Shown in pieces: positions 1 through 64,000 of a stretch of DNA of 64,000 nucleotides; positions within the stretch are counted from its first letter, which is position 1; every line of letters begins with the position of its first letter. The translations under genes and the position numbers were made by a program. The notes beneath the pieces were generated by a model. The model made no database searches. It had not been told where the DNA came from and saw nothing but the letters and a program-made list of their open reading frames with translations. The stretch lies in contig CALLAL010000021.1 of assembly GCA_938002255.1 (NCBI GenBank), positions 1 through 64,000 on the forward strand, read 5' to 3'. The stretch comes from an uncultured bacterium (GTDB lineage: Bacteria > Desulfobacterota > BSN033 > UBA1163).

Positions 1-1
1 G

Positions 2-253
2 AGGACGTGCATCATAGTGGTGGAGACGAGAGGAGAGGCTGGGTCGGCATTGGTAGGAATTATCGTGGATTCAGTTTCAGAGGTATTGAATATCAAGGGT
101 GAGGATATTGAGGAAACCCCGACGTTTGGGGCGAGGCTTGAGACGGACTATATCCTGGGGATGGCCAAGATGAACGGGGGAGTGAAGATCCTACTTGACA
201 TCGACAGGGTGCTTAGCGGGAAAGACATCACCCTATTGGACAGGGCGGCATAG
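2..253 (+). CDS. cheW: CheW-like chemotaxis coupling protein, C-terminal part
   Basis: The reading frame is open from the window edge to the stop at 253, so only the C-terminal 83 residues are visible. CheW couples chemoreceptors to the CheA kinase in the cytoplasm. The visible part shows the family pattern: a hydrophobic strand, then a segment reading GIIVDSVSEVLNI, and an ending with ILLDIDRVLS, as in the last strands of the CheW beta-barrel. A GTG at 17 could be a start but would leave too short a protein, and the residues before it (RTCIIV) fit the fold, so the gene is truncated by the window. The receptor gene that follows 75 bases later fits this role. Confidence 0.8.
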   Translation, partial: RTCIIVVETRGEAGSALVGIIVDSVSEVLNIKGEDIEETPTFGARLETDYILGMAKMNGGVKILLDIDRVLSGKDITLLDRAA

Positions 254-327
254 ACCGATTCTTTCGCCTATTTCGAGGAAGGTCAGGGTTGAAAAAAATT
301 AAACAAAGAAAAAAGGAGGGTTAGGAA

Positions 328-1983
328 ATGAGGAACATATCGGTTGGAAAGAAGATTACGTTGGGTTTTGGGGTCGTGTTGGGCTTATTGGCTGTGATTG
401 GTGTCATGAGTTTTACGGGCGTCAGCAGTATCGTCAAAAACGCGCATGAGGTGATTATAGGAAATACGCTGGACAGGGATCTGATACAGAGAGAAGTGGA
501 TCACCTCAACTGGGCCCAGAAGGTGAGTGCATTTCTAAATAATGAGGGCATCTCCAAACTGGAAGTGGAGTTCGATCACCAGAAATGCGCCTTTGGAAAG
601 TGGCTCTATAGTGAGGAGCGTAAAGAGACGGAGAAGCTTTTTCCTGATCTTGCACCTTTGCTTAAGGACATCGAGGAGCCCCATTATCAACTTCACCAGT
701 CGGCCGTTGACATAGACAAGGCGAAGTCCAGGGCTTTAGGTCGTTCGATCTACGGGAGCAAAACGGCTCCAAGCCTTGAGAGGGTTCAGGGTCTGTTAAA
801 GCAAATTCGGGAGTCAGCCAAGAAGCACGTTATAACGGAGGAGGCGATGCTTCATTCGGCCCAAAATACCAAACGCAACGTCAGTGTCATTGGGATTGCT
901 GCAATCGTCCTTGGAATATTTATTGCGTTGATGATCGTGCGCGGGATTACGAAGGTCCTAAAGGGGGTTTCCAATCAATTGGGTGATGCTGCAGGTCAGG
1001 TAACCTCAGCTTCGGCACAGGTTTCATCAGCAAGTCAGTCGTTAGCGGAAGGAGCCTCTGAGCAGGCGGCAGGGATTGAGGAGACCTCTTCCTCGATCGA
1101 AGAGATGGCATCAATGACAAGAAAGAATGCGGAGAATGCCAATCAGGCCAATCATTTGATGGTGGAGGCAGCGAAAGTGGTGGAGGAAGCCAATCATTCG
1201 ATGGCGGAGGTTACGGAGTCGATGAAGGAGATTACTGCGGCTTCGGAGGAGACGTCAAAGATTATTAAGACGATAGATGAGATTGCCTTTCAGACGAACC
1301 TTCTTGCTTTGAATGCGGCGGTGGAGGCTGCACGGGCTGGAGAGGCAGGAGCTGGGTTTGCAGTGGTAGCAGATGAGGTGAGGAATTTGGCAATCCGTGC
1401 GGCGGATGCGGCCAAAAACACGGCCAATTTGATTGAGGGAACAGTTAAGAAGGTCAAAAATGGTGCAGATATTGTTTCGAAGACGAATGAGGCGTTTCAA
1501 AAAGTGGCTCTAAGTGCTCGTAAGGTGGGGGAGTTAGTTGGAGAAATCGCTGCGGCCTCTTCGGAGCAGGCACAGGGAATTGAACAGATAAACAAGGCAA
1601 TTTCCGAGATGGATAGGGTAGTCCAGAAGAATGCGGCCTCTGCCGAAGAGTCAGCTTCGGCGGCGGAGGAGATGAGTGCGCAGGCTGAGACGATGGAGGG
1701 GGTTGTAGCAGAGTTAATGGCCTTAATAGGAGGAAGGAATGGAAATGGAGTTCAAAGTCCGGAGTCCAGGGTGCGGAATTTGGAGATAAGGAAGTCTGGT
1801 AATGGCAATGGAAAGAAGCATGTCAGCCTGCCTGCCGAAGATTCAGGAAAGGCAGGGCAGTTAATGCACAAAGTGACCTCTGGGATAAAGAGGAAGGCAC
1901 TGCAGATTCCTAAGACTGCGCTCAAAGAACCCAGCCCAGAACAGGTCATCCCCATGGAAGAAGGGAACTTCAAGGAATTTTAA
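328..1983 (+). CDS. Methyl-accepting chemotaxis protein with CZB-like zinc site
   Basis: Membrane chemoreceptor of 551 residues. A first membrane segment lies at about residues 10-31 and a second at about 186-204, so the sensing part between them should be outside the cytoplasm. That part contains a chemoreceptor zinc-binding (CZB)-like pattern: H59 followed by W62, C87 in CAFGKWL, and H119 and H123 in an HxxxH pair. The cytoplasmic part has alanine- and serine-rich methylation helices and the conserved hairpin tip ([20 protein letters not shown]). There is little room for a full HAMP domain after the second membrane segment. A strong AAAGGAGGG ribosome site precedes the ATG. The preceding cheW end supports a chemotaxis operon. 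The ligand is not known; zinc or a zinc-linked redox signal is an inference. Confidence 0.9.
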
Positions 1984-2335
1984 GTCATGATAGCGCCTCA
2001 ATAGCGCCTCATAGGTAAACCAGAAGTCAGGGAACAAGGAAGATCTAAACTCAATTCTGACCTTAGGGCCACTATATTTTTTGAAATTCTATTATTGATA
2101 TTAATAATCAAGATAATATAATTATAATCTTGATAGATGCAATCAATAATGATATATGTAAGATATTCATTCAGTCTATTTAGAGGTTCTAAATTTGTAA
2201 GTTTCTGTAAAGTGATCAACTTATCAACTTAATGTAATTTATCCACAATGATGAATCGTTTTTCCAAGAGACTTCATAGATTTATTGGAGGGCCGACATG
2301 AGAAGTTATTTCAGTTGAAACAGGAAGCTCCATTT
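1984..2335. other. AT-rich intergenic region with a palindrome and one DnaA-like box
   Basis: No convincing gene lies here. The stretch from about 2060 to 2240 is very AT-rich. A 28-base near-palindrome at 2107-2134 has arms ATCAAGAT and ATCTTGAT around an AT-only centre. A single perfect TTATCCACA (DnaA-box sequence) lies at 2239-2247. A short direct repeat of AATAGCGCCTC-like sequence lies just after the receptor stop. The region probably carries the promoter of the following kinase, but no clear -35/-10 pair was identified. Confidence 0.5.
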
Positions 2336-5300
2336 ATGAGCCTTCGAAGAAAAACAGCCTTATTGATAACTCTCCTTGTAGTCCTTTTTTTTACCCTTGC
2401 AGGGTTTTTATCCCTCCAACTTATCCAGAGTTCCCTTACAAAATCGATCCATGAAGAGTTTAAAACCATATCAGTGGTTCAATCCCAGGCCATTTCAACT
2501 TTCCTACAAGATACTCTCAGGGATGCCCAGGCCATGGCTTCCTTTTTACCCCCAGAGGCCCTGGAGGAAAAGAATTTCTCTCTCATTCAGGATCGTTTAA
2601 AAACCCTATATGACATTTATCCCAAATTTGAAAATGGGATGTTCCTCCTTGATGAGAAGGGTAATCTCTGGGTAGACTATCCTGTTCACTCCGACTTCAG
2701 AGGAAAAAACTTCTCTCACCGGGAATATTTCAAAACCACCATGGAAAAAAAGAAAGGGGCCATTGGAGCTCCTTACCGATCTACTCGTACCGGAATGCCC
2801 GTCATCACCTTTACCGCTCCTCTAAAGGGAACGAAAGACCAGATCGTTGGTCTTCTGGGATGCTCTGTCCAACTCTCTCATCCCAACACGTTAGGAGGTA
2901 TTGGAAAGATAAGAATCGGAGAAACAGGGTACCTCTACCTTTTAGATGCTTCAGGGTCAATCATCTTTCACCCAGATGAGGGAAAAGTTTTTCAATCAAC
3001 AGGTCTTCCTGTTTCTGATTTGGGTGAAGGGATAAGGGAAACAATCGACTCAAAGGGCAATGCCATCCTCCTCTCCCTGAAGTCCATCCCCGAGACTTCC
3101 TGGATATTAGTCGTGCAACAGAATAAGAGCGAAGCCTTTGCTTCGATCCATACGACTCGAAAGAGGATTCTATGGATCACTTTGTTTATTGGGGTCATTT
3201 CTGTATTAATCGGGAACTTCGCTGTCCGGAGATTAACCATCCCCCTCCAAACCCTCCAAAAGATCATTAATGATTATGGAGAATATATTTGCTCTTCTGT
3301 TAAGGGGGAGTATCAAGAAAGGCTGGCTTCATTAGCTTCTCATGATGAAATCGGTAGCCTTGCAAAAGCCTTTTCAGAAATGGCAACAAAACTTGACCAG
3401 ACCTACCTCCAATTGAAAACAGCTAATCAGGACTGGGAGAGAACATTTAGCGCGGTCCACGATCCCATTTTTCTCCTTGACCGAGAAAACAGGGTGCTTC
3501 GGATCAATCGCGCCGCTTCAGAGCTAATGGGTATCTCCCAAGAGAAAGCCATAGGCAAGCCCTGCTATCAGTTGGTTCATGGAACCGATCGTCCCCTTCC
3601 ACATTGCCCCCATCAACAAACCCTTGCCACGGGCAAGATTACACTTCTTGAAGTTGAGGAACCCTTTCTGAATCGAATTTTTGAAGTCACGACCGCTCCT
3701 TTGTTCGATGAGAGGGAGAATATTATCGGCACTGTCCATATCATGAGGGACATTACTAAACGGAAGCAGGATGAAATGAGGCTGGAAGAGAGTGAAAAGA
3801 GGTATCGAACCCTCGTGGAAAGTGCTAGGGATGTGATCATCACGCTCTCGCCGGATGGGAAGATAACTTCTTTAAATTCAGCTTTTGAGGCCGTAAGCGG
3901 TTGGAAGTGTGAAGAGTGGCTTGGTAAGTCCTTTCTGCCAATCATACATCCCCAAGACCGGGAAAGATCCATTAATCTTTTTAACCGGGCCCTTCAAGGG
4001 GAAAAATTACCTCCTTTTGAACTCCGGTTCCAGCACCCATCAGGCACTTACGGTGTTGGGGAATTTACAGCCGTTTCCTTATCTCTTGAAGACCACCCCC
4101 AGAGCGTTCTGGCAATTGCCAGAGACATCACCCAACGCAAAAGAGACGAAGAAATTCTTAGGCTCTCAGAAGAGAAATTCAGCAAGACCTTTCATGCAAG
4201 TCCGATCTGGTTAACCATTGCCTCCCTCCAGGAAGGTCGATACATCGAAGCTAATGAGGCTTTTCTTAAAGGTACAGGATACAGACTGGAAGAAGTCATT
4301 GGCAAAACCTCCCTTGAACTCAAAATCTGGAATGATCCCGAAGATCGAGTAGCTTTTGTTTCTGAATTGCAAACAAAAGGTTCCGTGAAAAATAGAGAAG
4401 TGAAATTCCGAGACAAATCAGGAAGGCTCAGGGATATTCTCATCTCTGCTGAGCTCATTGAGATCGGAATAGAAAAATATATACTTGGGGCCGCCCTGGA
4501 CATTACAGACCGAAAAAGAATGGAAGCATCCCTTAGAGCCTCTGAAGAGAAATATCGATCTCTCGTTGAGAATACATCAGATGCCATCATCTTACTCGAT
4601 TTGGAAAGGCGAATCCTATCCTGCAATCAAGCCTTCTCGAACCTCTTTGGCTATACCCCCGATGAAATCGAAGGGGAGTCCATTCAAAAAATTCATCCCT
4701 CGGAAGACAGTTTCCATACTATAGGGAAGATCGCTTATCCTGTTGTTCATCAAAAGGGAACTTTCAAAGGAGAGTGGAATCTTGTTCGAAAAAACGGTGA
4801 AGTGATTCCGGTGGAGGTGGTGATCTCATCGATTCGAACCCTGGAGGGCTCTGTTTCCGGATATGTGAGTTCTCTTCGTGACATAACCGATCGTAGAAAG
4901 ATGGAATATGAAAAATCACTTCTTGAGGAACAGCTACGACAATCTCAGAAGATGGAAGCCATTGGAATCTTAGCAGGAGGGATTGCCCATGATTTTAATA
5001 ATCTCCTCACGATCATTCAAGGAAATTCTGAGATCCTTTTATTCGAACTTTCTGAAAACCATCCTCTGAAAAAAGGAATTGAAGAAATCAGTGGTGCGGC
5101 CCGAAGAGCAGCAGATCTTACCCGTCAACTGTTAGCTTTTAGTCGTCGTCAGATTCTTGAACCAAAAATCATCGATCTGAATGAGATTGTAGGAAATCTT
5201 AATAAGATGCTCAAACGAATCATTGGGGAAGACATTAAACTGGTAACCACTTTAGCCAGGGACCTTGGAAGTGTAAAAGCAGACCCTTCTCAGATCGAGC

Positions 5301-6076
5301 AGGTCATCCTCAATATAGCGGTCAATGCGAGGGATGCGATGCCTAAAGGGGGAACCCTGACAATCGAGACAGCGAATGTGGAAATTGATGAGCATTATGC
5401 CAGGACCCATATCTCTGTGATTCCGGGTTATTATGTGATGCTTTCCATTGGAGACACTGGGGTGGGTATGAGTCCGGAGGTGGCCAAAAAGGTTTTTGAA
5501 CCGTTTTTTACAACAAAAGAGATTGGGAAAGGGACGGGGTTGGGTCTTTCTACTGTTTACGGCATAGTAAAACAAAGCGGAGGGAATATCTGGGTATATA
5601 GTGAACTGAACAAAGGGACCACGTTTAAAATTTATCTTCCAAGGGTTGACGAGATGCCGAAAGACATTCAAAAACCAAAAGAATTGTCTGCCATTCCAAG
5701 AGGGACGGAGACCGTATTATTGGTTGAGGATGATGAAAATGTGAGGATGATGACAGCCAGAATCCTCACCCAGTTCGGTTACCGGGTCCTATCGGCTTCG
5801 GATGCTCCTCAGGCGATTCGTCTCTTTAAACAGGAAAAGGATTCTATCGATATTATTCTGACCGATGTGGTGATGCCCACCATGAGCGGAAGGGATATGA
5901 TAAAACAAATGCATATTCATTGCTCTGATATGAAAGTCCTTTATATGTCCGGATATACAAATGATGCTATTGCCCACCACGGAGTCCTTGAAGAAGGCGT
6001 TGATTATATCCAAAAACCTTTTACTCTGGAGAACTTGCTACATAAAATCAGAGAGGTACTTGATAGGTCCTACTAA
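2336..6076 (+). CDS. Hybrid sensor histidine kinase: Cache sensor, HAMP, four PAS domains, kinase, receiver
   Basis: Membrane sensor kinase of 1246 residues counted from the ATG at 2336. That start is preferred over an upstream TTG at 2285, because AGGAAG lies 8 bases before it and the protein then begins directly with a membrane segment. Order: membrane segment about 8-28; extracytoplasmic dCache-like sensor about 35-270; second membrane segment about 277-296; HAMP about 297-350; PAS domains starting near 363, 485, 611 and 735; phospho-acceptor His near 884 in GGIAHDFNNLL; ATPase with the GDTGVGM and GTGLGLSTV glycine boxes; C-terminal receiver with the acidic VEDDE box and the phospho-acceptor Asp in ILTDVVMP near 1175. 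The HDFNNLL box is typical of kinases with C-terminal receivers. No separate response regulator is adjacent. The ligand and output are unknown. Confidence 0.9.
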   Translation: MSLRRKTALLITLLVVLFFTLAGFLSLQLIQSSLTKSIHEEFKTISVVQSQAISTFLQDTLRDAQAMASFLPPEALEEKNFSLIQDRLKTLYDIYPKFENGMFLLDEKGNLWVDYPVHSDFRGKNFSHREYFKTTMEKKKGAIGAPYRSTRTGMPVITFTAPLKGTKDQIVGLLGCSVQLSHPNTLGGIGKIRIGETGYLYLLDASGSIIFHPDEGKVFQSTGLPVSDLGEGIRETIDSKGNAILLSLKSIPETSWILVVQQNKSEAFASIHTTRKRILWITLFIGVISVLIGNFAVRRLTIPLQTLQKIINDYGEYICSSVKGEYQERLASLASHDEIGSLAKAFSEMATKLDQTYLQLKTANQDWERTFSAVHDPIFLLDRENRVLRINRAASELMGISQEKAIGKPCYQLVHGTDRPLPHCPHQQTLATGKITLLEVEEPFLNRIFEVTTAPLFDERENIIGTVHIMRDITKRKQDEMRLEESEKRYRTLVESARDVIITLSPDGKITSLNSAFEAVSGWKCEEWLGKSFLPIIHPQDRERSINLFNRALQGEKLPPFELRFQHPSGTYGVGEFTAVSLSLEDHPQSVLAIARDITQRKRDEEILRLSEEKFSKTFHASPIWLTIASLQEGRYIEANEAFLKGTGYRLEEVIGKTSLELKIWNDPEDRVAFVSELQTKGSVKNREVKFRDKSGRLRDILISAELIEIGIEKYILGAALDITDRKRMEASLRASEEKYRSLVENTSDAIILLDLERRILSCNQAFSNLFGYTPDEIEGESIQKIHPSEDSFHTIGKIAYPVVHQKGTFKGEWNLVRKNGEVIPVEVVISSIRTLEGSVSGYVSSLRDITDRRKMEYEKSLLEEQLRQSQKMEAIGILAGGIAHDFNNLLTIIQGNSEILLFELSENHPLKKGIEEISGAARRAADLTRQLLAFSRRQILEPKIIDLNEIVGNLNKMLKRIIGEDIKLVTTLARDLGSVKADPSQIEQVILNIAVNARDAMPKGGTLTIETANVEIDEHYARTHISVIPGYYVMLSIGDTGVGMSPEVAKKVFEPFFTTKEIGKGTGLGLSTVYGIVKQSGGNIWVYSELNKGTTFKIYLPRVDEMPKDIQKPKELSAIPRGTETVLLVEDDENVRMMTARILTQFGYRVLSASDAPQAIRLFKQEKDSIDIILTDVVMPTMSGRDMIKQMHIHCSDMKVLYMSGYTNDAIAHHGVLEEGVDYIQKPFTLENLLHKIREVLDRSY

Positions 6077-6258
6077 TTGATACCCCCCCGACCTGTAGTG
6101 TTACCGTGGAGCCCAATTGGATCAAACCGCCTATGCTCTGGATTTCACCGCCATCGATCTCTGTCTTTCATTTTTCCATGGGCCAAGGTCCATAACCACA
6201 AGGTGCATTGCTCCTAAGTAGTTTGCTTGGTTCTACTCTGGTATTTTTTACAAGTTTT

Positions 6259-6718
6259 TTACTTTTTTCTTCGATACGAATTCCCTTCAAAAGTGTTTTT
6301 TAAAACTCCATGATCTTGTTGTGGGGGATGTTGGGGTTGAAGGTCCAGTCGAAGCCGCAAATGAGTTTCACTCTTTTTATTCCGGAGTTTCGCATGATTG
6401 GATTCTCTTTTTTCTCTTAGCTGATGTTGATCGGTCAGGAATTGTTCTAAGAAAGCTATCCCTTCTTTGGAGAGCTGGTCAGGGGCTCCCAGCGGTTTAA
6501 AATACTTTCAGAGATTAGAGAAGCTCGTCATAGTCTTTGAGGTTCCTTCTGTCGTAGTCAATGTTTAAGAGTCTGCTTGTTTCAGGAAAGTCGGGGTTTG
6601 GGGATTGAGGTTGTGGGAGTTGAAGGAAGCTCTGACCATATCGAAGGTTGAAGGTTCTGATGTGATTGGCTTCCCGGATGGCAAAAAGGAGCATGGCTTT
6701 GGAGATATGCTTGAGCAA
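6259..6718 (-). pseudogene. Decayed IS21-family remnant (istA tail and istB head)
   Basis: The 850-base gap 6077-6926 holds no intact gene. On the minus strand a 67-codon frame (6718 to 6515) ending in NLKDYDELL resembles the C-terminal tail of an IstA transposase. Right after it (about 6505 to 6259) the same strand encodes DQLSKEGIAFLEQFL and then, after a frame change near 6378, GFDWTFNPNIPHNKIMEF. The latter resembles the segment before the ATP-binding loop of IstB helpers, where FDFSF/FDWSFNPSI is typical. The order istA then istB on one strand is that of IS21. The frame break, missing ATP-binding loop and lack of ends mean it is dead. The assignment is by eye and moderate. Confidence 0.5.
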
Positions 6719-6926
6719 TTTTAAAAACTCATAGGCGATATCTCAGTATCCTCCTTCCCAGAACTTAAAAGGAAAGGTAATGCTATCCCCTAAAGATTTA
6801 GATTAGTAATAGAACCAGGAAGGAAGATCAGATAGGAACCATTTTGTTATCTTTTTAGGCTGTTGCGAACCATTTGATTTATTCAACCCATTTTGATAAA
6901 TTCAGAGGTATTGAAATGGGATAACC

Positions 6927-7310
6927 ATGAAGTTGACGCGAAAGGAATTCGAAAGAGTTGTGATTTCCGCCCTGAAGGATTTGCCACACTCGATCAAAAC
7001 GAGGATGGAGAATGTGGACTTGGTGATTGAAGATCAAGCCTCTTCAGATCTGCTTGAGGAGATGGAAATCGAATCCCCCTTACAGTTGTTAGGACTTTAT
7101 CAGGGAATTCCAATCCATCAGAGAGGGTTTTACTATGGGAATGTGCTTCCAGATAAGATCACTCTTTTTCAACACCCCATCGAATCCGTTTGCAAGACGA
7201 AAGCGGAAATTGAAGAAAAGGTGAGAGAAGTGGTCATCCATGAGGTTGGCCACTACTTTGGTCTGGATGAGGAACGATTGGCAGAGCTTGAAAGCCAAGA
7301 GGAAGAATAG
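6927..7310 (+). CDS. Minimal zinc metalloprotease-like protein (COG3824 type)
   Basis: Small cytoplasmic protein of 127 residues. Its C-terminal part carries HEVGHYFGLDEERL, a HExxH zinc-binding and catalytic motif with the extra GHxFGLDE signature of the minimal metalloprotease-like family (COG3824). The N-terminal part matches the family pattern: a lead-in FERVVISALKDLP, a V-x-V-E-D strand and a LLGLYQGIP turn. No signal peptide or membrane segment is visible. It appears to be transcribed alone, between the IS21 remnant and the aminotransferase. Peptidase activity is known for the motif class; the substrate of this protein is unknown. Confidence 0.8.
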   Translation: MKLTRKEFERVVISALKDLPHSIKTRMENVDLVIEDQASSDLLEEMEIESPLQLLGLYQGIPIHQRGFYYGNVLPDKITLFQHPIESVCKTKAEIEEKVREVVIHEVGHYFGLDEERLAELESQEEE

Positions 7311-7407
7311 TATTCGTGAAACAGTTGCCATAAGATCAATAAAAATGTTAAGGTTTACCCGATCTTTTTGACATCAGGAAGTTCATCAAAGCTGAGGAGG
7401 TTTAAGG

Positions 7408-8529
7408 ATGGAAAAGTGGATGGGGGGGGACATGCACCCGAGTTATCGAATTCTGATGGGGCCTGGGCCAAGCAATGTTCACTACCGGGTTTATCAAGCG
7501 ATGTCCAACCCGGTCATCGGTTATCTGGACCCTCAGATTCTGTCCTGCATGGATGAGATCAGCGAGATGTTAAGAGGGGTTTTTCAGACCAAAAACCAGG
7601 TCACACTGGCCCTCTCTGCCACAGGAAGTGCTGGAATGGAGACAGCCTATGTCAATTTCGTTGAACCCGGGGATGAAGTGGTCATCGGCGTCAATGGATT
7701 TTTTGCCGATCGGATGACTCAAGTGGCTTCCCGGTGCGGAGCGAAAGTGATCCGCGTTGAAGAAGAATGGGGGAAGAGGATCGAGCCGGAGAAGGTGATT
7801 AACGTCTTAAAAGAGCATCCTAAAGCCAAGATCTGCGGTATGGTCCATGGAGAAACTTCCACGGGTGTCAGGCAGCCTCTCGAAGAGATCGGGGCTTACT
7901 GTAAAGGGAGAGATATCCTGTTTGTCGTCGATGCGGTGACCACCTTGGGAGGATATCCGGTTAGGGTGGATGAATGGGGGATTGATGTCTGCTATGCGAG
8001 TTCTCAAAAATGCCTTGGTGTTCCCCCAGGACTTTCCCCAATTACCGTCAGTTCCAAAGCCATGGATGCTCTCCGGTCTCGGAAGACTCCTGTGCAGAGT
8101 TTCTATCTCGATCTCACCTTGCTTGAAAAGTATTGGGGAAAAGAGCGGGTCTATCATCATACCGCTCCTGCCTCGTTGTTCTATGCCATGAGGGAAGGAC
8201 TGAAGATCATTTTTGAAGAGGGTTTGGAAGAACGATTTAAACGACATCAGACCCTTGGCGATCGTCTGAAAATGGAGATGGAAGGACTTGGGTTTAAACT
8301 CTTCGCCCAGGAAGGATACCGTCTTCCGATGTTGACCTCCGTCCTTCTCCCTGAAGGGATGGACGATGCCAAGATGCGGTCCCGTCTTTTAAATGAATAT
8401 AATATCGAGGTGGGAGGAGGATTAGGCTATTTGAAGGGCAAAATATGGAGGATTGGTTTGATGGGTGAGACCTGCAAACTCCGTTACATTCACTGTCTGA
8501 TCGGAGCCTTGAGGGAGATGTTAGGATGA
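7408..8529 (+). CDS. Class V aminotransferase, serine:glyoxylate or alanine:glyoxylate type
   Basis: PLP enzyme of 373 residues. The family transfers the amino group of serine or alanine to glyoxylate, giving glycine plus hydroxypyruvate or pyruvate. Signs: the N-terminal GPGPSNVHYRV segment, the DAVTTLGG aspartate that holds the PLP ring nitrogen, and the PLP lysine K201 in SSQKCLG, followed by GVPPGLSP as in this subfamily. The ATG has a good AGGAGG site about 10 bases upstream. It ends about 90 bases from the convergent glcF-like gene. With glycolate oxidase, hydroxyacid dehydrogenase and malyl-CoA genes nearby, a role in glyoxylate-to-glycine conversion is likely. The amino donor cannot be decided from sequence; phosphonate (AEP) transaminases are a more distant alternative. 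Confidence 0.85.
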   Translation: MEKWMGGDMHPSYRILMGPGPSNVHYRVYQAMSNPVIGYLDPQILSCMDEISEMLRGVFQTKNQVTLALSATGSAGMETAYVNFVEPGDEVVIGVNGFFADRMTQVASRCGAKVIRVEEEWGKRIEPEKVINVLKEHPKAKICGMVHGETSTGVRQPLEEIGAYCKGRDILFVVDAVTTLGGYPVRVDEWGIDVCYASSQKCLGVPPGLSPITVSSKAMDALRSRKTPVQSFYLDLTLLEKYWGKERVYHHTAPASLFYAMREGLKIIFEEGLEERFKRHQTLGDRLKMEMEGLGFKLFAQEGYRLPMLTSVLLPEGMDDAKMRSRLLNEYNIEVGGGLGYLKGKIWRIGLMGETCKLRYIHCLIGALREMLG

Positions 8530-8622
8530 ATTCCGAATGCACGCCTGCCCTCAATAAGTGCCAGGCGGGCTGGGATTGTGGTTTTCAGAATTCTACAATC
8601 GGAAATTAGAAACCCGATCGGA

Positions 8623-9741
8623 TCAGGCGACTGCCTTGGAGGAGGAGACCTCTTTCTTCTCTTGATAGAGTTTGGCGAGGAATTCAGTGAGGTTGTAGAT
8701 CTCGATCTGCTGCTTCTGGCGTTTGGCATTTCTGAAGTTGTGAACACAGGAGGGGCATTCAGTCAGCAGAACCTCCGCCCCTGTATCCTCAATGATCTGA
8801 TTAAGACGATTTCGCGCAATTTTGACTGACTCTTTTGCAAAAGCCCCCCGGAAACCCCCTCCTGCACCGCAGCACATGGCATTTTCCCGGGTTCGTCTTG
8901 GTTCCACAAAATTGGGGGCAATCTTCCGGATGATCTCCCGAGGTTCATCATAGATGCCTGCATGTCGTCCCAAGTCGCAAGGGTCATGGTAGGTGACCCT
9001 CTTGTCCGTTTGGACGCTGAAATCGAATTCTTTCAGAAACTGGGTAATGTGTTTAATCCTCATCCCTAACTCTTTATAAGCAGGGTGGTCTTTAAACACA
9101 CGGTAACAGTAAGGGCAAGTAGCCATCAGGGTCTGAGCACCGGTCTTCTGAAGGGCTTCGATATTTCGTTTAACCAAATCTTCCTTGATCTGATATCCCA
9201 CATCTTCCAGCACACCACTGCAACAGACTTCATCAATCAGAGTATAATCAACCTTTAGAACATCGAGAAGCTCAAGGGTCTCTCGAATATTTTCCTCTTC
9301 TCGATAGGCCCCCACGCAACCTAAGAAAAGAACGATAGGGGCTTTTCCTTTTTTATGTCCCCAATCGTGATGTTCTGTTTCCCCATAAATGTTTCCGTAC
9401 TTTTCTACGGTCTCGCCCATCGCTTTAAAAAGATTGTCAAAACCCGCTCCGACCATCTGCTTTCGCATCTCTTTGACCATCTCCTGAGGATCGACTCCTG
9501 AAGGGCAGTTGGTTGTACAGTTCATACAGGTTGTACAGCGTAGAAAGGCCTTTGCCACCTCCTCAGAAAGAGGAAGTTTCCCTTCCATCACCTCTTTGAG
9601 GAGGATCATTTTACCCCGGGCATTGGTGATGGGCCGTTTGGTCAGGTCGAAGATTGGACAGACTGCCCGACAGAAGCCACATCGAGAACACTGGGTGATG
9701 GCTTTTCGATGTTTTTCATCAAATTGGAGTTGTGTGGGCAT
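8623..9741 (-). CDS. glcF: GlcF-like Fe-S oxidoreductase subunit
   Basis: Protein of 372 residues with two 4Fe-4S motifs near the N terminus (CSRCGFCRAVCP and CTTCMNCTTNCPSGV). Two cysteine-rich CCG modules follow, seen as EVCCSG and as CDLGRHAG with NAMCCGAGGG. This is the GlcF/LldE/HdrB-type electron-transfer subunit that takes electrons from a flavin-linked hydroxyacid oxidase and passes them to the membrane or another carrier. It lies 118 bases downstream of the glcD-like gene on the same strand, as the last gene of the regulator-glcD-glcF unit. No GlcE partner is present in this unit. Substrate is set by the flavin subunit; glycolate or another 2-hydroxyacid is likely. Confidence 0.85.
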   Translation of the reverse strand: MPTQLQFDEKHRKAITQCSRCGFCRAVCPIFDLTKRPITNARGKMILLKEVMEGKLPLSEEVAKAFLRCTTCMNCTTNCPSGVDPQEMVKEMRKQMVGAGFDNLFKAMGETVEKYGNIYGETEHHDWGHKKGKAPIVLFLGCVGAYREEENIRETLELLDVLKVDYTLIDEVCCSGVLEDVGYQIKEDLVKRNIEALQKTGAQTLMATCPYCYRVFKDHPAYKELGMRIKHITQFLKEFDFSVQTDKRVTYHDPCDLGRHAGIYDEPREIIRKIAPNFVEPRRTRENAMCCGAGGGFRGAFAKESVKIARNRLNQIIEDTGAEVLLTECPSCVHNFRNAKRQKQQIEIYNLTEFLAKLYQEKKEVSSSKAVA

Positions 9742-9859
9742 GGTTTCACCATTGGGAAATAAAGTCCATAGGACCGAGGAGTTAAGAATACAAAGGGAAC
9801 CGATAAGAAGAACTATTCATTTCGCGTGCCCCCTTGGATCCCTACATCCTTGTGTCCTT

Positions 9860-11224
9860 TTAATCCAGGGCTCTTTTGCCCGGGTTCATAATATTATTGG
9901 GATCCAAGGTCTTTTTAATCCGCCTCATCAGTTCCATTTCAACCGCGTCGTGTTCCAGACTCATATAGTTGGCTTTGGAGAGACCGATGCCATGTTCTCC
10001 GCTGAGTGTGCCATTGAGGGCTATGGCAAGTCGGAAGATCTCTTCTTCGACCTGATGGGTTCTTTTGACCTGGTCAGGATCATACTCATCGAAAAGAATT
10101 TGAGGATGAAGGTTTCCATCGCCTGCATGGCCGAAAGTAGCCACGACAATGCCGTGCCGTTGAGAAATTTCCTGGATCCCCACCAGTAAGTCCGGGATTT
10201 TGGAAATGGGGACGGTCACATCATCCAAGACAAAACTGTTGCTGACTCGCGCCAGAGTTGCATAAGCCGACTTCCTTGTTTTCCACAGGTTAAGCCGGTC
10301 TTTTTCATCCCGGGCCGTTTTGATCTCAATCGGATGGTTATTTTTCAGTATCCTGAGAACCACTTCCATCTGTGCTTCGACTTCTTCCCAGGTGAACCCG
10401 TCAGTTTCTGTCAAGATCATTGCCTCCGCATCGGGCAGGGGGATATCCGTATTCTCTTTAATTGATCGGAGGGTGACTTTGTCCATGATTTCCATGACAC
10501 TGGGGATCACCCCACTGGTCATGGTCTGGAAGATGGCTTTTCCTGCATCCTCTAACTTGGTGTAGGTTGCGACAGCAGTCATCGCGTGTCGTGGAAGGGG
10601 ATTGATCTTTAGAGTCACCTCTGTGATAATCCCCAGAGTTCCTTCTGCCCCAACAAAAAGTTTTGCCAAGTCGTAACCTGAGACGCTCTTCATGGTATAA
10701 GCGCCGGTCCGCATCAACTCTCCGGTCGGCAGGACCACCTGAAGGCCCAGGACATAGTCACGGGTCGTTCCATATTTGGCCCCCTTAATACCGCCGGCAT
10801 TCGTGGCGACATTTCCCCCAATGGTTGAAACCGTGCTGCTGGCAGGGTCTGGGGGGAAAACAAAACCGTGCTTTGCCAATTGGCGATTTAAATCATCACA
10901 GACCACACCTGCCTCGACCCGGGCGTAACGGTTTTCAATACTGATCTCAAGGATTTTGTTCATTTTGGAAAGATCGATGATGATTCCACCCTTGATCGGG
11001 ACCACGCCTCCGCTCAAACTCGTTCCTGCACCCCGGGGGATGACCGGTATCTTATATTCATTGGCAAACTGAACAATGGCCTGGACCTGTTCAGTGGTTT
11101 CGGGCCAGACCGCTGCATCGGGTCGATGAACATTCATCGAAGCATCGTAGCTATAAGGAACCAGTTCTTCCAACTGTTCAGTAAAGTTGTCCCGGCCTAC
11201 AATGTCGATTATCTTTTTTATCAT
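9860..11224 (-). CDS. glcD: GlcD-like FAD-binding 2-hydroxyacid oxidase
   Basis: Flavoprotein of 454 residues in the FAD_binding_4 / FAD-oxidase C family. The FAD loop reads IPRGAGTSLSGG near residue 60. The second FAD segment carries PPDPASSTVSTIGGNVATNAGG, split here by the fold as PDPASS and GGNVATNAGG. The C-terminal catalytic part shows FGHAGDGNLHPQ and SGEHGIG, and it ends with LDPNNIMNPGK as expected. The family oxidises glycolate, D-lactate or related 2-hydroxyacids to 2-oxoacids. Its start overlaps the end of the GntR gene by four bases, so the two are translationally coupled. A second, similar copy lies at 21366-22751, so the two may differ in substrate or direction. Confidence 0.88.
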   Translation of the reverse strand: MIKKIIDIVGRDNFTEQLEELVPYSYDASMNVHRPDAAVWPETTEQVQAIVQFANEYKIPVIPRGAGTSLSGGVVPIKGGIIIDLSKMNKILEISIENRYARVEAGVVCDDLNRQLAKHGFVFPPDPASSTVSTIGGNVATNAGGIKGAKYGTTRDYVLGLQVVLPTGELMRTGAYTMKSVSGYDLAKLFVGAEGTLGIITEVTLKINPLPRHAMTAVATYTKLEDAGKAIFQTMTSGVIPSVMEIMDKVTLRSIKENTDIPLPDAEAMILTETDGFTWEEVEAQMEVVLRILKNNHPIEIKTARDEKDRLNLWKTRKSAYATLARVSNSFVLDDVTVPISKIPDLLVGIQEISQRHGIVVATFGHAGDGNLHPQILFDEYDPDQVKRTHQVEEEIFRLAIALNGTLSGEHGIGLSKANYMSLEHDAVEMELMRRIKKTLDPNNIMNPGKRALD

Positions 11225-11937
11225 CTGGAAGCACTCCCTTGTCGTTCAATCGATTTTTTAACGACAGACTCCACATAATTGAGGTGTTCAAGCGTCCTCT
11301 TCCTTGCTTTCTCAGGAGATCGGCTTTGAATGGCATCGAAAATTTGTTGATGATGGTTCATCAACTGTTTTGCTTTATCCCGATCGGCAAAGATTTTTAC
11401 CATCGAGGCTCTTAAAAGATCATAAATGGCTGACATGATATGCATTTGAATGGTATTATGAGTTGCCTTAGCAATAGCCAAATGGAAGTCCGCATCTTCT
11501 TTAGTCCAGGACAGGCCTTCTTCGAAGGCAATTTTCATCTTTTGAAGGATCGTGTCGAGCTCTGAAAGGTCTTCCATAGAAGCCCTTTCTGCAGCATGGT
11601 AAGCCGCCCAGGTTTCAACGGCTTTTCTTACCTCGATGAGGTCAAAGATCTTCTGAGTGTCTGCCTTGATGAGAAGAGAAAGGGGATCTTCAATCAATTT
11701 AGACGTGACGGATTTAACGTAGGTTCGTTTGGCTTGTTTTACCTCAAGAAGCCCCATGGCGACCAGGGCATTCAAGGCTTCTCTCAAAGAGGGTCGACTG
11801 ACGCCAAGTTGTTTGATCAACTCCCGTTCAGGAGGTAGCTTATCTCCTGGCTTTAACTTTCCATCAGCAATCAGACGCTTGAACTGATCGACAATCTGCT
11901 CTGAAATCTTTGTATGCTTGATGGAGTTAAACATCAT
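11221..11937 (-). CDS. GntR-family (FadR subfamily) transcription regulator
   Basis: DNA-binding protein of 238 residues. The winged helix-turn-helix occupies about residues 8-75 (KLPPERELIKQLGVSRPSLREAL is the recognition region, here in the usual GntR form). The rest is the all-helical FCD ligand-binding domain, with histidines in DADFHLAIAKATHN and in MNHHQQIFDAI that in relatives hold a metal and a carboxylate ligand. FadR-subfamily relatives (GlcC, LldR, PdhR) sense glycolate, lactate or pyruvate, which fits this gene's overlap with glcD. A palindrome at 11948-11958 at its own promoter, and a better one near the ligase promoter at 16684, make it the likely local regulator. The ligand is inferred, not shown. 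Confidence 0.88.
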   Translation of the reverse strand: MMFNSIKHTKISEQIVDQFKRLIADGKLKPGDKLPPERELIKQLGVSRPSLREALNALVAMGLLEVKQAKRTYVKSVTSKLIEDPLSLLIKADTQKIFDLIEVRKAVETWAAYHAAERASMEDLSELDTILQKMKIAFEEGLSWTKEDADFHLAIAKATHNTIQMHIMSAIYDLLRASMVKIFADRDKAKQLMNHHQQIFDAIQSRSPEKARKRTLEHLNYVESVVKKSIERQGSASR

Positions 11938-11947
11938 TCATGCTCCA

Positions 11948-11994
11948 TTGGTCTTACCTTTACCATTATAACTTCTTAACCTCCAGAGAAGCAA
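11948..11994 (-). promoter_or_regulatory. Promoter and candidate GntR operator of the regulator-glcD-glcF unit
   Basis: On the minus strand a TATAAT lies at 11970-11965, with a weak TTGCTT 18 bases upstream. The expected start of transcription is near 11958. The sequence TTGGTCTTACC (plus strand, 11948-11958) covers that start. It resembles the TGGT-N3-ACCA operators of FadR-subfamily GntR proteins, with the last A missing. Binding there should block the promoter, so autorepression is inferred. Confidence 0.5.
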
Positions 11995-12068
11995 TGGTGA
12001 GTTATTAATTTGGGATAATGGTCATACTTCGTTGCCAAATTGAGATGTTCCTCTATCCTCTACACGCA

Positions 12069-13040
12069 TCAAAAAGGATTGAGCCAGTTAGGAGGGTTAC
12101 CCCTGGTCAGAGCTGCCATAAGATTTTCAGCAGCCAGTCTCGCCATCTTATATCTTGTAGCTCTGGAGGAACTTGCGATATGGGGAGCAAGCACCACGTT
12201 TTTTAAATCGAGAAATTTCGGATTGAATTTCGGTTCATTTTCAAAGACATCGAGCCCTGCGCCTGCAATCGTTTTTGTGTGAAGTGCTTCGATCAGCGCT
12301 GCATCCTCCACCACTCCGCCTCGGGAAGCATTGATGAGGATGGCCGTGGGCTTCATCTGTTGCAATTCCTTCTTGCTGATCAGATGATGAGTGGCAGGAG
12401 AATAGGGGACATGAAGGGTGACGATATCTGCCTGAGAGAGCAACTCCTCTTTGCTGACGAAATGGGCATGGCAGATTTGTTCAATTTCAGGGGGGGGCTG
12501 CCGGACATCATGATAGAGCACTTTCATCTCAAAGCCGACTGCCCTTTTGGCGACGGCCTGCCCAATCCGGCCCAGACCAAAAATCCCAAGGGTGGCGTGG
12601 TGAACGTCCAGACCGAGAAATTGTTTCAACTTCCATCCATCCCATAGGCCTGCCCGCAGGTAGGCTTCAGCTTCTGTAAGTCTCCGCGCCGTGGCGAGAA
12701 TGAGGGCCCAGGTAAAGTCCGCTGTTGTGTCGTCCAGAACGCCTGGAGTGTTGGTGACCATGACTCTGGCTCGAGTGCAGGCTTCGAGGTCAATATTATT
12801 ATAGCCTACAGCAATATTACAGACGACTTTCAGGTTTGGGCATCGGGTGAGAAGTGCAGCATCGATTCGGTCAGAGAGGGTAATGATGGCTCCCTCCTTA
12901 TCAGAGAGTTTCTGAGCGAATGTCTCTGAATCCATCGGAACATCTGACTGATTTGATGTCACTTCGAAGGATTGAGAGAGGTATTCGAGGATGTCGTCGA
13001 ATACCTCTCTTGTTACAAGGACCTTTGGTTTTGAGCTCAT
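12069..13040 (-). CDS. D-2-hydroxyacid dehydrogenase, glyoxylate/hydroxypyruvate reductase type
   Basis: NAD(P)-dependent enzyme of 323 residues. The Rossmann fold shows GIFGLGRIGQAVAKR near residue 150. The catalytic set is present: Arg in NASRGGVV, Glu in DVFENEP and His in APHIASS. The family reduces glyoxylate to glycolate or hydroxypyruvate to glycerate. It follows the TRAP genes with 6 bases between stop and start, so it is in their operon, and it precedes the regulator by 130 bases. Hydroxypyruvate reductase would serve the serine branch made by the nearby aminotransferase. Cofactor preference was not judged. Confidence 0.85.
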   Translation of the reverse strand: MSSKPKVLVTREVFDDILEYLSQSFEVTSNQSDVPMDSETFAQKLSDKEGAIITLSDRIDAALLTRCPNLKVVCNIAVGYNNIDLEACTRARVMVTNTPGVLDDTTADFTWALILATARRLTEAEAYLRAGLWDGWKLKQFLGLDVHHATLGIFGLGRIGQAVAKRAVGFEMKVLYHDVRQPPPEIEQICHAHFVSKEELLSQADIVTLHVPYSPATHHLISKKELQQMKPTAILINASRGGVVEDAALIEALHTKTIAGAGLDVFENEPKFNPKFLDLKNVVLAPHIASSSRATRYKMARLAAENLMAALTRGNPPNWLNPF

Positions 13041-13046
13041 ACGTTT

Positions 13047-14369
13047 TTATCCAAAAACAATCCGAGGAAGCCAGAGAGCAACTTCTGGGAACAAAAAGAC
13101 GATGACCAGGGCCACGACCTGAAGCACCATAAAATAAGCCATCCCCCAGTAGATGTCGATAAGCGTGACATTGGGAGGTGAGACTCCCTTCAGATAGAAG
13201 GCGGCCATTGCCACAGGTGGTGACAGAAAAGCGGTCTGGAGGTTGACCGCAACCATAATTCCAAACCAGAGAGGATCGATCTTGAAATGGGGCAGAAGGG
13301 GGAGAAAGAGCGGCAGGAAGATGATAATGATTTCAGTCCATTCCAAAGGCCAACCGAGAAGGAAGATAACCAGCATGGTCAACCAGATGAAGCCTGCTGG
13401 CGGAAGGTTAAGCCCCAGGACAAAGGTTTCAATCACCTTTGCTCCGCCCAGTAGAGCAAAGACTGAGGCGAATAGGCTTGATCCGCACATGAGAAAGAGG
13501 ACCATGCTCGATGTCCGAATGGCCTCGTAGATGGTTTCCCTTAACATCTTCAGATTCAATTTTCGATAAATGGCTGCAAGAACCAAAGCCCCTGCTCCTC
13601 CACAGGCGGAAGCCTCAGTGGGAGCGGCCCAGCCTGTAACGATCGACCCAAGGACAAAGAGGATGAGCGCAGCAATTGGAAAAACAGAGGTGACCAGCAT
13701 TTTAATGATTTCTTTTACAGGAAAATCGCGCTCCTCTTTGGGAAGAGGGGGGCCGAGAGAAGGTTTGAGGTTGGTTCGGACGATCACGTAACCGAAGTAG
13801 AGTGCTGAGAGGATGAGTCCCGGGAAAATGGCTCCGGCATAAAGCTGAACCGTTGAAACGCCTGCAGTCGCTCCATAGAGAATCAGGAGTACGCTCGGCG
13901 GAATCAGGATCCCAAGGCATCCTCCTCCCGTGATTACACCCGCTGACATCCTTACATCATATTTAGCCTTCATCATGGCAGGCATTGCCAGAAGGCCCAT
14001 GATGGTGACCGAGGCTCCGATGATTCCTGTTGCTGCAGCAAAGATCGTGCAGGTGAGAAGCACGGTGAGGTAAAGGGAACCCCGGATGGGTCCTGTAGCA
14101 ATCTGGATGGATCTAAAGAGGCGGTCCAGAATTCCCGACCTTTCCACGACATATCCCATGAAGATGAAGATGGCTACAGGAATAAGCACATCATTTGACA
14201 TGACAAAGAAGTAACGGGAGACCATCAGGTTCGAGACCCTTTCCCAGCCAAAACCTGCCCAACCGAAGAAAAAGCCGAGAGCCAGGAGGGTAATCGCCGT
14301 CGGGAAGCCCACAAAGATAGCCACGCAGAGAAGACCCAGCATAATCATTCCAAGCATTTCAAGACTCAT
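13047..14369 (-). CDS. dctM: TRAP transporter large permease, DctM type (first system)
   Basis: Inner-membrane protein of 440 residues with about twelve hydrophobic segments. It belongs to the DctM/TRAP-T large subunit, which moves a carboxylate with sodium. Family marks: GVVERSGILDRLF-like early loop (here YVVERSGILDRLF), GASVTIMGLLAMPAMMKAKYD, and GILIPPSVLLILYG. The ATG at 14369 is chosen because it overlaps the stop of the small permease gene (ATGA), and the protein then starts at its first membrane helix. A further upstream ATG at 14405 would lie deep in the neighbour. Operon order is dctP, dctQ, dctM, dehydrogenase. Confidence 0.9.
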   Translation of the reverse strand: MSLEMLGMIMLGLLCVAIFVGFPTAITLLALGFFFGWAGFGWERVSNLMVSRYFFVMSNDVLIPVAIFIFMGYVVERSGILDRLFRSIQIATGPIRGSLYLTVLLTCTIFAAATGIIGASVTIMGLLAMPAMMKAKYDVRMSAGVITGGGCLGILIPPSVLLILYGATAGVSTVQLYAGAIFPGLILSALYFGYVIVRTNLKPSLGPPLPKEERDFPVKEIIKMLVTSVFPIAALILFVLGSIVTGWAAPTEASACGGAGALVLAAIYRKLNLKMLRETIYEAIRTSSMVLFLMCGSSLFASVFALLGGAKVIETFVLGLNLPPAGFIWLTMLVIFLLGWPLEWTEIIIIFLPLFLPLLPHFKIDPLWFGIMVAVNLQTAFLSPPVAMAAFYLKGVSPPNVTLIDIYWGMAYFMVLQVVALVIVFLFPEVALWLPRIVFG

Positions 14370-14875
14370 TCTTCCCACCTCCCCCGCTTGAGGCATCGTA
14401 TGCACTTCGCCACCTGAGAGATTCCCTGAAGAAGCATCAGGAAGGCCGTGGCAGGGATGACCATCTTTAGAGGCCAGATGATTGGCCCGAACGGGCTCTG
14501 AAGCGATTTTTCATTAATGGAAAAGGAGTACCAGGCATAGGACCAACCAGCAATTAAAAGCGCAATCATCGCTGGGAAGAAAATGAGGATATAAAGGGTT
14601 AGGTCAATGGTTGCCTGAGTTCGTGGTTTCCAAAGGCGGTAGATAATATCTCCACGCACGTGACCATCGATGGCCAGCGTGTAAGCTGCCCCCATCATGA
14701 AAATCGTCCCATAAAGCATATAGCTGGCATCAAATGCCCAATCGGTCGGTTTGGCAAAGACTTTTGTGGCAATAATCTCGTGGACCAACACATAGACCAG
14801 GGGGAGAAAGAGCCACGCAAAAATTCTTCCAACCCGTAGGTTAATACTGTCAATGACTTTGATAAGCCTTTCCAT
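14366..14875 (-). CDS. dctQ: TRAP transporter small permease, DctQ type (first system)
   Basis: Inner-membrane protein of 169 residues with four hydrophobic segments, matching the DctQ small subunit that pairs with DctM. Marks include RIFAWLFLPLVYVLVHEII, the DASYMLYGTIFMMGAAYTL helix and the GHVRGDIIYR loop typical of the family. It starts 98 bases after the binding protein gene, a gap holding a strong hairpin. It ends by four-base overlap with dctM. The partner binding protein is Tat-type. Confidence 0.88.
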   Translation of the reverse strand: MERLIKVIDSINLRVGRIFAWLFLPLVYVLVHEIIATKVFAKPTDWAFDASYMLYGTIFMMGAAYTLAIDGHVRGDIIYRLWKPRTQATIDLTLYILIFFPAMIALLIAGWSYAWYSFSINEKSLQSPFGPIIWPLKMVIPATAFLMLLQGISQVAKCIRCLKRGRWEE

Positions 14876-14905
14876 AAACTTCTCTCCGTCCCTTCAAAAT
14901 GGTTT

Positions 14906-14949
14906 TCAATAAAATGGGACGTCCCATCAAGAAGGACGAGACGTCCCAT
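14906..14949 (-). terminator. Intra-operon hairpin between dctP and dctQ
   Basis: Arms ATGGGACGTC (14914-14923) and GACGTCCCAT (14940-14949) form a perfect 10-base-pair stem with a 16-base loop. On the minus strand it is followed by TTTTATTG. The left arm is also part of a 14-base palindrome (14914-14927), so a second fold is possible. Partial termination or mRNA protection after dctP would give more binding protein than permease. Confidence 0.6.
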
Positions 14950-14973
14950 CCTGTAATGAACTCAACCATAGTT

Positions 14974-16125
14974 TCATTTCTTTGCTGGGGCTGCTGGTGC
15001 TGGCTTCTTGAACCAGAATTCATAAGCGATATCCATAGGCACCATAATTTTTCTTCGCCAATCTGCCGCATGAACTGCAAATTCTTTCTGGGACTTAATG
15101 ACTTTGGCAAAGAAAGGATTCTCTTTGCTCTCCTTTTCGACAATCTTTTCCCAAGCCTTCATCTGTGCCTGAAGTACGGATTTGGGTGTGGGGATAAATT
15201 TTACACCCCGTTTCTGCTCCATTTCAATCATGTCCTCGGTATTTCGTTTATAAAGTTTCCAGGTAAAATCTGCAGATTGGGCCATACAGGCATACTTGAT
15301 GATGTTCTGTATGTCTTTGGGAAGCCCCTCAAACTTGGTCTTGTTGAACATAATTTCGAAATGCTCTCCAGCCTGGTGGTAACTCTGAACCATACAGATC
15401 TTCCGAACATCGGGAAAGCCAAGGAGTTTGTCTGATGAGGTATTGTTAAATTCTGCGGCATCGAGAACGCCCCGTTCCATAGCCGGGATGATTTCGCCTC
15501 CGGGCAGAATCTTTACGGCTGCCCCCATTTCCATAAAGAGGCTTGCAGAAAGTCCTACGGTTCGATATCTCAAGTCTTTCAGATCTTCAGGTTTCTTAAT
15601 CTCGGTCTTGAACCATCCAAGTGGCTGAGTGGGCATGGGTCCATGGAAGAATGAAATGACATTCATTTTAAGGACCTGCTGGATGAGTTCATTGTAAAGC
15701 TCCTGACCTCCGCCGTAATGAATCCAGGCAAGCATTCCATCTGCATCAAGGCCAAAGCACGGGCCCGTACCAAAAAGGCTAACGGCACGGTTTCGTCCAA
15801 ACCAGTATGCCGCTACACCGTGTCCTCCATCGAGTGTCCCTCGGCTGACCGCTTCGATCAACTCAAAGGCAGGGACGACTGCTCCAGCCACGAGCAAATC
15901 AATTTTGAGTCTACCACCGGACATCTCCTCCACCTTCTTAGCCCAATCGATAAAGTCTTCATGGAAGATATCCTTGGCAGGCCAGGTACTCTGCATCTTA
16001 AGCACAATGGGAGTTTGGGCTGACGATCGCTTTACAAAGGGAAACCCTAAGGCGGCTGCTGCTCCTGCCGCAACCTTTAAAAAACCTCGTCTTGACACTT
16101 TTTTCTTTGGAGTATTTTTTTCCAT
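14974..16125 (-). CDS. dctP: TRAP transporter substrate-binding protein, Tat-exported (first system)
   Basis: Periplasmic binding protein of 383 residues. The ATG at 16125 is chosen over one 33 bases upstream because AGAGGAGG lies directly before it. The N terminus has a twin-arginine signal (VSRRGFLKVAAG) and a cleavage region near RSSAQ. The mature part follows the DctP/TakP pattern: the arginine in LRYRTVG expected to hold the ligand carboxylate, then ILPGGEIIPAMERGVLDAAEF. TakP-like members bind 2-oxoacids, so a glyoxylate- or 2-hydroxyacid-like ligand is plausible here but unproven. It is the first gene of a minus-strand operon and is divergent from the malate-CoA ligase operon. Confidence 0.9.
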   Translation of the reverse strand: MEKNTPKKKVSRRGFLKVAAGAAAALGFPFVKRSSAQTPIVLKMQSTWPAKDIFHEDFIDWAKKVEEMSGGRLKIDLLVAGAVVPAFELIEAVSRGTLDGGHGVAAYWFGRNRAVSLFGTGPCFGLDADGMLAWIHYGGGQELYNELIQQVLKMNVISFFHGPMPTQPLGWFKTEIKKPEDLKDLRYRTVGLSASLFMEMGAAVKILPGGEIIPAMERGVLDAAEFNNTSSDKLLGFPDVRKICMVQSYHQAGEHFEIMFNKTKFEGLPKDIQNIIKYACMAQSADFTWKLYKRNTEDMIEMEQKRGVKFIPTPKSVLQAQMKAWEKIVEKESKENPFFAKVIKSQKEFAVHAADWRRKIMVPMDIAYEFWFKKPAPAAPAKK

Positions 16126-16683
16126 TTTATATCCTCCTCTTTTTAAGATCTTAATCATTCACCCTTCCTCATTCACCGTAGAAAACAGGGTAGGCAACCC
16201 CTCACCTCCTTTCCTTTTTGTATGAAGTAAAAATTTGAAGATATGAGCCACCCCAACGATATGATCCTTGACAGCTTGTTTTCAATTGTGTTGTTAGAAA
16301 ATAACACAACACTCAACCGAAAGATTCTCTGTTTGGGCAAAATCATAAAGAGAGGAAGATTTTAATTTGGCCAGACTCTATGAACATTCCTTAACATGTC
16401 AATAAAATTGAAAAACCATTATCATTAGTGACCATCTTTGTCAAGAGAAAAATGAAACCAGAATTTGATTAGTTTTTTTAGGATCCATCTTTAATCGCAC
16501 GTTTATGAAATCATCGAATTCCATCTCTCTTAAATTCTTTTCCAAATAAATCTATTCTTTTTGGCACGTAAAAACTGCTTTCTGAATTCAATAGGGAAAA
16601 AGATTCTTCCTGTTTTCGACGATAAAAGAGGAGATGAAAAAAGGTCATGGAAGAAATACTTCAATTTTAAAATTATGGTTATT
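16126..16683. other. Divergent intergenic region, left part
   Basis: No gene is supported. The strand towards dctP must carry its promoter; a weak TTGAAA/TATCGT-like pair near 16283-16255 (minus) is the best candidate seen. An imperfect inverted repeat, TTGTGTTGTTAG with ATAACACAAC, lies at about 16286-16310 and could be an operator for that side. A small plus-strand frame beginning near 16634 overlaps the real ligase gene and has no family resemblance. Confidence 0.4.
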
Positions 16684-16734
16684 TGGTCTGACCATTAGAT
16701 TTTTGTTGACAAGTATTTTGATATCTGTTATAAG
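16684..16734 (+). promoter_or_regulatory. Operator and sigma-70 promoter of the malate-CoA ligase operon
   Basis: A perfect TTGACA (16706-16711) and TATAAG (16729-16734) are 17 bases apart, giving a near-consensus promoter. Eleven bases upstream lies TGGTCTGACCA (16684-16694), a perfect TGGT-N3-ACCA palindrome as bound by FadR-subfamily GntR proteins. Its centre is about 52 bases before the expected start of transcription, which would suit activation. A related half-perfect site lies at the promoter of the GntR gene at 11221-11937. Confidence 0.7.
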
Positions 16735-16785
16735 GGGGATAAAATTTTTATACAGAAGTGATCAAAAGGAGATCAGGAGGTCATT

Positions 16786-18042
16786 ATGGCTCGATTATAT
16801 GAATATCAGGGAAAACAGTTGCTCAAGACAAACAAAGTTTCAGTTCCTCACGGTGAAGTTGCGACCACCCCCGATGAAGCAGAAAAGATCGCAGCCAAAA
16901 TTGGAAAACCTGTTGCTGTCAAAGCCCAGATTTGGGCAGGTGGCAGAGGTAAAGCAGGAGGAATTAAGTTCGCTTCGACCCCTGAGGAAGCGAAAAAAAT
17001 CGCGGGTGAATTATTAGGATCCACCCTTAAGAACCTCGTGGTAGAAAAAGTTCTGGTTGAGGAGAAGCTCAATATCGATCAGGAGTATTACGTCGGGATC
17101 ATTATTGATGCCTCAAGAGAGGTTCGAGCTCCAGTCGTGATGTTTAGCACAGAAGGGGGAGTGGATATCGAATCTGTTCCATCAGAAAAGATTGCTCAGA
17201 TGACAGTCGATGTTCTCCGGGGCTTCAGATTCTATGATGCCCTCAATCTCGCTGTTCGACTTAAAGTTCCAAACCAATACCTTCAAAGCATTGCTCAGGC
17301 CATCGTAGGTCTCTTCCAGACCTTTAAAGGATATAACTGTCGGACAGCCGAGATTAATCCCCTTGTCCTCACGAAAGAAGGAAAGATCCTGGCAGGGGAT
17401 TGCCGCATGGCCATTGATGATTCCTCGGTCTTCCGACACCCCGAACTGGGGATCGAGGTTGCCAGGGAATCTGCCACCCCTCCTACAGAGTTAGATAAAA
17501 TTGCCTGGCAGATCGAAGAGGGGGACCTTCGAGGAACGTGTTACATCGCCCAGATGGCTTCCGATATCAAAGAACTCAACTACGTGGGATATCACGGGAT
17601 CGGTGGGGGAGGAGCCATCCTCGGAGTCGATGCCCTGAACCGCCAGGGATTAAAGATTGCCAACTATGCTGATACCAGCGGAAATCCAACAGCCGCAAAA
17701 GTTTACAGAGCAGCTAAATTGATCATCAACCAGCCGGGAATCGAAGGCTATATGCTCGGAGGTTTCATTGTTGCCAATCAGGAGCAGTGGCATCATGCCC
17801 ATGGGGTGGTGAAGGCCCTACGAGAGGAAATCCCCAAGAGACCAGGTTTTCCCTGCGTGATCCTTCTTTGCGGGAATAAAGAGAAAGAATCTATGGAAAT
17901 TTTGAAGGAAGGAACGAAGGACCTACCGGGTCGTTTCGAGTTCTATGGAAGTGATAAGGTGTATGAGACGGAATTTTTAGCGAAAAGAATGAAAGCACTG
18001 ATCCTTGAGTATCGGAAGGATAGGGGGATAAAGGAGGAATAG
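16786..18042 (+). CDS. mtkA: Malate-CoA ligase / succinyl-CoA synthetase-like beta subunit
   Basis: ATP-grasp CoA ligase subunit of 418 residues. It joins a dicarboxylate to CoA with ATP (or GTP) together with the alpha subunit encoded at 18353. Visible marks: the start YEYQGKQLL, the ATP-grasp lysine and glycine loop in AVKAQIWAGGRGKAGG, AEINPLV, and the GNPTAAKVYRA segment near the subunit interface. It is about 30 residues longer than typical SucC. Sequence alone does not separate succinate from malate ligases. The malate reading comes from the following CitE-type lyase and glyoxylate genes. A strong promoter lies upstream and AGGAGG precedes the ATG. Confidence 0.75.
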   Translation: MARLYEYQGKQLLKTNKVSVPHGEVATTPDEAEKIAAKIGKPVAVKAQIWAGGRGKAGGIKFASTPEEAKKIAGELLGSTLKNLVVEKVLVEEKLNIDQEYYVGIIIDASREVRAPVVMFSTEGGVDIESVPSEKIAQMTVDVLRGFRFYDALNLAVRLKVPNQYLQSIAQAIVGLFQTFKGYNCRTAEINPLVLTKEGKILAGDCRMAIDDSSVFRHPELGIEVARESATPPTELDKIAWQIEEGDLRGTCYIAQMASDIKELNYVGYHGIGGGGAILGVDALNRQGLKIANYADTSGNPTAAKVYRAAKLIINQPGIEGYMLGGFIVANQEQWHHAHGVVKALREEIPKRPGFPCVILLCGNKEKESMEILKEGTKDLPGRFEFYGSDKVYETEFLAKRMKALILEYRKDRGIKEE

Positions 18043-18045
18043 GCG

Positions 18046-18339
18046 ATGATCGAGTTTAAAGAGAGGACAATTAAGGTGATGATTGATGACAGTAAATGTG
18101 CGGACTGCAAGACCCACGCTTGTGCGACTGGATGTAAACTTTTTGATCGCGGGATCTTGGTGATCAAGGACGGAAAACCTGCTCTGGGTGGGGATGCGGC
18201 TTATGCAGAAAGAGTGGGAACCGAGTGCCTGGCCTGTGAATACGAATGCTGGTTCAGGGGGAATAAGGCTATCAAGATTGAGGCACCCATCCCAGGGCTG
18301 AAAGAGTATCTGGAGAAAAGGGGATTTACACTTTCATAA
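18046..18339 (+). CDS. Small ferredoxin-like cysteine protein between the ligase subunits
   Basis: Protein of 97 residues with two cysteine groups, CADCKTHACATGC near residues 18-30 and CLACEYECW near 64-72. The start IKVMIDDSKCADC and the end AIKIEAPIPGLKEY are like FixX-type or related low-potential ferredoxins, but the cysteine spacing is not the usual CxxCxxCxxxCP. It begins four bases after the beta subunit stop, and the alpha subunit starts 13 bases after it, so the three are co-translated. Iron-sulfur binding is likely from the cysteines; the count and type of cluster cannot be told. Why a redox protein sits inside a CoA-ligase gene pair is unknown. Confidence 0.7.
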   Translation: MIEFKERTIKVMIDDSKCADCKTHACATGCKLFDRGILVIKDGKPALGGDAAYAERVGTECLACEYECWFRGNKAIKIEAPIPGLKEYLEKRGFTLS

Positions 18340-18352
18340 GAAGGAGTGACCT

Positions 18353-19249
18353 ATGGCTATTCTGCTTGAAAAGAATACAACCGTTTTAGTTCAAGGCATT
18401 ACGGGGAGAGAAGGATCGGCACGCGCTGCTTTCATGAAAAATTATGGCACCAAAGTGGTGGCTGGTGTCACCCCTGGGCGTGGGGGGGAAGAGATTTCAG
18501 GAATCCCTGTCTATAATACCATAGAAGAAGCGGTCAGAGCCCAGGGAAAGATTGATGCGAGCGTTACCTTTGTACCAGGGCCAGGACTGAAAGATGCGGT
18601 CTTTGAGGCGATTGATGGTGGCATCAAGTTCATTGTGATGCCCGTTGAACGAGTGCCGCTTTATGACATCCTTGAAATGATGGCTTATGCTAAGAAATAT
18701 AATGTTCGTCTCCTCGGACCGGGTTCTATTGGTATCATGAGTCCGGGCATCGCAGTGATGGGATGGCTTGGAGGGTCTCCTGATTTTGCCAAAAAAGTCT
18801 TTGTTCCTGGTCCTGTTGGGGTCATTTCAAGAAGTGGTGGCCAATCTGGAACGGTTCCCTGGGCAATCAAAGAGGCTGGAATGGGTGTCAGCACTGTAAT
18901 ACATATTGGGACGGAACCGGTTCTGGGTACCTCCTGCGGGGATATCTTACCCCTCTTTGAGAAAGATCCAGATACGAAAGCGGTTGCGATGTTCGGTGAG
19001 ATTGGTGGCCCTTACGAAGAAGAAGCTGCCGAAGCCGTTCGAAATAAGACCTTTACCAAACCTCTGGTCGTCTATGTAGCAGGGGCATGGGCACCGGAGG
19101 GGATGCGATTCTCTCATGCAAGCAGTATTATCGAGAGAGGGAAAGGATCGGCAAAAGATAAGATCAAATCCCTCAAGGAAGCCGGGGTTCATGTCGTGGA
19201 TCGGCCTGATGAGATTGCCCCTACACTCAAAAGGTTAATCGGGGTTTAA
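18353..19249 (+). CDS. mtkB: Malate-CoA ligase / succinyl-CoA synthetase-like alpha subunit
   Basis: Subunit of 298 residues that binds CoA and carries the phospho-histidine. The CoA-binding start reads VQGITGREGSARAAFM, and GVTPGRGGEEISGIPVYNT follows as in SucD. The expected catalytic histidine is H255 in FSHASSII; most relatives have GHAGAII, so the two flanking glycines are serines here. GKGSAKDKIKSLKEAGV completes the family C terminus. It works with the beta subunit at 16786. Malate is favoured over succinate by the lyase gene downstream. The altered histidine loop deserves care but does not argue against activity. Confidence 0.78.
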   Translation: MAILLEKNTTVLVQGITGREGSARAAFMKNYGTKVVAGVTPGRGGEEISGIPVYNTIEEAVRAQGKIDASVTFVPGPGLKDAVFEAIDGGIKFIVMPVERVPLYDILEMMAYAKKYNVRLLGPGSIGIMSPGIAVMGWLGGSPDFAKKVFVPGPVGVISRSGGQSGTVPWAIKEAGMGVSTVIHIGTEPVLGTSCGDILPLFEKDPDTKAVAMFGEIGGPYEEEAAEAVRNKTFTKPLVVYVAGAWAPEGMRFSHASSIIERGKGSAKDKIKSLKEAGVHVVDRPDEIAPTLKRLIGV

Positions 19250-19449
19250 AGATTACGGTGACGAAGCCCGTATCGTTAAAAGAAGGTTAGGTTAAACGTT
19301 TTTAACTTTGTTACGTAGCCGTTGCCCTAACCCAAACGGGACTCATTAGCTAAACCGGTAGAAGACGTTTAAGTCTCCGGCATTCCTATCCGGGCCTTGA
19401 TACGAGTTTTGACAATCAATAGAGACGTTAAAAAAATAGGAGGTGTGCC

Positions 19450-20343
19450 ATGACCGTAATGCGTTCTGTGTTTTACATTCCAGGAAATAATGAGAAGATG
19501 GTTTCGAAAGCCCCTGAAACACCAGCCGATATCATCACCTTAGACCTTGAGGATTCTGTGCCTCCGGCTGAAAAACCAAAGGCCCGTGAAATGGTCCGTG
19601 AAAACTTGAAATTTGCAGGTTCAGGAGGATCAACGGTTTACGTTCGGATCAATAACTGGGAGACGTTGATGACCAATGATGACCTTGAAGCCATTGTCCA
19701 TGAAGGACTTTCAGGCGTCTGCCTTGCTAAATGCGGAGGACCTGACCACGTTCAGCGCTTGGACTGGAAATTGGAAGAATTGGAAAGGAGACGAGGACTT
19801 CCCGTAGGAAGTATAGCCATCCAGTTGCTCATTGAAACGGCAAAGGGAGTCATCAATGCCTATCCATCAGCCATCGCGAGCAAACGAGTCAACTCTCTGA
19901 TCTTCGGAGCCGTCGATTATACAAAAGATATGAGAGTGAAACTGACCATCGAAGGCGATGAGCAGCTTTATGCAAGGGCTCATACAGCTGTAGCGGCTCG
20001 GGCGGCGGGTTGTATTGCTATTGATTGTCCCTTTGTTGCCTTTAAAGATACGGAAGCCTTTGAGAAGAACAGTCGCTTTGGCCGCCAATTAGGCTATGAG
20101 GGTCGAATGCTGATTCACCCAAGCCAGATCGAACCTGCCCATCGTATCTACACCCCTGCCCCAGAAGATGTAGAATGGGCAAAAGGGGTGGTCAAGGTTT
20201 TTGAGGAAGAAGGGGTTGCCAAAGGAGCAGCGGCCGTTTCCTATATGGGAAAGATGGTTGATACGCCTGTTTACGAGAATGCAAAGACCATCCTTGCCAT
20301 TATGGACGAAATCTCTGCTTTTGATGCGAAGCGGAAGAAATAA
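19450..20343 (+). CDS. HpcH/HpaI-CitE family lyase, malyl-CoA lyase-like
   Basis: Metal-dependent (beta/alpha)8 lyase of 297 residues. The family cleaves malyl-CoA to acetyl-CoA and glyoxylate, or related citramalyl/methylmalyl-CoA, and can run in reverse. Marks: the N-terminal VFYIPGNNEKMV, the acidic pair region ITLDLEDSVPPAEK, the glutamate in LLIETAKGV and the aspartate in FGAVDYTKDM that hold magnesium, and GRMLIHPSQIEPAH. The 200-base gap before it holds no gene. Directly after the ligase pair, it would complete malate to acetyl-CoA plus glyoxylate. Citramalyl-CoA lyase is the main alternative. Confidence 0.8.
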   Translation: MTVMRSVFYIPGNNEKMVSKAPETPADIITLDLEDSVPPAEKPKAREMVRENLKFAGSGGSTVYVRINNWETLMTNDDLEAIVHEGLSGVCLAKCGGPDHVQRLDWKLEELERRRGLPVGSIAIQLLIETAKGVINAYPSAIASKRVNSLIFGAVDYTKDMRVKLTIEGDEQLYARAHTAVAARAAGCIAIDCPFVAFKDTEAFEKNSRFGRQLGYEGRMLIHPSQIEPAHRIYTPAPEDVEWAKGVVKVFEEEGVAKGAAAVSYMGKMVDTPVYENAKTILAIMDEISAFDAKRKK

Positions 20344-20442
20344 GGGTTTCAAAGATTCGGAAGGGCAACGCTCAACCCCACCACATCACCCAACCCCATT
20401 CTCATGAGCCTTGCCCTTCTTAAGTTCAACAAGGTTTGAACC

Positions 20443-21369
20443 ATGCGGATCGTCGTCGTTGGGCAGGGGCCTTTTGGAGAAAAGGTCCTCGAGGCTCTCA
20501 TCCAGAAGAACGAAAAGGTGGTAGGTGTCTTTTCGCCACCGGATAAAAGGGGAGAGCCCTTAAAAGCCCTGGCCGAAAAAAAAGGCATCCCAGTTTTTCA
20601 GCCTCCCTTGATGAAAGATCCGAGGGTTGAAGAAACCTATCTCGCCTTAAAACCAGATCTTGCCATTCTTGCCTTTGTGACGGATATCGTTCCGGAGAAA
20701 ATCTTAAATATCCCATCGATTGGAACGATCTGTTACCACCCCTCTTTACTTCCAAAACATCGTGGAGCGAGTGCTATCAATTGGGCAATTATCCAGGGCG
20801 ATACGCGAACGGGTCTCACCATATTCTGGACGGACAGAGGGATTGATACGGGTCCGATCCTTCTCCAAAAGGAGGTTGAGATTGACCCAGATGAGACCAC
20901 AGGGGGGCTCTACTTTAATAAACTCTTCCCGATGGGAATTGAAGCGATCGTTGAGGCGGTCGAGTTGATTCATCAGGGAAAAGCAGCTAAAATCCCTCAA
21001 GACCATTCCAAAGCCACCTACGAACCTCCCTGTGATGATCGCGTTGCCTTGATCGATTTTACAAAATCGGTCCACGAGATTTACAATTTGATTAGGGGGT
21101 GCGATCCTCAACCAGGTGCTTATGGGATGTTTAAGGAAAAGAAAATCAGATTTTATGAGGCGAAAAAAGAGGTTTCTTTGAATGAAGGACGATCGGGAGA
21201 GATCCTCTCGATTGAAAAGCAAGGACTTAGAGTGGCTGTTCCAGGAGGATTTCTTACGGTAGGGAAGTTTAGGGTCGATAAGGGAGAAAAAATCGGGCCG
21301 GTTGAATTGGCCCAAATGGTCGACTTGAAGGTCGGAGACCGTTTTGGAAAAGGGAGGAAGGATTCATGA
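20443..21369 (+). CDS. Formyltransferase-family protein resembling 10-formyl-THF hydrolase domains
   Basis: Protein of 308 residues with an N-terminal formyl_trans_N domain and a smaller C-terminal domain. The catalytic region reads CYHPSLLPKHRGASAINW and later DRGIDTGPILLQKE, giving the His of HPSLLP and the Asp of the GIDTG loop. The ASAINW and IFW.D.GIDTG details look more like the hydrolase domain of 10-formyltetrahydrofolate dehydrogenases than like standard methionyl-tRNA formyltransferase. It overlaps the next gene, glcD, by four bases, so it is a fixed part of the glyoxylate operon. A role in releasing formate from formyl-THF, or in keeping folate free for glycine/serine exchange, is inferred. 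Methionyl-tRNA formyltransferase remains possible. Confidence 0.7.
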   Translation: MRIVVVGQGPFGEKVLEALIQKNEKVVGVFSPPDKRGEPLKALAEKKGIPVFQPPLMKDPRVEETYLALKPDLAILAFVTDIVPEKILNIPSIGTICYHPSLLPKHRGASAINWAIIQGDTRTGLTIFWTDRGIDTGPILLQKEVEIDPDETTGGLYFNKLFPMGIEAIVEAVELIHQGKAAKIPQDHSKATYEPPCDDRVALIDFTKSVHEIYNLIRGCDPQPGAYGMFKEKKIRFYEAKKEVSLNEGRSGEILSIEKQGLRVAVPGGFLTVGKFRVDKGEKIGPVELAQMVDLKVGDRFGKGRKDS

Positions 21370-22751
21370 ATCGCGAAAAGATGATTGAGGAGCTTTCGAA
21401 GATCGTTGGGAAAGAGAATGTCCTTTATTCTGACACCGATCTGTTACTTTATGGCTATGACGCCTCTCTCTTTAAAGGGAAGCCAGATTGCATCGTCTTT
21501 CCTGGATCCACAGAGGAAGTTTCAAAAGTTGTTAAATTCTGTCATCAAGAGAAAATCCCGGTCATTCCAAGAGGATCAGGAACGAATCTAAGTGGTGGCA
21601 CCATTCCGACCAAAGGGGGGGTCATTGTCCACTTTTCAAGGATGAATAAAATTCTCGAGATCGACCTTGAGAACCAAAGAGCGGTCGTTGAACCCGGTCT
21701 TTTTACTCTTACCTTAAAAAATCAGTTGGTTCGTTATGGGTACGTCTATCAACCAGATCCTGCCAGTGAAAAGGTTTCTACCTTCGGAGGTAATTTTGCT
21801 GAGAACTCTGGCGGACCGCACTGCCTTAAATATGGGGTAACGACCAATCATGTTTTAGGTGCTGAGGTTGTGCTCCCAGATGGTGAGGTGATTCAGGTGG
21901 GCGGAAAGGCTTTGGATCAACCTGGGTATGATCTGACCGGGCTATTGGTGGGCTCGGAGGGAACGCTGGGGATTGCCACAAAATTGATTCTCAGGATCAT
22001 GCCTAAACCTGAAGCGGTCAAGACCCTTTTAGCCATTTTCAATTCGCTGGAGGATGCCGGTCGAACCGTCTCAGCCATCATCGCTGATGGAATTGTACCA
22101 GCAACCTTGGAGATTCTTGACAAACTGACCATTAAAGCCGTTGAAGAATCTGTTCATGCCGGTTTCCCTCTTGACGCTGAAGCCGTTTTGCTCATCGAGA
22201 TTGACGGGTTGAAAGATGGCATGGAGAGATTGGCTGAGCGAATTATGGATATTTGTCGTAAGAATCAGGCCCGTGAAGTGAGGTCAGCAAAGACAGAATC
22301 TGAAAGGATGCAACTTTGGGCGGGTCGTAAAGGTGCCTTCGGTGCCATTGCAAGATTACGCCCGAACTATCTTGTGTGCGATGGGACCGTTCCAAGAACC
22401 AAGCTGCCAGAAGTTTTAACCCGGGTCATGGAGGTCAGCAAGAAATATAACCTTCCCATCGCGAATGTGTTCCACGCCGGTGACGGAAACCTCCACCCCC
22501 TCATTCTCTTTGACGAAAGGGATGAGGACGAACTGAAAAGGGTTCATCTTGCAGGATCAGAAATTATGAAATTATGTGCCGATGCAGGTGGGACGATCAG
22601 TGGAGAGCATGGCATTGGGACAGAGAAGATGAGGGAGATGCTCTTCGTTTTCTCTCCACAAGATATTGCGGCGATGAAGAAGGTCAAGATGGCTTTTGAC
22701 CCTGAAGAGATCTTAAACCCTGGAAAGGTCTTGCCTGAAGTTTCCGCTTAA
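21366..22751 (+). CDS. glcD: GlcD-like FAD-linked glycolate/2-hydroxyacid oxidase (second copy)
   Basis: Flavoprotein of 461 residues with the same fold as the copy at 9860-11224. Visible marks are IPRGSGTNLSGG (FAD loop), QPDPASEKVSTFGGNFAENSGG broken by usual spacing, VFHAGDGNLHPL and SGEHGIGTEK in the catalytic cap, and an ending DPEEILNPGK. The start ATG overlaps the stop of the formyl-THF gene. It is followed by GlcE- and GlcF-like genes, so this set has all three glycolate oxidase subunits. Glycolate to glyoxylate is the likely reaction; D-lactate cannot be excluded. Confidence 0.88.
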   Translation: MNREKMIEELSKIVGKENVLYSDTDLLLYGYDASLFKGKPDCIVFPGSTEEVSKVVKFCHQEKIPVIPRGSGTNLSGGTIPTKGGVIVHFSRMNKILEIDLENQRAVVEPGLFTLTLKNQLVRYGYVYQPDPASEKVSTFGGNFAENSGGPHCLKYGVTTNHVLGAEVVLPDGEVIQVGGKALDQPGYDLTGLLVGSEGTLGIATKLILRIMPKPEAVKTLLAIFNSLEDAGRTVSAIIADGIVPATLEILDKLTIKAVEESVHAGFPLDAEAVLLIEIDGLKDGMERLAERIMDICRKNQAREVRSAKTESERMQLWAGRKGAFGAIARLRPNYLVCDGTVPRTKLPEVLTRVMEVSKKYNLPIANVFHAGDGNLHPLILFDERDEDELKRVHLAGSEIMKLCADAGGTISGEHGIGTEKMREMLFVFSPQDIAAMKKVKMAFDPEEILNPGKVLPEVSA

Positions 22752-22793
22752 CCCTCCTGTTCTGCCTAAGGGGTTACATTGAAGGAGATCGAT

Positions 22794-24158
22794 ATGCCCG
22801 GAATGGATAACCTATTTTCTCGATTGAAGGAAGTCATCGGTGAAGCCCATATCCTTCGAGAACCGAATCAACTTAAAAATTTTTCTGTGGATGGAACACG
22901 ACCCAAAGCCATCCTTTCTCCAGGAACGATAGAAGAGGTTTCGAAAGTTGTGTCTTTAGCCAATGAGCAACGTCTTTCTATCATTCCGATGGGAAACGGG
23001 ACGAAAATGGAAATGGGAGGCATCCCCAAAAAAGGAGATTGGATCCTCTCTACCCTTCGTTTAAACCACATCACAGACAGCGATTGTGATAACCTGACCC
23101 TCTCCGCTGAGAGCGGAATGACACTCAGTGAAATTCAGAGTCAGTTGGGCAAAATCGGAAGGGGGTACTTTCTTCCCTTGGATCCCCCCTTTGTGGAAAA
23201 AGCCACGCTGGGGGGGATTGTCGCGACCAATTCAAGTGGTCCGAGAAGGCTGCTTTATGGCACGGTTAGAGATTTAATGATTGGAGCCAGAGCTGTTCTG
23301 CCCAACGGAGATGTTGTAACGTCAGGTGGAAAAACGGTCAAGAATGTTTCAGGTTACGACCTGTGCAAGCTTTTGATCGGGTCTTATGGTACCCTTGGGA
23401 TTTTGTGCGAGATGACCTTCAAACTCCTTCCGCTTCCGGAAAAAGAAGCAACCCTAGTGGCGCCATTTCCCAAACTGGAGGAGGCAGTCCAATTCGGACG
23501 TCATCTTCTTCGATCCCAGTATCTTCCTGCGTCAATGGAAATTCTCAACGGGACAGCCGTGAAAAAGATTTATCCTCCCTTTGCCCATCAGGAACTTTAT
23601 CTGGTGGCTATTGGATTGGACGGTGTCTCGGAAGCCATTGACCGACAGGTTTCAGAGATGTCGGAGATTGCAAAAGAGAAAGGTAGCCTTCCCCCATCGG
23701 TTCTTCAATCCGAATCCCACGCCTCATTCTGGAAGGCGATCAGGGATTTCCCAGCTCAACTCAAGCAGGAAGGGAAGTCATTCATCTCTCTGAAGTCAAA
23801 TTTTCTCATCTCCAGGTATGGAGAAGTGATCGCCCGGTACGAGCAGATGGCCAAAGCATCTGGAGTTGAATGTGCCTTGATTTGCCATGCCGGTAATGGC
23901 GTGCTTTATACTTACCTTTTCATTGATCCAAAGCGGGAAGAGAAATCTGGTTCTATTCCCTCATTGATTGAGGAATTCTCGTCGGTCGTCCGGAAATATG
24001 AAGGTCAATTGATGGTGGAATTCTCCCCTCCTGACATTAAGAAGAAGATCGATGTTTGGGGAGGATGGAGACCAGATTATGAGATTATGCGGAGAATCAA
24101 GGAAAAGATTGATCCCCAAGGCATTCTCAATCCAGGACGGTTTGTCGGAGGGATTTAA
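22794..24158 (+). CDS. glcE: GlcE-like FAD-binding subunit of glycolate oxidase
   Basis: FAD_binding_4 protein of 454 residues. The ATG at 22794 is chosen because AAGGAG lies six bases before it; a TTG at 22779 overlaps that ribosome site. The FAD-binding part has IIPMGNGTKMEMGG, LPLDPPFVEKATLGGIVATN and GKTVKNVSGYDLCKLL. It ends in DPQGILNPGRFVGG, as GlcE proteins do. It is longer than the usual roughly 350-residue GlcE, with a fuller C-terminal domain. It lies between glcD and glcF in the canonical order. It probably transfers electrons from GlcD to GlcF. Confidence 0.82.
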   Translation: MPGMDNLFSRLKEVIGEAHILREPNQLKNFSVDGTRPKAILSPGTIEEVSKVVSLANEQRLSIIPMGNGTKMEMGGIPKKGDWILSTLRLNHITDSDCDNLTLSAESGMTLSEIQSQLGKIGRGYFLPLDPPFVEKATLGGIVATNSSGPRRLLYGTVRDLMIGARAVLPNGDVVTSGGKTVKNVSGYDLCKLLIGSYGTLGILCEMTFKLLPLPEKEATLVAPFPKLEEAVQFGRHLLRSQYLPASMEILNGTAVKKIYPPFAHQELYLVAIGLDGVSEAIDRQVSEMSEIAKEKGSLPPSVLQSESHASFWKAIRDFPAQLKQEGKSFISLKSNFLISRYGEVIARYEQMAKASGVECALICHAGNGVLYTYLFIDPKREEKSGSIPSLIEEFSSVVRKYEGQLMVEFSPPDIKKKIDVWGGWRPDYEIMRRIKEKIDPQGILNPGRFVGGI

Positions 24159-24192
24159 AAATCATACGTTCATTGATCAGAGGAAACGAATT

Positions 24193-25356
24193 ATGGATAA
24201 AGAACAATTGAAAACTCTATTTTATGATGAGGTGGCCAAGTGTAACCATTGCGGTTTCTGTTTGGCCCATTGCCCAGTCTATACCGTTACCGGGAGGGAA
24301 TGGGCGACCCCTCGCGGGAAAAATGCGCTGGTTCGCGCCATTATCGAAGGAAAAATTGACTGGACCCCTGAAATCGAGGAAACCCTCTTCCGTTGCACCG
24401 GTTGTCGTCTCTGCACTCAAACCTGCTTTCCAGCGGTGGAGACCAATCAGGGTGTGCTGGCAGCGCGGGAATGCCTGGTGGATCGAAAACTCTACCCCAA
24501 GATTATCGATCGAGTGGTAGAGGCCTTAGACACTCATTCCAATATTCTAAATGAGCCCAATGTGAATCGCACCCTCTGGCTGGAAAAATTGGACAATCTT
24601 CCCGATCATCGCTTCCAGAAGGAGAAAGCAAAGGTCATCTATTTTGTCGGATGTGTTTCAGCTTTCTACCCGATGGCTCAAAAAATTCCTCAAACCTTTG
24701 TTCAGATCTTAAATAAGGCAGGGGTGGACTTTACCCTATTGGGTGGGGAAGAATGGTGCTGTGGATTTCCCCTTATCCAGGCAGGGATGAAGGACAAGAT
24801 GGAAAGGCTCATTGAACATAATCAGGAAAAGGTGAAACAGATAGGGGCAGAAACCGTTGTTTTTGCCTGTCCTTCCTGCTTCCATACCTGGAAAGAGAAA
24901 TACCAGACCCATGCGGAACTACTCCATTCGACTCAATTTATGGAACGGTTGATCGGTGAAGGGAAAATCCAATTTCAGAATGGAGCCGAACGAGTTGTTA
25001 CCTATCATGATCCCTGCGATTTGGGTAGAAATAGCAAAGTCTTCGACCCGCCGAGAAATATTTTGAAAAAGATTCCAGGCATCCAATTCGTAGAGTTGGA
25101 AGGAAATCGTCAGTTGAGCATCTGCTGTGGTGGTGGGGGGGATCTGGAGATGATTGATCCTGCCCTCTCCGCAGCCATTGCCCAAAGAAAGGTTGAAGAG
25201 ATCCAGAGAACAGGCGCCGAGGAAGTCGTGACCTCCTGCCAACAATGTATCCGGACGATTGCAAGCCATGCTCGGAAGAATAAGATCAAATTGAAGGTGC
25301 GAGATATCACAGAGGTCGTTTGGGAAGCGATGGGTCCTAAGGGGGGAAGTTCATAA
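24193..25356 (+). CDS. glcF: GlcF-like Fe-S subunit of glycolate oxidase (second copy)
   Basis: Protein of 387 residues from the ATG at 24193, which has AGAGGAAA upstream; longer upstream frames overlap glcE. Two 4Fe-4S motifs (CNHCGFCLAHCP and CTGCRLCTQTCFP) are followed by two CCG modules (EEWCCGFP and CDLGRNSKV with SICCGGGGD). It carries electrons from the GlcDE flavins onward. It closes the unit that starts with the ligase genes. The following 224 bases hold no gene; the second TRAP system then begins, so it may have its own promoter. Confidence 0.87.
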   Translation: MDKEQLKTLFYDEVAKCNHCGFCLAHCPVYTVTGREWATPRGKNALVRAIIEGKIDWTPEIEETLFRCTGCRLCTQTCFPAVETNQGVLAARECLVDRKLYPKIIDRVVEALDTHSNILNEPNVNRTLWLEKLDNLPDHRFQKEKAKVIYFVGCVSAFYPMAQKIPQTFVQILNKAGVDFTLLGGEEWCCGFPLIQAGMKDKMERLIEHNQEKVKQIGAETVVFACPSCFHTWKEKYQTHAELLHSTQFMERLIGEGKIQFQNGAERVVTYHDPCDLGRNSKVFDPPRNILKKIPGIQFVELEGNRQLSICCGGGGDLEMIDPALSAAIAQRKVEEIQRTGAEEVVTSCQQCIRTIASHARKNKIKLKVRDITEVVWEAMGPKGGSS

Positions 25357-25580
25357 GATGAGAGACAGTCCATTCTTTCAGAAAGGCAAGCAATGCATCT
25401 TGACAATGTTTCTTTCCTTATATTAAGGGATAGGGGTTCATGGATTCAGCTTCACGCGATAGAGAAACACTGTCTGGCAGGAGATTCGATTTCATTGACC
25501 AGGAAAGGAGGTGAAGTCATTCCGACTCAAAGAGAGCGGCAGTCATTCTTTCTTAACCCATTTACAGAAGGAGATTCATT

Positions 25581-26735
25581 ATGGAAAGAAAAGAGAAAAC
25601 AGATCATCCAAAAGAAGAAAAAGTATCCCGTCGTCGATTTCTAAAAACGGCGGCAGCCACTGCTGGGGTGACCGCCGCAACCCTCGGGGTTCCCGCATTT
25701 TTAAAACATGCCTCAGCCGCGCCCATCAAGTGGAAAATTCAGACAGCCTGGGATGCCGGGACCTTAGGGTTTGTGAAATTTCAGGAATTCTGCAAAAGAA
25801 TGGGTGAAGTTTCAGAAGGAAAACTTGTCTTTGAAGGATTCCCTGCAGGTGCGATTGTTGGGACGTTTGAAATGTTTGATGCCGTGAAGGCAGGGGTCTT
25901 TGATGCCTTTCATTCCTTTGATGTTTACTGGCCAGGGAAAGTTCCAGCTTGTACGTTCCTATCTTCTTATCCCTTTGGATTAGACCGCCCAGACCAGTGG
26001 GAGACATGGTATGAATATTTAGGGGGAAAAGAGATTGCACGGGAAGCCTATGGTGCACACAACCTGATGTACGTTGGCCCCATTCAACATGATGACAACC
26101 TCATTCATTCCAAAGTTCCCATTCGATCCTTTGAAGAGTTCAAAGGGAAAAGAATCCGGTATCCAGGCGGGATCATCGCAGATATTTATCGTGCCGCAGG
26201 GGTTTCCACCGTTCTTCTTCCCGGCGGTGAGGTCTATCCGGCACTCGAAAAAGGAGTGATCGATGCTGCAGACTTTGTGGGAGCAGCCGTCAACTACAAC
26301 CTCGGTTATGGTGAAATCGCAAAATATATCATCATGGGACCTCCTTCGACTCCCTGCCTCCATCAACCCGTTGACTTGATGAGTCTCTGCATCAATATGA
26401 GCCGATGGAATGCCCTTTCCAAACCCCTTCAGCAGTTGGTTGAGGCTGTGGTGAAGTGGCATTCCTGGGATCACTACGCAGCGATTCAGAAAGCTGACAT
26501 CCAGGCCTTCGAAGATTTCCAGAAGAAGCAGGGCGTGACGATCATTCGATTAAAGGAATCGGATATAGAAAAATTTAGGAAGTTTGCGCCAGAACTGTGG
26601 GTGACTTGGGCCAAAAAACATCCTTTGGCGATGAAAGCCTTTAAATCTCAATGGGAGTTTATGAAATCCATTAAAGTCGGCTATTATACCGACGCGGATT
26701 TGGTAGATTTAAAAGGTAAAAAGATTACTCTGTAA
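25581..26735 (+). CDS. dctP: TRAP transporter substrate-binding protein, Tat-exported (second system)
   Basis: Periplasmic protein of 384 residues with a twin-arginine signal (VSRRRFLKTAAA, cleavage near ASAAP) and a good AAGGAG site. The mature part has the TakP-like pattern RIRYPGGIIADIY, followed by LLPGGEVYPALEKGVIDAADF, where the arginine should bind the ligand carboxylate. It is clearly related to the protein at 14974-16125 but far from identical, so the ligands may differ. Its neighbours are a small and a large permease. A 2-oxo or 2-hydroxyacid ligand is an inference from context. Confidence 0.9.
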   Translation: MERKEKTDHPKEEKVSRRRFLKTAAATAGVTAATLGVPAFLKHASAAPIKWKIQTAWDAGTLGFVKFQEFCKRMGEVSEGKLVFEGFPAGAIVGTFEMFDAVKAGVFDAFHSFDVYWPGKVPACTFLSSYPFGLDRPDQWETWYEYLGGKEIAREAYGAHNLMYVGPIQHDDNLIHSKVPIRSFEEFKGKRIRYPGGIIADIYRAAGVSTVLLPGGEVYPALEKGVIDAADFVGAAVNYNLGYGEIAKYIIMGPPSTPCLHQPVDLMSLCINMSRWNALSKPLQQLVEAVVKWHSWDHYAAIQKADIQAFEDFQKKQGVTIIRLKESDIEKFRKFAPELWVTWAKKHPLAMKAFKSQWEFMKSIKVGYYTDADLVDLKGKKITL

Positions 26736-26830
26736 AATTCACGGGGGAGAGGCATCTGATGTGAATAGGAAGGTCCTCTCCCCATTGATTGCGTCAAGAA
26801 GACGAGGAATACTCTTCTGAGGAGAAGGAT

Positions 26831-27379
26831 ATGGGTTTTTTACATAAATTCATGACGGCCGTTAACAAAACCAATATCTTTGTTGGGAAATTGATGGTGG
26901 GGGTGACCCTTTTAGCCGTTGCGGTCATTTCGTTTGAAGTGATCATGCGCTACATCTTTAACAAACCCACCAATTGGGGTCATGAAAGCATGACCTTGCT
27001 CTTTGCCATTTTCTACTGTGCGGCGGCTGGCTATGCCCATTATTACCGGGCCCATGTCCGGGTGGATGTGTTTTATTCAACCCGTTCCGAGCGGACACGA
27101 GCCTATCTCGATCTCATCACCTCTGTTTTTTTCTTTCTCTTTACCGGCGTTTTCATCTATACCAGCTGGAAATTTTACTGGAGTTCTCAGACCATGCTGG
27201 GAGGGGGAAAGATTTTCGGAATTGATGTTCCAGGGGAACTTTCTTTTACTGATTGGCAACCCCCCTACTACCCTGTAAAATTCATGATGCCCTTCGGAGG
27301 GTTTTTATTGTTGCTTCAGGGGATTGTCTGGTTGATTCGCGATATCCACATGGCTGTAAAAGGGAGACCGATGATATGA
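26831..27379 (+). CDS. dctQ: TRAP transporter small permease, DctQ type (second system)
   Basis: Membrane protein of 182 residues with four hydrophobic segments. The ATG at 26831 follows GAGGAGAAGG and places the start (MGFLHKFM) just before the first helix. Family marks: FEVIMRYIFNKPTNWGHE, YAHYYRAHVRVDVFYS. There is an insertion of about 30 residues between helices 3 and 4 compared with the first system's DctQ. It overlaps dctM by four bases (ATGA). Confidence 0.88.
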   Translation: MGFLHKFMTAVNKTNIFVGKLMVGVTLLAVAVISFEVIMRYIFNKPTNWGHESMTLLFAIFYCAAAGYAHYYRAHVRVDVFYSTRSERTRAYLDLITSVFFFLFTGVFIYTSWKFYWSSQTMLGGGKIFGIDVPGELSFTDWQPPYYPVKFMMPFGGFLLLLQGIVWLIRDIHMAVKGRPMI

Positions 27380-28692
27380 GCATTGAACTGATTACGATTA
27401 TGATGTTTGGTTCTTTATTTATTCTGTTAGGCTTAGGACTTCCTGTGGCTTTTTCTTGCGGGACGGTGGGAATCATTTTTACGGCCCTCCTTCAGAGTCC
27501 AGAAGCCGTCAATATCGTTCCAACCCGAATTTTTGGTTTGATGGTCAATTATCTTTTAGCAGCCATTCCTCTCTTCATCTTTATGGCCTGTATCCTGGAA
27601 CGGAGCGGTCTCATCGGGGAGATTTACGAAATGGTCTATCAATGGTTGGCTTGGCTCAAAGGAGGGGTGGCGACGGCAACGGTTGCTGCTTGCACCATGA
27701 TGGCCGCCATGGTGGGCGTGATCGGTGCGAGCGAAGTAACGATGGGAGTTATTGCCCTGCCTCAGATGCTCCGGAGGAAATATGATAAATATATTGCCTG
27801 CGGATCCATCTTAGCGGGGGGAACTCTTGGAATCCTCATTCCTCCGAGTGTCATGCTGATCGTTTATGGGATGGTGGATAACTCCTCCATTGGCCAACTG
27901 TATGCCGGGGCGATTTTACCTGGGTTTTTACTCGCCACATTGTTTGCCATCTATATCACAATACGATCTTACATCAATCCCAAATTGGGGCCACCCATCC
28001 CAAAGGAGGAGCGGCTACCGACCGCCCAAAAAATCAGACTTCTCTTGCCCATTATCCCTGCCGGCATTTTAGTCTTCCTCGTTCTTGGGACCATTTATCT
28101 CGGGATTGCTGCACCTACGGAAGCCGCTGGAGTGGGAGCGGCTGGAGCCATTCTGATTACATTAGCTCAGAGAAAATTGACCTGGAAGGGGATCGTTCAG
28201 GCTTGTGAAAATACATTAAAATCCTCTGCCATGGTCTTATGGACGATGTTTGGAGCCAATATTTTCGTCGCTCTCTATGTCATGGTGGGAGGATCTCAAT
28301 TCGTAACCGAAGTTTTGGTCGGATCAGGGTTTAACCGATGGGTTATCCTCTGGATTATGCAGTTGATTTTGATTTTCCTGGGTTGTTTTATCGACTGGGT
28401 AGGCATCATTATGCTGACCATTCCTATCTTTGGACCTATCATCCGCCAATTGGGGTTTGATCCGGTCTGGTTCGGTGTTCTGTTTGCAGTCAATCTTCAG
28501 ATGTCCTTTTTGACCCCACCTTTTGGGTATGCCCTTTTCTATTTAAAAGGAGTTGCACCACCCGAAGTTTCAACCACAGATATCTGGAAATCAGCCGCTC
28601 CTTTCATTGGACTTCAGTTCTTGGGATTGGTCCTTTGCATGATTTTCCCGGACATTATTCTTGTGCTTCCCAAGTTGTTGTTCAGAAGCTAA
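27376..28692 (+). CDS. dctM: TRAP transporter large permease, DctM type (second system)
   Basis: Membrane protein of 438 residues with about twelve hydrophobic segments. The ATG at 27376 is used because it overlaps the small permease stop and begins the protein at its first helix. Marks: ACILERSGLIGEIYEM, GASEVTMGVIALPQMLRRKYD and GILIPPSVMLIVYG. It transports a carboxylate using sodium, with the binding protein at 25581. The ending LTPPFGYALFYLKGVAP matches the family's last loop. Confidence 0.9.
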   Translation: MSIELITIMMFGSLFILLGLGLPVAFSCGTVGIIFTALLQSPEAVNIVPTRIFGLMVNYLLAAIPLFIFMACILERSGLIGEIYEMVYQWLAWLKGGVATATVAACTMMAAMVGVIGASEVTMGVIALPQMLRRKYDKYIACGSILAGGTLGILIPPSVMLIVYGMVDNSSIGQLYAGAILPGFLLATLFAIYITIRSYINPKLGPPIPKEERLPTAQKIRLLLPIIPAGILVFLVLGTIYLGIAAPTEAAGVGAAGAILITLAQRKLTWKGIVQACENTLKSSAMVLWTMFGANIFVALYVMVGGSQFVTEVLVGSGFNRWVILWIMQLILIFLGCFIDWVGIIMLTIPIFGPIIRQLGFDPVWFGVLFAVNLQMSFLTPPFGYALFYLKGVAPPEVSTTDIWKSAAPFIGLQFLGLVLCMIFPDIILVLPKLLFRS

Positions 28693-28781
28693 AGGAGTTA
28701 ACCTTCACTGTCTTTCTTTCTGAGGCGCCCTGTTTCATTCAAGGGCGTCTCATCAATTGTCAGCCATTTGAGTTGTTGAAG

Positions 28782-29222
28782 ATGAAACCCGTTCCGGTAA
28801 CGACAGATCTTTTAACCTATCGGGCTCCCAGAATTTTTGTGGTCCTTTTTTATATTCTCTTAGTGATATGGACAATCTTTTCGATCGTATTTCTTGGGAT
28901 GAAAGGTTGGATGAACTGGATTCAAATCTTGATAGTTGGATTTATCTTTGTGATCACCTGGTATTTTTCGGTCAATATCTCTTACCGGATTGATTTGGGA
29001 GGGGATGGGAACATCCAGTTGACCAGTTTTAGAACGATTTTACAAACCCATCCACGGAAGATAGAGATGATCGAAGGGCCTCATCTTCCTATTGGATTTG
29101 TTCGATTTAAATTAGAGCGGGAAAAGGTTTATTTATTCTGCATTAGCGGAAGTCGTGCCTTGAAACGTATCCTCTCTGAAATTCGTTCCTGGAATCCAGA
29201 CATCCGGGTAAGGAATATCTGA
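28782..29222 (+). CDS. Small membrane protein of unknown function
   Basis: Protein of 146 residues, not recognised. Two hydrophobic segments lie at about residues 17-37 and 46-64. After them comes a polar domain with a strand-rich look (YRIDLGGDGNIQLTSFRT and VRFKLEREKVYLFCISGSRAL). The shape, two helices then a PH-like beta domain, recalls bacterial proteins with a membrane anchor and a cytoplasmic domain. The ATG at 28782 is chosen because upstream codons overlap dctM and give a poor N terminus; no strong ribosome site is seen. It may be part of the TRAP operon, since only 90 bases separate them. Confidence 0.6.
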   Translation: MKPVPVTTDLLTYRAPRIFVVLFYILLVIWTIFSIVFLGMKGWMNWIQILIVGFIFVITWYFSVNISYRIDLGGDGNIQLTSFRTILQTHPRKIEMIEGPHLPIGFVRFKLEREKVYLFCISGSRALKRILSEIRSWNPDIRVRNI

Positions 29223-29340
29223 TCCATGTTCATCTATGATCACTGCGGCACAGAGGGGATAAGTAAAATAGGCCTAGAAGATAAACAACGATCAAGTTCA
29301 TGGACGATCAAAAGAAACTTAAAACAGAGGGGGAACATCT

Positions 29341-29460
29341 ATGATTAATATGCCTCCGAATGTGATCTTATGGGTCTGTGTAGCGCTTGTTGGGTCAATC
29401 GTTGGATTTGTGATTTACGGCCTCATTAAAGGGTTTGACCACCTTTTCAAAGAAGAGTAG
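29341..29460 (+). CDS. 39-residue single-pass membrane protein
   Basis: A short frame beginning ATGATTAAT has a purine-rich AGAGGGGG site seven bases upstream. It encodes MINMPPN, then a hydrophobic stretch of about 20 residues (ILWVCVALVGSIVGFVIYGL) and a charged tail ending HLFKEE. No family is recognised. Clear ribosome site, clean membrane helix and charged end support a real gene. It follows the two-helix protein by 118 bases and might belong to the same transcript. Confidence 0.55.
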   Translation: MINMPPNVILWVCVALVGSIVGFVIYGLIKGFDHLFKEE

Positions 29461-29500
29461 TTCTGTTCAAAGACTCTTCAAAGAGACAGGTCGAACTGTT

Positions 29501-30379
29501 TTACCCCTTGAGGCGAACCAGTAATCTTTTCAACTCCTCTTCCCCTTCTTTTTCGGGCCTTCTCAAAGGGAGTCTCGGGCTTCCGCCAAAGTAATTATTC
29601 AGATCCATCGCCATCTTGAGTCCACCTATTCCATATTTGACCGTTACCGCCTTGGCGAGGGGGGTTAATCGGTTTTGTAATGACCTCGCTTCCTCCAGTT
29701 TTCCTCTGTCAAAAAGGGTTTGAATCTGAACACAGAGGTCAGGGACGACATTCGCGACGGCGAGGATTCCCCCAACAGCCCCCACGCATAAGGCAGGATA
29801 GAAGACTGGTGCAGAACCCACAAACACTGCGAACCCTTTCTTAGAAAGGTGAATGATTTCACTAAGCTGGCCAATATTACCGGAACTGTCTTTAATGCCG
29901 ATGATGTTTGGATGGTAAGATAGTTTTGCCACCACTTCAGCATCCAGATTAACTCCTGTGAATTGGGGAACATTATAGAGCAGAATCCCAATCTTCGAAG
30001 AATCTGCCACAGCGATGAAGTGTTCATAAAGAACCTGGAGTTTCATCGAGCCTTTGAAATAAGAGGGTGTAACCACGAGTCCAGCCTCCGCTCCCATCTT
30101 GGCTGCCTGATTTGTAAAACGAATCGTTTCCTGGGTGGATTCAGCACCTGTCCCAACGATCATGACCTTTGTCGAAGGGATGAGCTGACGGGAAGTTTCA
30201 ATCACCTTTCTCTTCTCTTTCTCGTTTAAATGAATGGCTTCTCCATTTGATCCAAGGACAAGATAACCGGACAGGCCTGTCTTATTCCATTGATTTAAAT
30301 TTTCTTTTAACTTATCTAAAGCGAGATTTCCTTTTTGAAAGGGGGTGATGATAGGGGGGATAACGCCACTCAGTTTCAT
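29501..30379 (-). CDS. DapA-family aldolase, 4-hydroxy-2-oxoglutarate aldolase-like
   Basis: Schiff-base lyase of 292 residues. The catalytic lysine lies in GIKDSSGN and the tyrosine in LLYNVPQFTG; GSNGEAIHLNEKEK forms the substrate loop. Beyond the general family, the segments TGAESTQETIRFTNQAA, VGAVGGILAVANV and the C terminus with NYFGGSPRLPL resemble mitochondrial HOGA1, which splits 4-hydroxy-2-oxoglutarate into pyruvate and glyoxylate. The latter fits the glyoxylate genes upstream. Dihydrodipicolinate synthase or another sugar-acid aldolase is possible. It is convergent with the TRAP-linked genes, and it has its own promoter facing the LeuA-domain gene. Confidence 0.75.
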   Translation of the reverse strand: MKLSGVIPPIITPFQKGNLALDKLKENLNQWNKTGLSGYLVLGSNGEAIHLNEKEKRKVIETSRQLIPSTKVMIVGTGAESTQETIRFTNQAAKMGAEAGLVVTPSYFKGSMKLQVLYEHFIAVADSSKIGILLYNVPQFTGVNLDAEVVAKLSYHPNIIGIKDSSGNIGQLSEIIHLSKKGFAVFVGSAPVFYPALCVGAVGGILAVANVVPDLCVQIQTLFDRGKLEEARSLQNRLTPLAKAVTVKYGIGGLKMAMDLNNYFGGSPRLPLRRPEKEGEEELKRLLVRLKG

Positions 30380-30427
30380 CGTTTGACTCCTTTAAGCAAA
30401 AGTGATCTTTAACGATCTTTGCCCTCC

Positions 30428-30469
30428 ATTATAATTGATCTTGACAAGTTAAACAAATCAAGTTGTAAT
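30428..30469. promoter_or_regulatory. Face-to-face divergent promoters
   Basis: On the plus strand TTGACA (30441-30446) and TGTAAT (30464-30469) are 17 bases apart and drive the LeuA-domain gene. On the minus strand TATAAT (30433-30428) has TTGTTT 17 bases upstream and drives the aldolase gene. The two promoters overlap, so their use may be mutually exclusive. Confidence 0.6.
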
Positions 30470-30494
30470 AAAATCGCAAGAAAGGAGAAAGGCT

Positions 30495-30956
30495 TTGGTT
30501 GAAGAACGAGTGAAAGATGCCACTAAAATACTCAACCTCTTAAGGTCGATGTCTGATTACAAACCCCATTTTGAGATTCTCGGGAATTATCGGCTGATAG
30601 ATGATGGGATCTGCCCTGAAGCCACGATTATGCTCCGGGCAAATGGGAAGGAGATGCATGAGGCAGATACCGGTGTGGGGCCTGTGGATGCCCTTGCAAA
30701 GGTGTTGAAAAAATCGCTCAAATCGATCTTCCCTGAAATCGATGCTGTCAAATTGATCGATTTTTCATCGAGAATCTTCGATCCCGGAGCTGGGACAGCC
30801 GCGGGTGTGGAAGTAGAGATTCTTTTCAGCAACGGGCAGGAAGCTTGGAGGGTAAAGGCATTTTCTGAGAACATCTGCAAAGCCGCTTTTCTGGCATTGG
30901 TGGATGGGTTTGAATATGGGATCTACATATCCAAGGAGAAAGATAAGAAGAGATAA
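30495..30956 (+). CDS. Stand-alone LeuA/CimA C-terminal regulatory (LeuA_dimer) domain
   Basis: Protein of 153 residues, starting with TTG at 30495 behind AAGGAGAAAG. It matches only the allosteric C-terminal domain of isopropylmalate/citramalate synthases: EATIMLRANGKEMHEADTG, GPVDALAKVLKK, DPGAGTAAGVEVEI and the final ALVDGFEYGI. No catalytic HMGL barrel precedes it; 115 bases upstream lies a divergent gene with its own start. In the full enzymes this domain binds leucine or isoleucine. Alone it could regulate a synthase elsewhere or bind an amino acid by itself; both are inferences. Confidence 0.75.
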   Translation: MVEERVKDATKILNLLRSMSDYKPHFEILGNYRLIDDGICPEATIMLRANGKEMHEADTGVGPVDALAKVLKKSLKSIFPEIDAVKLIDFSSRIFDPGAGTAAGVEVEILFSNGQEAWRVKAFSENICKAAFLALVDGFEYGIYISKEKDKKR

Positions 30957-31138
30957 TGTGACATTTTTTGTTATAAATCTGAAATATCATTAAGGAAGAC
31001 AGATTTGTTTCTCAATGCGCAGTAGAGCTAACTTATCGATCATTTTGAATAAATTGAGATTTGGATGGTTGGTATAGATATTGCTTTGTTTTTTAATAGT
31101 CTCTGACCTACAGTCTTTGTAAGTTATTGAGAACATGC

Positions 31139-31876
31139 ATGTTAGCTCTATTGCAACTTTTCCTTGCCATTGTTGCCATCTATAGTGCTCTTACTATTGA
31201 AGAGGAAATGAGGCTTATTATTCCGCTGGTCTGCCTTGTTTTTATGTTTTCAGTGGGGCGCCTGGAGAAAAGGAGAAGTGAAAAAAACAAGGCACGCAAA
31301 GATTACTTAAAATCAGAGATGGATAAAATTTCCCAAAAAGAATCGAAAACGATCAAAGAACAAGACTTTTTCACTGTTGAAACACTCTTCTGGCCAAAGA
31401 ATGAGATGCTCCTACTGGATACAGTTCATTCCATATTTAAAGATCTTGGCTTTTTGATCAGTCCCGGGATTCAATATCAATCGGTCGATCGAATATTGAA
31501 AATCCCAGAAACCCAGAGGTCCTTCGGATTACAGGTCATGATGTATGAAGGGGAAGCAGACCGGAATCATCCAAAGATCCATCGGGTTTTCCAGTTTGAA
31601 AAAGAGAAGAGGGATAATGAAAAATCCTTGATCATCGCCAGTACCCATATCCACCTTCCCATTGCCCAACGGGAAGGGAAGAGTCATATTTCTAAAGAGT
31701 TGATTGACCTTTTGGTCAGATACGATATTCGTTTTATTACTGCCCACCATCTCTATGAGCTCTGGCAGAAGGCAAAACGAGGAGAGATCAATATTTTCAA
31801 TTTTTTTGATAAGATCTATTCCCGACAAGGAATCGCAGTTTCACCCCTTCCATTCCCGGAGCCACCCATTCATTAA
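31139..31876 (+). CDS. Membrane-anchored protein with possible nuclease-like C-terminal fold
   Basis: Protein of 245 residues from the ATG at 31139. A weak TTG start lies 12 bases upstream. Two hydrophobic segments are at the N terminus (LLQLFLAIVAIYSAL and LIIPLVCLVFMFSVG), then a basic helix. The C-terminal part has strand-rich blocks (FGLQVMMYEGEADRN, KSLIIASTHIHLPIAQRE) and ends with DIRFITAHHLYELWQKAKRGE. That order resembles restriction-endonuclease-like (PDDEXK) domains, but the catalytic acid-lysine set is not clearly present. I do not recognise the family. It appears to be transcribed alone. Confidence 0.5.
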   Translation: MLALLQLFLAIVAIYSALTIEEEMRLIIPLVCLVFMFSVGRLEKRRSEKNKARKDYLKSEMDKISQKESKTIKEQDFFTVETLFWPKNEMLLLDTVHSIFKDLGFLISPGIQYQSVDRILKIPETQRSFGLQVMMYEGEADRNHPKIHRVFQFEKEKRDNEKSLIIASTHIHLPIAQREGKSHISKELIDLLVRYDIRFITAHHLYELWQKAKRGEINIFNFFDKIYSRQGIAVSPLPFPEPPIH

Positions 31877-31973
31877 CTCAGCCCATGTAGAAGCCTCCCT
31901 TTTCCTATCTTTACGTTGAATGAATCCCTTCTTGCCTCTTGAATCCTTAATCGTTTAAATCCATAATTATTTT

Positions 31974-32729
31974 GTGATTGTGAAAGAAGTTTTCGCCAAG
32001 ACGGTTCTCACTAAAACCCGAATTTCCGGTTTTGATTATTGTTTAAATCCTTATGTTGGCTGCGCGCATGGGTGTCGGTACTGTTATGCCAGTTTTATAA
32101 AGCGCTTCACAGGCCATTTTGAACCGTGGGGAGAGTTTGTGGATGTTAAAGTGAATGCTCCTGCCCGGTTAAAACACCAATTAATGACAGCTAAGCCGGG
32201 CCTGGTTGCGATTGGCACGGTGACCGATCCCTATCAACCTCTCGAAAAAAGGTATCAAATTACCCGAAGATGTTTAGAAGGCCTTCTTGAAAAGGGGTTT
32301 CCTGTGAACCTGTTGACACGATCACCTCTCTGTTTAAGAGATCTGGATCTGTTTAAACAGTTCAAAGAGATCGAGGTGGGTTTGACCATCACGACCCATG
32401 ACGAAGCCATGCGGAAGCTTTTTGAACCCCATTGCCCTTCCATTTCTTCCCGGGTGGATGCATTGAGAGTCCTTTCCCAAGAAAGGATCAGGACTTATGC
32501 TTTTATCGGGCCCATGCTTCCTTTAAACCCGGAAATCCTTACCCAGATGCTGGAGGGGCTGGTTCATGAGGTCTTGATCGATCGGATGAATTACTCCAAT
32601 AAAGTGAAAAGACTCTACTATCAGAATGGACTGGACACCTATCTCACCTATGATTATTTTAAGGTTGTCGGGGAGAACTTAAAGGAAGGTTTTGAAAAAA
32701 AGGGGATATCGGTAACAATGGTTTTTTGA
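31974..32729 (+). CDS. Radical SAM protein of the SplB-like family (COG1533)
   Basis: Protein of 251 residues with a GTG start at 31974. The radical SAM motif CAHGCRYC (near residue 25) binds the 4Fe-4S cluster. The surrounding NPYVGCAHGCRYCYASFI and IGTVTDPYQPLEKRYQITR are typical of the COG1533 group related to spore photoproduct lyase. No DNA-repair context is seen, so a DNA substrate is only one possibility. A second radical SAM gene follows 105 bases later. Confidence 0.8.
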   Translation: MIVKEVFAKTVLTKTRISGFDYCLNPYVGCAHGCRYCYASFIKRFTGHFEPWGEFVDVKVNAPARLKHQLMTAKPGLVAIGTVTDPYQPLEKRYQITRRCLEGLLEKGFPVNLLTRSPLCLRDLDLFKQFKEIEVGLTITTHDEAMRKLFEPHCPSISSRVDALRVLSQERIRTYAFIGPMLPLNPEILTQMLEGLVHEVLIDRMNYSNKVKRLYYQNGLDTYLTYDYFKVVGENLKEGFEKKGISVTMVF

Positions 32730-32834
32730 GATCATTCCCAAAATGGCCTGGCGAGCAATCTTGTGGGTTGTTTTTACTTCCTGTTTTTAACTGGAGTCTC
32801 TTTAGGGGATGGATTATTTTGAATGAGGTGAAGG

Positions 32835-33758
32835 ATGACGATCGGGAGATTTGGATTGAGAAGAAGACAATATGATTTTCCACCTTTTCGGCCTCCGAGC
32901 GAAGCGAATAGCCTCCTCCTCAGGGTGACAAGAGGGTGTCCCTGGAATCGGTGTACTTTCTGTTCCATGTACAAAGGGATAAAATTTGAAAGAAGGCCGA
33001 TTGACGAGATCCTTGAGGACATTTCGATGGCGAAAGAACTTTATCGTGACCAAGTCCGGACGGTTTTTATCGGCGATTCCAATAGCCTCGTTCTCAAGGC
33101 GGAAGAATGGGCCATCATCTTAAAAGCCTTATACGATTCCTTTCCTCATATTGAGCGAGTGACCAGTTATGCGAGAGCTAAAACGATTGCTAAGAAACCG
33201 AAGGAGGATTTGCAAAAGATCTTTGAAGCGGGATTGAATCGACTGCATGTAGGCCTTGAGACAGGAGATCGGGACCTTCTTAAAGAGATCGATAAAGGGG
33301 CAACTCCTGAGGAGATGATTGAAGCGGGAAAGAAGGCAAAAGAGGCGGGGTTTGAGTATTCTTTGTATGTGTTACTGGGAATCGGAGGTGAAGACCGTTG
33401 GGAGCAACACGCCAGAGGGACGGCAGACGTCCTGAACCAGATCGATCCTCACTTCATACGCGTCCGGACATTCATCCCTCAGCCTCACTCTGAACTCTAT
33501 GACGCCATGGAAGAAGGTCGTTTCATTCCGGCGTCACCAGAAACCATCCTTAAAGAGACCAGACTCCTCTTAGAAAAACTTCAGGTCACCTCATATTTTT
33601 TAAGCGACCACATTTCAAATCTTGTTCCACTTCATGGGAAACTACCGGAAACAAAAGAAGAGATGATCCGTTTGATCGATGAGGTTTTAAAGGAGCTGCA
33701 ACGCGATGACCACTTGAGAGAGGAACTGGAGGCAAGACGCCACCTGACCAACCTCTGA
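32835..33758 (+). CDS. Radical SAM protein (Elp3/MiaB-NifB-like group)
   Basis: Protein of 307 residues. The cluster motif reads CPWNRCTFC, with four residues between the first two cysteines rather than the usual three, a spacing found in a branch of uncharacterised radical SAM proteins beginning RVTRGCPWN. Further marks: FIGDSNSLVL, GLNRLHVGLETGDR (the glycine-rich SAM-binding strand), and RVRTFIPQPHSELY. No extra Fe-S or B12 domain is evident. The function is unknown. Confidence 0.78.
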   Translation: MTIGRFGLRRRQYDFPPFRPPSEANSLLLRVTRGCPWNRCTFCSMYKGIKFERRPIDEILEDISMAKELYRDQVRTVFIGDSNSLVLKAEEWAIILKALYDSFPHIERVTSYARAKTIAKKPKEDLQKIFEAGLNRLHVGLETGDRDLLKEIDKGATPEEMIEAGKKAKEAGFEYSLYVLLGIGGEDRWEQHARGTADVLNQIDPHFIRVRTFIPQPHSELYDAMEEGRFIPASPETILKETRLLLEKLQVTSYFLSDHISNLVPLHGKLPETKEEMIRLIDEVLKELQRDDHLREELEARRHLTNL

Positions 33759-33788
33759 GCCCCTCGCTTTTGATTTCATTGGCGACAA

Positions 33789-34007
33789 TCAGGATCCACA
33801 AGAGGAACAATTACTGGAGGAACAACCGCTACAGGAAGAACTGGCTGTACTTTTGAATTTGCCTCCGCTCGAAAAGGCGAAGGCCGACATCATGCGGCTG
33901 ACCTTTTTGCTCTTGCATTGAGGACAGAGAATTTTCTCTGAGGTGTTAAACACCAGCTTCTCAAAATCGTGTTGGCATTGATTGCAATGATATTCATAAA
34001 TGGGCAT
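33789..34007 (-). CDS. FmdB-family zinc ribbon protein
   Basis: Protein of 72 residues. The FmdB start MPIYEYHCNQCQHDFE is followed by CPQCKSK, giving the CxxC...CxxC zinc ribbon. The serine- and cysteine-rich tail (SCSGCSSSNCSSCGS) is common in this family. The role of FmdB-type ribbons is largely unknown; some act as regulators. It is convergent with the radical SAM gene. Confidence 0.85.
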   Translation of the reverse strand: MPIYEYHCNQCQHDFEKLVFNTSEKILCPQCKSKKVSRMMSAFAFSSGGKFKSTASSSCSGCSSSNCSSCGS

Positions 34008-34075
34008 CTTAAGATCTCCTTGACTATTTTTAACATTTTTTTAATTACCTTATCAAGTCAAAAACAGAAGAGGAG

Positions 34076-34298
34076 GTAACCCCTCAGTGACGGAGTGTTT
34101 TCGGTTTAAAAGGGTTGGAACGTTCCTCCTCCAAAACCTTGAAGAGCGGTTATAAAAGGTTACCCTCATCGGGGCCCTCATGCCCTTTGAATCGGATTTT
34201 TTTGAATCAGATGTGGTCGTTTTGACGAACAGAGGTTTCGCTTCAAGGTTTTTCCGAAGCAACCTCCCAACCTTTTTTTTCTTTAACTGAGGGGTTAC
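34076..34298. repeat. Fold-back (MITE-like) element with 13-base inverted ends
   Basis: GTAACCCCTCAGT (34076-34088) and its exact inverse ACTGAGGGGTTAC (34286-34298) bound a 223-base stretch. A second inverted pair, AAAACCTTGAAG (34133-34144) and CTTCAAGGTTTT (34241-34252), lies inside, and the sequence between the two pairs also matches loosely (GGGTTGG/CCAACC). The arms together are about 70 bases long and imperfect. No gene, and no clear target-site duplication, was seen. It could be a miniature transposon or a structured RNA. The rest of the gap 34008-34317 holds only the FmdB promoter side. Confidence 0.6.
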
Positions 34299-34317
34299 AA
34301 AAGGGGGTTAAAATATA

Positions 34318-34346
34318 TTGACGCCGATAACCGAAAAAGGTATATA
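34318..34346 (+). promoter_or_regulatory. Promoter of the glycolytic operon
   Basis: TTGACG (34318-34323) and TATATA (34341-34346) are 17 bases apart. The start of transcription would be near 34353, leaving a leader of about 145 bases before gap. It lies just beyond the fold-back element. Confidence 0.6.
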
Positions 34347-34432
34347 GTAATTAATACAACCCTATTGAATGGGTTACTCAAAAGAGTTCACCATGAGAAA
34401 ATGCTTTTCCACCAGAACTGTTGGAATTTTGA

Positions 34433-35503
<1,071 letters not shown>

Positions 35504-35514
35504 GGGGGAAAGGG

Positions 35515-36696
35515 ATGCCTATTCAACGGGTGGATCAGATTGGTCTGAAGGGGGAACGGGTCTTCGTCAGAGTGGACTACAATGTTCCACTCAATGAAAA
35601 GAGAGAGATTACGGACGATACCCGGATTGTGGCTTCCCTTCAGACAGTACACTACATTTGCAGCGCAGGGGGAAAAGTCATCCTCGCCTCTCACCTGGGC
35701 CGACCTAAAGGGAAAAAAGATCCCAAGTATAGTCTGGCACCTGTGGCAGAGAGGCTTTCCCTTTTATTAAACAAAAAGGTGTTGATGGCAACGGACTGTA
35801 TTGGGGAAGAGGTCAAAGCGCAGATAGAAAGCATGAAAGAAGGAGAGATTCTTCTCCTTGAAAACCTCCGGTTCTATCCCGAGGAGGAGAAGAACGAAGC
35901 CTCTTTCTCAAAAGCATTGGCTTCCCTCTGTGATGTCTATATTAATGATGCCTTTGGAGCGGCCCATCGAGCCCATGCCTCGACAGAAGGAATGACGCAT
36001 TATGTCCGGAAAGTGGGGGCGGGGTTTTTAATGATGAAAGAGATCGAAAGCCTTGAGAAGGCTCTGGTCCATCCCAAGAGGCCCTATCTTGCCATTCTGG
36101 GAGGAGCGAAGGTCTCTGATAAGATCGGGGTGATTCGCAATCTGATCAACAAGGTGGATACTCTTCTGATTGGAGGAGGAATGGCTTATACTTTTTTGAA
36201 GGCAAACGGGATAGAAGTCGGTAAGTCGTTGGTCGAAATGGATCAGATTGAATTTTCCCGAAGCCTTCTCAATGAAGCCAGGTCGAAGATAAAATTGATT
36301 CTTCCTTCTGATCATGTTGCTGCGGAGAAGATGGATCTTGAGGCTCAAAGGAAGATTGTCAAAAACAATGATATCCCGGCAGATTGGATCTGTCTGGATA
36401 TCGGACCTGAGACGATCCAAACCTTTTGCAAAGAGATTTCTTCAGCTCTAACCCTCTTTTGGAATGGGCCAATGGGCGTGTTTGAGATGGAACCCTTCAG
36501 TCACGGGACTTTTGCCATTGCACGGGCTGTGGCAGAATCGCCTGCTTTCACTATTGTGGGGGGAGGAGATTCGGTGGCTGCAGTCAATCAGGCAGGAGTT
36601 GCCGAGAAAATCAACCACATCTCGACCGGCGGAGGCGCTTCTCTTGAATTTATTGAAGGAAAGACATTACCCGGGATAGAGGCACTGAGAAAATAA
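35515..36696 (+). CDS. pgk: Phosphoglycerate kinase
   Basis: Enzyme of 393 residues that makes ATP from 1,3-bisphosphoglycerate. Marks: [16 protein letters not shown], the basic patch [16 protein letters not shown] and the ATP-site WNGPMGVFE, with VGGGDSVAA in the C-terminal lobe. It starts 11 bases after gap, with GGGGGAAAGG as ribosome site. Length is standard. Confidence 0.97.
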
Positions 36697-36738
36697 GTCA
36701 GGAGATGAAGGGAGAAGAACATAGGGAGAAAGGGGATC

Positions 36739-37503
36739 ATGGAAAGACGGCCCTTTATTGCTGGAAATTGGAAGATGAACAAAACCGTTGGAGAAGCCCT
36801 CGATCTGGTAAGGAGCTTGAAAGCCACCCTGCAAGGAGTTGAGGATGTAGAGGTTGCTGTGGCTCCTCCTTTTACTGCCCTTTATCCCGTTGCCCAGGAA
36901 TTGAAGGGATCGTCTATCTTTTTGGCTGGTCAAAACCTTTTCTGGGAGGAAAAAGGGGCTTTCACAGGTGAGATCTCTCCTGTAATGCTAAAAGAAGTGG
37001 GTTGTCAATATGTAATCATAGGCCATTCCGAGCGGAGACAATATTTTGGTGAAACAGATGAGAGTGTCAATCGGCGAGTCCATGCCGCCCTTCACTATGG
37101 GCTTAAAGTCATTTTTTGTATTGGAGAAACCCTCCAAGAGAGGGAAGGAGGGGTCACTTTCTCAGTCGTTGAACGACAGTTAGAAAAGGGTTTAGCCGGG
37201 TTAGACGCCCCTAAAGTGGAGACGATGATTGTCGTCGCCTATGAACCCGTCTGGGCTATCGGAACTGGAAAAACAGCGACACCTGAACAGGCCGAGGAAG
37301 TCCACCAATTTATCCGGAGGAAATTAGAAAAGCTATATTCTAAAGGCGTAGCAAATAGCCTTCGCATTCAATATGGGGGGAGTGTCACCCCTGAAAATAT
37401 CTATGGGTTGATGGCTCAACCTGATATTGATGGAGCTCTGGTAGGCGGAGCCAGCCTTAAGGTTGAAAGTTTTTCAAGGATTGTCAGATTCAGAGAAATA
37501 TGA
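36739..37503 (+). CDS. tpiA: Triosephosphate isomerase
   Basis: Barrel enzyme of 254 residues that interconverts dihydroxyacetone phosphate and glyceraldehyde 3-phosphate. The catalytic set is visible: lysine in NWKMNK, histidine in IGHSERR, glutamate in AYEPVWAIGTG. The phosphate loop GGSVTPEN follows. It lies 42 bases downstream of pgk in the same operon. Confidence 0.97.
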   Translation: MERRPFIAGNWKMNKTVGEALDLVRSLKATLQGVEDVEVAVAPPFTALYPVAQELKGSSIFLAGQNLFWEEKGAFTGEISPVMLKEVGCQYVIIGHSERRQYFGETDESVNRRVHAALHYGLKVIFCIGETLQEREGGVTFSVVERQLEKGLAGLDAPKVETMIVVAYEPVWAIGTGKTATPEQAEEVHQFIRRKLEKLYSKGVANSLRIQYGGSVTPENIYGLMAQPDIDGALVGGASLKVESFSRIVRFREI

Positions 37504-37578
37504 TATATAAAAATGCATTGAGCCAAATATTTGGGGTTTGACCCGTAGGTCAGGGTAACAGGAAAAAGGATCCAATCC

Positions 37579-37905
37579 ATGACCCTTATTATCATTTTAC
37601 ACATTCTGGTCTGTTTTGCTCTCATTCTGATCGTCCTGCTTCAGGCAGGAAAGGGAGCGGAGATGGGAGCAGCGTTTGGCGGGGCGAGTCAGACGATATT
37701 TGGAAGTGCTGGGGCAATGGGATTTCTCAGCAAACTCACGACGGTGGCAGCGGTTATTTTTATGATTACCTCGCTGGTGTTGACTTACTCCTCAACCAAA
37801 CGGGCTTCAACGGTGGTAAAAGAGAAGCCGGCGCAAACGGCGCCGACCGTGCCAGAGAAAACTCCGGCACAGCCTCTTATGCCTTTGCCTGAGCCAAAGA
37901 AGTAG
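37579..37905 (+). CDS. secG: Preprotein translocase subunit SecG
   Basis: Membrane protein of 108 residues that supports SecYE. It has two hydrophobic helices (about residues 3-20 and 48-66) joined by the family loop VLLQAGKGAEMGAAFGG. A proline- and alanine-rich tail follows. It is 75 bases after tpiA and directly before a tRNA-Leu gene, an arrangement seen in many bacteria. Confidence 0.93.
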   Translation: MTLIIILHILVCFALILIVLLQAGKGAEMGAAFGGASQTIFGSAGAMGFLSKLTTVAAVIFMITSLVLTYSSTKRASTVVKEKPAQTAPTVPEKTPAQPLMPLPEPKK

Positions 37906-37938
37906 AAAAGGAATTTAATGGTGAGATCGGGATTGGAT

Positions 37939-38024
37939 GCCGAAGTGGTGGAATTGGTAGACACGCCATCTTGAGGGGGTGGTGGGCGATCCCCGTGGGG
38001 GTTCAAATCCCCCCTTCGGCACCA
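37939..38024 (+). tRNA. tRNA-Leu (anticodon GAG)
   Basis: The acceptor stem GCCGAAG pairs with CTTCGGC, and the 3' ACCA is encoded. The D-arm GTGGAATTGGTAGACAC is typical for leucine. The anticodon stem CCATC/GGTGG holds the loop TTGAGGG, giving anticodon GAG, which reads CUC and CUU. The variable arm is long, as expected for leucine, and the T-arm has GGTTCAAATCC. A terminator follows. Confidence 0.95.
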
Positions 38025-38030
38025 TTTGAA

Positions 38031-38067
38031 AAAAAAGGGGAGAGGTCGTAGGCTTCTCCTCTTTTTT
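38031..38067 (+). terminator. Rho-independent terminator after tRNA-Leu
   Basis: GGGGAGA pairs with TCTCCTC (one wobble), flanked by six A and then six T (38062-38067). It should end the gap-to-tRNA transcript. Confidence 0.8.
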
Positions 38068-38163
38068 AATCATTCAGTTTCGATTGCCCATCAACACATA
38101 ACGGGATGGTACCTCAAAGTCTAATGGTAAGGATAACCAGGCCCTCTGTCTTTGGCGGTCCCT

Positions 38164-39144
38164 ATGGATGAATCTTCCCTGGAAGTGTTGACTGCTCTTC
38201 AGGCTATCCGATTGGCTTCACAACTCTGCCAGAGCGTTAGAGGACATCTGACGCGAAATCAATCCATTCAAAAGAGTGACCGCAGTCCCGTTACGATTGC
38301 TGATTATGGCTCCCAGGCCATCATCTGTAAATTGATTCGAGATGCCTTTCCAGAAGATATCATCATTGCAGAGGAAGATTCATCCGAGTTGAGAAAGGGG
38401 GACCATGCGGAGATCCTCGAGCACGTGAGAGATTATGTCTCTGAAATTTTTCCAGGGACTTCCTCCGATGAGGTTTGCTCCTGGATTGATCTCAGCACTC
38501 ATACGATCAAGAGTCGGTTCTGGGCGCTTGATCCCATTGATGGAACGAAAGGTTTTCTTCGAGGGGACCAGTATGCCATTGCCCTCGCCCTAATTGAAAA
38601 TGGACGCATTGAACTCGGACTGATGGGCTGTCCCAATCTTTATCTAACTCCCGGGCAAAGACATGAAAAGAGAGGGTGTCTCTTTTTCGCATTGAGGGGA
38701 AAGGGTTCTTTTCAGTTCAACCTGGAAGGGAAAGAGAGACGAACGCTCTCTGTTTCAACAATTAGCCGACCAGAGGATGCTTCGTTTACTGAGAGCGTGG
38801 AACCGGACCACGCAGACCATGAGACCCATGTGAGGGTTGCAAAGAGGTTAGGCATGGTTTTACCTCCAATAAAGATGGACAGTCAAGCCAAATACGGTAT
38901 CGTTGCAAGGGGAGAAGCGACGTTCTACCTCAGAGTCCCTGCCTCGACCGAACCGGAATACAAGGAGAAGGTCTGGGATCATGCAGCTGGAGTGATCATT
39001 GCGGAGGAGGCAGGGGGAAAGGTCACGGACCTCCATGGTCAACCGTTGGATTTTTCTTGCGGCATCACCCTCGAAAGGAATGAAGGCATTTTGGTCAGTA
39101 ATGGGATCTTACATGAGGTGGTCCTCAAGGCTTTGGAGATATGA
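38164..39144 (+). CDS. 3'(2'),5'-bisphosphate nucleotidase-like (HAL2/CysQ family) phosphatase
   Basis: Protein of about 326 residues in the inositol-monophosphatase superfamily. The metal sites are visible: the EED in IAEEDSS, and LDPIDGTKGFLRG, which is the HAL2/CysQ type rather than the IMPase type; WDHAAGVIIAEEAGG closes the site. It should remove the 3' phosphate from pAp, a product of sulfate assimilation and acyl-carrier chemistry. The ATG at 38164 is used; a TTG at 38152 is possible and neither has a strong ribosome site. Confidence 0.82.
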   Translation: MDESSLEVLTALQAIRLASQLCQSVRGHLTRNQSIQKSDRSPVTIADYGSQAIICKLIRDAFPEDIIIAEEDSSELRKGDHAEILEHVRDYVSEIFPGTSSDEVCSWIDLSTHTIKSRFWALDPIDGTKGFLRGDQYAIALALIENGRIELGLMGCPNLYLTPGQRHEKRGCLFFALRGKGSFQFNLEGKERRTLSVSTISRPEDASFTESVEPDHADHETHVRVAKRLGMVLPPIKMDSQAKYGIVARGEATFYLRVPASTEPEYKEKVWDHAAGVIIAEEAGGKVTDLHGQPLDFSCGITLERNEGILVSNGILHEVVLKALEI

Positions 39145-39265
39145 TACAATCAATCATCCATAACCCATACTCAAACCATTTTTTTAAATGTTTCGACATT
39201 GCCATTGGGTGAACCTTTGGCTATCGGAATTTGATGATTGACGATTGAGTGAGGAGGAAATTGGG

Positions 39266-39874
39266 ATGGAAAAAGCCTTTGCAGAAGTGATTGAATCGGA
39301 GGTTCCAAAGAATTCGGTCTTGATTTCCGTTGGGTTACCGGGTAGCTGGAAGAGTCCGGTGACCGAGGAGATTGCAAGGATGAAAGGGTTTCAGATTCTC
39401 CGTTCGGATATGATCCGGCTGGAGGTCTTGAAAGGGGAGGATGTTTTCGACAATCAGGTTGCCTCTGATCCGAAACGGAGAAGAAGGGTCTATGAGGAGA
39501 TGTTTCGGAGGGCGAAGGAATGCTTACAATCATCAGATAAAGGACTCATCCTCGATGCCACATTCGTCACGCAGGATCTGAGAGCAGAGGCTGCTGCCAT
39601 TGCGAATGAAGCCCGCCGCCCTTTTGTCATTGCGGAATGTGTTTGTTCCGAGGAGAAATCCATCGAGAGGATTTTAAAACGGACGAAGGAGAATTATGAA
39701 TCGAACGCTCTCACTCGGGAGGCCTATCTTAATAATAAAGCCATCTTTCAACCCATTGACATAGATGATTTAAAAAAGAGAGTGACCGGATTGTCCGTCC
39801 TTCACCTTACCATTGATACCGAATCGAATGACGCCCCTGACTGGAGGATCAAAAAGATTGAAAAAAAGGATTAG
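39266..39874 (+). CDS. P-loop kinase-like ATPase with altered Walker A
   Basis: Protein of 202 residues of the AAA_33 / COG0645 type. The Walker A segment reads SVGLPGSWKSPVTEE, where relatives have GLPGSGKST, so a glycine is Trp and the Thr after Ser is Pro. Further marks are LRSDMIRLEVL and LILDATFVTQDLR, the second strand and aspartate of the kinase. The ATG at 39266 has AGGAGG upstream. In many bacteria this domain is fused behind an aminoglycoside-phosphotransferase-like domain; here the two are separate genes in reverse order (see the next gene). Whether it binds ATP is uncertain. Confidence 0.7.
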   Translation: MEKAFAEVIESEVPKNSVLISVGLPGSWKSPVTEEIARMKGFQILRSDMIRLEVLKGEDVFDNQVASDPKRRRRVYEEMFRRAKECLQSSDKGLILDATFVTQDLRAEAAAIANEARRPFVIAECVCSEEKSIERILKRTKENYESNALTREAYLNNKAIFQPIDIDDLKKRVTGLSVLHLTIDTESNDAPDWRIKKIEKKD

Positions 39875-39941
39875 TCCTATCGTCCTATCGCCAAGTACGT
39901 CTTGTCGTTTTTTATCATAGATCACTTGACGTGGCGACCCT

Positions 39942-40970
39942 ATGACGATCGGACTCAATGATATGGACCTTTCCTCTCTCAAAAAAGCACTTCTTACTCC
40001 GGATCTCTACCCGGACCGTCCTTCAGCGATTCAATTGATGGAGACCCACATCTCACTCGTTTTCCTGACAGGTAACTATGTCTATAAAGTAAAAAAACCC
40101 GTCAATTTCGGATTCCTCGACTTCACCACACTTGAAAAGCGGAGTTATTTTTGCGAACAAGAGGTGAGACTGAACCGCCGGCTTGCTCCCAATCTCTATC
40201 TTGGGGTTGTCAGTATTACTGAAGAAAACCATCAGGTCTCCCTGGAGGGAAAAGGGAGAATCGTCGAGTATGCAGTCAAGATGAAGCAGATTCCAGAAGA
40301 CCTTTTACTTAATCGGTTACTGGAAAAAAAGGAAGTGACTCCTGAAATGATCGAAGCTGTCTCCAGAACATTGGTCCGATTCTATCTCACCGCCGAGACA
40401 AGCGAACGCATCAAAACCTTTGCCAGGCCGGAGCGGGTGAAGCAGGACACGGATGAAAACTTCGAACAAACAGAAAAATATATCGACGTAACCCTTCCCC
40501 GAGAGGTTTATGAGGAAGTCAAGGAGAAGACGGACCAATTTTATCGTACCCAGGGGAAGGTTTTTCATCGAAGGATTCAAGAGGACCGCATCCGGGATTG
40601 TCATGGGGACTTGCGGCTGGAACATATCTTCTGGGGAGAGGAGCTCTCCATCTTTGATTGTATCGAATTCAATGAGAGATTCCGGTATACAGACGTGGCG
40701 GCGGACATCGCCTTTTTAGCCATGGATCTTGATTATCACGGCAGGGAGGATTTGAGCGAACAATTGATCCGCTCCTATATCAACGAATCCAGAGACCAGA
40801 GAATCACGGAAATGCTGAATTTCTATAAATGCTACCGGGCCTATGTCCGTGGAAAGGTGGAAAGTTTCAGACTGGATGATCCAGGTATTTCTGTAGAAAA
40901 AAAAAAGGATGCCCTCAACCGAGCTAAAAGATATTTTGATCTTGCCTATCGGTATTCGACACAATTTTAA
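39942..40970 (+). CDS. Aminoglycoside phosphotransferase-family kinase (COG2187)
   Basis: Protein of 342 residues with a protein-kinase-like fold. The ATP-side lysine is in VYKVKKPVNFGFLDF. The catalytic loop reads CHGDLRLEHIFW, and the metal aspartate follows in FDCIEFNERFRYTDVAAD. This is the COG2187 pattern. It lies 67 bases after the P-loop gene, which in other genomes is fused to it. No resistance role is implied. Its substrate is not known. Confidence 0.8.
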   Translation: MTIGLNDMDLSSLKKALLTPDLYPDRPSAIQLMETHISLVFLTGNYVYKVKKPVNFGFLDFTTLEKRSYFCEQEVRLNRRLAPNLYLGVVSITEENHQVSLEGKGRIVEYAVKMKQIPEDLLLNRLLEKKEVTPEMIEAVSRTLVRFYLTAETSERIKTFARPERVKQDTDENFEQTEKYIDVTLPREVYEEVKEKTDQFYRTQGKVFHRRIQEDRIRDCHGDLRLEHIFWGEELSIFDCIEFNERFRYTDVAADIAFLAMDLDYHGREDLSEQLIRSYINESRDQRITEMLNFYKCYRAYVRGKVESFRLDDPGISVEKKKDALNRAKRYFDLAYRYSTQF

Positions 40971-40996
40971 ACTTCGTGAGTCTGGAGTAAGCTCCC

Positions 40997-41452
40997 ATGA
41001 GGATTGAAAAAGCTTTCGTTGACGATGCTCAGGCAATTCTCTCTTTGCAGAAATTGGCCTACCAGAGTGAAGGGGAGATTTACCATGATTATACCCTTCC
41101 ACCCCTCACGCAAACTCTCGATGAGATTCAAAAGGATTTTGAAAACCAGTTGTTTCTAAAAGCGATCAAGGAAGAAAGGATCATTGGATCGGTCCGGGCT
41201 TTTTTAAAAGAAGGAACCTGTTATATCGGCAGACTCATTGTCCATCCCGATTTTCAGAATCAGGGGATTGGAACCCAATTGATGAAACGCATGGAGGAGA
41301 TTTTCAACGCGGCTCAACGATTTGAGATTTTTACAGGCCATCGGAGCGAGCGAAATCTCTATCTTTATGGGAGGCTTGGATATCAGCGCTTCAAGACTCA
41401 CAAGGCAAGTGAAAATCTGACCCTCGTCTATTTGGAAAAATTTCAACGTTAG
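40997..41452 (+). CDS. GNAT-family N-acetyltransferase
   Basis: Protein of 151 residues. The acetyl-CoA loop is visible as IVHPDFQNQGIGTQLMKRME, the classic RxxGxG-like strand and helix. The end YLYGRLGYQRFKT fits the last motif. The acceptor cannot be named from sequence. It sits in a run of small metabolic genes with 10-30 base gaps and may share their transcript. Confidence 0.85.
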   Translation: MRIEKAFVDDAQAILSLQKLAYQSEGEIYHDYTLPPLTQTLDEIQKDFENQLFLKAIKEERIIGSVRAFLKEGTCYIGRLIVHPDFQNQGIGTQLMKRMEEIFNAAQRFEIFTGHRSERNLYLYGRLGYQRFKTHKASENLTLVYLEKFQR

Positions 41453-41462
41453 GAGATGGTGG

Positions 41463-41930
41463 ATGGCTGAGAACGAGTTGAACCCCAAGTATAAAGAGGC
41501 CGTCATCAATGTCGTCAACCATTCCCCCTACTTCTCTCTTCTCTCCATGAGGATTCAAGATCTGAAATGGGGGGAGTCTTTTCTTGAAGTTCACCTCGAA
41601 GAAAAACATCTCCAGCCTTTTGGATATGTTCACGGAGGGGTGATAGCCTCCGTGGTCGACGCCGCCACTTTCTGGGCGGCCTTTCCTCAGGTGGAAAGGG
41701 GCCTGGGGCTGACTACTGTAGAAATCAAAGTCAATTATCTGGCTCCAGTGCAGAAAGGCAAGCTCATGGCTCAAGGCCGATGTATTAAAATTGGGAAAAC
41801 CCTTGCCTTTGGAGATGCCTTTGTTCGGGGGGATAGAGACAAGTTAATTGCCCATGGGACTTCTACAATGATGGTGCTTCCTGGCCTGACCGTTCCGGGT
41901 TATCAAGACCTTCCACCTCCCCGGTTCTAA
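41463..41930 (+). CDS. PaaI-type hotdog thioesterase
   Basis: Protein of 155 residues with the hotdog-fold pattern: PFGYVHGGVIASVVDAATFWAA is the HGG-containing helix with the catalytic aspartate, and TVEIKVNYLAPVQKGKL the following strands. It should hydrolyse an acyl-CoA. It starts 10 bases after the acetyltransferase, with AGGAGATGG upstream. Substrate unknown. Confidence 0.88.
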   Translation: MAENELNPKYKEAVINVVNHSPYFSLLSMRIQDLKWGESFLEVHLEEKHLQPFGYVHGGVIASVVDAATFWAAFPQVERGLGLTTVEIKVNYLAPVQKGKLMAQGRCIKIGKTLAFGDAFVRGDRDKLIAHGTSTMMVLPGLTVPGYQDLPPPRF

Positions 41931-41959
41931 CCCATTTTGATTTAGAGAGGAAGAAAGAA

Positions 41960-42607
41960 ATGGACATCACAGATCTGGAAAGATTGATCAAGAGCAGGCG
42001 TTCGATCCGGAGGTGGAAACCGGTGGAGGTGCCGGAGGAGATGTTAAAAAAGGCAGTGGAGTTGGCCACCTGGGCACCCAATGGAGGCAATTACCAGGGG
42101 TGGTACTTCGTTATTGTAAAAAATAGAGAGACCATCGTCCGCATCGCGGATGCGGTTCAATCCGTTGCAGATAGGATTGCCACCTGGCCCGAAGCAAAAA
42201 CCTGGGAAGAGGATGTGAAACGGTATCAGAAAAACACCTCCTTTTTTAGAAAGGCGCCAGCGGTCATTGGAGTTTTTATCAGTGACTATCGAAGCGTGAT
42301 GGATAAGGTTTTGCTCGCTCGAGAGTCTATGGACCCCATAGCCAGCCGGATCATGGGGTTTCGAAGAACAGCGCCCACGGCCATTCAAAGCGCCTCTGCT
42401 GCTGCTACCACGATGCTCTTAGTCTTTCACCAGATGGGACTGGGGGCAATCTGGCTTGCTTCTCCCCTCATGGCAAAGCCAGAGATCGAGACCCTTCTGG
42501 ATGTTCCCTCTGAGATGAGTCTCGTTTGCCTCATTGCTGTAGGCTATCCGGACGAATCCCCGCAGAAAGATAGACGATCTGTGGATGAAGTCATGAAGGT
42601 TATTTGA
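41960..42607 (+). CDS. Nitroreductase-family FMN oxidoreductase
   Basis: Protein of 215 residues. The FMN-binding arginines are in IKSRRSIRRWKPVEVPEE, and the family helix ATWAPNGGNYQGWYFVIV follows; GLGAIWLAS and IAVGYPDE are the other FMN contacts. The substrate may be a quinone, nitro compound or other electrophile. It is convergent with the dehydratase-like gene, 12 bases from it. Confidence 0.87.
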   Translation: MDITDLERLIKSRRSIRRWKPVEVPEEMLKKAVELATWAPNGGNYQGWYFVIVKNRETIVRIADAVQSVADRIATWPEAKTWEEDVKRYQKNTSFFRKAPAVIGVFISDYRSVMDKVLLARESMDPIASRIMGFRRTAPTAIQSASAAATTMLLVFHQMGLGAIWLASPLMAKPEIETLLDVPSEMSLVCLIAVGYPDESPQKDRRSVDEVMKVI

Positions 42608-42619
42608 GAAAGAGGGCGT

Positions 42620-43858
42620 TCATCCTTTTGTGCCTTTATGACAAATGATCTCGAGGAACATCAAGATCTGCTTTTCGACCTGATGGGTGGCATAGCTTCG
42701 AGAATCGGTGTGGTCGGCTTCAATGATCAACCCCGGTTTTCCGGTTAGCCTTGTCACCTCCCGCCTCATATCATATTGTCCGAGAGAGTAAGGCTTACAG
42801 CTTCGATTGGAATGTATGATAAAGCCATGGGCACCATATTTTTCAATCAACTTTGCCATCTTCTGAATTTTATATTGGAGGCTTCGGTTGAGGTGGATGG
42901 TGGCATAAGCCCTTGCCATGCCATCAAGAGAATAAGTCAGATGAGGCTCTTCCATAGCCCAGGCTGAGGTGTAGGTATCCGCCACGAGCACGGCTCCATG
43001 GGAAGAAAGCAACTTCGAAAGATGACGAATATCGTACCAGATGGGAATGTTGTCCCAGATCAACCGGATCTCCTCCCGGGCAAAGGCACCTGTTTTCGTC
43101 TTAACCCTCTCCTCCAGTTCCTTTTTCAGTTTTTTATAATAACGGGTAGCCCATCGAGTCCCCCTGAGTGTGACAATGGGAGCCATGTGGATGAAAGCAT
43201 CGAAGGCGGCAAAAGGGGCAGGATGATTCGTTGACAAATCGAGGATCTGCCTCCAAAGTGAAATGGTTTCATAAGAATGGGCAACGACTTTTTGAAATTT
43301 CTTTTCTGGAAAAGGGCGTTTCATCTGTTCTTCAAGAAATAAAACATAATCCTCCATCTGTTTCACAACGTATCGGAGGTTGTGATCATGGAGATCGTCA
43401 TGGATGAAAGGGGTGTCAAGAAAGAAGAGGGGAACATTCAAGGCGCGAGCCTGGATTTCATACCATTTGATTACCGTCCCGCAGATGTTATTGCCACAGA
43501 TCAGAAAGTCGGGTCTGGGAAGCTTTCCAATAGGGCCCTTTCCCGTGAAAGAAGATCCGATATCGGTGAGGGCATAAGAGCAGAGGTCCCGGGAGTAGCC
43601 TTGCTGCTCTGCCGCTTCGCAAAGGGAGACGGACATCCTCGATGCACCGCACATGGCACCATAGTTTTCAGGATAGAAGGGGAGAATACCCATGGCGTAG
43701 AGGGGTTCGACCGGCCCACCGCTGGTAATCCATGCCACCTTCTTACTAAACCAGACTGGGTGCTTTACCATAAAGTAGTAAGCCATCATCAAACGACGGT
43801 ACGCTGTGGTCGATTTGATTGGACGATAAGAGTTGAGATGAGATGGATCCTTTCGCAT
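42620..43858 (-). CDS. 2-hydroxyacyl-CoA dehydratase / benzoyl-CoA reductase-like subunit (larger)
   Basis: Protein of 412 residues of the HgdB/BcrB family. The first domain has ITSGGPVEPLYAMGILPFYPENYGAMCGA with a family cysteine, then CSYALTDIGS and DFLICGNNICGTVIKWYE; the later segment FIIHSNRSCKPYSLGQYDMRRE is the C-terminal cysteine region. Together with the smaller subunit upstream it should bind a 4Fe-4S cluster and handle a CoA thioester. No ATP-using activator (HgdC/BcrA type) is near. Dehydration of 2-hydroxyacyl-CoA or ring reduction both remain open. Confidence 0.75.
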   Translation of the reverse strand: MRKDPSHLNSYRPIKSTTAYRRLMMAYYFMVKHPVWFSKKVAWITSGGPVEPLYAMGILPFYPENYGAMCGASRMSVSLCEAAEQQGYSRDLCSYALTDIGSSFTGKGPIGKLPRPDFLICGNNICGTVIKWYEIQARALNVPLFFLDTPFIHDDLHDHNLRYVVKQMEDYVLFLEEQMKRPFPEKKFQKVVAHSYETISLWRQILDLSTNHPAPFAAFDAFIHMAPIVTLRGTRWATRYYKKLKKELEERVKTKTGAFAREEIRLIWDNIPIWYDIRHLSKLLSSHGAVLVADTYTSAWAMEEPHLTYSLDGMARAYATIHLNRSLQYKIQKMAKLIEKYGAHGFIIHSNRSCKPYSLGQYDMRREVTRLTGKPGLIIEADHTDSRSYATHQVEKQILMFLEIICHKGTKG

Positions 43859-43991
43859 ATATTTTTCTTAAAGCACCAACCCTCAGCTATCCAATCCCAA
43901 ATCAATTTGAATGATCAAAAATTCAAATGAGATTGTTTCGATCATTTTAACGTTAAAAAATCCCCATGCTCTATGCGCCTTTGCGGTTTGT

Positions 43992-45122
43992 TTACAATGG
44001 AGAAAGCATCTCCACAAACGCCTGTATCCTGATCTTCAATTGGGCTTGAGAGGTGGCAGGGTCATCCACTTCAAGAAGGAGAGAGGGGATTCCTTTTGCC
44101 TCCAGGGCTTTTTTAAGATCCGGATGATCAAAATAGTGAGGCTCACAGTATTTGTAAAAGAGAAAGATGACGCCTCTGGCTTCTGCTTGTTCCACCTCTT
44201 GGATGAGCGTTTCAAGACGGACGTTTGCCCCTCCATGTTTGGTCGGGCAAAGACAAGAGGAGAAATATCGTTCGGTGAGGGCATCCATCGGATCAAGATC
44301 CTCCCGCGTCTTGAGACGGAGAAATCTGGCACCACTGCAGAGATCATCCGAGACGACCCATGCCCCTGTTTCTTCAATCATTGAAAAGTATGAAGGGGAG
44401 TGAGTAAGATTCCCGGACAGAAAAATCGGAACCCGAGTTCGAAGTTGCTCCTCTCGTTCCGGGACCTCCTCTAAGAGCTGAGTTAACAGGTCGAGGTATC
44501 GGGTACACTCCATCAGGTGTCCTGCACGGATGATGGAAGCGAAGTGATAGCCGGACATCCAGCCTGGGTGTTTTCGTCTCATCTGATAAAGGGTTCGAAT
44601 TTTCTCTCTCCGTTGATTAAAGAAATGGATAGATTCCCTCAGGTTTTGGGTTGTGATTGATCTGAACTGTTGACTCAGGAAGGCTTTTAATCGTTCGATC
44701 TCAGCCTTCAGATAGGGACGAGCGTGATCCGAAGAAAGATGGGTGGGCATCATGAAATTGAACTGAAGGAGATGATGATTTTGAAAAGCCCAGATATCCG
44801 AAAGTCCTTGCATGGTATCACAGGTATGAGAAAAGATCATCCCCTTTAAAAAATCAAGCTCTCCTCGAAGAAGGCTTTCCAATGAAGATTTCGCAAGATG
44901 GCAACAGTTGGAAGGAAGATGGGCCTGGACGTGGGCCATCTGGATAGGGATATCCATGAGACGAAGGGGCAACGCCCCCGCCGCATCAAGCATCTCTTCC
45001 GGGACATAAGGGCAGAAAAAACCAATCGGAATGCGATTCTTTGGAATCTGATCCCCCAATTCTTTGTAATCAAGGGAAGCCACTCTTTCAAACTCTTTAA
45101 GAAGATCGATTTTTTTCTCCAT
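43992..45122 (-). CDS. 2-hydroxyacyl-CoA dehydratase / benzoyl-CoA reductase-like subunit (smaller)
   Basis: Protein of 376 residues of the same family as the next gene downstream, in HgdA/BcrC-like position. Marks: IGFFCPYVPEEMLDAAGALPLRLM, SNCCHLAKSSLESLL, GMIFSHTCDTMQGLSDIW (the CD pair of the family) and the C-terminal VIFLFYKYCEPHYFDHPDL, followed by GIPSLLLEVDD. The cysteines in these blocks are the likely cluster ligands. A pair of unequal subunits in tandem is the standard component D layout. Function depends on an activator not seen in this window. Confidence 0.77.
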   Translation of the reverse strand: MEKKIDLLKEFERVASLDYKELGDQIPKNRIPIGFFCPYVPEEMLDAAGALPLRLMDIPIQMAHVQAHLPSNCCHLAKSSLESLLRGELDFLKGMIFSHTCDTMQGLSDIWAFQNHHLLQFNFMMPTHLSSDHARPYLKAEIERLKAFLSQQFRSITTQNLRESIHFFNQRREKIRTLYQMRRKHPGWMSGYHFASIIRAGHLMECTRYLDLLTQLLEEVPEREEQLRTRVPIFLSGNLTHSPSYFSMIEETGAWVVSDDLCSGARFLRLKTREDLDPMDALTERYFSSCLCPTKHGGANVRLETLIQEVEQAEARGVIFLFYKYCEPHYFDHPDLKKALEAKGIPSLLLEVDDPATSQAQLKIRIQAFVEMLSPL

Positions 45123-45224
45123 GAGTTGACCCCATCTTAAAGTATAACAAAACTGTTTTCAACACGAAATTGCAAAAGCGTGTCGAATCTGTTATGAAAA
45201 CGAAAAACATTTCCGGAGGAACGG

Positions 45225-46529
45225 ATGAAGCGCCAATTCAAGAAACACCTTTCAATCTTTTCTCTCATACTCTTGCTTACCACTCTGGTTGTTGTTCCGG
45301 AAACATTAAGCAAAACGGTCAAAAAGAAACCGACAACCCAGCCCACCCAAACGCAATCGTTTAAGAAACAGGTTGAACCGCTTCAAACTCCCCAAGGTCA
45401 ACCCGCCCCATCGAGTGTTCTTCAATGTGATGCGCAGTCGGCTGTACTCATGGATGGGTTGACAGGAGAGATTCTTTATGAACAGAATTCCAATTTGCAG
45501 ATCCCCCCTGCCAGTTTTGTCAAGCTACTCACGCTCTATCTCGCTTTGGATGCTATTCGCGCGGGGCAGTTAAAGATGGAAGATAGGGTGACGGTGAGTG
45601 AAAAGGCATGGAGGACGCAGGGATCAAAGATGTTCATTAAGGTAGGCGATAGGGTAAAAGTGGAAGACCTGATCAAAGGGATCGCCATTGCTTCTGGAAA
45701 CGATGCCTGTATTGCCCTTGCGGAACATCTCGCAGGCTCGGAAGAAGTCTTTGTCTCCAAGATGAATGAAAAGGCGAAGGCGATTGGGATGAAGAACTCC
45801 CAATTTAAAAATTCCCACGGGATGCCTGCAGAGGGGCAACTCACAACAGCTCTGGATATGGCCATTCTGTCAAAGCGTTATATCGAAGATCATCCAGAGG
45901 CTTTGGCGATTCATTCAACGACCGAATTCGAATTTAACGGAATCCGGCAGGGAAATCGGAATGTCCTTTTGCAAAAGAATATTGGTGTGGATGGCCTGAA
46001 GACAGGTCATATTGAAGAATCCGGTTACCATCTTGTCGCGACGGCAAAACGAAACGGTCAGAGGATGATCGCTGTCGTGATGGGATGTGATAAGGTAAAG
46101 AAAAGAGCCCCGGAAGCCCAGAAATTGCTTGAATATGGGTTTAAAAATTTTTCAACGGTTGAGGCGGTCAAAAAGGGAGCTTCTTTTGGGCCTGTCAAAG
46201 TTAAACGAGGGAAGTTAAACCAGGTCGGGTTGATCGCCTCGGAGAACTGTTTTGTCACTACTCCCAGAGGAAAAGAGCATCTGGCCACAGCCGTTCCTCA
46301 ACTCCCCGAGGTTGTGACCGCTCCTATCCAGAAGGGACAGGTTCTGGCAAAGGTTCTCGTTCAGAAAGAAGGAAAAACAATCCAAGAAGTGAATCTCCAT
46401 GCCTCCTCTGATGTTGAGAAGAGTTTGATTCCTCCCTGGCCCTATCTTCTGGGAGGGATTTTAGGGTTGACTTTGCTGTGTGCCATCGGGCTCTTCTTTT
46501 TTCGTAAGCCACCGCGAAAGAAACTTTAA
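45225..46529 (+). CDS. D-alanyl-D-alanine carboxypeptidase (PBP5 type)
   Basis: Envelope enzyme of 434 residues that trims the last D-alanine of peptidoglycan stems. A signal peptide or anchor lies at the N terminus (HLSIFSLILLLTTLVVV). The active site is complete: S97 and K100 in ASFVKLL, SGN in IASGNDAC, and KTG in GLKTGHIEESG. A basic linker and a membrane helix (LLGGILGLTLLCAIGLFFF) end the protein, in place of the amphipathic helix of PBP5. The ATG has CGGAGGAACG upstream. Confidence 0.92.
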   Translation: MKRQFKKHLSIFSLILLLTTLVVVPETLSKTVKKKPTTQPTQTQSFKKQVEPLQTPQGQPAPSSVLQCDAQSAVLMDGLTGEILYEQNSNLQIPPASFVKLLTLYLALDAIRAGQLKMEDRVTVSEKAWRTQGSKMFIKVGDRVKVEDLIKGIAIASGNDACIALAEHLAGSEEVFVSKMNEKAKAIGMKNSQFKNSHGMPAEGQLTTALDMAILSKRYIEDHPEALAIHSTTEFEFNGIRQGNRNVLLQKNIGVDGLKTGHIEESGYHLVATAKRNGQRMIAVVMGCDKVKKRAPEAQKLLEYGFKNFSTVEAVKKGASFGPVKVKRGKLNQVGLIASENCFVTTPRGKEHLATAVPQLPEVVTAPIQKGQVLAKVLVQKEGKTIQEVNLHASSDVEKSLIPPWPYLLGGILGLTLLCAIGLFFFRKPPRKKL

Positions 46530-46691
46530 AACATAGACCCAAATTACATTTTCAAAAAACTGATTCCAAGCTAAAAGCGTCAATTCCTAAATAATGATCC
46601 CTTAGCCACAGGGCCTCGTAATTTTTTAATATTTCTTGACATGTTCCAGTCGAATCGTCATGGGAACGTTTGAGGAATAAGAAGGCGTTTC

Positions 46692-47663
46692 TTATCTCCA
46701 TAAGCTTTTGAAATATTCAGCAAGATGGGGTTTAAAATCAAGGACTCTTTTTTTAAAATTTATATCTCGAACGTTTACCGACCATCGATTCCAGTCCTCC
46801 TGATTGGGGTCCATCCCAAGGAGCTCCATTTCCCAGAGCGTATGGAGGGTGTATGAAATGGGATCTTCCAGGCTCTCTCCGATATCCCCCACACAACACA
46901 TCCGAGTTCCCTGATAACGCTGGTAGGCTTTTTCAAAAAATCTTTTTGTTGTGATGGATCTTGGATTGGTGACTGGGAGATCGGTCAGGGGAAGATTAGG
47001 AAGATTTCCCTCTTTTGAGACTTCAAAGATGCATTGGGAGAAGACAGGGATCAACTCCACCTTCTTGCTCAAACATTCCTGATAGATCCGCTGAATGCCT
47101 TCCAGGCTTCCGCAGGCTGTAAAGAGATAGACCTGTTTGGGGAGATGATGTAAAAAAGCATTCCTCAAGAAGAACGCAATCGTTGAACCCGATGCAATGG
47201 CTGTGTCAGGGATGAGCCAGGTCTCTCCCTGGTATTCTCCAATGAAGTTTTGTGCTTTGATGTCCCAGTCCACTCCTTTCGCGTTTAGGATTCGCTGGAG
47301 TTTGATAAATCCGGTGGGCAATAAAACTCGATCATAAGGAGGAGCACTTCCAAAGGCCTGCTGGAGGTCAAAAGGATAGGCTCCCCTTAGGATAAGATAT
47401 TGGGCGCACTGTTTCGTTTTAAGTTGTTCAAAAAAGAGTTCAACAAACAAGGCCGCAAGGTAACGAATCATATTAAATTTGGGTCTTCCGCAGATTTCTC
47501 TTCCCAAGAGAAAGGATTCTCCTATCCGGCTTTCAACCACATAGATGAGCGGTGGAAAACTTGGGTTGTCATGGAGGTTTCTTATTTCCCATGCGCGACC
47601 ACTTCCGATGGGCGTGATGGCATAAGGGGTTCCTATATCTTCCAGAAAGATTCGTTTGGACAT
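46692..47663 (-). CDS. Uncharacterised protein with phosphoribosyltransferase-like motif
   Basis: Protein of 323 residues from the ATG at 47663, six bases behind AGGAG; a TTG at 47678 overlaps that site. The segment LIPDTAIASGSTIAFFL resembles the PRPP-binding loop of phosphoribosyltransferases (DD-x-x-x-TG-x-T), with Ala-Ser in place of Thr-Gly. A glycine-rich FTACGSLEGIQRIYQ strand follows. It is not a named family that I recognise. It precedes the dehydratase region and follows the lone ABC binding protein, with 25 bases between. Confidence 0.5.
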   Translation of the reverse strand: MSKRIFLEDIGTPYAITPIGSGRAWEIRNLHDNPSFPPLIYVVESRIGESFLLGREICGRPKFNMIRYLAALFVELFFEQLKTKQCAQYLILRGAYPFDLQQAFGSAPPYDRVLLPTGFIKLQRILNAKGVDWDIKAQNFIGEYQGETWLIPDTAIASGSTIAFFLRNAFLHHLPKQVYLFTACGSLEGIQRIYQECLSKKVELIPVFSQCIFEVSKEGNLPNLPLTDLPVTNPRSITTKRFFEKAYQRYQGTRMCCVGDIGESLEDPISYTLHTLWEMELLGMDPNQEDWNRWSVNVRDINFKKRVLDFKPHLAEYFKSLWR

Positions 47664-47688
47664 ATCGATCTCCTGCAATCATCCTTCT

Positions 47689-48660
47689 TTATTTCGGCAT
47701 AACACCACTTGGAAACTTCTCCGTGTAAACCCTCTTCACATCAGGCATCTTCTCCAGGAGTCCTGCTTTAAACATGTCTTTCGCCACATTCTCCCATTTC
47801 TTGGGGTTGATATATCCCAAGCCATATTTCTTTGTATCGGCTGTGATCATGAGCGCTTTCATCGGGGCGACAGCATCCATCTCATGGGCGAAGTCGAGGC
47901 CCTCGTTAATCTTCTTTAAAATTTCAAAGGTTTCTTTAGGATTTTCAAAAGCCCAGAGGAATCCTTTATACCTTCCGGTTACGATGGCTTGGACGACTTC
48001 TGGATATTTTTTAATGATCTCTTCGGTGGTAAAGAGAACATTGTCCATCCAATCGATTCCCAGATCTTTATAATCGGTTGTGTAGAAGGTTTTTCCCATC
48101 TTTTTTGTCTCGCGCTGAGCGGTGATCAGTTCATTGTAAGTCATGGCAGAAGCGAGAGACCAGGTCCCCATCAACCAGGGCTTGATGTCTCCACCCTGAT
48201 TCTGGATGGTAAACTGTTTCTCCCAGCCTTTTCCCACAGCACACTTTGCTTTTGCATCATAACCCATCCAAATTCCGAAATCTCCCTTGATGTCCTTCGC
48301 AGATTTGATGGGGGTCCAGCTGATGATTCTCATGGCACTGGTTTGAAAATCGACACTCACCGCCACGAGATCAATTCCCTCCTTCTCTCGAGCACGGATG
48401 ATATTTTCAGGGTAGTCATTTCCAAAGGCAATGTAGCCTGCCCTGACTGCGGCACCTACCTTTTGGATCGGTGAAATTCCCGGACCTCCTTGAACTTCCT
48501 TGACCTTTACCTTCCCGTAAAATCCCTTGTCCACAGCCACCCAACCGCCTGCAGACTCCATATGAATTAACCATGCCTCTTGGACTATTGCCTCCTGTGC
48601 TGCTGCCAACCATGGGAGAAGAATAATGATCAGGACCATAGGGAATCCAAACCGTTTCAT
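47689..48660 (-). CDS. ABC transporter substrate-binding protein (NMT1/SsuA-like)
   Basis: Exported protein of 323 residues with a clear signal peptide (FPMVLIIILLPWLAAAQ). The fold follows the type II binding proteins: an N-terminal strand with ESAGGWVAVDKGFYGKVKV, GYIAFGNDYPENII, and a C-terminal VVQAIVTGRYKGFLWAFENP segment as in nitrate, sulfonate and thiamine-precursor carriers. No permease or ATPase gene is near, so it is an orphan or works with genes outside this window. The ligand is unknown. Confidence 0.75.
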   Translation of the reverse strand: MKRFGFPMVLIIILLPWLAAAQEAIVQEAWLIHMESAGGWVAVDKGFYGKVKVKEVQGGPGISPIQKVGAAVRAGYIAFGNDYPENIIRAREKEGIDLVAVSVDFQTSAMRIISWTPIKSAKDIKGDFGIWMGYDAKAKCAVGKGWEKQFTIQNQGGDIKPWLMGTWSLASAMTYNELITAQRETKKMGKTFYTTDYKDLGIDWMDNVLFTTEEIIKKYPEVVQAIVTGRYKGFLWAFENPKETFEILKKINEGLDFAHEMDAVAPMKALMITADTKKYGLGYINPKKWENVAKDMFKAGLLEKMPDVKRVYTEKFPSGVMPK

Positions 48661-48767
48661 TTTTTCCTCCTTTTCTCAATTTTGGGAATGAGGCGATCAG
48701 GCTAACCATCTGTGACGCCTTCAGATGATCTAAAGAAAGGTTTCGGATTAAGCCATCCTATTCTCAT

Positions 48768-51700
48768 CTATGAAATCCCTAAGATGTTCTGGTGATATTC
48801 CTGGAGCGATTGAACGGACATCCCTTTTTTGAGAAGGGATTCAATTCCATTGACCACTGCTTCAGCACCAGAGAGGGTGGTGATAATGGGGATGTTGTGG
48901 GCCACGGCCTGACTTCGGATTGCCACCTCATCCTTTTTGGGTTTTTTACCACTCGGAGTGTTGATGACGAGCTGGATTTCACCGTTTTTCATTCGGTCCA
49001 CAATATCTGGTCTTCCTTCTCCTACTTTAAATATGGTCTGCACTGCAATCCCGTTGTTTGATAATACTTTGGCTGTCCCCCTTGTGGCTACCAGTTCAAA
49101 ACCAAGGTCAACCAACTTTTTGGCAACAAAAACAATAGATCGTTTATCTTTGTTCATCACGCTGATGAAGACTCTGCCGGTTAAGGGGATCAAGGTACCT
49201 GCCGAGATTTGAGACTTGGCAAAAGCCACCCCAAAGTCTGTGTCAATCCCCATGACCTCTCCAGTTGATTTCATCTCAGGACCTAAAACCGTATCCACTC
49301 CATAAAAGCGTTTGAAAGGGAAGACCGACTCTTTCACAGCGATGTGATGAATCTCAATTTCTCTTTCGATGCCGAGTTCTTGGAGTGTTTTACCCACCAT
49401 CACCTTCGCTGCCACCTTAGCCCAGGGTATTCCAGTGGCTTTGCTGATGAAGGGGATAGTCCTTGAAGCCCTGGGATTGACCTCAAGAATATAAATGATA
49501 TCATTTTTAATTGCATACTGAATGTTCATCAAACCCACGACCTGAAGTTCTTTGGCGAGAGCATAGGTCTTCTGCTTTAATTGTTCAATCAATTCGTCAC
49601 TCAGGGAGTATGGAGGGGTAACGCAGGCACTGTCGCCAGAGTGGATTCCGGCGGCTTCAATATGTTCCATGATCCCGGCGATGACGCAGATCGATCCATC
49701 TGAAACAGCATCCACATCAATCTCGATGGCGTCCTCAAGGAATTTATCGATCAGAATCGGGTGTGTGGAAGACGCTTCTACAGCTCGCTGGACAAATTGC
49801 TCGAGAGAGGCTTCATCATAGACGATCTCCATGGCTCTCCCACCCAGAACATAAGAAGGTCTCACGATCACCGGATAACCGATCTCTTCGGCGACCCTTC
49901 TCGCTTCTCCGAAGGACGTTGCTGTGCCATTTGGAGGTTGGATCAGACGGAGTTTATGAAGGAGAACCTGGAAACGTTTCCGGTCTTCAGCCCGGTCAAT
50001 ATTGTCAGGACTTGTCCCAATAATCTTAGCGCCAGCCTTCTCAAGAGGGACAGCCAGGTTAAGGGGGGTCTGTCCTCCGAATTGGACGATGATTCCATCG
50101 GGTTTCTCTGTTTCTACAATGTGCAAGACGTCCTCAAGGGTAAGGGGTTCGAAGTAGAGTTTATCTGAGATGTCATAGTCAGTGGAGACGGTCTCCGGGT
50201 TGGAGTTGACCATGATCGTTTCATAGCCAAGTTCCTTCAGTGCAAAAGAAGCATGGACACAGCAGTAATCAAACTCTACCCCCTGTCCAATCCGGTTGGG
50301 TCCTCCGCCGAGGATCATGATCTTCTTTTTTAATGAGACCTTTGCTTCGTTTTCTGTTTCATAAGTAGAATAATAGTAGGGGGTATAGGCTTCAAACTCA
50401 GCGCCACAGGTATCCACTAATTTATAAACAGGAGAAATGGATTTCTCTTTGCGTAGGGTTCGAATGGTATGCTCATCGACTCCAAGGAGATAGCCCAGCT
50501 GGACATCGGAAAATCCAAATTCCTTAGCCCTTCGAAGGAGTTGATCGGGGATACTGAGTTGATTCGCGGTACGGGTTCTCTGCCGGAGCTCGAGGTCTCT
50601 CATGGCTGATCCATAGGAACGAATTTCTGTTTCGAGGGTGACGATTTCCTGAATATTGGAGAGAAACCAAGGATCAATCCGTGTCAATCCATAAATCTCC
50701 TCCATCTTCATCCCGAGGAGAAAAGCATAGCGGAGATAGAAAAGCCTCTCAGCATTGGGGACCATCAATCGTTTTTTCACCTGTTCTATCATTTTTGAAT
50801 GATCGAAATCGGGATAGATTTCATCCCAGACAAGTTTATCCTTTCCATCTGCGCCCAACCCAAACCTTCCGATTTCAAGGGACCGGAGGGCTTTTTGAAG
50901 GGCCTCTTTAAAGGTTCTCCCAATCGCCATGGTTTCCCCAACCGATTTCATCATAACTGTAAGCGTTGGGTCTGCATCTGGGAACTTTTCGAAGGTAAAC
51001 CGAGGGATTTTAACAACACAATAGTCGATGGTGGGTTCAAAAGAGGCAGGTGTCTTTTTCGTAATATCATTGGGGATCTCATCGAGGGTATATCCCACAG
51101 CAAGTTTGGCTGCAATTTTGGCGATGGGAAATCCCGTCGCCTTTGAAGCCAAGGCAGAGGATCGGGATACCCTTGGGTTCATTTCAATGATTACCATTCG
51201 GCCATCTTCGGGTCGGACCGCAAACTGGATATTGGATCCCCCTGTTTCAACACCGATTTCGCGGATGACACGGATGGCGGCATTTCTCATCCGTTGGTAC
51301 TCTTTGTCCGTCAGAGTCTGGGCAGGAGCTACAGTGATACTGTCTCCGGTGTGAATCCCCATGGGGTCGACATTCTCAATGGAGCAGATGATGACCACAT
51401 TATCATTGAGATCTCTCATCACCTCAAGCTCATACTCCTTCCAACCCAGTACAGATTCCTCAATCAGAATCTCACCGATCATGCTCCATTCGAGCCCACG
51501 TGCTGCCATCTCTTCGAATTCCTGGATGTTATAAGCAATCCCACCTCCAGTTCCCCCCAATGTGAAACTGGGGCGAATGATCAGGGGAAAACCGATTTCC
51601 TTCGCCACCTCCAGGGCTTCAGACATCGAATAGGCTAATCCGCTTTTCGGAAGGTCGAGGCCGATTTTCTTCATGGACTCTTTAAAAAGGTTTCGATCTT

Positions 51701-52079
51701 CTCCTTTTTTGATTGCTTCGTATTTCGCCCCAATCATCTGAACGCCATATTTTTCGAGGACCCCTGATTCATAAAGGGCAACAGAAACATTGAGTCCAGT
51801 TTGACCCCCCAGGGTGGGGAGCAGGGCATCTGGCCTCTCTCGATCGATGATCTTCTCGACGATCTCTGGCGTAATGGGTTCCATATAGATTCGATCAGCC
51901 ATCTCAGGATCGGTCATAATGGTTGCTGGATTGGAGTTGACCAATACGACTTCAAAACCTTCCTCTTTTAAGGCTTTGCAGGCCTGGGTGCCTGAATAGT
52001 CAAACTCACAAGCCTGTCCGATCACAATGGGACCTGATCCGATGATGAGAATTTTTTTGATATCGGTTCGCTTGGGCAT
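48768..52079 (-). CDS. carB: Carbamoyl-phosphate synthase large subunit
   Basis: Cytoplasmic enzyme of 1103 residues, slightly longer than the E. coli protein (1073). Two ATP-grasp halves are visible; the first shows [17 protein letters not shown] and the second [18 protein letters not shown]-terminal MGS-like allosteric domain starts near [12 protein letters not shown]. It makes carbamoyl phosphate for pyrimidines and arginine, using ammonia channelled from CarA. It starts five bases after carA. Confidence 0.98.
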
Positions 52080-52084
52080 AACGG

Positions 52085-53227
52085 CTATTCTTTAAAGCGC
52101 TCCATCATCTTCACAAATTCACCGAACAAATCCTGGGTATCCTGGGGACCGGGTGAGGCCTCCGGATGGTACTGCACGGAAAAGAGAGGTAGTTTTCGAT
52201 GCCTCATTCCCTCAAGAGTCCGGTCATTGAGGTTGATCTGCGTCAGCTCGACCTCATCCAGATTCAGTGTGCCGGGATCTACAGCAAATCCATGATTCTG
52301 AGAAGTGATGAAGACCTTTCCTGTCCTCCTATCTTTGACGGGCTGGTTTGCTCCTCGATGACCGAATTTCAGTTTAAAGGTCTTTCCCCCCAGCGCAAGG
52401 CCCAGAAGCTGATGGCCAAGGCAGATGCCAAAGATTGGTTTCTTTCCAATTAATTTACGGGCGGTTTCAATGGCATAGGGAACGCCCTCTGGATCTCCAG
52501 GGCCATTGGACAGAAGGATACCGTCTGGATTAAAGGCAAGGACTGATTCGGCTGAGGTTGAGGCAGGAAAAACCGTTACCTCGCAGCCCCAATCCCTGAG
52601 CGAACGAAGGATATTGTATTTGACTCCGAAATCGACGACGACCACTCTGGGTTTAGAGGAAGAAACGGACCTTGGGAAATGCTGGGTTAAAAATTGGGTA
52701 TCATTCGCTTCGGACCATCGATAGGGTTTTTCACAAGTGACTTCCTTGACGAGGTCCCTTCCGATCAGGCCAGGGGAGGACCTGGCTTTTTCAACGAGGC
52801 GATCCCGATTAAAGTCTTCTGTTGAAAGAATGGCTTTCATGGCCCCTTTTTCACGGATATGTTTTGTAAGGGCCCTGGTGTCCATTCCTTCGACTCCCAT
52901 AATGCGATGCTCGATCAGGTAGTCAGAGAGGGACCCATCCGCACGCCAGTTGCTGAATCGAGAACAATTCTCTTTCATGACAAAGCCCTCCACCTTCGGA
53001 TTTTGAGATTCAATGTCCACTGCATTGATCCCATAATTTCCGATGAGAGGGTAAGTCATGATGACGATTTGCCCCTTATAGGAAGGGTCCGTCAGGATTT
53101 CTTGATAGCCTGTCATACTCGTATTGAAAACGAGTTCACCTGTTTTCTCTCCAGGAAACCCGAAGGAGGTTCCTTCGTAAATGGTCCCGTCCTCAAGAGC
53201 AAGGATGGCTTTGTGAATGGTCTTCAT
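52085..53227 (-). CDS. carA: Carbamoyl-phosphate synthase small subunit
   Basis: Class I glutamine amidotransferase of 380 residues. The N-terminal part reads [16 protein letters not shown]. The active site shows the nucleophile elbow [12 protein letters not shown] and the His/Glu pair in [13 protein letters not shown]. It supplies ammonia to CarB. A terminator-like hairpin and a small leader frame lie right before its start codon, so it may be regulated by attenuation. Glutamine for it could come from the glnA gene upstream. Confidence 0.97.
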
Positions 53228-53242
53228 AGAAATCTTGCTCCC

Positions 53243-53302
53243 TCATAAAAAAAGACCCCCGATCCCTATCTGAAGAAAGGGATCGAGGGTCTTTTTCTTC
53301 AT
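53243..53302 (-). promoter_or_regulatory. carAB leader: small leader frame running through a terminator hairpin
   Basis: On the minus strand GACCCTCGATCCC (53291-53279, read in that direction) pairs with the copy at 53266-53254 with one mismatch, and seven T follow (53253-53247). The run ends 19 bases before the carA start codon. An ATG at 53302 opens a 19-codon frame (MKKKTLDPFLQIGIGGLFL) that crosses the hairpin and stops at 53243. A U-rich run (53336-53331) lies upstream of it. A TTGACA at 53373-53368 may be the -35 of the carAB promoter; the -10 is weak. There is no room for a promoter between hairpin and carA. Confidence 0.6.
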
Positions 53303-53390
53303 TCATACCCGTTTAATCATCATTCCATCTAAAAAATTATTTTCTGATTAACACGTCCGATAGGAGTTGTCAAATGTGTATCAACCCCTA

Positions 53391-53678
53391 TTAAGCATGA
53401 ACATAAACCTTTGTTCGGGTAGGACGTGCCATCAGTTTTTCGATCTTTGCCTGAATCTTCTTCCGCTCAGGGTTTTTCTCCCAAGCCTTCCAGTCATCTA
53501 CCGTCTGCCAAGTGGTGATGACAATATAATTATAATGATCGTCCAATGAGCGGAGGGTTTCCCCTGAGATATACCCCTTTGAGGGGACTGCCTTGAGCCT
53601 CAACTCTCTGAGCAATTTTGCAAACTCCGCTTCCTTTCCTTTCTTGACTTTCCGATCGATAATAATCCTGACTGCCAT
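53391..53678 (-). CDS. Antibiotic biosynthesis monooxygenase (ABM) domain protein
   Basis: Protein of 95 residues of the ABM dimeric beta-barrel fold. It starts AVRIIIDRKVKKGKEAEFAKLL, continues with YNYIVITTWQTVDDWKAWEKN and ends with TKVYVHA, the usual three strands. Such proteins act as small oxygenases or heme/quinol-linked enzymes; no ligand can be named. It lies between the fusion protein and carA on the same strand. Confidence 0.82.
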   Translation of the reverse strand: MAVRIIIDRKVKKGKEAEFAKLLRELRLKAVPSKGYISGETLRSLDDHYNYIVITTWQTVDDWKAWEKNPERKKIQAKIEKLMARPTRTKVYVHA

Positions 53679-53964
53679 AACCGCTCACCTCCTTTTTTCT
53701 TTCATCCTACCAATTCTTTCATCTTATTTCAAGTGGAAAGTGAACGGAATGTATCTTACCGGTCCATCTCAAGATTGGCTTTTGAAAATTATATGACCAT
53801 AAGACCTAAGAACCATGTCATCCTATGTCCTCATCAAAAGGGCAGGGGATAGGGCATCCATGCCCTCGGGAAACATTCTCTTCTTCGAGATGTCCTCGAT
53901 TCTTTTCCCCGGGGATGTGTCCGCCGATGCCAAATCTATATCCCCCGCCCATATTTTTTGTTTA

Positions 53965-56900
53965 TTAATGGTATCCCTCCAGTTCTCCTTTTGGAAGAAT
54001 CCATTTAAAATCCTCTGTCTTCATGGCCTTTAATTCTCCATGGATGGGAAGGGTGAGATGTCCGTTTTCCCGGGAGATACCAAGACCAAAAACCTTCTCC
54101 AGGGCCATCAAACGATTCATCACCTCCTCCCATTTGGAGGCGTCCATAGGTTTGGTTATACATCCCTTATACTGTACCTCGCTTAACATCCCTCGAGGAT
54201 CATAGAAGATGACCTCACCAGAAGAAGCACCTGCAAGGAGCTTGGCACCCCGATAAGGTGTTTCCATCAGACGGAGGTTTCCGTTATAATCCCGACAGAG
54301 ACCGAGCATGAGGATGGAACCTCCCATCAAAGCTTGACAGAGGTGTTCATGGGCGGTACCGACAATATTGACCTCTAACCCCGGTCCCCGTGGGTCACTG
54401 ACCGCACAGACCCAACCCCGGTCAACGACATTTCCAAGGATATTGAATTTCCCTCCCTTTGCAGAATATCCCGTCACTTTTCCCGCATCGCCATGGATGT
54501 CAAGTGTTCCAGAGTGCATCACCATTCCAGTGAAATTCTGGGCGTGTCCATGGACGCGGACATGGGTGCCCATATTGAAGGCTCCACAATACTCTCCCGG
54601 ACTTCCAAAGATGTCTAAAAGTGTACCTGAGGTGTCCCCGATTCCCATCCCCATCCCAATGCCTCGCTGTCCCTCCGTACGATAAACGATGAACCTGCGC
54701 CATCCCATATGATGAGCGTGGTCGAGAAATGGACTGAGGACCCGAGACGAATCAGTTCCCTCAGGACGGAACCCTCTTGCATCAACCACCAGCACCTGAT
54801 CAAACGTTTCGGGTCGTTTCAGATTTTCAGCTTCAGGTTGAGTAACTCGAATCATCCCGTCCGGGTGATTCAACTGATCAAGGAAAGAATCAATCTGCTG
54901 AGAAACAAGATGGATCAGAGTCCCCCTGTCCTTTTTGCCTGTGTTCCAACCGGGTAGATGATCATGGATTTGCGTTAACTCCTCGAAAGCCTGTAAAGGT
55001 GGGAGGGCATTGGCGATCTCCTCCAAAACTTTTTTGAATTGATAAAAACTCCAGTGGGGAAGATGCTTAGAAACGTAATCTGAAGGAGGGGACTCTAAAT
55101 CCAGCCGTGCATTGTCCCCAGAGGGGGAAGGTTCTACAGAAGGGAATTCACCACGGGGAATCTCGATTCGTTTCCAAAACTTATCCCGAACCTCATAGCC
55201 AGTGATCTCTCCCTGCTCGTTGTAAAAAACCCTGCTCACCATACCCGGGTTTACAGTAAAGGTGAGGGGAGCTACCGTGTTTTTGATGAACCCCAGTCGA
55301 TAAAGTTCTTGAAGACCAGCATCACATCCCTGTTTCTCAGAACAGATAATACTAACAAAATTTTCTCCATCATCATAGAGCATCGCCACATTCGGTCTGA
55401 GCAGAGAGGGATCGATGATGTCCAGACGTTCAATGACTCTCTGATAGGGATCGATTCTCCCACAGAGGTATTGATAGGGACCATCTGGGGCACTTTCCAG
55501 TTCGATTTCCTGAATCCTCTCAAAACGCTCTCGGACTTCCTCAGGCAACTGACTCAGTGTCCAACCGGTTGTCGGAGAGAATGATTCCACCAGTCCATCA
55601 AAAGGATAACGGAGGTATTGACTTAACAGGTGGAGTTTGAGTGAGGCAACTGCGGTGTCCGTTTGAGCGAGAGGAGTCAGGTTAAACTGGGAAACCCGAT
55701 TGAGCATGGTACGGTAGTTGGTGGTCTCTCCGTTATGGGTGAGGGCCGTGTGAAGTTCCGCAAAAGGGTGGGAGTTAAGCTGATCCACGACCGAACCCGT
55801 AGCCAGCCTCCGGTGAATGATGTTCACGGGGGCGTCTGGAAGCTTCCAGGGGATGTGGGCCCCATCACTTTTCCAACAACCCGAATTTTTTCCACACGAG
55901 AGCACAGCGGCCTGCTTTTTCTTCCCTTCGACATAATTCTCTTGTGTGATCTTTCGGCTCAGTCGGTAGATATATTCGTCTTCGGCTTCCCGAAGAAAAT
56001 CTAAATCATGTTGATAATTCTCTGTGTTTAAATGGGAATAACGAATCAACCTGGGTGGCCAGATTGAATCGTTCAGGAGTTCTTCTTTGATAAAATGATG
56101 GAGTTCATCCTGACGGACCCGCACAAAGAAAAGGAAGAGATCTCCAGGGTCGTTTTCTCCAAATGAACGGAAGTCCTTTTCTTCACCCTCCCCATTGTTT
56201 AGGTAAGGGATTCGACATTTTTCGAGATTCCCATCAAACCCATCCACTTCGAGGCCGTGAAAATATCGTTCCATCACCCCTGCAAGAAGTTGAAGACGTA
56301 TGGTCAACGTCGTCTGCCTTGCCCTTCTGCGGATCTCTTCTGGGTCCATATCCGGTTCCCGGTGTGTGTAATCCTCTTCAATCTGGGTCTGTGAAATTCC
56401 TTTCATCAAAAGATGGAGGGCATAATGGTTCATTCGGTGGGGATAACATCCGCCCTTCCATATTCCGACGCCGTCCATTCCACGGTTGGCCATTCGATCA
56501 AGCATGAGATCCATCACATGGCTCGGAACGGGATGGTTCGAGACAATAGCCGCCACCCCGCAGTCTGAAGGAGGAGGAGAATCCATGAGGGGAGAAGTTA
56601 AGCAAGACCGGTCTTCACTCGTCCAATCTGGAAGGGAAGGAGGAAAGGCTGTTTTCTCCATCCGTCGTCGTCTTCTCTGTTGGACTCTTTCTTCTAAGAG
56701 GGGCCATTGGATGAGATCATAGCGGCCCCGAAGTTCCCGAATGTCGTTCATCTCGAGGGCGGCGATCGCCCGGATGGTTTGGGCCTGGAGGATGACGCGA
56801 AAGTTGATAATCTGCTGGGCATTAAGCTCAACATGCCTGAGCAACTGCATCTTGGGTTCAATCGTTGAGATACCGCTTCGACATCCTGATTCACAATTTC

Positions 56901-59900
56901 GGTCCCGCACACAACCAATGGCGACAAGATCTGCCGTTCCTAAAATTATTCCATCGAGCCCCAGTGCGATCCCTTTAATGACATCTCCCCAGGTGCGGAA
57001 ACCACCACTACCCATGAAAATAACATACTCTCTCAACCCATCATCCATCAATTTTTCGTGGCAGAGAGGAATTGCATACTCCATATGCATTCCCATCTGG
57101 CCTTTTATGATATCGGGAGCTGCGCCTGTGCCTCCCCGGGGTCCGTCCAACCAAACCTCAATCACCATGGCATTGTCTTTTGCAATACGAGCCAATCCTG
57201 AGACAATGAATTCGATGTCCGGAGAAGGGGAGACCTTAATGCAAATCGCCGCACGCCGATTGATCATCCGAATGGCATCAATGAAAGCCTTTACGTCTTC
57301 AATGGAATAACAATTATGGAAAGGGAAGGGAGAGATCAGACTGATTCCTTCTGAAACCCCGCGAAGCCTGGACACCAGCCCAAAAACTTTTCTTCCCAAG
57401 AGATGCCCTCCCACGCCCTGTTTGGCCCCCTGGCTATAGGCAATGACCACCCTTCGGGCACGCCGAATCGTTTCCTTGGTCACACCGAAAAGCCCTGTCT
57501 TGAGTTGGGTCGAGACATAAGGTTCGTCGTCGGGTTTCACAATAGGGACATACTGGACCTTCAACGAAAGAGGATACTTTAGCAGTGATTTGGATAACGA
57601 CTCGAAGTGGGGATGTTCCATCTCCCGTAATCGCTGAATCAGATCCCCAATCGAAATGAGCGTTCTTTCTTCCAGGACCTCTGCAAGTCTGGCCACCTGT
57701 TGATCGGTGAGATCGAGGGGAGTCCATTTTGAGTCGAGAATAAAAATCGTTGGATATCCTCCCTCACCGGTGTCCAGCTGAGTTTCAAGTGCGCGAGTGG
57801 CAAGAACACGTGCGCGCCAAGTCCCCGGACCAATGGATCCAATAGACATTCCTGCTCCCAAAAAGGCCGTTTGGAGTTTTAAATTCTGGGAGAGGTAAAG
57901 CCCACTTGAAATATGATTTAATTTGTCCTCCGGGATAGTATCGGGGTTCTGGAGGAAGAGGAGGTTGATGGAATCAAAACCGTCTCCGAGATTTCCTCGT
58001 TCTTCCGCATGAGAGAGATAAAGGGTTCTCAAATCCCCACCTGCCATCCTTCCCACTGAGGCAATCAGTTTGGCGGGCCAGACATGATCGCGGTCAAAGA
58101 TGCGAAAGCAGGAAGGGTTAAGATGACAGTGATAAAACTGATGGGGATGGGGGGAAGGCCTGATCTTTTCTGTTAACTGATGATATCGCCAACCCAGAGG
58201 ATCTCCCTCCCGAAGCATCCGTGTTTTGTTTGTCCGTTGATTCCGTTTTAATCGCTCCTCATCATGGAAAATGTCATAAATTCTTTCCTCGAGGTCATCG
58301 AAGATGAGGAGTCGGTTCTCTTCCCCGACGGTCTTTTTGATGTCCTTGAATCCAGAGGCTCCCAAAACCTCAATAATCTGGACGTTCCAAACCCGAATCA
58401 GATGGGTGAGTCGCTTCGCGAGAGCGGTTCGGTCATAGGGGATGTGGAGTGGTTCCCTAGACCGGGATTTCTCGCGTGCCAGCGGATCGATAGCTAGAAG
58501 GATGGGCCAGTCAATCTTAATTCCATTGGCTCCCCGCTGGATGGTTTTCTGAGCGTCCGCGGCGGATCGGATACCCCCTGCGGCAACGATTGAGAACCTG
58601 TGTCTGATCTTCTTTTCTACCAGATAGCGGTGGACGGCTGGAATGGCATCGGTTGTTGGATAGTATCCCTTCTCTGGGTCGTAATCTGAGTCAATACAGA
58701 GGATATCAAAAGGGGATTGGGCCAGAAACTCAAGTTTCTTCTGGAGATCGGAATTCAGACGAAGGGTCTCATCCACATCCTCTCTCTCGATCTTCAAAAC
58801 CGCACACAGAACCGTTGATTCAGGAAAGATAGTTCTCAAATTGGACGATGTCTTGAGGAGATGATCCTCTGCCTCGATTTCGACAAGGTCGAATGGAAGA
58901 TCTTTGATCGATTCTAACTCGTTTTTTAATTCTTCAGGTTTGAGCCTGAGGATGAGGCAGTGGGTCCTGCCATCCAGAATTGCTCGAAAGCGTTTGACCT
59001 CTGCCAGCCGGAGCGTCACCCGAGTTCCACCTAATCGAGAAGCCTCCACCATGGCATCGAGGAGTTCCTCTTCTAATGTCATGGGCAAGAGGTCCAGGAG
59101 AATGGGAGTTTTCAGATGGATCAAGCAAGGTCTGGGGGTTTCAATTTTTTCTCCATCAAACTTCAGATATTTTGGCCGCCTGCCAAGTTGAACCGAAACG
59201 GCATCTTCTGTGCTTTCATAAAGAAGGTTTTGGGCAGGTCCCACAATATGAAAGTGGCCAAAACGGATCGAATCATTTCCTGACCCCCGATGAGGATCTC
59301 CCTGTCCGGTGCCGGAGACAGGGATCTTGCCTGTCGTGGCCTCGAGGTCAATCCGAGTAACCACTTCCCCGGTCCAATAAGGATCATCCATGCTCAAGTA
59401 TTCAGGGTGAAACTCAACGATCGTGGCTTGAATTCCTTTGGCAATTTGGGGACATCGCTCTATGCAAGCCCCGCAACCGCGGCAGAGCCCTTCATCGGCG
59501 ATGACCACGCGGCGCGGATCTTTCTCATCGCGCCGACGCACACTGTACATACAGGCGTCAACACAGGTGGCACAATTGAGACACCTTTCTTCCTCTATGG
59601 CTACATGGTATTTGGGAAACGTCTGTCGCTGTTCCCAGATCTTCTGATCAAAACCGGTTCGGATGACGTCAAGAAACCGATAAAAGTCAGGGCTCTTTTC
59701 AATTTCCTCAACAAAGTGAGTAATCTCTTGGATCGGAAAGTCGATGTATTGAGAGAAATAGGATTCAAGGTCTTTATAAAGCCGGCGATGATTTAGATGG
59801 ACCTGACACTCCTCGTCACAGCGGCCACAGCTGAGGCAGAAATAAAGGGGAAGGATGTTCGACCGTTCGATCTTTTTCGCCTCGATGGCTCTTTTCATGG

Positions 59901-61542
59901 CGAGAAGTTTTCCTCTCGCGGTAAAGGTTTCGTCCCGGGTTGCCTGATAGACCGGGCATTTTGAAACACAGTTTCCGCACTGGGCACATGAGAATATTTC
60001 CTTCGAAATTGTTTCAAGCCCCTGGGGAATCAGGGACGTTTTCCCACGAAGGGCGCTCTCGGGAAGCAAGGAGAAGAGCCTGAAGAGAAGCCACTGCATC
60101 GTAGAGAGTTCGAGGTTGAAGAGATCCGATTGAAAGATCATCTTCGTCAAAAGCCCCCCTCTCCCTGAGAGGGTAAAGAACTTGCCTGGATTGAGGATTC
60201 CACTTGGGTCGACTCGCTTTTTATATCGCAGCAGTTTTTTTATCGTCTCTTTGGAGTAGAGGTCTCGCAAAAAAGGGGCATTCCAGATGCCGAGGCCATA
60301 GGGTTTGCCCTGATAAAATTGAATGGCTAATCTAAGCATCATTGGAATGAGAATAAGGTCAATGTAGAAGAGAGAGTTCCTACGATCTGTGGGGATCAGG
60401 GTCAAAAAAAGGACTTGGTCTTGGCTGATGAAATGAGAAGAGGGGTAGAAGGTAAGACCTAGCCGTTTTCCCCATTCGCCGATTCTTTCTTCATACTCAG
60501 TCACCTTCTGGCCCGGGAGGATGACCTCTACGGCAAGAAGGGTAGGACCGAGGGGTTTGATCGACATGGGAAGAAATCGCTCGTCCCATAAAAAACGGGC
60601 TGAGGCTTCGTCAACCCTTCGAATCTTTTCTTTTTGGAGATAATCCTTAAAGAGATGGACCTGATCTGCTTCCGAAAAGGAAATGAGGAGGAGATGTTTA
60701 TCAGGAACGGTGAGTTTGCCGTCTGACTGTGCCTGAACGACTTCAGCCCATTCTCTGTGATAGATGATAAGGTCATGAGGTTTAATGGAGGGGTGATGGC
60801 TCAATCGTTGGGCAAAGGCATAGGCGTTTGATGTTTTTTCAAAAGGGATTAGAAAAGGAAACCATTGGAAGGGTTTTTTTCCGACCCTCAATACCGCCTT
60901 AACGATGATGCCCATCTGTCCTTCTGTCCCAAGAAAAAGGTCAATCTCAGGATCTTCCGGTCTTAAATCTTTTACTTTTCCATCCGGGGTGATGACCCTC
61001 AAGGAAATCAACTGGTTCTTCACTGGTCCGTAATGGTAGGTTCCAAATCCCATGCCCCCGGTGGCAATCCATCCAGCAAGTGTTCCTCCTTTCCCAGAAG
61101 TCATGGTAAGAAGGGTGAGGCCATGGGAAGCGAGTTTTGTGTGAATATCCGCAAAGCGGGCTCCAGGCCCCACGGTTAAACTCATGGTTTGAGGATCAAT
61201 CTCTATCGTATCCATCCGACTGAGATCGATCACGATTCCTCCATGGGTTGGCACGGCACCTCCATACCCCCATGTTCCAGCCCCCCTGACCGTTAGGGGG
61301 ATTTTATGCTGGGTTGCGAAGTGGAAGATTTTTAGAAGATCTTCTTCTGTGGATGGCTGGAGAACCAGGTCCGGGAGGCTCCTGAGGAACAGATCCCGAA
61401 TGAGAGGGGGAAGATCGACATTGAGGTCATTGCGATAGTATTCGAATTTGTCAGGCGATTCGATCGCCTTCAGGCCTGGATTGCGCTGTAAGAAATCACT
61501 AAGATATTTTTTCCAGGCCAATTTTTCTTTTTTCTGATTCAT
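53965..61542 (-). CDS. Giant fusion: FAD hydroxyacid oxidase, Fe-S modules and glutamate synthase domains
   Basis: One frame of 2525 residues from the ATG at 61542, nine bases behind GAGG. Order: FAD_binding_4 (RGAGTWGYGG near 90) and C-terminal oxidase half ending DPSGILNPGKF near 450; two 4Fe-4S motifs, C519/522/525/529 and C569/572/575/579; a ferredoxin, C654/657/660/664 and C687/690/693/697; a barrel-like part (about 735-1110, TGKIPVSGTGQGD near 737); a glutamate-synthase FMN barrel (about 1140-1635, GPRGGTGAAPDIIKG near 1466) with a cysteine trio C1544/1550/1554; a class II glutamine amidotransferase beginning at C1661 (CGVAAIV, later HRRLATGS and HNGETTN); and a GXGXG domain (about 2270-2420). 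The two CCG modules of GlcF are absent. It follows glnA on the same strand. Electrons from a 2-hydroxyacid driving 2-oxoglutarate plus glutamine to two glutamates is inferred, not shown. Confidence 0.85.
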   Translation of the reverse strand: MNQKKEKLAWKKYLSDFLQRNPGLKAIESPDKFEYYRNDLNVDLPPLIRDLFLRSLPDLVLQPSTEEDLLKIFHFATQHKIPLTVRGAGTWGYGGAVPTHGGIVIDLSRMDTIEIDPQTMSLTVGPGARFADIHTKLASHGLTLLTMTSGKGGTLAGWIATGGMGFGTYHYGPVKNQLISLRVITPDGKVKDLRPEDPEIDLFLGTEGQMGIIVKAVLRVGKKPFQWFPFLIPFEKTSNAYAFAQRLSHHPSIKPHDLIIYHREWAEVVQAQSDGKLTVPDKHLLLISFSEADQVHLFKDYLQKEKIRRVDEASARFLWDERFLPMSIKPLGPTLLAVEVILPGQKVTEYEERIGEWGKRLGLTFYPSSHFISQDQVLFLTLIPTDRRNSLFYIDLILIPMMLRLAIQFYQGKPYGLGIWNAPFLRDLYSKETIKKLLRYKKRVDPSGILNPGKFFTLSGRGGLLTKMIFQSDLFNLELSTMQWLLFRLFSLLPESALRGKTSLIPQGLETISKEIFSCAQCGNCVSKCPVYQATRDETFTARGKLLAMKRAIEAKKIERSNILPLYFCLSCGRCDEECQVHLNHRRLYKDLESYFSQYIDFPIQEITHFVEEIEKSPDFYRFLDVIRTGFDQKIWEQRQTFPKYHVAIEEERCLNCATCVDACMYSVRRRDEKDPRRVVIADEGLCRGCGACIERCPQIAKGIQATIVEFHPEYLSMDDPYWTGEVVTRIDLEATTGKIPVSGTGQGDPHRGSGNDSIRFGHFHIVGPAQNLLYESTEDAVSVQLGRRPKYLKFDGEKIETPRPCLIHLKTPILLDLLPMTLEEELLDAMVEASRLGGTRVTLRLAEVKRFRAILDGRTHCLILRLKPEELKNELESIKDLPFDLVEIEAEDHLLKTSSNLRTIFPESTVLCAVLKIEREDVDETLRLNSDLQKKLEFLAQSPFDILCIDSDYDPEKGYYPTTDAIPAVHRYLVEKKIRHRFSIVAAGGIRSAADAQKTIQRGANGIKIDWPILLAIDPLAREKSRSREPLHIPYDRTALAKRLTHLIRVWNVQIIEVLGASGFKDIKKTVGEENRLLIFDDLEERIYDIFHDEERLKRNQRTNKTRMLREGDPLGWRYHQLTEKIRPSPHPHQFYHCHLNPSCFRIFDRDHVWPAKLIASVGRMAGGDLRTLYLSHAEERGNLGDGFDSINLLFLQNPDTIPEDKLNHISSGLYLSQNLKLQTAFLGAGMSIGSIGPGTWRARVLATRALETQLDTGEGGYPTIFILDSKWTPLDLTDQQVARLAEVLEERTLISIGDLIQRLREMEHPHFESLSKSLLKYPLSLKVQYVPIVKPDDEPYVSTQLKTGLFGVTKETIRRARRVVIAYSQGAKQGVGGHLLGRKVFGLVSRLRGVSEGISLISPFPFHNCYSIEDVKAFIDAIRMINRRAAICIKVSPSPDIEFIVSGLARIAKDNAMVIEVWLDGPRGGTGAAPDIIKGQMGMHMEYAIPLCHEKLMDDGLREYVIFMGSGGFRTWGDVIKGIALGLDGIILGTADLVAIGCVRDRNCESGCRSGISTIEPKMQLLRHVELNAQQIINFRVILQAQTIRAIAALEMNDIRELRGRYDLIQWPLLEERVQQRRRRRMEKTAFPPSLPDWTSEDRSCLTSPLMDSPPPSDCGVAAIVSNHPVPSHVMDLMLDRMANRGMDGVGIWKGGCYPHRMNHYALHLLMKGISQTQIEEDYTHREPDMDPEEIRRRARQTTLTIRLQLLAGVMERYFHGLEVDGFDGNLEKCRIPYLNNGEGEEKDFRSFGENDPGDLFLFFVRVRQDELHHFIKEELLNDSIWPPRLIRYSHLNTENYQHDLDFLREAEDEYIYRLSRKITQENYVEGKKKQAAVLSCGKNSGCWKSDGAHIPWKLPDAPVNIIHRRLATGSVVDQLNSHPFAELHTALTHNGETTNYRTMLNRVSQFNLTPLAQTDTAVASLKLHLLSQYLRYPFDGLVESFSPTTGWTLSQLPEEVRERFERIQEIELESAPDGPYQYLCGRIDPYQRVIERLDIIDPSLLRPNVAMLYDDGENFVSIICSEKQGCDAGLQELYRLGFIKNTVAPLTFTVNPGMVSRVFYNEQGEITGYEVRDKFWKRIEIPRGEFPSVEPSPSGDNARLDLESPPSDYVSKHLPHWSFYQFKKVLEEIANALPPLQAFEELTQIHDHLPGWNTGKKDRGTLIHLVSQQIDSFLDQLNHPDGMIRVTQPEAENLKRPETFDQVLVVDARGFRPEGTDSSRVLSPFLDHAHHMGWRRFIVYRTEGQRGIGMGMGIGDTSGTLLDIFGSPGEYCGAFNMGTHVRVHGHAQNFTGMVMHSGTLDIHGDAGKVTGYSAKGGKFNILGNVVDRGWVCAVSDPRGPGLEVNIVGTAHEHLCQALMGGSILMLGLCRDYNGNLRLMETPYRGAKLLAGASSGEVIFYDPRGMLSEVQYKGCITKPMDASKWEEVMNRLMALEKVFGLGISRENGHLTLPIHGELKAMKTEDFKWILPKGELEGYH

Positions 61543-61694
61543 GTGTTTCAACCTCGTTTGAACACCCTAAGAGCGAGGGCGATCAAGCCCGTTTCATTAC
61601 CGGTTACGGCAACGGTCAATGAATTAAAATACGATCAATGCAACCTTCTATTTTTATGAACGATACAGGCCTCATTCCCCATCCCATAGGAGTT

Positions 61695-63017
61695 TTATAG
61701 GATCGGCAGATACTTCTCCAATTCAAACTGCGACACATGGGTCCGATATTGATCCCATTCTATCTTTTTATTCTCAATAAATTTTTGGAAGATGTGATCT
61801 CCCAGAGTGTCTCTCACCAATTCGCTCTGCTCTGTCAGTTGAACCGCTTCATAGAGGTTACCCGGTAGCGATTCAATCCCGTGCCTTACCCGCGCTTCCT
61901 CAGACATCTCGAAGATGTCTTCCTCAACAGGAGGAGGAAGTTCATAGCCTTTCTCAATCCCTTTAAGCCCAGCGGCAAGCATCACGGCAAAAGCTAAGTA
62001 AGGATTGCAGGCCGGGTCAGGGGATCGAAGTTCGATCCGCGTCGCTTTCTCCTTACCCGGTTTATACATGGGGACCCGAACTAATGCAGACCGATTTCTT
62101 CTTGCCCAGGCAATATAGACAGGGGCTTCATATCCGGGAACCAGTCTCTTGTAGGAGTTGACCCACTGAGAAGTGATGGAGGTGATCTCTTTGGAATGTT
62201 TCAGAATACCAGCGATGTAGGACTTGGCAAGTTTTGAGAGATGAAATTCATCTTTCGGATCAAAAAAGGCATTTTTGTCGCCCCTAAAAAGGGATTGATG
62301 GGTATGCATCCCGCTTCCATTCTGCTTGAAAATCGGCTTGGGCATAAAGGTGGCATAGACACCATGCTTGAGTGCGACCTCTTTAACTACGAGGCGATAA
62401 GTCATGGCATGGTCAGCCATGGTTAAGGCATCGGTATAACGGAGGTCGATCTCATGCTGGCTGGGAGCGACTTCATGGTGACTGTACTCAACACGAATCC
62501 CCATAGCTTCCAGGGTGAGAATGGTCTCCCGACGAAGTTCCGTCGCGACATCAAGAGGGGTAAGATCGAAATATCCTCCTTTGTCCAGAATCTGCGGAAT
62601 TCCTTCACTGCTTTTAAAATAGAAATATTCCAGCTCAGGTCCTACATAAAAAGTGTAGCCAAGATCCTGTGCCTTTTTGAGAGTTTTTTTCAAAACCCAC
62701 CGTGGATCGCCTTTATAAGGTGTTCCGTCTGGTTCATAAATATCGGCAAACATTCTGGCGACGGCATTTTCTTTGGGCCGCCAGGGAATGATCTGAAAGG
62801 TTTTTGGGTCTGGTTTAGCAATCATGTCACTTTCATCGATGCGCGCATAGCCCTGAATCGAAGAGCCATCAAATCCCATTCCTTCTTCAAGGGCGCCTTC
62901 CAGCTCATCGATGGTAATTGCAAACCCCTTGAGAAAACCGAGAATGTCTGTAAACCAGAGTCGAATGAATTTAACATCATTTTCCTTCGCCATCTTCAAT
63001 ACGGTCTCTTTGTCCAT
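61695..63017 (-). CDS. glnA: Glutamine synthetase, type I
   Basis: Enzyme of 440 residues that joins ammonia to glutamate with ATP. Marks: the start KFIRLWFTDILGFLKG, the metal site in YVGPELEYFYF, SGMHTHQSLF with its histidine, and WARRNRSALVRVP with the ATP-site arginines. The length and the ending ESLPGNLYEAV point to the GSI-alpha group, without the NLYDLPP adenylylation tyrosine loop. AAGGAGGAG precedes the ATG. It is followed by the glutamate-synthase fusion after 143 bases, so the two form a GS-GOGAT unit. Confidence 0.97.
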   Translation of the reverse strand: MDKETVLKMAKENDVKFIRLWFTDILGFLKGFAITIDELEGALEEGMGFDGSSIQGYARIDESDMIAKPDPKTFQIIPWRPKENAVARMFADIYEPDGTPYKGDPRWVLKKTLKKAQDLGYTFYVGPELEYFYFKSSEGIPQILDKGGYFDLTPLDVATELRRETILTLEAMGIRVEYSHHEVAPSQHEIDLRYTDALTMADHAMTYRLVVKEVALKHGVYATFMPKPIFKQNGSGMHTHQSLFRGDKNAFFDPKDEFHLSKLAKSYIAGILKHSKEITSITSQWVNSYKRLVPGYEAPVYIAWARRNRSALVRVPMYKPGKEKATRIELRSPDPACNPYLAFAVMLAAGLKGIEKGYELPPPVEEDIFEMSEEARVRHGIESLPGNLYEAVQLTEQSELVRDTLGDHIFQKFIENKKIEWDQYRTHVSQFELEKYLPIL

Positions 63018-63149
63018 CTTCTCCTCCTTTTGGTTTACGAATTACACGAACGGTAATGAACGAAGCGAATAAAATCGTTTTGACTCACTCGTTTGGATCC
63101 ATGATATTCTATCTTCTCATCACTCATGTGATTCGTGCTCATTAAAATG

Positions 63150-63181
63150 AAAGGCGCCCTTCTTTTGAGAAAGACGCCTTT
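63150..63181. terminator. Hairpin in the glnA leader region
   Basis: AAAGGCG (63150-63156) pairs with CGCCTTT (63175-63181), and inner CTTCT/AGAAAG bases extend the stem. On the minus strand it is followed by CATTTTAATG, a poor U-tract. It lies about 130 bases upstream of glnA, inside its likely 5' leader, and could be an attenuator or mRNA-stability element. Confidence 0.45.
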
Positions 63182-63220
63182 GTCATTCTTTCAATACTTC
63201 ATCGTATTTGATGAACTATA

Positions 63221-63237
63221 AAGCAAATTACATGCCG
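63221..63237 (-). promoter_or_regulatory. Candidate sigma-54 promoter of glnA
   Basis: On the minus strand the sequence reads CGGCATGTAATTTGCTT. It matches TGGCACG-N4-TTGCT with two changes and keeps the GG (63236-63235) and GC (63224-63223) exactly ten bases apart. The start would be near 63212, giving a leader of about 195 bases before glnA. Sigma-54 control of glnA is well known in other bacteria. No clear NtrC-type site was found upstream. Confidence 0.55.
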
Positions 63238-63423
63238 TAAACAATCATTAGGCCCAAGAGGGTTTAATGTATAACCTGTTATCATAATTGAGTAATTTTT
63301 CATGAAAAAGACGGGATACAGTCTGGAGGTCATAGCAGGGTCAATGAAAGTGATGAATTTTCATCATCCTGTTTAAAAAAAGAGCAATTGATTGCATCAG
63401 CCAGGGTTGTTTGGAGAGAGGGA

Positions 63424-63452
63424 TTGACAAACCCCCATCATTTTCATAAAGT
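63424..63452 (+). promoter_or_regulatory. Promoter of the small coiled-coil protein gene
   Basis: TTGACA (63424-63429) and TAAAGT (63447-63452) are 17 bases apart. The start of transcription would be near 63459, about 60 bases before the ATG at 63518. The rest of the gap 63238-63423 holds no gene. Confidence 0.6.
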
Positions 63453-63517
63453 TAATTGGGTCGAACATAGACCGTAAAACGAGGTAAATTTGTTCGAAAC
63501 TCTTGGAGGAGAACATC

Positions 63518-63862
63518 ATGGACACAGAAAAATTTTTGGCAGTGACGAAAAAACTTCATTCAAAGAAAAAGGGGAAAACAGAAGAGCTTGAAAAGTTCAA
63601 AAAGTTATTTGAAAGGTTCCATCTCATTAACCGGGCTTACCTCGACAAGGAGATATTTAAAAAGGCACAGGAGTCGATCTTATCCATGGCGGAGGTCATG
63701 GTGAATACGATTCAGTCTATCGATGAAGAGATTGTCAGGCTCAGAAACAAAGGCAGAAAACAACCCTTTGAAGTTGTGGAACTGGCTGAACTGCAGAAGG
63801 TCCAAAAGCGAAATGAGATGCTCCTCAGAGAGTTTGAGGGAAGACATTTATCTATCCTTTAA
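63518..63862 (+). CDS. Small coiled-coil protein of unknown function
   Basis: Protein of 114 residues, rich in lysine, glutamate and leucine. The ATG at 63518 is preferred over a TTG at 63503 because TTGGAGGAG serves as its ribosome site. Residues about 25-60 and 70-110 look like two coiled-coil helices. No enzyme motif or membrane segment is visible, and no family is recognised. A periplasmic protein gene follows after 12 bases, so the two may form an operon. Confidence 0.65.
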   Translation: MDTEKFLAVTKKLHSKKKGKTEELEKFKKLFERFHLINRAYLDKEIFKKAQESILSMAEVMVNTIQSIDEEIVRLRNKGRKQPFEVVELAELQKVQKRNEMLLREFEGRHLSIL

Positions 63863-63874
63863 AGGAGGTCCCCT

Positions 63875-64000
63875 ATGAAAAGGAATGTTATTGTTTGGAG
63901 TCTCTTTCTTTTCACCTTCGTCACGTTGATCTCCTGGGCGCAAGCCCAGACCAAAGAAGTGGTCATCGTGACCTCTTTTCCGAAAGAGCTTTTTGAAACT
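63875..64000 (+). CDS. Exported binding-protein-like protein, N-terminal part
   Basis: The gene starts at the ATG at 63875, behind AAAGGAGG, and runs off the window end; 42 residues are visible. They form a signal peptide (VIVWSLFLFTFVTLISWAQAQ) and a strand reading KEVVIVTSFPKELFE. That beginning is typical of iron- or solute-type family 1 binding proteins, but too little is present to be sure. Confidence 0.55.
   Translation, partial: MKRNVIVWSLFLFTFVTLISWAQAQTKEVVIVTSFPKELFET

Follow-up and report, generated by a model that had tools for sequence, protein, structure and literature searches.

Where does a glutamate synthase draw its electrons from when its own chain begins with a domain resembling a flavin oxidase? 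This question is raised by a gene of an uncultured bacterium (GTDB lineage Bacteria; Desulfobacterota; BSN033; UBA1163). We analyzed positions 1 to 64,000 of contig CALLAL010000021.1, and this whole stretch of 64,000 nucleotides is called the window. The gene is a single unbroken open reading frame (ORF) on the minus strand (61542-53965), encoding 2,525 amino acids (aa) from its ATG codon. With an alternative TTG start at 61551, the product would comprise 2,528 aa, the stop being at 53965. A GAGG box lies ten bases 5' of ATG 61542, and the ATG start is therefore favored. Residues are numbered throughout with the TTG codon (61551) as residue 1. The locus contains the following features:

61695-63017, minus strand: glnA, type I glutamine synthetase (GS), 152 bp upstream of the fusion on the same strand
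53965-61542, minus strand: fused glutamate synthase gene (ORF call; same frame in eleven relatives)
60142-61542, minus strand: VAO/PCMH-type FAD module, residues 4-470 (Pfam, alignment, AlphaFold2 model and structure search)
59797-59994, minus strand: first [4Fe-4S] pair, Fer4_8, residues 520-585, with Cys 522/525/528/532 and 572/575/578/582 (Pfam, motif)
59446-59604, minus strand: second [4Fe-4S] pair, residues 650-702, with Cys 657/660/663/667 and 690/693/696/700 (Pfam, motif)
58282-59274, minus strand: GltB-like TIM barrel, residues ~760-1090, paralogous to the FMN barrel and with an FMN-enzyme fold
56758-57894, minus strand: FMN/synthase barrel, Glu_synthase, residues 1220-1598 (Pfam, alignment)
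56881-56913, minus strand: [3Fe-4S] ligands C1547, C1553 and C1557 (motif, alignment to Azospirillum GltB)
56560-56562, minus strand: codon of C1664, the glutaminase nucleophile (motif), with a predicted self-cleavage site D1663/C1664
55282-56562, minus strand: class-II glutamine amidotransferase domain, residues 1664-~2090 (Pfam, alignment)
54178-54618, minus strand: GXGXG beta-helix domain, residues 2312-2458 (Pfam)
52085-53227, minus strand: carA, carbamoyl-phosphate synthase small subunit, downstream, a conserved neighbor
48768-52079, minus strand: carB, carbamoyl-phosphate synthase large subunit, downstream, a conserved neighbor

Domains were assigned by a Pfam search of the whole protein. 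FAD_binding_4 was matched at residues 60-196 (E 7e-35), followed by a weak FAD-oxidase_C match at residues 234-457 (E 4e-6), Fer4_8 and a second Fer4 pair. Four complete 4Fe-4S motifs (CxxCxxCxxxC) start at residues 522, 572, 657, and 690. In the synthase part, the matches were Glu_synthase (PF01645, E 1e-72), GATase_6 at residues 1898-1968 (weak, with an E of 8.5e-6 just below its cut-off), and GXGXG (PF01493, E 3e-9). This agrees with the domain list of the first-pass annotation, and also with its remark that the two CCG modules of GlcF are gone, as no CCG domain (PF02754) was matched in the whole protein. The same search gave no match to a GltD-type NADPH/FAD domain, an FrhB-type F420 module, or Glu_syn_central (PF04898). 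Three features had been missed: a second GltB-like barrel, the [3Fe-4S] Cys triad, and the internal position of the glutaminase Cys.

The frame had been read as one fusion of an oxidase part with a glutamate synthase, and a search for genomes with the same architecture had been proposed. This search yielded eleven further full-length fusions in related genomes, with unbroken frames of 2,528-2,570 aa and 65-72% identity to the fusion. Together with the ORF call and the Pfam matches, these intact frames uphold the one-frame reading. The fusion is contained, entire or partial, in nine of ten genomes of the host's genus. Among the fused relatives of the window's group, identity is comparable for all six segments (56-80%), showing that no part of the fusion is drifting free. 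An assembly or annotation artefact, by which two adjacent genes were joined by chance or error, might be suspected since every source is a MAG and since the frame is broken in three MAG copies. In one copy an undetermined base (N) of the assembly causes the break, and in each of the other two a single-base frame slip does; the breaks fall at two different places. However, the full frame is present in eleven independent genomes at the identity given above, which rules out an assembly error as the origin of the fusion. Moreover, Calditrichota also have fused loci, which group with those of the window's group in both the FMN tree (support 100) and the FAD tree (support 91, not starred). We thus give an artefact practically no probability.

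To place the FAD module among its relatives, whose sequences come nearly all from MAGs, 84,980 prokaryote species were scanned with an alignment of the FAD-Fer4 part only. Of the resulting 77 loci, 20 have the FAD part in one frame with the next synthase domain, and in 49 the synthase gene is the next gene downstream of the FAD gene. Seven loci were left out as their contigs end too early. Of the 70 testable loci, 69 have the FAD part either in one frame with the synthase genes or encoded as their immediate upstream neighbor; homologues with the oxidase part always in an unrelated gene, which would have spoken against the first-pass reading, were not what we found. The sole exception, L117 from a Clostridia MAG, encodes a similar FAD subunit with the motif PYGIGVWN, but in place of a glutamate synthase it is accompanied by a Fer4-CCG subunit with a GcvH-like lipoyl carrier and by genes for lipoylation. 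A lipoate ligase, a geranylgeranyl-reductase-like flavoprotein, and LipS2 are also encoded beside this FAD protein (L117:4549-12360). By its gene content, the cluster looks like an sHdr/lipoyl system (sHdr/lipoate-binding-protein type) that may use the FAD module as input.

The split form consists of four consecutive genes in the same order as in the fusion: FAD-Fer4_8 (~615 aa), Fer4-barrel (~465 aa), Fer4-FMN synthase (~493 aa), and glutaminase-GXGXG (~870 aa). It is found in Syntrophaceae, Smithella, Syntrophus, Dehalococcoidia, ANME-1, Methanocellales, Thermoplasmata, Aminicenantes, Brocadiaceae, Acidobacteriota, and others. Two groups carry long fusions, namely Calditrichota with allies and the Syntrophaceae-like group to which the window belongs. 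As these fusions form one clade in both trees, a single old fusion event is the simplest reading of these phylogenies. The versions in Calditrichota and allies (L116, L118, L120, L123, and L124) are 2,800-2,900-aa fusions or fragments, and their FMN part is 53-60% identical to that of the window, as against only 29-30% for the FAD part.

Genes 2-3-4 also occur without the FAD gene in many other Desulfobacterota, while the FAD module was detected in about 21 of 395 genomes of the phylum. Three further matches in the phylum, in frames of ~1,050 aa, look like members of the YdiJ-type family. Since the three-gene form exists, one may regard the FAD module as an accessory to a split synthase, and since these synthases are closely related, the reaction does not strictly require it. 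In three-gene loci (L142, L144, L147-L150, L157, and L159; L040 and L042), genes of ~222 and ~307 aa often lie directly upstream; in the loci scanned they are MetV-type (DUF5981) and MetF. Several three-gene loci have an additional ~140-aa gene upstream, and in L155 and L156 an HdrA2-like gene lies downstream. A possible link of methylene-THF reductase genes to those of glutamate synthase may merit attention.

Is the FAD module an oxidase of 2-hydroxyacids? The first-pass annotation had suggested glycolate, D-lactate, or D-2-hydroxyglutarate as the electron donor. The AlphaFold2 model of the module (pLDDT 85.5, pTM 0.86) and a structure search showed a VAO/PCMH fold with a substrate-binding domain. 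The closest matches were mouse LDHD (mLDHD; VIA Z 32.4, rmsd 2.6 A over 430 aligned residues), LctD (VIA Z 31.1), and human D-2-HGDH (VIA Z 29.1). In these enzymes the substrate is held by an Arg and by two His and a Glu around a metal, and a further His acts as the base. The five active-site residues are strictly conserved in D-2-HGDH, D-LDHs, and GlcD (PMC7801405), and their Ala mutants are inactive in LDHD (PMC10589216) and D-2-HGDH (PMC7801405). In the FAD module, the substrate-carboxylate Arg (R325 in the fusion) is invariant in 47 of 47 aligned relatives, which together with the fold would suit oxidation of such a hydroxyacid with transfer of its electrons to GOGAT. In contrast, the metal Glu is replaced by Pro and the base His by Tyr in all 47, the second metal His is absent, and the first is kept in only some of them. 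The motifs HxGDGNxH and EHGxG were found in none of the 77 loci, and the C5-carboxylate-binding Lys of D-2-HGDH also seems not to be conserved. Thus, of the Arg-His-His-Glu-His site of D-2-hydroxyacid dehydrogenases, the Arg alone is retained throughout. Where the E-H-G motif of these enzymes stands, the fusion has P417-Y418-G-L-G-I-W423-N424, and the corresponding motif PY[GS]xGxWN is nearly invariant among the aligned relatives, indicating that the active site was rebuilt and did not decay. The module is thus predicted not to be a classical hydroxyacid dehydrogenase, and oxidation of hydroxyacids by the known mechanism is unlikely. We consider a hydroxyacid-coupled synthase very improbable. 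With the hydroxyacid site lost, support also falls away for the proposed loop in which D-2-hydroxyglutarate would yield 2-oxoglutarate as the amino acceptor.

The region between the clusters and the FMN domain (residues ~760-1090) forms a second GltB-like TIM barrel. Its model matched FMN enzymes (IDI-2, hydroxyacid oxidases, and IMPDH) with VIA Z values up to 18.7, and it carries an invariant GG motif. GOGAT chains were not among the structure matches listed for this barrel, which is no evidence against kinship; the barrel may be the counterpart of the Glu_syn_central domain. The Fer4 motif of split gene 3 is missing from the fusion.

At the synthase end, the FMN barrel was aligned to 7mfm, 2vdc, and 1ea0. 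C1547, C1553, and C1557 align with the [3Fe-4S] ligands Cys1102, Cys1108, and Cys1113 of Azospirillum GltB. The glutaminase Cys and the HxR, HNG, and TDT motifs are invariant across fused and split forms. Judged by these conserved residues and the FMN domain, the synthase end looks functional.

Class-II glutaminases belong to the Ntn family, and their Cys must sit at a free N-terminus to work. In the fusion the glutaminase Cys is internal: C1664 lies in the sequence PPSD-CGVAA, which is conserved among the fused proteins, with SN-CGVAA in the Calditrichota fusions. In the split forms, this Cys is preceded by a leader some 10-40 residues long (EGG-CGVVG), and in GltB it is Cys1 (PMC8097209). 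From the required N-terminal Cys and its internal position in the fusion, we infer self-cleavage into two chains. A leader-removing self-cleavage, inherited by the fusion, probably now cuts it before C1664 and would leave chains of ~1,660 and ~860 residues. The glutamate synthase described earlier as complete is indeed so in its parts, but its glutaminase can work only if the chain is cut at this point. A programmed frameshift or an internal start at the glutaminase was rejected, as no Met lies beside C1664 and the frame breaks in relatives are at differing places.

The neighborhood links the fusion to ammonia assimilation. A glnA gene likewise lies upstream in the fused relatives and in ANME-1, while downstream we found carA in a fused relative and carB in ANME-1. 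Smithella-type loci contain a type III GS, and G051 contains type III GS together with carA. Between the fusion and carA, the window has a 95-aa ORF (53391-53678, minus strand); in a fused relative, an ORF of the same size and place encodes an ABM domain (PF03992; L058:17980-18264). Smithella-type loci (L077, L125, L128-L130, and others) encode a ~865-aa protein downstream of the glutaminase gene, and the two such proteins scanned (L036:3957-6557 and L128:17707-20289) match only the ATP-binding domain of PPDK. Elsewhere in the host genome, a glutamate dehydrogenase is encoded, and several GltD-like proteins are encoded on other contigs only. A PF01645 search revealed no second complete GOGAT in the genome; the remaining matches, judged by sequence, were an IMP dehydrogenase and two stand-alone GltB-like proteins of ~530 aa. 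The latter (L002, G000:C21:86441; L003, G000:C25:78860) have a Cys-rich N-terminus and are without a glutaminase.

No redox partner gene (etf, gltD, NADH dehydrogenase, or ferredoxin) was recognized among the neighbors of the loci scanned, suggesting that the FAD module itself is the likely electron entry. Nevertheless, electrons could also come from one of the GltD-like proteins whose genes lie on other contigs. More generally, an ETF, ferredoxin, flavodoxin, or GltD-like protein might dock, with the FAD module acting as a relay only. An analogy is EtfAB on LctD of Acetobacterium woodii; LctD, known from the Ldh-EtfAB complex, ranks among the nearest folds, and small substrates may be shut out of the rebuilt active site. 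Two points speak against such a protein carrier: in the loci scanned, no etf, gltD, or ferredoxin gene was recognized close to the cluster, and FAD would be superfluous in a ferredoxin-dependent synthase. We regard this alternative as rather unlikely.

The order of the modules, FAD, two 4Fe-4S pairs, and [3Fe-4S]/FMN, suggests that electrons move linearly from a two-electron donor to the FMN of the synthase, and the flow from FAD through the Fe-S clusters to FMN, as assumed in the first-pass annotation, is the natural reading of this order. The two extra cluster pairs and the second barrel would also make branching possible: ferredoxin could feed the clusters, and the FAD could bifurcate or drain electrons to another acceptor or sense the redox state. 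The three-gene synthases of many Desulfobacterota, presumably with their own donor, would suit this idea. The neighborhood, however, suggests no acceptor, and both the order FAD-FeS-FeS-FMN and the fusion itself fit a linear chain, making such a second branch improbable.

We therefore return to a glutamate synthase that is linked to GS and takes up electrons through an FAD module of its own, fed by a diffusible donor, a reading which we consider probable. It would be the GOGAT of a GS-GOGAT ammonia-assimilation locus, with the built-in FAD module replacing GltD or ferredoxin. A diffusible two-electron donor, other than a metal-bound D-2-hydroxyacid, would reduce the FAD, and single electrons would pass through the two [4Fe-4S] pairs to the [3Fe-4S]/FMN center. 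Reduced FMN would then turn 2-iminoglutarate, formed from 2-oxoglutarate and ammonia channeled from the glutaminase, into glutamate. The mature enzyme would comprise the ~1,660-residue redox chain and the ~860-residue glutaminase/GXGXG chain. A flavin is required for hydride donors but not for ferredoxin, and we thus rank NAD(P)H first as the donor, protein carriers next, and then other small molecules. NAD(P)H is a tentative first guess, reached by exclusion and from the need for a flavin. VAO-fold enzymes that use NADPH exist, such as MurB.

Comparison with known systems shows that the fusion is a glutamate synthase in all features tested other than its donor module, the match to the central domain, and the Cys position. 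It shares with GltBD of Azospirillum and E. coli the class-II glutaminase, FMN barrel, [3Fe-4S] site, and GXGXG domain, as well as FAD and two 4Fe-4S clusters as input. Unlike GltBD, it has a VAO/PCMH FAD domain as input instead of the GltD type, the order FAD-FeS-FeS-barrel-FMN-glutaminase-GXGXG, four 4Fe-4S motifs, an internal glutaminase Cys, and no Pfam match to the central domain. A Fer4-FMN subunit with an exchangeable donor module adjoining is also known from the split archaeal-type synthase and the F420H2-dependent GltS (FGltS, PMC3448663; FrhB10 clusters, PMC9012536). There, the swapped-in donor subunits of related synthases are FrhB-like and serve F420H2 (PMC3448663; PMC9012536), whereas no FrhB-type domain was matched in the fusion. 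LDHD, LctD, D-2-HGDH, and GlcD resemble the FAD module in the two-domain VAO/PCMH fold (VIA Z 29-32 for the first three), the FAD site, and the conserved Arg, but the fusion has a PY-G-x-G-x-WN motif in place of their metal site and catalytic His. As in YdiJ-type and GlcF-type FAD/Fer4/CCG proteins, the FAD domain is followed by a Fer4_8 cluster pair, and the first [4Fe-4S] pair resembles the N-terminus of GlcF. In contrast to these proteins, the fusion has no CCG domains, and its clusters lead into a glutamate synthase.

A description of this architecture was not found among the papers searched, a coverage that leaves out many subscription papers. The fusion may, at somewhat less than an even chance, represent a new class of glutamate synthase in anaerobic bacteria and archaea. 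Such a class would be defined by a rebuilt 2-hydroxyacid-dehydrogenase fold and a donor new to glutamate synthases, and in two lineages it would be one self-cleaving polyprotein with its nucleophile ~1,660 residues from the start. The internal Ntn Cys offers a case for how a class-II glutaminase matures within a long chain, and the additional GltB-like barrel is relevant to the question of whether a duplicated FMN barrel gave rise to the GOGAT central domain. Glutamate synthase is one of the main routes by which nitrogen enters biomass, and through its electron source the assimilation of nitrogen is tied to energy metabolism. If our reading is true, the FAD module would join GltD, ferredoxin, and FrhB-type F420 modules as a fourth and widespread kind of electron entry, and would show how syntrophs and methane-oxidizing archaea living near the thermodynamic limit pay for ammonia assimilation.

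Follow-up and report, generated by a model that had tools for sequence, protein, structure and literature searches.

On the minus strand of the window (the whole stretch of 64,000 nucleotides that was analysed), a single open reading frame at positions 53965-61551 is predicted to encode a fused glutamate synthase of 2528 amino acids when read from a TTG start codon; an ATG three codons further on would give a protein of 2525 amino acids. All features of the gene are given below on this strand. Pfam placed its modules in the order FAD, Fe-S, FMN/synthase, amidotransferase and GXGXG. The FAD module consists of FAD_binding_4 (residues 60-196, positions 60964-61374; E 6.9e-35) and FAD-oxidase_C (residues 234-457, positions 60181-60852; E 4e-6), and is followed by a 4Fe-4S dicluster domain (Fer4_8, residues 520-585, positions 59797-59994; E 2.7e-12) and a second 4Fe-4S dicluster (residues 650-702, positions 59446-59604; Fer4_7 E 1.3e-10, Fer4_10 E 9e-10), the extent of which was taken from rounded Pfam borders of 656-702 and 650-701. 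As a whole the FAD module (residues 60-457, positions 60181-61374) resembles GlcD. The motifs GDGN and GEHG are typical of 2-hydroxyacid dehydrogenases of the GlcD kind; both were absent from all 12 fused proteins examined, and this motif check did not support assignment of the module to that kind. A G/A-x-P-Y-G-x-G-x-W stretch was present in the module in 11 of the same 12 proteins.

Region 716-1180 of the protein (positions 58012-59406) is tentatively designated the central domain, and was identified by BLASTP as the counterpart of a separate gene of approximately 475 amino acids, termed here the Fe-S/barrel gene, found in unfused relatives. It gave a weak second Pfam match to Glu_synthase and no clear match to the central domain of E. 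coli GltB by profile comparison, while sub-threshold Pfam matches to the central domain family (PF04898) were obtained in two of three distant fused proteins. In the unfused operons the Fe-S/barrel gene was seen to resemble the FMN gene, and the presumed central domain may thus be a copy of the FMN domain. The FMN/synthase domain itself (Glu_synthase, residues 1220-1598, positions 56758-57894; E 9.8e-73 for the whole protein) matched the FMN domain of E. coli GltB (hhalign, 99.8%) and retains the [3Fe-4S] cysteines (C-x5-C-x3-C) in 12/12 fused proteins examined.

Behind the FMN domain lies a variable linker of 51 residues (1613-1663, positions 56563-56715) which ends in P-S-D and leads directly into the cysteine of SDCGVAAIV, the putative nucleophile (codon 56562-56560). 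The initial annotation had described this cysteine as internal and preceded by about 1660 residues, as was confirmed here: numbering from the TTG makes it residue 1664, and numbering from the ATG makes it residue 1661, the figure used in that annotation. The proposed cleavage site is the Asp1663-Cys1664 bond. The class II amidotransferase region extends from the cysteine to approximately residue 2130 (positions 55162-56562, the end being approximate) and carries the catalytic set of a class II (Ntn, PurF-type) enzyme around the cysteine (Arg, His-Asn-Gly and Asp). The active-site motifs from RRLATGS (starting at residue 1914) to HNGE (residues 1939-1942; positions 55726-55812) had likewise been noted as kept, and both are present. 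The Pfam match to GATase_6 (residues 1898-1968) fell slightly below the curated cut-off (26.3 against 27 bits). A GXGXG beta-helix (residues 2312-2458, positions 54178-54618) was found by Pfam (E 3e-9) and by structure and profile comparison. Numbered from the cysteine as 1, residues C1, R27, H250, R252, T255, G256, H276, N277, G278 and D302 were invariant in all 63 proteins aligned (28 fused and 35 split). In the stretch SCGKNSGCW (residues 1885-1893, positions 55873-55899), two amidotransferase cysteines were invariant in 11 close relatives; conservation of the second was lost in the wider set.

An AlphaFold model of the last 929 residues was obtained with 28 sequences (mean pLDDT 76.2, pTM 0.79), in which pLDDT was below 50 over model residues 33-64, in the linker, and over residues 317-372, which include the HNGE loop; a strand begins directly behind the cysteine. 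VIA-align 2 matched the model to the glutamate synthases 7mfm, 6s6s, 1ofe, 2vdc, 1ofd, 1ea0 and 1llw (Z 20.6-21.6; rmsd 3.4-4.0 over 478-549 residues), near the C-terminus of which the end of the model falls. Model residue 65 (Cys1664) aligned with residue 1 of the mature glutamate synthases (1ea0, 1ofd, 6s6s), with residue 22 of 7mfm_G and with the first or second residue of PurF and GlmS chains, and from the cysteine on the Ntn fold matched GltS, PurF and GlmS/GFAT chains (Z 11.8-21.6). Going by the model, the amidotransferase and beta helix are those of GltS, placed in a different order along the chain. When the amidotransferase region was compared with E. coli GltB by profile, no match was clear (probability 1.6-17%), so that its kinship to GltB rests on the motifs and the model. 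The only solved structures matched by sequence, over 42-61 positions, were of the GlmS type or belonged to one further class II amidotransferase. Scores from Foldseek by itself were weak, the best being E 2e-4 for GlmS. A second model, of the FMN domain with the amidotransferase, reached a pTM of 0.51 and supports no claim made here.

Directly upstream of the fused gene is a GlnA-like (glutamine synthetase) gene (positions 61695-63017, minus strand), and downstream are CarA- and CarB-like (carbamoyl-phosphate synthase) genes (positions 48768-53227, minus strand), all named from their sequence. GlnA was found upstream in 11 of 14 Syntrophaceae-like fused loci and CarA with CarB downstream in 11 of 14; the neighbourhoods of the 22 more distant fused loci showed neither GlnA nor CarA/CarB, and seven of the 27 unfused loci had a GlnA nearby. 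Further along the window, positions 43992-45122 (minus strand) look by eye like a 2-hydroxyacyl-CoA dehydratase-type subunit. The fused gene is the only strong Glu_synthase match of its genome (224.7 bits, against 39.5 for the next match outside it), and GATase_2 (PF00310), which was matched in 12 of 14 control genomes, was matched nowhere in this genome at E 0.001. The genome also carries glutamate dehydrogenase-type genes, so the fused enzyme need not be its sole route to glutamate.

The fusion was present in 14 of the 17 genomes of the order (G001, G004 and G007 gave no match), with DCGVAA behind the FMN tail in all 14. A wider genome scan identified 36 fused loci. Of these, 14 are Syntrophaceae-like, with a best segment 72-85% identical, and 22 are more distant (36-53%) and carry titles that mention Calditrichota, KSB1, Gemmatimonadetes, Planctomycetota and others; all 36 are titled as metagenome-assembled genomes (MAGs). 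The scan used the patterns NRGMDGVG and [ED]FL[RQ]EAED, by which conservation of those residues is partly built in; the cysteine lies outside them. The distance from the FMN tail motif to the cysteine was 39-54 residues (51 in the window), in frame and without a stop, at 35/35 readable loci, the 36th (L045) beginning after the cysteine. Measured between stop codons, whole frames in the distant group were 2846-2953 residues long, with 1931-1993 residues preceding the cysteine, and the same domains in the same order were found in 3/3 distant proteins scanned. In the phylum to which the genome of locus L047 belongs, 15 of 40 genomes matched. No frame break was located between the FMN tail and the cysteine; those found elsewhere were N runs (G013/L036, L046) or single-base frame changes (G009, L028, L037), and were rejected as real gene splits. 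A search of the plasmid collection with the amidotransferase gave no match, and no description of the fusion was found among the titles and abstract openings of open-licence papers.

Searching 395 genomes of the phylum with a profile returned 125 matches, of which 13 were fused, approximately 97 lay in frames of 429-1009 amino acids and 15 were weak (E above 1e-13) and were left out as likely to be other amidotransferases. From the 97 or so unfused-type matches 36 genes were read, the other 61 or so lying outside the count. The separate amidotransferase gene is of approximately 880 amino acids, compared with the 865-residue fragment predicted for the fused protein. An FMN gene was directly upstream of it at 26 of 27 unfused loci, and upstream of that an Fe-S/barrel gene at 24 of 27 (the contigs of L089 and L092 stop at that point). 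The FAD/Fe-S gene stood upstream of the Fe-S/barrel gene at 4 of 27 loci; at L096, from the same class, all four genes occur in a row. At three of the 27 the Fe-S/barrel and FMN genes are already a single open reading frame. At L107 (G048), the exception, the amidotransferase gene was without an FMN-domain gene within 2.8 kb upstream. The genes of the unfused operon follow one another as the domains do in the fused protein, and the gene of the window reads as a glutamate-synthase operon (FAD/Fe-S, Fe-S/barrel, FMN/synthase and amidotransferase-GXGXG) fused in frame. In a tree of 63 proteins, built by a quick method and with split forms from one phylum only, fused and split forms fell on opposite sides of one branch, and since a single branch separates them the fusion may have happened once. 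Further genes were noted ahead of the unfused operon at L090 (5436-5852), L093 (12785-13555) and L098 (6634-7611); they include MvhD/FlpD-like, MetF C-terminal-type and MTHFR proteins, which suggests that fused and unfused forms do not have the same electron-entry partner.

The residue preceding the cysteine was compared in deduplicated sets, and was D in 15/15 Syntrophaceae-like fused proteins (the window included), N in 21/21 distant fused proteins and G in 36/36 unfused proteins. The search string used for the unfused genes required GG before the cysteine, and a separate start-codon survey that allowed other residues there still gave GG in 36/36. Mean entropy of the linker from -30 to -6 was 2.94 bits in the Syntrophaceae-like, 2.38 in the distant fused and 3.10 in the unfused proteins. 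The junction is thus constrained, a fixed -1 residue standing inside an otherwise variable linker; D, N and G at this position presumably all fit known Ntn self-cleavage sites.

The separate genes also encode a leader. An ATG was found 29-50 codons upstream of the cysteine in 36/36 distinct unfused genes and a start codon directly before it in none (0/36); in 7 of the 36 the sole candidate start was 30-42 codons before the cysteine, and in 8 some candidate lay within 10 codons of it. Annotated E. coli K-12 GltB has 11 residues ahead of the cysteine, and chain 7mfm_G has 21 by its own numbering. As unfused genes also carry one, a leader before the cysteine is not peculiar to the fusion, and the fused junction, judged from these sequences, is of a kind that already needed processing, with the preceding part lengthened.

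Cleavage before Cys1664 giving a glutamine-dependent enzyme is considered the best reading of these data, with a probability of roughly 75%. The precursor would fold and the Asp1663-Cys1664 bond would then be broken; the likeliest agent is the Ntn amidotransferase itself, its cysteine thiol attacking the preceding carbonyl, and a host protease is a less likely one. The freed cysteine would hydrolyse glutamine, and the chain of approximately 865 residues would remain bound to that of approximately 1663 residues and pass ammonia to the FMN site, where 2-oxoglutarate would be reductively aminated with electrons entering via the FAD and Fe-S modules. We infer the cleavage, the cleaving agent and the electron donor alike. 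A more speculative extension, which we hold to be somewhat doubtful, is that the entire redox half does duty as a propeptide for the glutaminase of the same enzyme: self-cutting by the Ntn domain at Asp|Cys (Asn|Cys in the Calditrichota-type proteins) might occur only after the FMN and Fe-S parts have folded, so that hydrolysis would be switched on only in the complete enzyme.

The initial annotation had left a choice between cleavage and an inactive amidotransferase with ammonia as substrate, leaning towards activity. Comparison with relatives that have a separate amidotransferase gene, which it had proposed, favours cleavage and activity, given the size of that gene, the leader before its cysteine and the shared catalytic set; the fixed -1 residue points the same way. 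An unprocessed domain, dead as a glutaminase in an enzyme using free ammonia, is regarded as unlikely: neither the cysteine nor the catalytic set varies among 28 fused proteins, drawn from two groups about 41% identical to each other, which would not be expected of a dead domain, the junction residue is fixed, and GlnA and CarAB are neighbours. On its side are that no sequence feature forces cleavage and that the genome has ammonia-using glutamate dehydrogenase-type genes, by which loss of the amidotransferase activity need not be fatal and any case made from necessity is weakened; the earlier lean to activity is to this extent qualified. The shared invariant residues support it. That the amidotransferase is active uncleaved, its cysteine still in a peptide bond, is judged very unlikely, although the fusion is conserved across many genomes, since in class II enzymes the cysteine's free alpha-amino group is held to take part in catalysis. 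Ntn self-activation as described in PMC9140057 also speaks against it.

Translation from an internal start near the cysteine, yielding a separate amidotransferase of approximately 870-900 amino acids with a short leader and leaving the long form as a by-product or a non-glutaminase, would match the unfused gene in product size, and the window does hold in-frame ATGs 8 and 33 codons ahead of the cysteine. Neither has a Shine-Dalgarno match by a loose test, however, and no conserved internal start was found among the 35 readable fused loci: 7 lack any ATG, GTG or TTG in the 50 codons before the cysteine, 24 lack an ATG there, and start positions vary. Some start with a loose SD-like match was found at 14/35 loci; several of these are, by reading, GTG codons in the valine of a conserved KERVD stretch. 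With its positions unconserved, an internal start was rejected as a general mechanism and seems highly improbable for the window as well. An assembly or sequencing artefact is scarcely credible even though the fused loci of the scan are all from MAGs, and assembly error was rejected, as the same fusion and junction recur in 14/17 genomes of the order and at 35/35 readable loci.

Class II amidotransferases are described as shedding only a few residues, and here the cysteine stands behind a multi-domain enzyme of approximately 1,660 to 1,990 residues. A lineage with a fixed junction residue offers a natural test of class II maturation and of whether it can be coupled to assembly, in a glutamate synthase that differs in domain order and in electron-entry module.

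Among known systems, the unfused Desulfobacterota-type operon shares the modules and their order, a leader ahead of the cysteine and the invariant residues, but differs in having separate genes, Gly at -1, approximately 30% identity over the amidotransferase chain and an adjacent FAD gene at only 4/27 loci. Canonical bacterial GltB, with the order amidotransferase, central, FMN and beta helix given in PMC8097209, has a homologous FMN domain, and its GXGXG and amidotransferase folds align with those of the model, Cys to Cys1; in the fused protein, unlike GltB, the amidotransferase lies between FMN domain and beta helix and not at the N-terminus, and the genome is without GATase_2. Archaeal glutamate-synthase domains are likewise described in PMC8097209 as separate reading frames. 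A review (PMC9140057) describes the few residues before the cysteine in MEROPS family C44 as removed autocatalytically, and the central cysteine of the PVA subfamily of Ntn hydrolases (acid ceramidase, NAAA, PLBD2) as giving, from a self-cleaving precursor, two chains which remain together. The likeness to the latter is one of working only: these belong to another family with other substrates, and in the examples given there the cysteine is at approximately 126-249 with no multi-domain redox enzyme before it. By this analogy the fused protein would join the autocatalytic trimming of class II amidotransferases with the two-chain behaviour of a central cysteine.
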